Part shown: in pieces, positions 1 to 31,967 of the stretch
Numbering within the stretch: the stretch's first letter is position 1
Layout: every line of letters starts with the position of its first letter
Assembly (NCBI RefSeq): GCF_000003605.2
Contig: NW_003155237.1
Coordinates: 1,426,715-1,458,681, forward strand
DNA from: Saccoglossus kowalevskii
Lineage: Eukaryota; Hemichordata; Enteropneusta; Harrimaniidae
DNA length: 31,967 bases
Direction of reading: 5' to 3'
Notes under the pieces: model-generated
The model's input: the letters and a program-made list of their open reading frames with translations, nothing else
Told to the model about the DNA's origin: nothing
The model's database searches: none
Translations under genes and position numbers: made by a program

Positions 1-6
1 TCTTTA

Positions 7-690
7 ATGTGTACCATTGAGAGGTGCCCTAAGTTGTCTGTAATGTGTACCAATGGGAGCTGCCCTAAGTTGTCTGTAATGAGTACCAATAAGAGCTGCC
101 CTAAGCTGTCTGTAATGTGTACCATTGAGAGCTGCCCTAAGTTGTCTTTAATGTGTACCATTGAGAGCTGCCCTAAGTTGTCTTTAATGTGTACCAATGA
201 GAGCTGCCCTAAGTTGTCTGTAATGTGTATCAATGAGAGCTGCCCTAAGCTGTCTGTAATGTGTACCATTGAGAGCTGCCCTAAGTTGTCTTTAATGTGT
301 ACCATTGAGAGCTACCCTAAGTTGTCTTTAATGTGTACCAATAAGAGCTGCCCTAAGCTGTCTGTAATGTGTACCATTGAGAGCTGCCCTAAGTTGTCTT
401 TAATGTGTACCATTGAGAGCTGCCCTAAGTTGTATTTAATGTGTACCATTGAGAGCTGCCCTAAGTTGTCTGTAATGTGTACCATTGAGAGCTGCCCTAA
501 GTTGTCTGTAATGTGTACCATTGAGAGGTGCCCTAAGTTGTCTGTAATGTGTACCAATGGGAGCTGCCCTAAGTTGTCTGTAATGTGTACCATTGAGAGC
601 TGCCCTAAGTTGTCTGTAATGTGTACCAAGAAGAGCTACCCTAAGTTGTCTGTAATGTGTACCAATAAGAACTCTTTGAAATTTTCCAGG
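7..690. repeat. 36-bp minisatellite, 18 full units plus a diverged 19th
   Basis: Eighteen full units of 36 bp run from 7 to 654. A more diverged 19th unit starts at 655 and is interrupted by the insertion at 687. Each unit contains the core GTACCATTGAGAGCTGCC followed by CTAAGTTGTCTGTAAT. Because 36 is a multiple of three and the unit lacks stops in one frame on each strand, both strands show long artificial reading frames; I do not regard them as genes. Variants (CCATTGAGA or CCAATAAGA; AAGTTG or AAGCTG; TCTGTA or TCTTTA) recur in three-unit blocks at units 3-5, 7-9 and 10-12, which points to block duplication by unequal exchange. The array may continue left of the window. Confidence 0.95.
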
Positions 691-1419
691 GGGGGATTGG
701 CACGAGAGGGCGCCATCCGATCTGAATGGAACGTTTCGACGCCAGTCGTTCGTAGCCCATCGTCAAAGCTACAACGTCTTGTTTATGAACAGATGAAATA
801 ATTTCAGCAATTTCTTTACAAAATAATCCTCAACAAAACTTAGAAACATTTCATAGACAACTACAGGCTCCAAAATTATGTCTATTGCAAAACAATTCAA
901 CCGACAACCAGTTTGACGCCACAATTTCTTGCTGGAGCCAGAGTTCTACGCGTGATTTTATTGCGTTCAAAACTGTTCCATTTCAAACTGCGCATGCACA
1001 CACACACTGTGGTTTCTCGAAATGCATACTAATTAGATAACTTGTCACTGATAAAAGTCACCGAAAACATTTTGAGCAATTTTGAGCAATAGTGAAATTT
1101 AAACGTGCCTCTGCATTCTCCATGAATTTCGTAACTTGCTATGATCATGTTAAAGAGAAATCCTGTGCTTACTTTCAACAGTTAGCTGGAGTCTGATCGA
1201 AAACGTGTCTCAAAATATACCTTTACATCATTTTTCCGATTATTTTTTCAGCTCGTAACAATAGAATCAGTCAATTTAGAACTAACATGTATGCTATCGG
1301 AAAGCATTTTGGCACAATTTTACTGAAAAGACGAGTTTTTCGTTGCTCATGAATTCTAATTTATGCAAATGAGACTATTATTTCAACCAATCGTGTCATG
1401 CACCTACCCCCCCCCCCTG
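687..1419. mobile_element. Non-autonomous hAT-like DNA transposon (733 bp)
   Basis: The left end reads CAGGGGGGG and the right end is a C-run followed by TG, so the termini are inverted CAGGGG ends. Both are flanked by the same 8-bp sequence AAATTTTC (679-686 and 1420-1427). Eight-bp target duplications with CAGGG-type ends are the hallmark of hAT elements. Removing the element plus one duplication rejoins the minisatellite in exact 36-bp register, which independently confirms the boundaries. There is no transposase-like reading frame inside, so it is a non-autonomous copy. The perfect terminal repeat is short and complicated by G/C-run length. The element ends, target duplication and register are seen; the hAT family assignment is inferred from them. 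Confidence 0.85.
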
Positions 1420-1427
1420 AAATTTTC

Positions 1428-1446
1428 TGTAATGAGTACCAGGATT
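1428..1446. repeat. Right-hand remainder of minisatellite unit 19
   Basis: TGTAATGAGTACCAGG follows the right target duplication of the transposon. Joined to 655-686 it completes one 36-bp unit and starts the next GTACC, so this is the displaced end of the array and not a chance match. Confidence 0.8.
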
Positions 1447-2803
1447 CAAAATTAACAAAATTGTTGAAAGCCTGCTGGCTGCTAGTTTTATAAGCTCGTA
1501 AGTGTTTGACATGTTCTGTTTTTTTGTAAATTCCAAAATGTTGTAATTTTATGATTTAAGGGTCTTTGTGTGGATGAAATTTGTTGAAAGTTGCCCTGGT
1601 TTAAGATCCCAGGTCTAAAAATACAATGGTAGATTAATATGGTGTTCATTTACAATAATAAAGGGTGTGTCTGGAAGTTCCAACTCCAACTCTTGACAAA
1701 CTCTAAGTTTAATAGTGCTTGAAACTGAAAATGTGTATGAATTAATCTTGATGTGCTCAAATCAAAACTGTGATTATTGCTATTATGCATATGAACAAAA
1801 AATGACGATTACAATCTGCATATGAAACAAACAATAGTGTCGATTATGAAATCTACAAATCAAAGAGACAAAGTCAGGAAATAAACATGTGGCCAGAATA
1901 ATGGATCACATTTGTAGGAGTGGTTTGACCTGATTGATCCAGCATTGACAGGGATTGGTTTTAGCTCTGTGTCAAAGTGGCGCATTTTCGGGTCTCTGCT
2001 CTGAACTCATTAAAGACTTGAGGTTAAAGCAGCATTCTGAACTTAGTCACATAGATATTGATGCTTTAACATGTACAATGAGAGATAACAAAGATGCAGA
2101 TTTTTGTTAAACAATTCATTTCCAACAATATATTGTGAAAATCTTACATTCTACTCATCATCAAAAATATTTAGTATGAAAAAATGTAAAATAAAATAAC
2201 AAAGATATCAACGACGTGAAGCCTTGGTCTGCTATATTGTAAACACAACAGTGTGTGAATTGGGTGAGAGTGCAGGTACGGTAGTGTAGGATTCAATTCT
2301 TACCTTCTTTTAATCATATGTTGGGTTACATCTACTGATAAGAAATTGAGATCTACTCTGCTATTTGTCAGCATGTAAACAAATATGCTAAATAAGTGAT
2401 CTAATTTGCATATTATTGGCATTACAAAAGTTTTTTTTTTTTTTTCTGGGCATATCTAAAGAAACTATGTAACTGCAGGTGAGTTGTACAAAAAGTACGT
2501 GGGTGGTCTACCCACCCAACACACCTTGAGGGAATATTAAGATGTAATTTGAAACTTTAGGATGTATTGAAAGCAACTCTTCTTTCATAGACTGTCTGGT
2601 ATAAATATTTTATTCCTGGATTATTATACTTGTAATCCATAGTGGAGGTAAAAGTCTCTAATCCATAACATTTACAAAAAAAAATCCCCCATGAAAATCA
2701 AAAGAATTAACCAGTCTCTTGTTCAGTGTGATATGTTGCTACAGTTCAGTACTGAATATTACTGTACATGTATTTTTAATTATGGATATAACTGGAGAGT
2801 GTG
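1447..2803. other. Non-coding interval left of the GPCR 3' end
   Basis: AT-rich sequence without a recognisable exon on either strand. It contains a T-run near 2430-2446. TTTATT at 2609-2614 is an AATAAA poly(A) signal on the minus strand, about 190 bases past the GPCR stop codon. I saw no SEC23 upstream exon here. Confidence 0.5.
2609..2614 (-). terminator. Candidate poly(A) signal of the GPCR gene
   Basis: TTTATT on the plus strand reads AATAAA on the minus strand. It lies about 190 bases beyond the GPCR stop codon (2804-2806), a normal 3' UTR length. No transcript evidence is available. Confidence 0.4.
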
Positions 2804-3153
2804 TTACGTAATAGCTGTGATATTATCATCAGTTTCTGCAGTGTTATTAACACACATGTCGTTGACTGGTATCGACGATGTCCTCAGTTTGACCGATTCA
2901 GTCAGCTCTATACTACTAATTGCAGGCTGCACCTCGTTGGCTGCGCTACATTTAAGTTTCGTCCTTTGCCACAGTTTTACAGCGGAGATTCGAAAGGATC
3001 TGTTCATCAAAGAGTGCATCCATGGGTTGATTGCAGAATTTAGAAATGTAAGCCACTGTGTGACCCCGTCCACATGGTAGGGTAGTTCGTGATGAACAAA
3101 GCAGGAGTATGCATTGCTCACTGTGTAAGGAATCCAACATATGAAGAAAACAC
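2804..3153 (-). CDS. GPCR exon 2: TM6, TM7 and C-terminal tail
   Basis: Two bases complete Gly233, followed by VFFICWIPY (TM6) and WLTFLNSAINPWMHSLMNRS (TM7 and helix 8). The tail ends in TAIT before TAA at 2806-2804. The acceptor tract is T-rich (ttttttttatttccacag). Cys301 after helix 8 could be palmitoylated (inference). Confidence 0.88.
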
Positions 3154-6100
3154 CTGTGGAAATAAAAAAAAGTAGATGTCATATTTATTAAACATTTATG
3201 TGTGTGTTTGCAGCCAATGTGATCTTGTGAATTAAAAAAGTCAGAAGCAAACACTGTAACTTTTAGTCTATGATTAAGTTCAGAGAGTTAAGTTAAGCTG
3301 CACCTTAAAAAATGGGACAAGTTCCTTGCAGTATTGGCAAAGTACTAGTAATACTCTGGGTTTATTGTATCAATCACATTTTAATGTCTGACATAATGTA
3401 TGAACAGTTAGTTAAAGATTGTACTTTTCTAAGATGTATTATTTCCAAGATGCAATGTATGTGCTACATGTAAGTTGTTGTACTATTGTACTAAGACTCA
3501 ATAAAAGTTTATTGAATATAAAAAAAGTTAAGCTGTATTTAATCTCCTGCATATTAATCAGCTTGTAGATTTTCATATCACCTGATTCAGCATATCCTTC
3601 ATACATCTTAATGATTTTAATAATGTTTATTGTAATAAGAATTATTAATTGTATAATGTATCATTACAAATACATAAACAAACAAAAAATTAACATGGAC
3701 ACCGTTTGAGTCTAGAATTAAGTTCAACATGTTGTGCCAGATTATCATGATAATATTTAAAAATTTTCATTTCACACGGGTCTGTGACCACAAGCTACAT
3801 TAGCAAATTTAAAACAAATGCATTGAAAGACAAGAATTATGACGTCTATCCAAAAGAAGCCTTCCAAATTGTAGAGCTTTCCAATATAATTATCGTAGTA
3901 TTGGATGATTCACTTCATTGAGTTTGCTAGTCAATATAATGTTGCTTCATTAATCAGTGGTGGAACCAAACTATCTACAATAATTATATTTGTTGAAAGT
4001 ACAGTTCAATAATGGAAATGCATGTAACCTGATAATGTTGCTTAATTTGCCTTCTAATCACCTTAAAACTTGACAGTTATTGTTACCATGGAGCATTCAG
4101 TATTACCAGTACCTCCCTTCTCATTACATTTCAGTATTACCTGAAACATTTCAGCTCATACTCAACATACTAACTAATGACATTGATAGGTAGTCAGGCT
4201 TATCAGTTTGTAATCAAGCTAACTCTAGAACAGTCAATTTATATACTTATCATCATTAGAGCATATCTTGTTGTTATATATCATGTTATATTATTACACA
4301 TATTAAAATTTATTCCCATTTATTCTGGGCCAAAATTTGTATTTTTCTGAAAAAAAGTAAACTAGTGTAATGTGTGTCATATATATTGATGAGATGCCAT
4401 TTTCCACTGATTTGCACTCAATGGCAGTCTTATTCTGAAATGGAAATGATGCAAGTAGATTTCAAACAGAAATAGATAATCTACTTTTAACTAATTACTA
4501 TTTAAATGTGCATTTATAGTCGATTATATCTCACTTTGCTTCTTAGAAATAACTTACTTCAATAATCATTTTCTCATTGTTAATTTTTAAAATGTATTTG
4601 TTGTTAGATTATAGTTTATAGGTAGATTATGCAACATATTTTGTACTATAAATAAGTATGAATTGCAGGTAACAGACGGAAATCATTAGTGATTGACTGG
4701 AACTGCTGTAGCCTGCAGTGGCTCAAAAATTGCACAGAACGCCATTCAATGGCATTTAATCTAGGGAGGCTGACTGGTAAAATTGAAGGAAACTCAGACA
4801 AGCAGCTTACTTCAATAATGGAAAAAAACATGGACAACCAGCTGAGCTTAGAAGTATGGCGCTTGAAATTCATGGTGACCAATTGTCTCAGTGCTCAGTC
4901 TAAATTCCTTGATGCCCTTGTGGGAGAGTCAAGTAATAAACAGCTTGTAGCTTGTAGGGTAGACCCAATTGTTGTAACTATGCAGAAAACGAGGAGACTG
5001 AGTAGTTTTATGTGGAAAAACATGATTTGGTTTTATTACACTATAAAGTGAACTAAATGTTAGATACTGAACGCAAGCCAAACTGTTGAAACCGCCGTAG
5101 GAACCACTCATGTCAATGTAAACAAAATGAGTTGAACAAATATTCTGATCTGTGATTGGTCAAAAATAAGAAAAGGGTGACATAGGATTGATTGGTAGAA
5201 CAGACTCCTTATAAGAGAAAATTAATCCTGTCCTCGGGTAGATTTAGGTTTCGTAACTATGCAGGAAACTAGGAGACTGACAAGTTTTATTGGCCTGTGC
5301 TTTGCTGCTCCTAATTGATTAATTCCTGCATGTCTACTACTATTGTTGAGCCCCTGATGCAAAATGGTTGCAACGAATAAATAAATTGGCAGATAATTAT
5401 GTCAGCAAAGTTGAAATGTAAAACAGGGGTGTCATAGAGAGGGCACTTGAGCATATGAACACAATCATCAAGCAAAATGAATTTAGATTTGAGAATTTAA
5501 AACACTATTTTTTGGTGAAAAATGAACACATACTCAAGTGAAAAACACTATTGTGGAGAAGAAAAAATGTGAAGCATTATAGATAATATAAAATGGCTGC
5601 CGCTCAAGCAAGTCATGCAGCAAATCCGAAATGATGAGTGGCTTTTTCTACTGCTTATGTTTCACAAATCAAAGGATGCAAGTAAATGTAATTACCCCGG
5701 TACCAAAGTACCCCCACACTATGTTTAACACATATTCAGAAAATGCTAACACCAAAACTAGAATCACAACACTTTTGATATTACTATTCAGAGTAATATG
5801 CCATTTTCTGAATACATGCTAGACAGTGTGAAGTACTTTGGTGATGAAATTTACTTATTGCAAAACATAAGCAGTAAAAATAGTTTCACACCATTGTAAC
5901 ATCCCTGCATGACTTGCTTTGGGAGCAAGTCATTTCAAATTACCCATAATGCATCAAGCTTTATATAATGTTTTTCACTTGATGTTGTGTTCATTTTGCT
6001 TGATGATTGTGTTCATATGCATGAGTGCCCTCTCTATGATAGCCCTATAAAAAAAAAAAGAAATTCTGATTGGTTTGCTAACATCCTTTAGTATTTTTTT

Positions 6101-7911
6101 TTTTCATAATTTCAATTAGTCTAAATCATTTTTACAATTATTGACCTTCAAAAATTGAGATTCAAGCCTTGCCAGTACACTCATATTTATTAACATTACG
6201 AATATTGTTGTAATTGTTGTTTATTTTGTAACTGCAGATGAAATTTGAACTGAGAGGGATAGCAATCTTAAACAATACCATCATTTGAACGATCTTAAAA
6301 ATCATTACCTGTTTAGAACACAATACTGAAACTGTAGTAGAAGACAAAATGCTCACTGCATTTATTTTTACCGGTAGCATATTTGATGTTATGGGATATT
6401 CACTGGGTTTTAAACTCACTAGTTTGTGAAGGGAACAGTACATTCTATTGTGCGTATCTCTACAATATGATAAAAAAAATTAGAAAATTCATATCACATA
6501 CTGCCAAACTTTGTTTCATTGTGTCATTTTCTATAATCCGTTAATAATGTCTGGATTCTTACCATGCAAGGTTGTGTCAGTTATGCTATATTAATTTATA
6601 TGCACTTCTATTAAACCTCTAATATAGCAATTACGGTGATAATATTAAGATTTTGACTTACTTTATGATTGACTTTACTAAACATTGTATAATTTGACCT
6701 TTCATGAAGGCAAATTGGGAACAAAAAATAGAATAAAGGCCTACATGCATTTAAAACTTGGAGCATTGAAATCATTTTGAAAGGGTTGCCTTGGATTAAC
6801 ACACAGCCACTCAAAAAAATGCAATGAATGAATGAAAGGAAGCAAGCATCATCTGTGTGCTCTGTATGCTCTGTATGTTGCTCACACTGAGTAATGTTCT
6901 TTTATTGTGATTTGCCCTGTAACTTAATCTTGAGCGGTATTATCGTTAATGTCAATTAATAAATGAGATAATTTACGGTTTATTATTGTCTTTCACCCAT
7001 TCAAAGCAATTATTTCAGTTAGTATCTTTTCTTTTCTTCAAGAATATTAATTAAAGGGAAGGATGTCAACCCCTGGGATTGCATTGCATCTGCTCCAGAC
7101 ATAAACGGTGCATTGAAAGGATGATGCCAAATTCTAAAATTCTAAGATTGTGAGCACTGTGGACACCATCACATTTATCCCCTTCTTTTAATGTTGAGAA
7201 TAAAGTCCACCCACCTGTTACCACCGCTAGAATCTTAGCAGCTCGGTTCTCTCTAGTGCGGTTTGGAACATATGTACAATTGTTCTCATCACAAACGATC
7301 TTGCCCCTCGTTGCATGTTTCCTCGCTTCTTTTGTAATATTAGCATATGAATAACACATAATTGTTGAAGGTATGAGTAATCCAATCACTAGTACCACAA
7401 CTGTGTATGCTGTATGATGTGGGTAATTTGGTGCACACATACCCTTCCCTTGAGACAAGTAGTACTCTCCAAAGTTAACAAGCGGACAGGCTGCTCTTAC
7501 AATTGCGTATATCCAAGCGATTGCAATCATCCACCGTACTGTACAACATTTCATTTTCTGTGTATATTGAAGCGGAAGATTAATAGCAATAAATCGCTCC
7601 ACGCTCACTAATGCTAAAGATGACATGGAGATAGTATAAAATAGAATAGATAGGCATGCTACTATTTGGCACCAGGCATGTCCAAAAATCCAGACTCTGG
7701 CTATCTTCAGGTGAATTGAGAACGGCAATACAAAGGTAGTGATTCCCAGATCTCCTATAGCTAAGTTGATTATAAACACAGTGGTGACAGTGTGTAGTTT
7801 CCGACTGCATGCAGTCACAGTGAGCACAAGAAGGTTTCCCAGTATGGACAGCAGCAGTGTTAAACACAGTACACAGATGTAAAACAGTCTTCCATTATCA
7901 GTTTCATCCAT
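2804..7911 (-). CDS. Class A (rhodopsin-family) G protein-coupled receptor, two exons, 348 aa
   Basis: Joining 7911-7215 to 3153-2804 gives a 348-residue seven-helix receptor. Exon 1 ends ACAG|gtgggt, exon 2 begins after tccacag, and the split codon gives Gly233. Seen landmarks: Asn26 (1.50), Asp54 (2.50), Cys81 (3.25) with Cys159 in ECL2 for the disulfide, E-R-F at 105-107 in place of DRY, Trp133 (4.50), Pro181 (5.50), Tyr189 (5.58), CWIP at 238-241 and NP at 275-276. Position 7.53 is His279, not Tyr, and 3.32 is Ser88, not the Asp of amine receptors. The Met start follows an in-frame TAG and leaves only a short N-terminus. The tail is Ser/Thr-rich. TM7 wording resembles amine receptors, but the ligand is unknown. 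It should sit at the plasma membrane and signal through G proteins. Confidence 0.9.
3301..3524 (+). mobile_element. Short poly(A) retro-insertion (SINE, truncated LINE or processed 3' UTR)
   Basis: The insert ends with AATAAA (3500-3505), then an A-rich tail (3517-3526). It is bracketed by direct copies of AAGTTAAGCTG, at 3290-3300 on the left and 3525-3535 on the right. A target duplication, 3' A-tail and upstream poly(A) signal are the marks of LINE-mediated retrotransposition. The body has no tRNA-like head that I can see and resembles an mRNA 3' end, so a truncated LINE or processed transcript is as likely as a SINE. Confidence 0.65.
4675..5051 (+). other. Unassigned open reading frame preceded by an acceptor-like site
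   Basis: An open frame follows gaattgcag at about 4673 and encodes roughly 125 residues, including SLVIDWNCC, EKNMDNQLSLEVW and GESSNKQLVAC. The amino-acid mix looks protein-like, but I recognise no family. It lies on the strand opposite the GPCR, within its intron, and its last part overlaps the 54-bp direct repeat at 4957. It may be a repeat-derived open frame or an exon of an unknown gene. Confidence 0.2.
4957..5010 (+). repeat. 54-bp direct repeat, copy 1
   Basis: Starts GGGTAGA and contains TAACTATGCAG and AGGAGACTGA. It matches 5236-5289 without gaps; the last 36 bases differ at only a few positions. Confidence 0.7.
5236..5289 (+). repeat. 54-bp direct repeat, copy 2
   Basis: Same length and orientation as 4957-5010, offset by 279 bases. 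The pair brackets about 225 bases, so it may mark the ends of an old insertion or a local duplication. Confidence 0.7.
5424..6047. mobile_element. Foldback (long inverted repeat) DNA transposon, possibly hAT-like
   Basis: The left arm (5424 to about 5745) and right arm (about 5801 to 6047, read in reverse) are the same sequence with indels. The outer 55 bases are nearly identical, sharing TCATAGAGAGGGCACT and CATATGAACACAATCATC. Further in, both arms share AAGCAAGTCATGCAG, CTACTGCTTATGTTT and ATTCAGAAAATG. The central loop is about 55 bases. The left end is CAGGGG, while the right end has decayed to CCCTA. The flanks (ATGTAAAA and TAAAAAAA) do not make a convincing target duplication. No transposase is encoded. 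The whole hairpin lies in the GPCR intron. Confidence 0.8.
7215..7911 (-). CDS. GPCR exon 1: N-terminus, TM1-TM5, ICL3, start of TM6
   Basis: The 697 bases give 232 codons plus one base. ATG at 7911 is preceded in frame by TAG with no intervening Met. ICL3 (about 192-225) is moderate in length and basic near TM6 (TRENRAAK). Reading through the donor at 7214 would add an unrelated tail ending at 7066, so the exon must end at 7215. Confidence 0.9.
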
Positions 7912-16733
<8,822 letters not shown>

Positions 16734-17247
16734 AGTAAATAAAAAAGACTGGTACCACTCACTCCAAAAAACAACAAATACAGAATTCTAAATATTTGGT
16801 AATTTCAGTGATATGTACATTTTTAAAATTTTATTTTTCACTGAATCAAAAATTTGGTTGACTAATTTATACAAAAAAAAAAATGTCAGTGTGTATGACC
16901 TGGTTAATCTGACAATCTAGATTTTCTGGCTGCATATATTCTCGGTATTGACTACAATTTCGGCAGAACCTTGAACTGAGGGGCATTAAAATACTTTGTC
17001 ATGTACTTGATGATGGAAAAAAAGACAACCATACATTTCACTTTCATAGATCTCCAGATTGACAGTCTTATCCCTTTTTTTTTTTATTAAAAAAAAAAGT
17101 TTGCATTGGTGTACTGTCATTTACTTTTGCTGTGCTGTTAGATGAAACATTGACTCAACATCATTTTTGTGTAGTAAATATTGGTTCAGTTTTTGTTTAT
17201 TAGCTTAAAACATTCAAATATAGATTTACAGAGTCTGTCACTTCTCA

Positions 17248-17253
17248 AATAAA
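17248..17253 (+). terminator. Candidate SEC23 poly(A) signal
   Basis: AATAAA about 515 bases after the stop, followed by TGCTGTGTCAGTTGTTTGT near 17300, a typical downstream GU-rich element. Confidence 0.5.
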
Positions 17254-17499
17254 ATATACCAATTATGATTTACACGTTTGTTTCTTCTGATGCTAGTATG
17301 CTGTGTCAGTTGTTTGTATGATCAGATTTCGCAGATATCTCCCAAAACAATGATTCTGGCTTCCCATTTGAGCCACAATATAAATGCAGTTGTACATTGG
17401 ATTCATGTCTTGTAACTGATAGGTAAAGTAAGGCTACAAGAATGCTAATAGTAGTTAATGGCCTGTTCGTAGTCTAGATTCTAGTAAACGTGTAATGAC

Positions 17500-17669
17500 A
17501 GTAGGTATTGGTGAAACAATAGAGACAAGCCAAAAGTATTAGATATAAACCCAAAGTTTTGACTATTCAGTAAAATGCATGAGGGCACCAGACCAAGTGT
17601 GATTTACAAGACCCTATCTAAACTATTGGTATATATCTGAGTGTTTCGTGCACAGCACTGAACAAGAAT
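17500..17669. repeat. Dispersed short repeat, copy A
   Basis: Shares with 21101-21282 the segments GATATAAACCCAAA, GAGGGCACCAG, AAGTGTGATTTACAAGACCC and TTTCGTGCACAGCACTGAAC, in the same orientation. Its terminal repeats are no longer clear. Confidence 0.8.
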
Positions 17670-18365
17670 AACCCCTGCTGCTGTTGCATTTTTAAATAGT
17701 GAGAGGAACATTTTGCTTTTCACTTGAGTAGTGTGATAAAAATCAAGTTATGAAAAACGGTCCTCTCCCATTAAATAGATATTGTTGAGGACAACAAAAC
17801 TGGTTAAAAAAAAGCGAGCAAAGAACATCTGCTATTGAAGAGTAGAGAACTGTTAGAACAATAGTGACAAGCTAAAAACTGTTACTATTGAAACATGAAA
17901 CAGATTACTTGTGCCTTAAACTTATCTGAGAAAGGACCATAAAATGAATCAACAAAGCTCCTATAAAGGGTGCCCTCTAGCAACGAAGCTCTTCTATGCA
18001 GTAAGTGGTTGAGAGCATGGCCATTCATAGCATCATTGTTTTGATCTATTGTTGGTCAATACAAAAAAGGGGTTTGTGAGATTAAGGACCACATCCACCA
18101 TGTGTTTAAATCATGGAAATGTCCTATTGTTACAGGGCTTTACCTGTAGGTGTATTGACTTGTACACTCCATACTTAATGCCTGTACTTATAATAAAGAT
18201 GTATTCCTGCAAATATTTTCAGGTATATTATTGAACCTGATGTTGAAAATATTTAAAAATAGATAATATTATCATGGCAAGTGTTTCTGACAAGTTCCAA
18301 GTGTGGATGAGCAGTGTAAAATAACTACTATATAGAGTGAAGATTAATACAATACAACATTTCTT

Positions 18366-20561
18366 TTACGGAGTACCTGGTGGAAATTGCTTACAAATAC
18401 AAAATTCTATGGAGACAAGAGGATCCTGACACTCTTCGTATTTTTGATAACGTGACGTTTGTTTGATAGAGTTGATGATTCCTTGTGCATCCACAATTAG
18501 TTGCCATAGCGATGGGCCTTCAATGGCAGAGAAGGTTATGGCATACTGGTTCATTTCATTTCCCTTAGGGTTATTGCCATGTTTATACACGACTATATTC
18601 ACAATGTCATTCAAAGTGATGTCACGACATGTTGTGTTACTTCTTCCATGATGTATCAATACTTCCATTGAATGTTTCAAATTTATCTCCGAAATGGCTG
18701 TGTCAACAAATCTATAATGTTCTTGCGTCCAACTGTGGTTTGGTAGTATAATTGGCATGTTGCACACACAGGTCCAACTGGGTAATCCTGCATCGCTGCA
18801 TGTGCGGTTTTTTGGGATCACATCGGTCAACAAGTTGTACGAATTATGGTGGAAATGACCACTCGTCCGGTTCAGAAACGGGTAATGAAAAAGTGACTTC
18901 ATAGTTCGGTGTACGTCGTAGAAAACCACGTATCTCCTGCTGTTTAAAAGTAAGTTTCGCTCCCACTGTGGATTAGCAAAGATTAAGGTTTTTGGGATAA
19001 TGATTGAAAAAAATGGCAATAAAACCTCAAGGTGGCTCCCAAGGTGTTTACTTGCAGGTCCTTGGTATATCTGACCGTGGTCGCCAAACATGAAGATGAA
19101 CAAATTGGGATTTTCCCTCATGACTGCTTCCAGAAATGAAACTAAGCTGTCATCCACTTGATTAATAGATTCGTGTTCTGGTCTGTGTTGAGCGTTTAAA
19201 TCAAATGCTGCCCACTTTGCAGGGTAGTCGTATTCCAAGAAGTCTCTCGTATAATTCAAAATGTAATCATGAAGCATGGAGTCTCCTTCACATAGCCCCG
19301 ACCACACCTCTCTCTCTGGTTCCACTACGAGAGGGGAATTCTCACGGGCTACCCACAGGTGATCAAAATGTGGCAAGACACCAGGGCGGTTTGTGCATGT
19401 TTTACACGTAGTTCGTGTACCCATTAAACCATTTCCAGTATCAATGCCATAACTGGTGAGGTAGCCACGTTGGTTCGCGTAATCCCACATCCATTCTTTC
19501 ACAGATCGTAGGCTGTGTCGCAGTACTCTCTCCTCTTCGTCAATTCTGCTGAAGTATTCCCCGGCATATAGTGGATACAAATTCATTGCAGTGATGCCAC
19601 TGATGGAGTTGACTCTGTTGAAGAGAAATGCTTGGTGACTGCATCGATCATCTGCAAAACCTGTGCATTCCTGCAAGTACAACTTATGTATCAGTTCTGC
19701 TGTCTTGGGTAGACCACACTTACGATGGAAATGTGCACGCGACACAGAATCCAAACTAAAAGATAGTACTGAGACTGGATCAAAATTTTCCTCTTGTGAT
19801 TTTATCCCTTCCAGAATATTTTTCTGCTCTTGAGATCTATTATTTGGCAAGAATTGAGTTCTATAGTTATGTGAGATGGCAACAACTCTGCCATCTTCCT
19901 TGAACTTGCACTCTACATCAGCAAACTGGCTAGTATTAAAATCAAGCATGTGTGGTCCAATATACTCTACCCATTCTGGGCTCTTTACAAATTTCCCATT
20001 TGATGATGGTTTCTCTGACTCTTCGTGATCAATAAAGTTAATTCTGAATACATCACTGCAGTTTACGAACAATTTTCGTTTTTCACGATCGTGATGAACA
20101 AAAGTTGGGCTAAAATTACATCTCCATTGTACATTCCTGCTGCACAAATCTTTGGGTGGGGGCACTTTGGGTATTGGACAAATACTGTCACTTTCTGGGC
20201 CAAGCTCCTCACTGAATAAGAATGGTCTCAAGTAAAGCAGGTATTTCCGCTTTGTCTCTGGTTTCCATGGATACTCGTTAATCTCTTCATCTGTGATATT
20301 TACTCTGGCGAGAGTTGGACGAATTTTTCCAACATTCGTTTTCATGAAGTGTTGTGTGGGGGCGCTCTTCACAATCCGTGTTACATTCATTACATTTCCG
20401 TTGGAGACTGGTTCAAGAACATTGATTGCTTTGTTTCCCGATAGCTTAATATTGTTCACCGCTACCAATAATACGAGCTGCATTAACACAATTGCTGACA
20501 GAACGAGATACAGAACTCTGCTCTTCCTCAAGCGACTGAGAACTATTGATAATAAATCCAT
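18366..20561 (-). CDS. DUF229-family type II membrane protein, alkaline phosphatase/sulfatase-like fold (731 aa)
   Basis: An uninterrupted frame encodes 731 residues from Met at 20561. One membrane segment lies at about residues 17-35 (VLYLVLSAIVLMQLVLLVAV) after a short basic N-terminus, so the bulk should face the lumen or exterior. About ten N-glycosylation sequons and paired Cys agree with this. Family signatures: FSLDSVSRAHFHRK (Asp271), FMFGDHG (Asp494, His495) and HLGSHLEVLLPFF. These Asp/His residues are the expected metal ligands of the alkaline-phosphatase superfamily. Enzyme substrate is unknown. The open frame extends 11 codons upstream, but GTATGG is preceded by tgctgttttactgtag, a good acceptor, so the gene probably has a 5' UTR intron and starts at the second Met. 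Confidence 0.88.
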   Translation of the reverse strand: MDLLSIVLSRLRKSRVLYLVLSAIVLMQLVLLVAVNNIKLSGNKAINVLEPVSNGNVMNVTRIVKSAPTQHFMKTNVGKIRPTLARVNITDEEINEYPWKPETKRKYLLYLRPFLFSEELGPESDSICPIPKVPPPKDLCSRNVQWRCNFSPTFVHHDREKRKLFVNCSDVFRINFIDHEESEKPSSNGKFVKSPEWVEYIGPHMLDFNTSQFADVECKFKEDGRVVAISHNYRTQFLPNNRSQEQKNILEGIKSQEENFDPVSVLSFSLDSVSRAHFHRKCGLPKTAELIHKLYLQECTGFADDRCSHQAFLFNRVNSISGITAMNLYPLYAGEYFSRIDEEERVLRHSLRSVKEWMWDYANQRGYLTSYGIDTGNGLMGTRTTCKTCTNRPGVLPHFDHLWVARENSPLVVEPEREVWSGLCEGDSMLHDYILNYTRDFLEYDYPAKWAAFDLNAQHRPEHESINQVDDSLVSFLEAVMRENPNLFIFMFGDHGQIYQGPASKHLGSHLEVLLPFFSIIIPKTLIFANPQWERNLLLNSRRYVVFYDVHRTMKSLFHYPFLNRTSGHFHHNSYNLLTDVIPKNRTCSDAGLPSWTCVCNMPIILPNHSWTQEHYRFVDTAISEINLKHSMEVLIHHGRSNTTCRDITLNDIVNIVVYKHGNNPKGNEMNQYAITFSAIEGPSLWQLIVDAQGIINSIKQTSRYQKYEECQDPLVSIEFCICKQFPPGTP

Positions 20562-21100
20562 ACCTACAGTAAAACAGCAGTAGTAGTTTAACACAAACCA
20601 AAAGTTTGTAACGCGGTGAAAAGTTCGCCCAGCATTCTAGGTTTCTCAGTATATCCAAATCGCTCAGCTACAGTCGCACCAAATGAGTAAAGTTCATATC
20701 CGGCCATGCGTTAATCATTGATAACGAGTTTAATAAGTTGCTAATAAAAAAAGGAAGGAAAGTATATTACTAACTGTGGTGGCGCTACTTCATCACTACT
20801 GCACGTATGTTTACAGTTAAAAATTCACTGCGTTGTGATTTTTATCACTGAAATTAATGTTTGGATTGTGTGCATTTAAACAGGATGTTTGTGAATCAGA
20901 CTAAATTTCAGGATTAGCACGCGTGTATCAAGTTTCAGGACACTCCATGGTCAGTGCCTTCCTGTTATTGAGAAAGTAAGCCAGAGTACAGAAAAAATTA
21001 TAATTTATGAGATTGCATAAGAATTGTCACACCACAGGGGTTAGTTTACTGACACTAACGGTAACGACATGTTCATGGTAAAGATTCTAACAAATGCTTA

Positions 21101-21282
21101 AGGCCAGGTATCGTTGAAACAAGAGACAAGACAAAAAGTAGTATTACAGATATAAACCCAAACTTTTGGTGATTCAGTAAAATGCCTGAGGGCACCAGGC
21201 CAAGTGTGATTTACAAGACCCTACCAAAAATATGGGTTTATATCAGAGTTTTTCGTGCACAGCACTGAACAGGAATTGGCCT
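21101..21282. mobile_element. Dispersed short repeat, copy B: MITE-like, TTA target duplication
   Basis: The element starts AGGCCA and ends TGGCCT, with TTA on each side (21098-21100 and 21083-style flank at 21283-21285). A TTA/TAA duplication with short inverted ends is typical of PIF/Harbinger MITEs. The interior is shared with copy A at 17500-17669. Short termini make the class assignment tentative; the repeat relationship itself is clear. Confidence 0.6.
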
Positions 21283-21409
21283 TTATCCTGCCAGTCCCAT
21301 GTACTTTTACATTGACTTGACAATTTACAAAAATATAAAAGATTTGTTATTTGCTGATTCAGTGTAAACCCTGACACGACATTGAAATGACCATTCTAAT
21401 AATCAAAAT

Positions 21410-21480
21410 AGCTCAGTCATAAAAGGCCCTGCTTGCTATGCTTAATGTGGGTTTGAACCCTTTCCTTGGTCAACTTTTTT
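21410..21480 (+). other. tRNA-like (Pol III) remnant
   Basis: TAGCTCAGTC resembles an A box. GGTTTGAACCC (21440-21450) resembles a B box, and a T6 run follows at 21475-21480. The T-arm and acceptor stems do not pair properly, so this is at best a tRNA pseudogene or SINE head. Confidence 0.3.
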
Positions 21481-23385
21481 GGTTTACAAAATCATGGATT
21501 CCAATAGAAACCCCCTTTAGACCTGGGTGCAACCCCGTGGCCATCTTTTTCTCATTTAATGTACTACGTTCAGCGATGGCCATCACAAATTGACACTAAT
21601 GACACCTAAAATGTTTTATTAATAAGTATTGGAGGAAAAAAGATTTTTACAGCTATTGTCGCTATTATAGCTTTAACAGAAATAATAGTAGTGATGGATC
21701 ACATAATCAAGTGGTATAATCATTGAAATGGATTAAAGTATTACATTTTTATTATCAAATCAAATAAGTGCCATATATCAAATGCAAAAATTAGACAGCC
21801 TGGCATTTGTGTGTATTCTGTTGCGAGTTTGGGATCTGGTACTCTTGCGTAAAGAGGAAAGTCCTATGAAATTGAATATTGAGGGTATGTTCCAGGGCAG
21901 AATTTAAAACTTCAAATGCGATCCATGCTTATCTCACAAAAGCAGATTCCAGTTTATGTTTTATTTTACTATACCAGGTACATGGTAAAGACTTGAAGTA
22001 GGTTTAACAGCTAGTACAATACTGCCTCAATGCTACATGTACTTCATGTCAGTAATATGAAGGCGAATTCAAAAAGAAAAAGGTATTGCTACTTCACAAC
22101 ATGCATCCAATGCTGCTATTAGTTGTGAAATATTCCATTTAAATGTTTCCATGTAAGTTTCACTATATGTACAGTCCAATACTTGGAGCTTCCTTTATTG
22201 AAAGAATAACAATATCTTGACATTGATTTGACATCTATATTTCCAGGGTGTACTTACCCCAGAACATTTGTCATGTTACTGCTACATCTTTAATCAAGCT
22301 ATGTGATATACGACAGTCTTGTGTTCATAAAATGAACATAGCCATTCAATTGGTTGAACTATCATTGTCGATCTTACGTTTGAAATAGGACCATGTAAAT
22401 ACCACACAAGATGGCAGTTCAAACGGTGAACTGATCATGCAGGTGATTACTTCAATTGTGTCTACATGATTGTGAATGAGCATCTAACACAAAAAAGCAA
22501 GTGTGTTGACATATAAATACAGTCAACTAATCTATTCAGTTATTAGTATTGCTTAGCGTTTGTGATTGGCTGCCGCTTGCAGTACAAAGGTTATGCAAAA
22601 ACAAACCTGTGTGAAGGCAGAAAGATAACTGCATAGCAAAGTCATTGGTGTAGCTATATAGCAGTAATGTGACACAAATTCTGGGTATACTATAACTACC
22701 AATACACGAAAATAAAGGGTACTTCTTTGATCTGGTATTTAGGGGGGGTGAAGTCTTCTTAAACAATCAGTCGATGGCATAACGACCAATAGCTTCCACT
22801 CACAAGACATATTGGGGCACCTGTATTTATGAATATGTCAAAATAAATAAGACAAGACCACAGATAAATTAAGAGAGTGGTTTATTAAGCAATGTATAAT
22901 ACATTACAATCTATGGCGTGCAAGTTACTGCATGCAATTGTTGCTGGCGAGTACCAATCAACACCAACAGAAAAGTTTCATGCCGACAGCATGGTTTTCA
23001 TATTTCCCGTACAAAAACCTACAATTCTGACACAAGGAACTTGCAAACTGGTCATCTTAATATTGCTGAAACAGTTTCTGGTTTGTAGTAGACAAACCAT
23101 TGGCTCTTATTTCGCTTTGGTATCTTGAATTTACATGCCAAATACCGGTAATTCAAAAGTTGCAATTATGTACATAAAGTACGGCTTTACAAGGGATATA
23201 CAATCACTTACTGGTCATATTTTAATTGTTGGTCATGTCTCCATTTCAACCTGGTTAATTAACTGTCTTGAATAAGCGAAAAAGGCATGAATATATTCTG
23301 ATCAAAATGAAACTTGGCATGAGGTGAGGTAGGGTGTTACCGTGTCTACAGTGCAACTACATAGCACCTGTTTATAATAGATCGA

Positions 23386-23411
23386 GGGGGTGGGGTGGGG
23401 GGGCTTGTGGG
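23386..23411 (+). other. G-quadruplex-capable G-run cluster
   Basis: Four G-runs of 5, 4, 7 and 3 bases, separated by T, T and CTTGT, satisfy the usual G4 pattern. Confidence 0.5.
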
Positions 23412-24460
23412 TAGCACTGTGCCCTAAACTGAGATAACCAAGAGTTTTCTAGTTATTATAGTTATATATTGCAATATACCTGTAATGTAATGAACATTCA
23501 AATCTATCTAAATTAAAAATTAAGACCACTTCCGAAATTTACACATTGTGATACACATGTGCTGATAAAAAATATAAGATTTGCCATTTTAAAACTGCCT
23601 CCAAGTTTGACAGAACACTTGAGTAGCAACACATCTAGGATTGCCAACAAAACGAGCAACCACCAGGAAATGCACTCACATTGAAAAAATTACCTTTCAA
23701 TAAATTCAAAACTTAAACTTTTTTCTTTTTCACAAAAATAAACGTCTCAATACCTCTGCATTTATACTTAAACTAATGAAATTTATGATATCAACACTAC
23801 AGAAATACAACTCAATAATTTAATGATGGTGACACGCAAAAAGTTTTTCCTACCAGTTGTTGACTGACGAGGGCGCTGTTCACCAATATGATTGAGTGAA
23901 TGATTCCCACTGAAGATGGGAGGAGATTTATTTGTAATTAGATTCCTAATAAATATCACATTTTTAAAGATTCCAGAATATTAGTGAAAATAATTTGTGT
24001 TGCCACATGACAAATCAGTAAACACTGAGTGACCTCGTTTGAAAGTCAAGGAGGGACACAGGAAGCAATTACATAAAGAGACAAATAGAAAATCATATTA
24101 AACATTTTTTATGACTGATAGAGATAACCTTTGACCTTGTCCAAAGAGATGCAGAGATCAACACTGTAAATTTATCCAGGTGAATAAACACAGCAAGCAG
24201 AATGTTGGGCTTTGTTGTAAAAATCATTTCCACTTTGGCAATTTAAGACCTGGTTGCTTTTCAAATTAACAAATGCATTAAAACAAGTCTCTCAAAATGG
24301 ACAGCCTTCAGTGCCTTGACCTCCCTTGATTGTATGTGTTATGTTCACTAACCTCTGTTTATTACTATAAACAGTGGTGTTTTCACAACGCTACCTAAGT
24401 ACTGTGTACAGTAAAACATTTTGTTTAAATTTTAAACAAAATTTCACTGTGACCTATTCA

Positions 24461-24529
24461 CTGCTACAATATTTCAGGATTTTCTTAGACCCGCAAAATT
24501 TTATCTCCCGCAAAACCAAAGTGATTTAC
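24461..24529. repeat. Dispersed repeat, copy 1
   Basis: CTGCTACAATATTT through GTGATTTAC resembles 26675-26749 in the same orientation, with several differences. A small palindrome (ATTTTGTTTAAA opposite TTTAAACAAAAT) lies just left of it at 24418-24442. Confidence 0.4.
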
Positions 24530-25879
24530 CTTGTACAGCACTGCGTTGCAATCAACATAGAGAAAGTGATGCAAAGCAACATTAAATAGCTGCCATTATT
24601 GGAATGAACATGCCGAAAAGTACAGTATTAGGATGTTTTGAAAACCAATAAATCCATTGAGCACCATATTTTCTCCCCACCAAATTGCTAGAGGTACATA
24701 TGATTTAGTCTTCTATAGTTATCTATAATTTCATTGATAATTTTTAAACAAAATGAACATAATTTTTTCATTTCCTATTGATCAAATTTAGTGAAAAAAA
24801 TATGAACAAAACAAGAATTCATAAGATAAGGTTATGATAACTAGGTACGGTAATATGCGATAAAGATCTCATGAAAAACGAACATAATACACGTTTTATG
24901 AATAAGCAAGGACATTAAAATAAACAGTCAGAGAATGAGTCACGAGTGGTTCCACAAACATACGTGAATATCGCCTTGAGATTTTGTGATCATCTCCAAA
25001 ATTATGACTTCATTTCACATGAGATTTTCATCGCATATGGCATACCCTAATCTTATAAATCTTTGATAAAATTAAATGAATTTATATTAAGAAAGTCAAC
25101 AAATGTCCACTTTGGCATTCAAAGGGTTCTTTAAAAGTGAGCACGATGAAGTCTGTATTGCTGATATTACTTTTTTCTTAATAGCTAAATCTAAAATTTT
25201 TCGTCTTTACGTAAAATCTATTTATATATATGCTTTAATAAAAAAAGGGGAAGCACAACACTATTTGTTCTATGGACAAAAAACAGTGATCACGGAAGAC
25301 GTCTTTAAATTAATGTTTTTCACATAGACAGAATGAGTCGTGTTGAAAGACTCCATACATCACTTCCCCATTAAGAACAGTAAGTAGACTACGATCATTA
25401 TCACCGCAGTAATCGCTACAAATCGTTATCACAGCTACAAATTACTACATAAAAACATGCATAAACCACAACATTGCTCATTTGTTAACGTCAAGCAAAC
25501 AGGGTTTACCAAAAGTATTAAAAAAACATGATCACCAAGCGATCATGCTGTCAAACCAAGGTCTAGTTCTCCCCATTCAAAACATAAGGGCAGTATTTAA
25601 CCCCAATAATTTTAAAATATATTTTACAGAGAATGAAATGCCTGCCACATCTGTGATGCAAAGACGAACAAGGGGGGGAGGGGGGAGACTTAAAAACACA
25701 GATTTTCATAGATATTATAGTCACCATTAATTAATGTCCATAGTCTTGCATGATAAAGATATCACCAATGAAAACTGTAATAATAATAATAAATGTTTTG
25801 TGTTCACTTCATGTTATTAGTGTCTCTACACCATAAGCTGGATGTTGTTTCCATGACGATTACCATATGAAGCATTTTA

Positions 25880-26170
25880 TCAGAACCATCCACCAGTCAA
25901 CTTGTGAAACAATTCCTCGTTCAACGTTTGATTCTGATCTCTCGATCGCATAGACAAGAAAATATAACCACCGATAAATTCGTGAACAATTTTACAATCT
26001 GCGCTGTGGCACGCAAAGTGGATGTTTTCATCTTCCATTTGTACTATGACCTCTTTCACCTCCCAGTTCACATGCCATGCTGTCATTGTACTGTAACGCC
26101 ACGTTGCTTTCGAATCACCGCTGTTGATGTCCATCTTTATTAATCGGTTGTAGCACACACCTAACAAGTC
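25880..26170 (-). CDS. FERMT: Kindlin final exon: F3 integrin-binding lobe
   Basis: 96 codons plus [44 protein letters not shown], ending KLTGGWF. The Ala-Trp at 26075-26080 occupies the place of Gln614-Trp615 of human kindlin-2. Confidence 0.96.
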
Positions 26171-29100
26171 CTGAAATTACAACAAGAATTAAAATTACAG
26201 TTAAAATTCAATTAACTAATTAGTCTAATTATTGGACTTGCCACACAAAAATACATTATGCGATGACATAGAAAAATTACTGCACAATGCCTTTTACTTA
26301 CTTCTTTCTTTGAATTTCTGAATTTGACAATGAAATATGTGACACCGTACTCTGGAAGTGCTTGCCAGGCTTTGATATAACTCATCTTCGCTTCTAGCAG
26401 AGACATGTTCCGTGCATTGCTGTGGCCTTCTAAGATACGACCGGCAATCTATAGAACAGAAAGATAAATATGCAAAAACATGGTGAGAGTTGACACAAAG
26501 ATTTTAGATGTATGCAACATGCCCAAGTCAAACTCAAAATACATCGTACCACCATTGATATATTACATACTTCATGAGAAATATTTTTTATTTCGTAAGT
26601 TTATAGTGATTACAAAGACAAAACTTCACAATTGTCAATGACTCCATGTCTTAAGAACCCCAGGGGAAATTTAACTGCTACAATATTTGGCAATCTTTCC
26701 AGACTCATAAAATTAAACATTTTACTCACATAAAATTAAAGTAATTTACAGTAAGCTGGAAGGATCGAAAAAAAAAATTAAATGGAATGAGATAATACTT
26801 CAACTGTAACCCAATTTTCAAAATTTCCATTACGAATTTTAGAAAAAAAGGGAGCCACTGTGAATTTTTGTAAAATGTTATCTTGGTGCTTACAGATTTA
26901 TAGACGATCTCCTTTTACCTGTTTTGTCTTAAATTTCTTGAGATATCTTGAACACACAAAATCTTCAACAGCAATTTCGGTAGTATCTGGACTGATATTT
27001 TGTGACGCTGAGGACACTTTACGTTGCTGCATGCTCAGAAACGCTAAGATTCCCTGGACTTCAGACTCGTATGAACTGTCAGCCATAGTCTTACCTTTAG
27101 ACGCAAGTCTAAACGCAGCCATCCAGTTGGCATACTGGGCTTCCTGTGTAGAGTGATGAAGAAATATACACTGAACATTTCTGAAATCAAGAGCTGTTTT
27201 ATGGCCAACGTTACTTGTACTGATAAATGAAAACAATGTCATCTAATGAACCCCTTAATATTTAATGACACAATAACAAAACATGATAACGACTCAAAAA
27301 ATGATAATCGACTTACATTATCACATCTTATGAGGAATTCCTGCATTCCATCTGACAATGGCACCAATAACCGCATACCAAATTTACTGTGACTGATATT
27401 GACATCGGGCGTGATTTCACAGCCTAGAGAAAGGCGATTATGATTAGGTCATGGTCATCACATCGGGCGTATAGAGACAATCACATGATGGCCATTTTTT
27501 ATATTGCAAATAAAAAACAATATTTGCCATGTGTGATAATTAATTTAAAATAAATGCATCCCCCACATCAAAAATGGGTAATAATAATCTTGAGAGCATG
27601 TCTTGAGTGATTTAATATTACACTGATAACTAAAGCTGAACAATGGGAAAATGACACAAATCCCTTTATACGTCCTGGCACCACAGGACAAGATTCTCAT
27701 CTGTATTGAACCAACAGTGTCAACAATAAAATTAAATTAACTCGCATACCTTTCAAATTAATCTTCTGCGTGGGGGCGCCATTGACATCCTCATGACTTT
27801 TATAATATGCCATGTGGGTATCTTTAAAAACAAACCAGTATCTCTTAAAACCTTTAAGTGTCAGCTTCTTGGGTCTGCAAACAATCAGGAAGATAGGTTG
27901 GGGTCAATGACCTCAGACAGTCCACCCAGAATTCAACCAAGTAATGTTATCAGTTATTTTCAGCCTGGTTCACTGCCTTATTCCATACTCACATTGCACT
28001 CTATTTTTTTTAAATGCTCTAAGAGCTGAAAACTGGGCAGAGTACCAGACTAATGTTTCCACTCATACTCACTGATCAACATAAATTATTATGGACAAGT
28101 TTCAACAACAAAAAAACAAACATGTTTTAATGTTTTATACACATTTTGAAGTACTGTTAAATTATTAATAATATCTGGATTTGAATTTCTGATAAGTGAA
28201 ATTAGGTCAGTATGAGGAAGTAAATTACAGAACTTACAGTACCTAGCCAATACCTCAGTATATGTAGAAAACCTATAGATTTAACCAGCTGATAATAGAA
28301 TGTTCAATTCAAGACAGCTGGTCAGCAACATATTAGATGACAAAATCATTTCTACCAAACTCCAAGAACACTTACTGCGCATTTCTTGAGAGAAACTAAT
28401 ATAAAACTACAGACAAATAGAAATGTTACTTACTTCAAAAATCGGAGATAATCGGAGAGCTCTGGAACATTCGTAATATCCCCCTAGAAAGCGATATCAA
28501 ATATTGGAAAATGAAAACAACCACATTGTCTTAGTCGGAAAATCAGTATGACACATGATACGTATCATCCAATGAAATATTGATGCGGGTATTATGTGCT
28601 TACTTACTATATGCAAATACAGTATGTCACGTTTTGTTTTGTTTTGTTTTGATGAAGTATTCAACATTTACTATAATGTATGTCACATGATCAGTACCAC
28701 CCAATAAAATCTTAGAATGGGGTGTTTGTTACTATATTGCCTACCTGTGCCATAGATATTGACGTCCCCTCTAGTGACACTTGTAAGTCAGTCAATGCAG
28801 CGTCAATATCATCTACGCCACCATCAGTTGTGTTGTTACCATCCAACTGTGGTATTTGTGATTGAAGGTTTACTTGTAACTAAAGAGAAAATCATAACGA
28901 ATTAACAACTTTGTTCACTCTTCATTCTCACAAAGACGTCGCTATAGTAGTAGCGATCATGAATGATCAAACTAATCAGTCAGGAAGGTTGTTCAATTAA
29001 ATGAATGTTTTATTTATGAGTGAATCGACGACATTAATGAATCCAAAAGAAAGTGTTTCCAATTTCACAATCATGTTCGCTACTCTCACTGAAAAAATTA

Positions 29101-30590
29101 CGTTGTAAGCAGAGAGTAGCCTAGCCTAGCCTAGAACCTATCAGATACATCTACAATTAACACACGTTGATTAATGAACACGATTACGGCCAGCTATTGG
29201 CAGCAAATTTCAATGGAATTACTTAGGTACCGGTAGTGTAAATCACAGGTTATGAGCATGCACCATTTAAACTGCAAATGGAATTGTAGGTCACGTCTAA
29301 GATAAACCGGCCACTGTAACTAGGCAGTATTGTTGAAGTACGAAAAAACGCATACTATTCAGGAGTGTTTAATTTCATAATTGTTCAACTCCAAGCACAA
29401 CATCAAATAACTGGGTGTACATATATAATATCAAAAACTCACCTGTAATGCTGCAAACATCATGACCTCCTCTTCCGTGCACTCTACTTCCTCCGTCAGT
29501 ATCATCCACTTGGCTTGTTCATAAATCTGATTAATACGAATCTGGTCTATTTTAGGATCCAGGTCGTAGAAAGCGAAGTATTTAAATCTTAATAGGATGA
29601 CATCATTCTCCCGCACCCCTTGCTGCATCAACGACCGCGATGAATCAAGCCATCTAGAAGACAGAAAACAATGCAGGCCACTGTACTTCTTGAATAAACT
29701 AAGGATCCAATCTGGCCATGATTCTTTGGGGCAGCAAGACAAAGACTTCATAGATAGGACGGTTTTGTCAACAGTGCTTATAGAAGGGACATTTCTTTCA
29801 ACAGAATAAAATACTGTGACCCAGTGTGATCTATCATGCCCTCCATTGATCCTATATACATGACTAGGGTTAAAACGCTGTCATTGGATAATCAAATTAC
29901 AGATGTAAAGGTGAGATACAAATAACGAATGATAAAACAAGTAAATCAACATGGATTTTTTTAGATTGAATTTCTACTTCTGGGATTATGGCTATTAACA
30001 CAGTATCACTTACCCTGCATTAATACATGCTTTCTCTTTCAGCGATTTTGGACGATACATCCCGTCCAGGGCATGGTCGCAGGGACTCATGGGACTCATG
30101 GCCAGTGAGGTGTTGATTGTATGAAAGGAATCACCGTAGGATTGATTGAGCGAGCCGGGAGTCCCCGCACTACCGTTGGTACCAGTGGAGTAACCGCTAA
30201 CACCTTTGTTTCGTGGAGTTGTTTGATAAAACACGGCTTGTTCGTTTAACGTTGACGGATGGTATATGAATCCTTGGTTGCTAGGTGGAAGTGGATATTG
30301 GCTGTAGCTTCCCGGTGACCACGTCTGCATGCCGGGGTACACCGGTGTTCCTGGGGTGCCGGGTACTCTGTGTTGCGCAGCAGGGGAGCTGGTACGCATT
30401 GGTGAATGCGGTGCAATACCATCAAAACTACCTTGTGATCCACCTTCCAAACTGTTATTAGATGCAACAGACTCTCGGTCAGCTTTCTCCTTTTTCTTCT
30501 TACGCAGACTGCTTGTGTTCTTTGAGTTGCGCTTAAATGCTCGGTCATCCCGTCGCCTAAGAAATGATAGTTCCTCTGGATGCCTGATAC
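25880..30590 (-). CDS. FERMT: Kindlin (fermitin), integrin activator; C-terminal ~622 residues
   Basis: Nine exons (30590-30014, 29653-29443, 28879-28745, 28483-28434, 27874-27750, 27423-27317, 27143-26919, 26448-26302, 26170-25880) join in frame. In order they encode the end of F1 (IRHPEELSF, a long loop, [19 protein letters not shown]), F2 ([23 protein letters not shown]) with an inserted PH domain ([19 protein letters not shown]), and F3 ending in [17 protein letters not shown] and KLTGGWF. Kindlins bind integrin beta tails at focal adhesions and act with talin. F0 and the start of F1 lie beyond the right edge. Odd points: the F1 loop is about 65-70 residues longer than in human kindlin-2, and the QW motif reads AW. 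Exon-exon phases all agree, so this is a working gene, not a pseudogene. Confidence 0.96.
26302..26448 (-). CDS. FERMT: Kindlin exon: end of F2 and start of F3
   Basis: 49 codons: [20 protein letters not shown], then [20 protein letters not shown] and VKFRNSKKE. Acceptor tgttctatag, donor GAA|gtaagt. Confidence 0.95.
26449..26918 (-). other. Kindlin intron
   Basis: GT-AG intron of 470 bases. Its middle carries the dispersed repeat copy at 26675-26749. Confidence 0.75.
26675..26749. repeat. Dispersed repeat, copy 2, in a kindlin intron
   Basis: CTGCTACAATATTT at 26675 and GTAATTTAC at 26741 frame a 75-base segment similar to 24461-24529. Confidence 0.4.
26919..27143 (-). CDS. FERMT: Kindlin exon: PH C-terminal helix and return to F2
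   Basis: 75 codons: [20 protein letters not shown], then [16 protein letters not shown] and [11 protein letters not shown]. Acceptor tctacacag, donor CAG|gtaaaa. Confidence 0.95.
27317..27423 (-). CDS. FERMT: Kindlin exon: PH domain
   Basis: [20 protein letters not shown] through EFLIRCDN, 107 bases, between ctttctctag and gtaagt. Confidence 0.93.
27750..27874 (-). CDS. FERMT: Kindlin exon: PH domain
   Basis: [20 protein letters not shown] through APTQKINLK; acceptor attgtttgcag, donor GAAAG|gtatgc. The basic strand [10 protein letters not shown] is where PH phosphoinositide contacts are expected. Confidence 0.93.
27875..28433 (-). other. Kindlin intron
   Basis: GT-AG intron of 559 bases with no recognisable internal feature. 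Confidence 0.8.
28434..28483 (-). CDS. FERMT: Kindlin exon: PH domain start
   Basis: 50 bases: [16 protein letters not shown] plus two bases of a Lys codon, between ctttctag and gtaagt. Too short to appear as a stand-alone open frame. Confidence 0.92.
28631..28651. repeat. (TTTTG)4 microsatellite
   Basis: A short pentanucleotide run in a kindlin intron. Confidence 0.8.
28745..28879 (-). CDS. FERMT: Kindlin exon: F2 to PH linker
   Basis: 45 codons, phase 0 at both ends. Acidic stretch [20 protein letters not shown] matches the kindlin DEVDAALSDLEITLEG region. Donor CAG|gtaggc. Confidence 0.92.
28880..29442 (-). other. Kindlin intron
   Basis: GT-AG intron of 563 bases. Contains three CCTAG pentamers near 29118-29137 and nothing else recognisable. 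Confidence 0.8.
29443..29653 (-). CDS. FERMT: Kindlin exon: end of F1 and F2
   Basis: Acceptor tgtcttctag; [17 protein letters not shown] through [10 protein letters not shown], one base plus 70 codons. Donor CAG|gtgagt. Confidence 0.95.
29654..30013 (-). other. Kindlin intron
   Basis: GT-AG intron of 360 bases with no recognisable internal feature. Confidence 0.8.
30014..30590 (-). CDS. FERMT: Kindlin exon: F1 and its large loop
   Basis: Acceptor gtgtttcag. Begins with a split Gly codon, then [14 protein letters not shown] lysine cluster RKKKKEK follows, then about 150 residues rich in Ser, Pro, Gly, Thr and Tyr (for example [11 protein letters not shown]) and [15 protein letters not shown]. 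Donor GCAGG|gtaagt. The lysine cluster is the likely acidic-phospholipid contact of kindlin F1 loops. Confidence 0.93.
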
Positions 30591-31967
30591 CTGAAACACA
30601 CAGATATATAGCATTAAACAAACAAATAAGTAATGAATACACATCCCTTTGGTTCAGTTAAGTGGTATTGGTATGCTTTTTTCGGAACACTTAACAGGAT
30701 ACATGTGTAATGTTAGTCCAAATTTTAATTTTAAAAATTGACAAAAACAATGGTGCAAAAAAATTTGTTTCTATTTATTTTGCGTTAAACTATACATAAT
30801 ACATGCTGGTGGGTAAAAAACTTAAATTGAGCTCAACTGCCAACCCAAGCCCCTGATCAAACCCAACAGAGGAGAGGTGTGCATGTTTAACACGATCAAT
30901 GTTTCATATCACTGAACTCAATTGAAGTTTACCGGTAAATCAAATTGGTTTATAACTAAATGCAATATACACAGAAATAAAAAAAAAACACAATATGTTT
31001 CATTCAAGATGGCTGACTCCATGACACGTTAGTAGACTGTTAATTGGATAAGAGCAATTGCATCATACCATATTAAGACACGAGATTCATCAAATATTTG
31101 TTTGAATACATTGTACTTGATTAGGTCTAAACAGTTTCGTAAAATTGACTGAAATTGGGGGGAGGGGCTTATAAATTAGCATCCATTTCACGTTGTAACT
31201 GAAACCGATTGTGAACACGAGTGGAATGTACGAGAATGGTATATTAGGGCTTTGCTTGGCATTAGTTTCACCAATGGGGCTCATAGTGAGTGATAGATAC
31301 CATCTAATCAGGCGCTCTAGATCCAACTATCAGCAAACCTGGAAGAAACCCTTACTTAGTCCTCAGTGTTTGCTGTGAAAGTGGATCATGTTCAGTTATG
31401 ATACCTCAATAACAAGCAGCCTCTCGGCTGAGATAGCTCGGCTGAGATAGCTCCGCTGTTATCAATGCACATTTCAATTAAAGAACAGAAGATATCAATA
31501 GAAAATGAACAATATGCATAGTATCAATGCAATGGGACTTGCTGTTTTCAACAAGAATTCAAAAATATCATTTTTCACCATAAATGATTGTGGTTTTTAA
31601 CAAGAATATCACTTTTTACCAAAAATGACAAAAAATTCACCAAAATTAGATAATTAAAGATATCATTACAAAATGAACAAAACTGAGAGAGGTCCACATG
31701 TAGCACCTATATATGTAATATCAAAGCAATTGGACTTGCGGTTTTTAACAAGAAGTCGATAATATCACTTTTATCAAAAATGACAAAAATATTCACCAAA
31801 ATTAGAGAATTGACAATATCATTACAAAATGAACAAATTTGAGAGTGGTCCACATGTAGTACCTATATATGTAATATCAAAGCAATTGGACTTGTGGTTT
31901 TTAACAAGAAGTCGAAAATATCACTTTTTACCAAAAATGCCAAAAATATTCACCAAAGTTAGAGAAC
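30591..31967 (-). other. Kindlin upstream intron (partial)
   Basis: No exon for the preceding F1 segment (the stretch ending ICxxLG) was seen, so the intron continues past the window. A 17-bp partial duplication (CGGCTGAGATAGCTC) lies near 31424-31453, and a tandem array fills the end. Confidence 0.7.
31492..31967. repeat. Degenerate ~156-bp tandem repeat, running off the right edge
   Basis: CAATTGGACTTG recurs at 31728 and 31884, 156 bases apart, followed each time by GGTTTTTAACAAGAAGTCGA and CAAAAATATTCACCAAA. A third, more diverged copy begins near 31492 and carries an internal duplication of about 40 bases (TCACTTTTTACCAAAAATGA-like). Confidence 0.85.

Follow-up and report, generated by a model that had tools for sequence, protein, structure and literature searches.

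A MITE-like, probably hAT transposon interrupting a 36-bp minisatellite of Saccoglossus kowalevskii at its last full unit

Near the left end of the 31,967-nucleotide stretch of Saccoglossus kowalevskii DNA that was analysed here (the window), a 733-bp element interrupts a 36-bp minisatellite. It is very probably one copy of a non-autonomous, MITE-like transposon family, most likely of the hAT superfamily, that inserted in the last full repeat unit of the array. The event is an ordinary MITE-type insertion that is well documented by its own family, and it leaves general knowledge of transposons and minisatellites unchanged. It does provide a clean teaching case, in which the tandem repeat acts as a built-in measure of the pre-insertion site, with an independent test supplied by the other copies of the family. 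The features concerned are as follows.

1-664 (+): 36-bp minisatellite, 18.4 copies by TRF, adjoining an assembly gap on its left
679-686 (+): left copy of the 8-bp target site duplication, AAATTTTC
687-1419 (+): non-autonomous DNA transposon, hAT-like, 733 bp, with 19/661 substitutions relative to a 40-copy consensus
687-705 (+): left imperfect terminal inverted repeat, CAG-G-run-ATTGGCACGA
1396-1419 (-): right imperfect terminal inverted repeat, on the minus strand CAG-G-run-TAGGTGCATGA (in the consensus, CAG-G-run-AGTTGCATGA)
1420-1427 (+): right copy of the 8-bp target site duplication, AAATTTTC
1428-1441 (+): remainder of the partial last repeat unit (TGTAATGAGTACCA), in register after removal of 741 bp

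Reconstruction of the insertion site

The element begins with CAGGGGGGGATTGGCACG and ends with CACCTACCCCCCCCCCCTG, and the sequence AAATTTTC stands on its left at 679-686 and again on its right at 1420-1427. A preliminary description of this DNA had reported a 733-bp element with CAGGGG...CCCCTG ends and identical 8-bp flanks, and all of these are seen at the positions given above. When the element and one flank (741 bp) were removed in a scripted join, the 36-bp register was regained, with a unit at 649-684 followed in register by TCTGTAATGAGTACCA; the interrupted unit and 16 bp of a further unit are both in register, and TRF applied to the rejoined sequence reports a single array at 1-700 with 19.4 copies. 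The pre-insertion site can thus be reconstructed, as had been proposed. The further proposal that the register is an independent proof of the boundaries holds for the sum of the extra bases but not for the point at which element and duplication meet. The register proves that 741 extra bases were inserted at one place. The base before the left flank (678) and the last base of the element (1419) are both G, so that GAAATTTTC likewise flanks the insert, and a division into 732 + 9 fits the register as well as one into 733 + 8. It is the other copies of the family that decide for 733 + 8.

No empty allele of the window site was found in the genome, where a 1981-bp segment of the right flank gave 15 matches, namely itself and 14 short ones. 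A 65-bp portion of the right flank has a relative on contig C2221 (82%), without the array in the 351 bases read.

A multi-copy family related to the element

The window's own assembly (572 Mb, 4830 contigs) was searched with the element, and the scoring of 40 of 363 candidates gave 42 matching stretches: the window copy, another 39 copies that are full or nearly so, and two pieces of a copy that a different one interrupts. A search for further copies of 687-1419 had been suggested at the outset, and the 39 recovered among the candidates scored show 83-95% identity; one of them (L012) is without its left end. Searches with the end patterns list 98 left ends (at most two mismatches) and 74 right ends (at most one mismatch), tolerances at which more diverged ends are missed, and the reversed control patterns give no match for either end.

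Against the consensus of the 40 aligned copies, 19 of the 661 positions compared are substituted in the window copy (2.9%), a proportion close to the median of the 40 (2.8%); five of the 19 are private and 14 are common to at least one other copy. An 8-bp stretch is absent from the window copy and one other and is present in the remaining 38, in one of them with a one-base gap. The family length is about 735 bp and the longest open frame of the consensus is 92 codons. The element is MITE-like in that it is 733 bp long, without evident coding capacity and multi-copy, with discrete ends, and the family is a non-autonomous cut-and-paste transposon.

Several loci have features of their own. On contig C1747 (66370-67950; L135 and L090) the left and right ends of a copy are separated by about 1.46 kb, double the normal length, and a run of N lies between them. 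Within C2770:500-8500 (L081, positions 1-8001) a copy is embedded in a ~7.26-kb unit, the start of which is repeated head to tail, the repeat overlap being 98.5% identical across the 741 columns seen; near consensus positions 395-407 this copy also has an internal array made of short CTACTTTGCC-type units. Spacings of 7.9 and 7.5 kb separate right ends on contigs C84 and C4249.

Target site duplications and empty sites

Copies were anchored with an end filter (CAGGG on the left, a C-run followed by TG on the right), which 27 of the 40 copies pass and 13 fail. Eight-bp duplications flank the anchored copies exactly in 18 of 27 cases, and with at most one mismatch in 22. As a control, the left flank of one copy was compared with the right flank of another, and none of 702 such pairs matched either exactly or with one mismatch. 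Agreement between flanks is seen in 22-25 of the 27 copies at each of the eight positions, falling to 11/27 at the preceding base and 7/27 at the following base, and with this sharp edge eight is the right length for the duplication, the length that is typical of hAT elements. The five anchored copies that fail at one mismatch are L018, L030, L033, L034 and L047; two mismatches are present in L030, and for L047 the filter anchored the right end wrongly. A freer reading by hand finds duplications with at most one mismatch in 31 of the 40 copies, and 25 of these are exact.

The 36-bp array abuts an assembly gap, and the duplication at the window site might be put down to an assembly artefact or to a chance match in A/T-rich repeat DNA. 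We give this virtually no credence, since the element is present at many other loci and the contrast between real and control flank pairs refutes it at the level of the family.

Three other insertion sites have element-free relatives that carry the 8 bp once. At L021 one family copy is nested in another; its outer halves, when joined, align through the insertion point with many copies, and both the window copy and L041, compared base by base, carry a single CTAATTAG. L002 and L013 lack the element at the site common to L022 and L030 and have a single CTTTGTGC there; the comparison with L022 contains a 1-base gap. For the L024 site the empty relatives are L075, whose eight bases include one mismatch, and L081, which is more diverged. 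We count three sites rather than four because L022 and L030 may represent one insertion that was duplicated together with its host repeat. Two further candidates, L023 and L027, align uncleanly at the junction and were left uncounted.

A staggered cut followed by gap repair is the established pathway of the cut-and-paste class of transposons. At the window site, a transposase from elsewhere would have bound the CAGGGG...CCCCTG ends, the target would have been cut with an 8-bp stagger, and repair of the gaps would have produced the two copies of AAATTTTC, the duplication itself being observed.

Just one of the 40 insertion sites, that of the window itself, falls inside a TRF array or no more than 10 bp from one; in the 13 copies failing the end filter, the site was extrapolated at one end or at both. 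TRF arrays account for 1.8% of the flanking bases overall, counting the window's own array. We see no sign that minisatellites are preferred, and regard the landing in the array as incidental.

Terminal repeats, target preference and superfamily

Element ends in the hAT superfamily have a CAG-like start as a general motif, and the present family has the CAG-G-run at both ends. The two consensus ends share one 18-bp stretch that is 83% alike, mostly the G run (E 0.04). Among the 27 anchored copies the terminal runs differ in length, G from 3 to 12 and C from 2 to 13 (omitting the mis-anchored L047); in the window such runs stand, for example, at 689-695 and 1407-1417, and they vary as if slipping, though they lie within the terminal repeats. 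In one study, hAT terminal inverted repeats are given as 5-27 bp in length (PMC3517528).

Target preference was assessed at 61 ends, comprising 31 hand-read duplications and 30 single ends. The leading bases are G at position 1 (34/61) and C at position 8 (25/61). With reference to the Ac-group target nTnnnnAn, T is present at position 2 in 27/61 (p 0.03) and A at position 7 in 19/61 (p 0.59). The Buster-group target nnnTAnnn does not describe the family, in that TA occupies positions 4-5 in 2 of 31 duplications; taken singly, T4 occurs in 26/61 (p 0.057) and A5 in 18/61 (p 0.69). Since G1 and C8 lead, with T2 and A7 at the counts given, neither signature, Ac or Buster, can be clearly recognised.

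Mar, a hAT MITE of Drosophila willistoni, resembles the window family in its 8-bp duplications, its multiple copies, its size of 610 bp without coding capacity, and its short, imperfect ends, CAG(G/A)GGTAGGC (PMC3517528). It differs in having the Buster target consensus nnnTAnnn, of which TA is present in 2/31 cases here, and in that a relic full-length element has been described for Mar (PMC3517528) but none was found for the window family, whose terminal G run moreover varies from 3 to 12. The hobo and Hermes elements also make 8-bp duplications and prefer G1 and C8, as in GTNCGNAC (PMC3276498, PMC2803484), but in the window family T2 is weak (27/61) and A7 is not enriched (19/61). P elements, including Pdre2 of zebrafish, share the 8-bp duplication and have internally deleted non-autonomous copies (PMC10983969, PMC7776569); the target of Drosophila P resembles that of the window family in its outer G and C (PMC3276498), whereas the CATACC ends of Pdre2 differ from CAGGGG (PMC10983969). 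The target motif is silent on the choice between hAT and P, because the two motifs as tabulated, GTNCGNAC for hobo and GTCCGGAC for Drosophila P (PMC3276498, Table 4), have these outer bases in common.

On the evidence of its sequence the family is likely to belong to the hAT superfamily. Merlin, Zisupton and Novosib are also superfamilies with 8-bp duplications, and an insertion of the same type by a member of one of these, or by a P element, is unlikely but deserves some weight. A P element would suit the G......C target as well as hobo does (PMC3276498), and the genome contains 13 P-like transposase matches, but none of these lies near any listed family end. The CAGGGG start favours hAT over P, being unlike the CATACC of the zebrafish P-like Pdre2 (PMC10983969) and like the CAG(G/A)GG of Mar (PMC3517528). 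To an undescribed group characterised by 8-bp duplications, GnnnnnnC targets, slippage-prone poly-G ends and a transposase outside the three profiles searched we assign very little probability indeed. The earlier designation of the insertion as hAT-type therefore stands as regards the 8-bp duplication and the hAT-like ends, but not as regards membership at the level of the transposase.

Search for an autonomous partner

An autonomous hAT element with matching ends had been proposed as something to look for, and none was found among the transposase profile matches and the listed ends that were read. The three profiles gave 56 matches in the genome (34 for PF05699, 13 for PF21787 and nine for PF14291), and none of them is closer than 11.2 kb to any of the 172 listed ends. 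Conversely, 30 of the 34 PF05699 loci, taken with 1.5-kb flanks, contain no significant match to the family (best E 0.54). One of these 30 loci, L076, has the sole weak pair of ends with an exact 8-bp duplication, and its ends are unlike those of the window family.

Left ends numbering 61 of the 98 fell within the stretches read and 24 were reached via a neighbouring stretch only, and 71 of the 74 right ends were read; many of the listed ends run on into the family body. Ten stop-to-stop frames at family matches that end early (L085, L096, L104, L111, L128, L129 and L157) matched no Pfam family at E 0.1, and frames at L118, L125, L126, L145, L146, L151 and L152 were inspected by eye only. L140 appeared gene-like by eye, and its extension (L157) yielded a 43-bp end fragment beside other sequence. 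An autonomous partner was thus not found among the ends and profiles searched, which does not show that there is none. The collection of papers searched contains none combining MITE, hAT, minisatellite and 'empty site', and none combining MITE, hAT, amphioxus and minisatellite; we make no claim that the family is new.

Divergence of the interrupted repeat unit

The interrupted unit is the last full one of the array, which stops 16 bp past it. Of its 36 positions, 10 depart from the array consensus, the highest number among the 19 in-register units (the remaining 18 have 0-4 differences); seven of its ten differences fall within its last 11 bases. The 415-base sequence to the left of window base 1 consists entirely of N, and hence the left edge of the array is unseen. 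A second array of the 36-bp unit was not found, all 18 matches to a pattern of 28 positions (at most three mismatches) being at the window locus.

The preliminary description suggested that the insertion had frozen this unit while the others continued to homogenise. Its divergence is well above that of any other in-register unit (10 differences, the next highest being 4), as such a history would predict, and there is no second array to indicate the ancestral sequence of the unit. The element itself, used as a clock, is diverged by at most about 2.9%, and at a rate of 19/661, assuming equal rates, the binomial probability of at least 10 changes in 36 positions is 5e-8. An origin of the ten differences after the insertion is therefore unsupported, and they gather at the edge of an array that ends 16 bp later. 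We consider it very unlikely that the unit was frozen by the insertion, and this evolutionary point is not upheld by the dating. Erosion at the edge of the array offers a simpler account, given where the differences lie and how soon the array ends, and the divergence of the interrupted unit is probably just that of the array edge. Some slight room is left for later sequence change of the whole array: with every pattern match local and the left edge of the array in a gap, no outside array shows the ancestral unit, which is the one weak point left in this argument.

Other features of the window

Two matches to rhodopsin-type GPCRs (PF00001) are present on the minus strand at 2807-3178 and 7069-7929. 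Further matches on the minus strand are to DUF229 (18369-20636) and to the FERM central domain (29434-29880), and the Sec23/Sec24 helical domain is matched on the plus strand at 12016-12354. TRF also reports an array at 15775-15899 (41 bp x 3.0, 97%) and another at 31605-31966 (156 bp x 2.3, 91%), which ends one base short of the end of the window.
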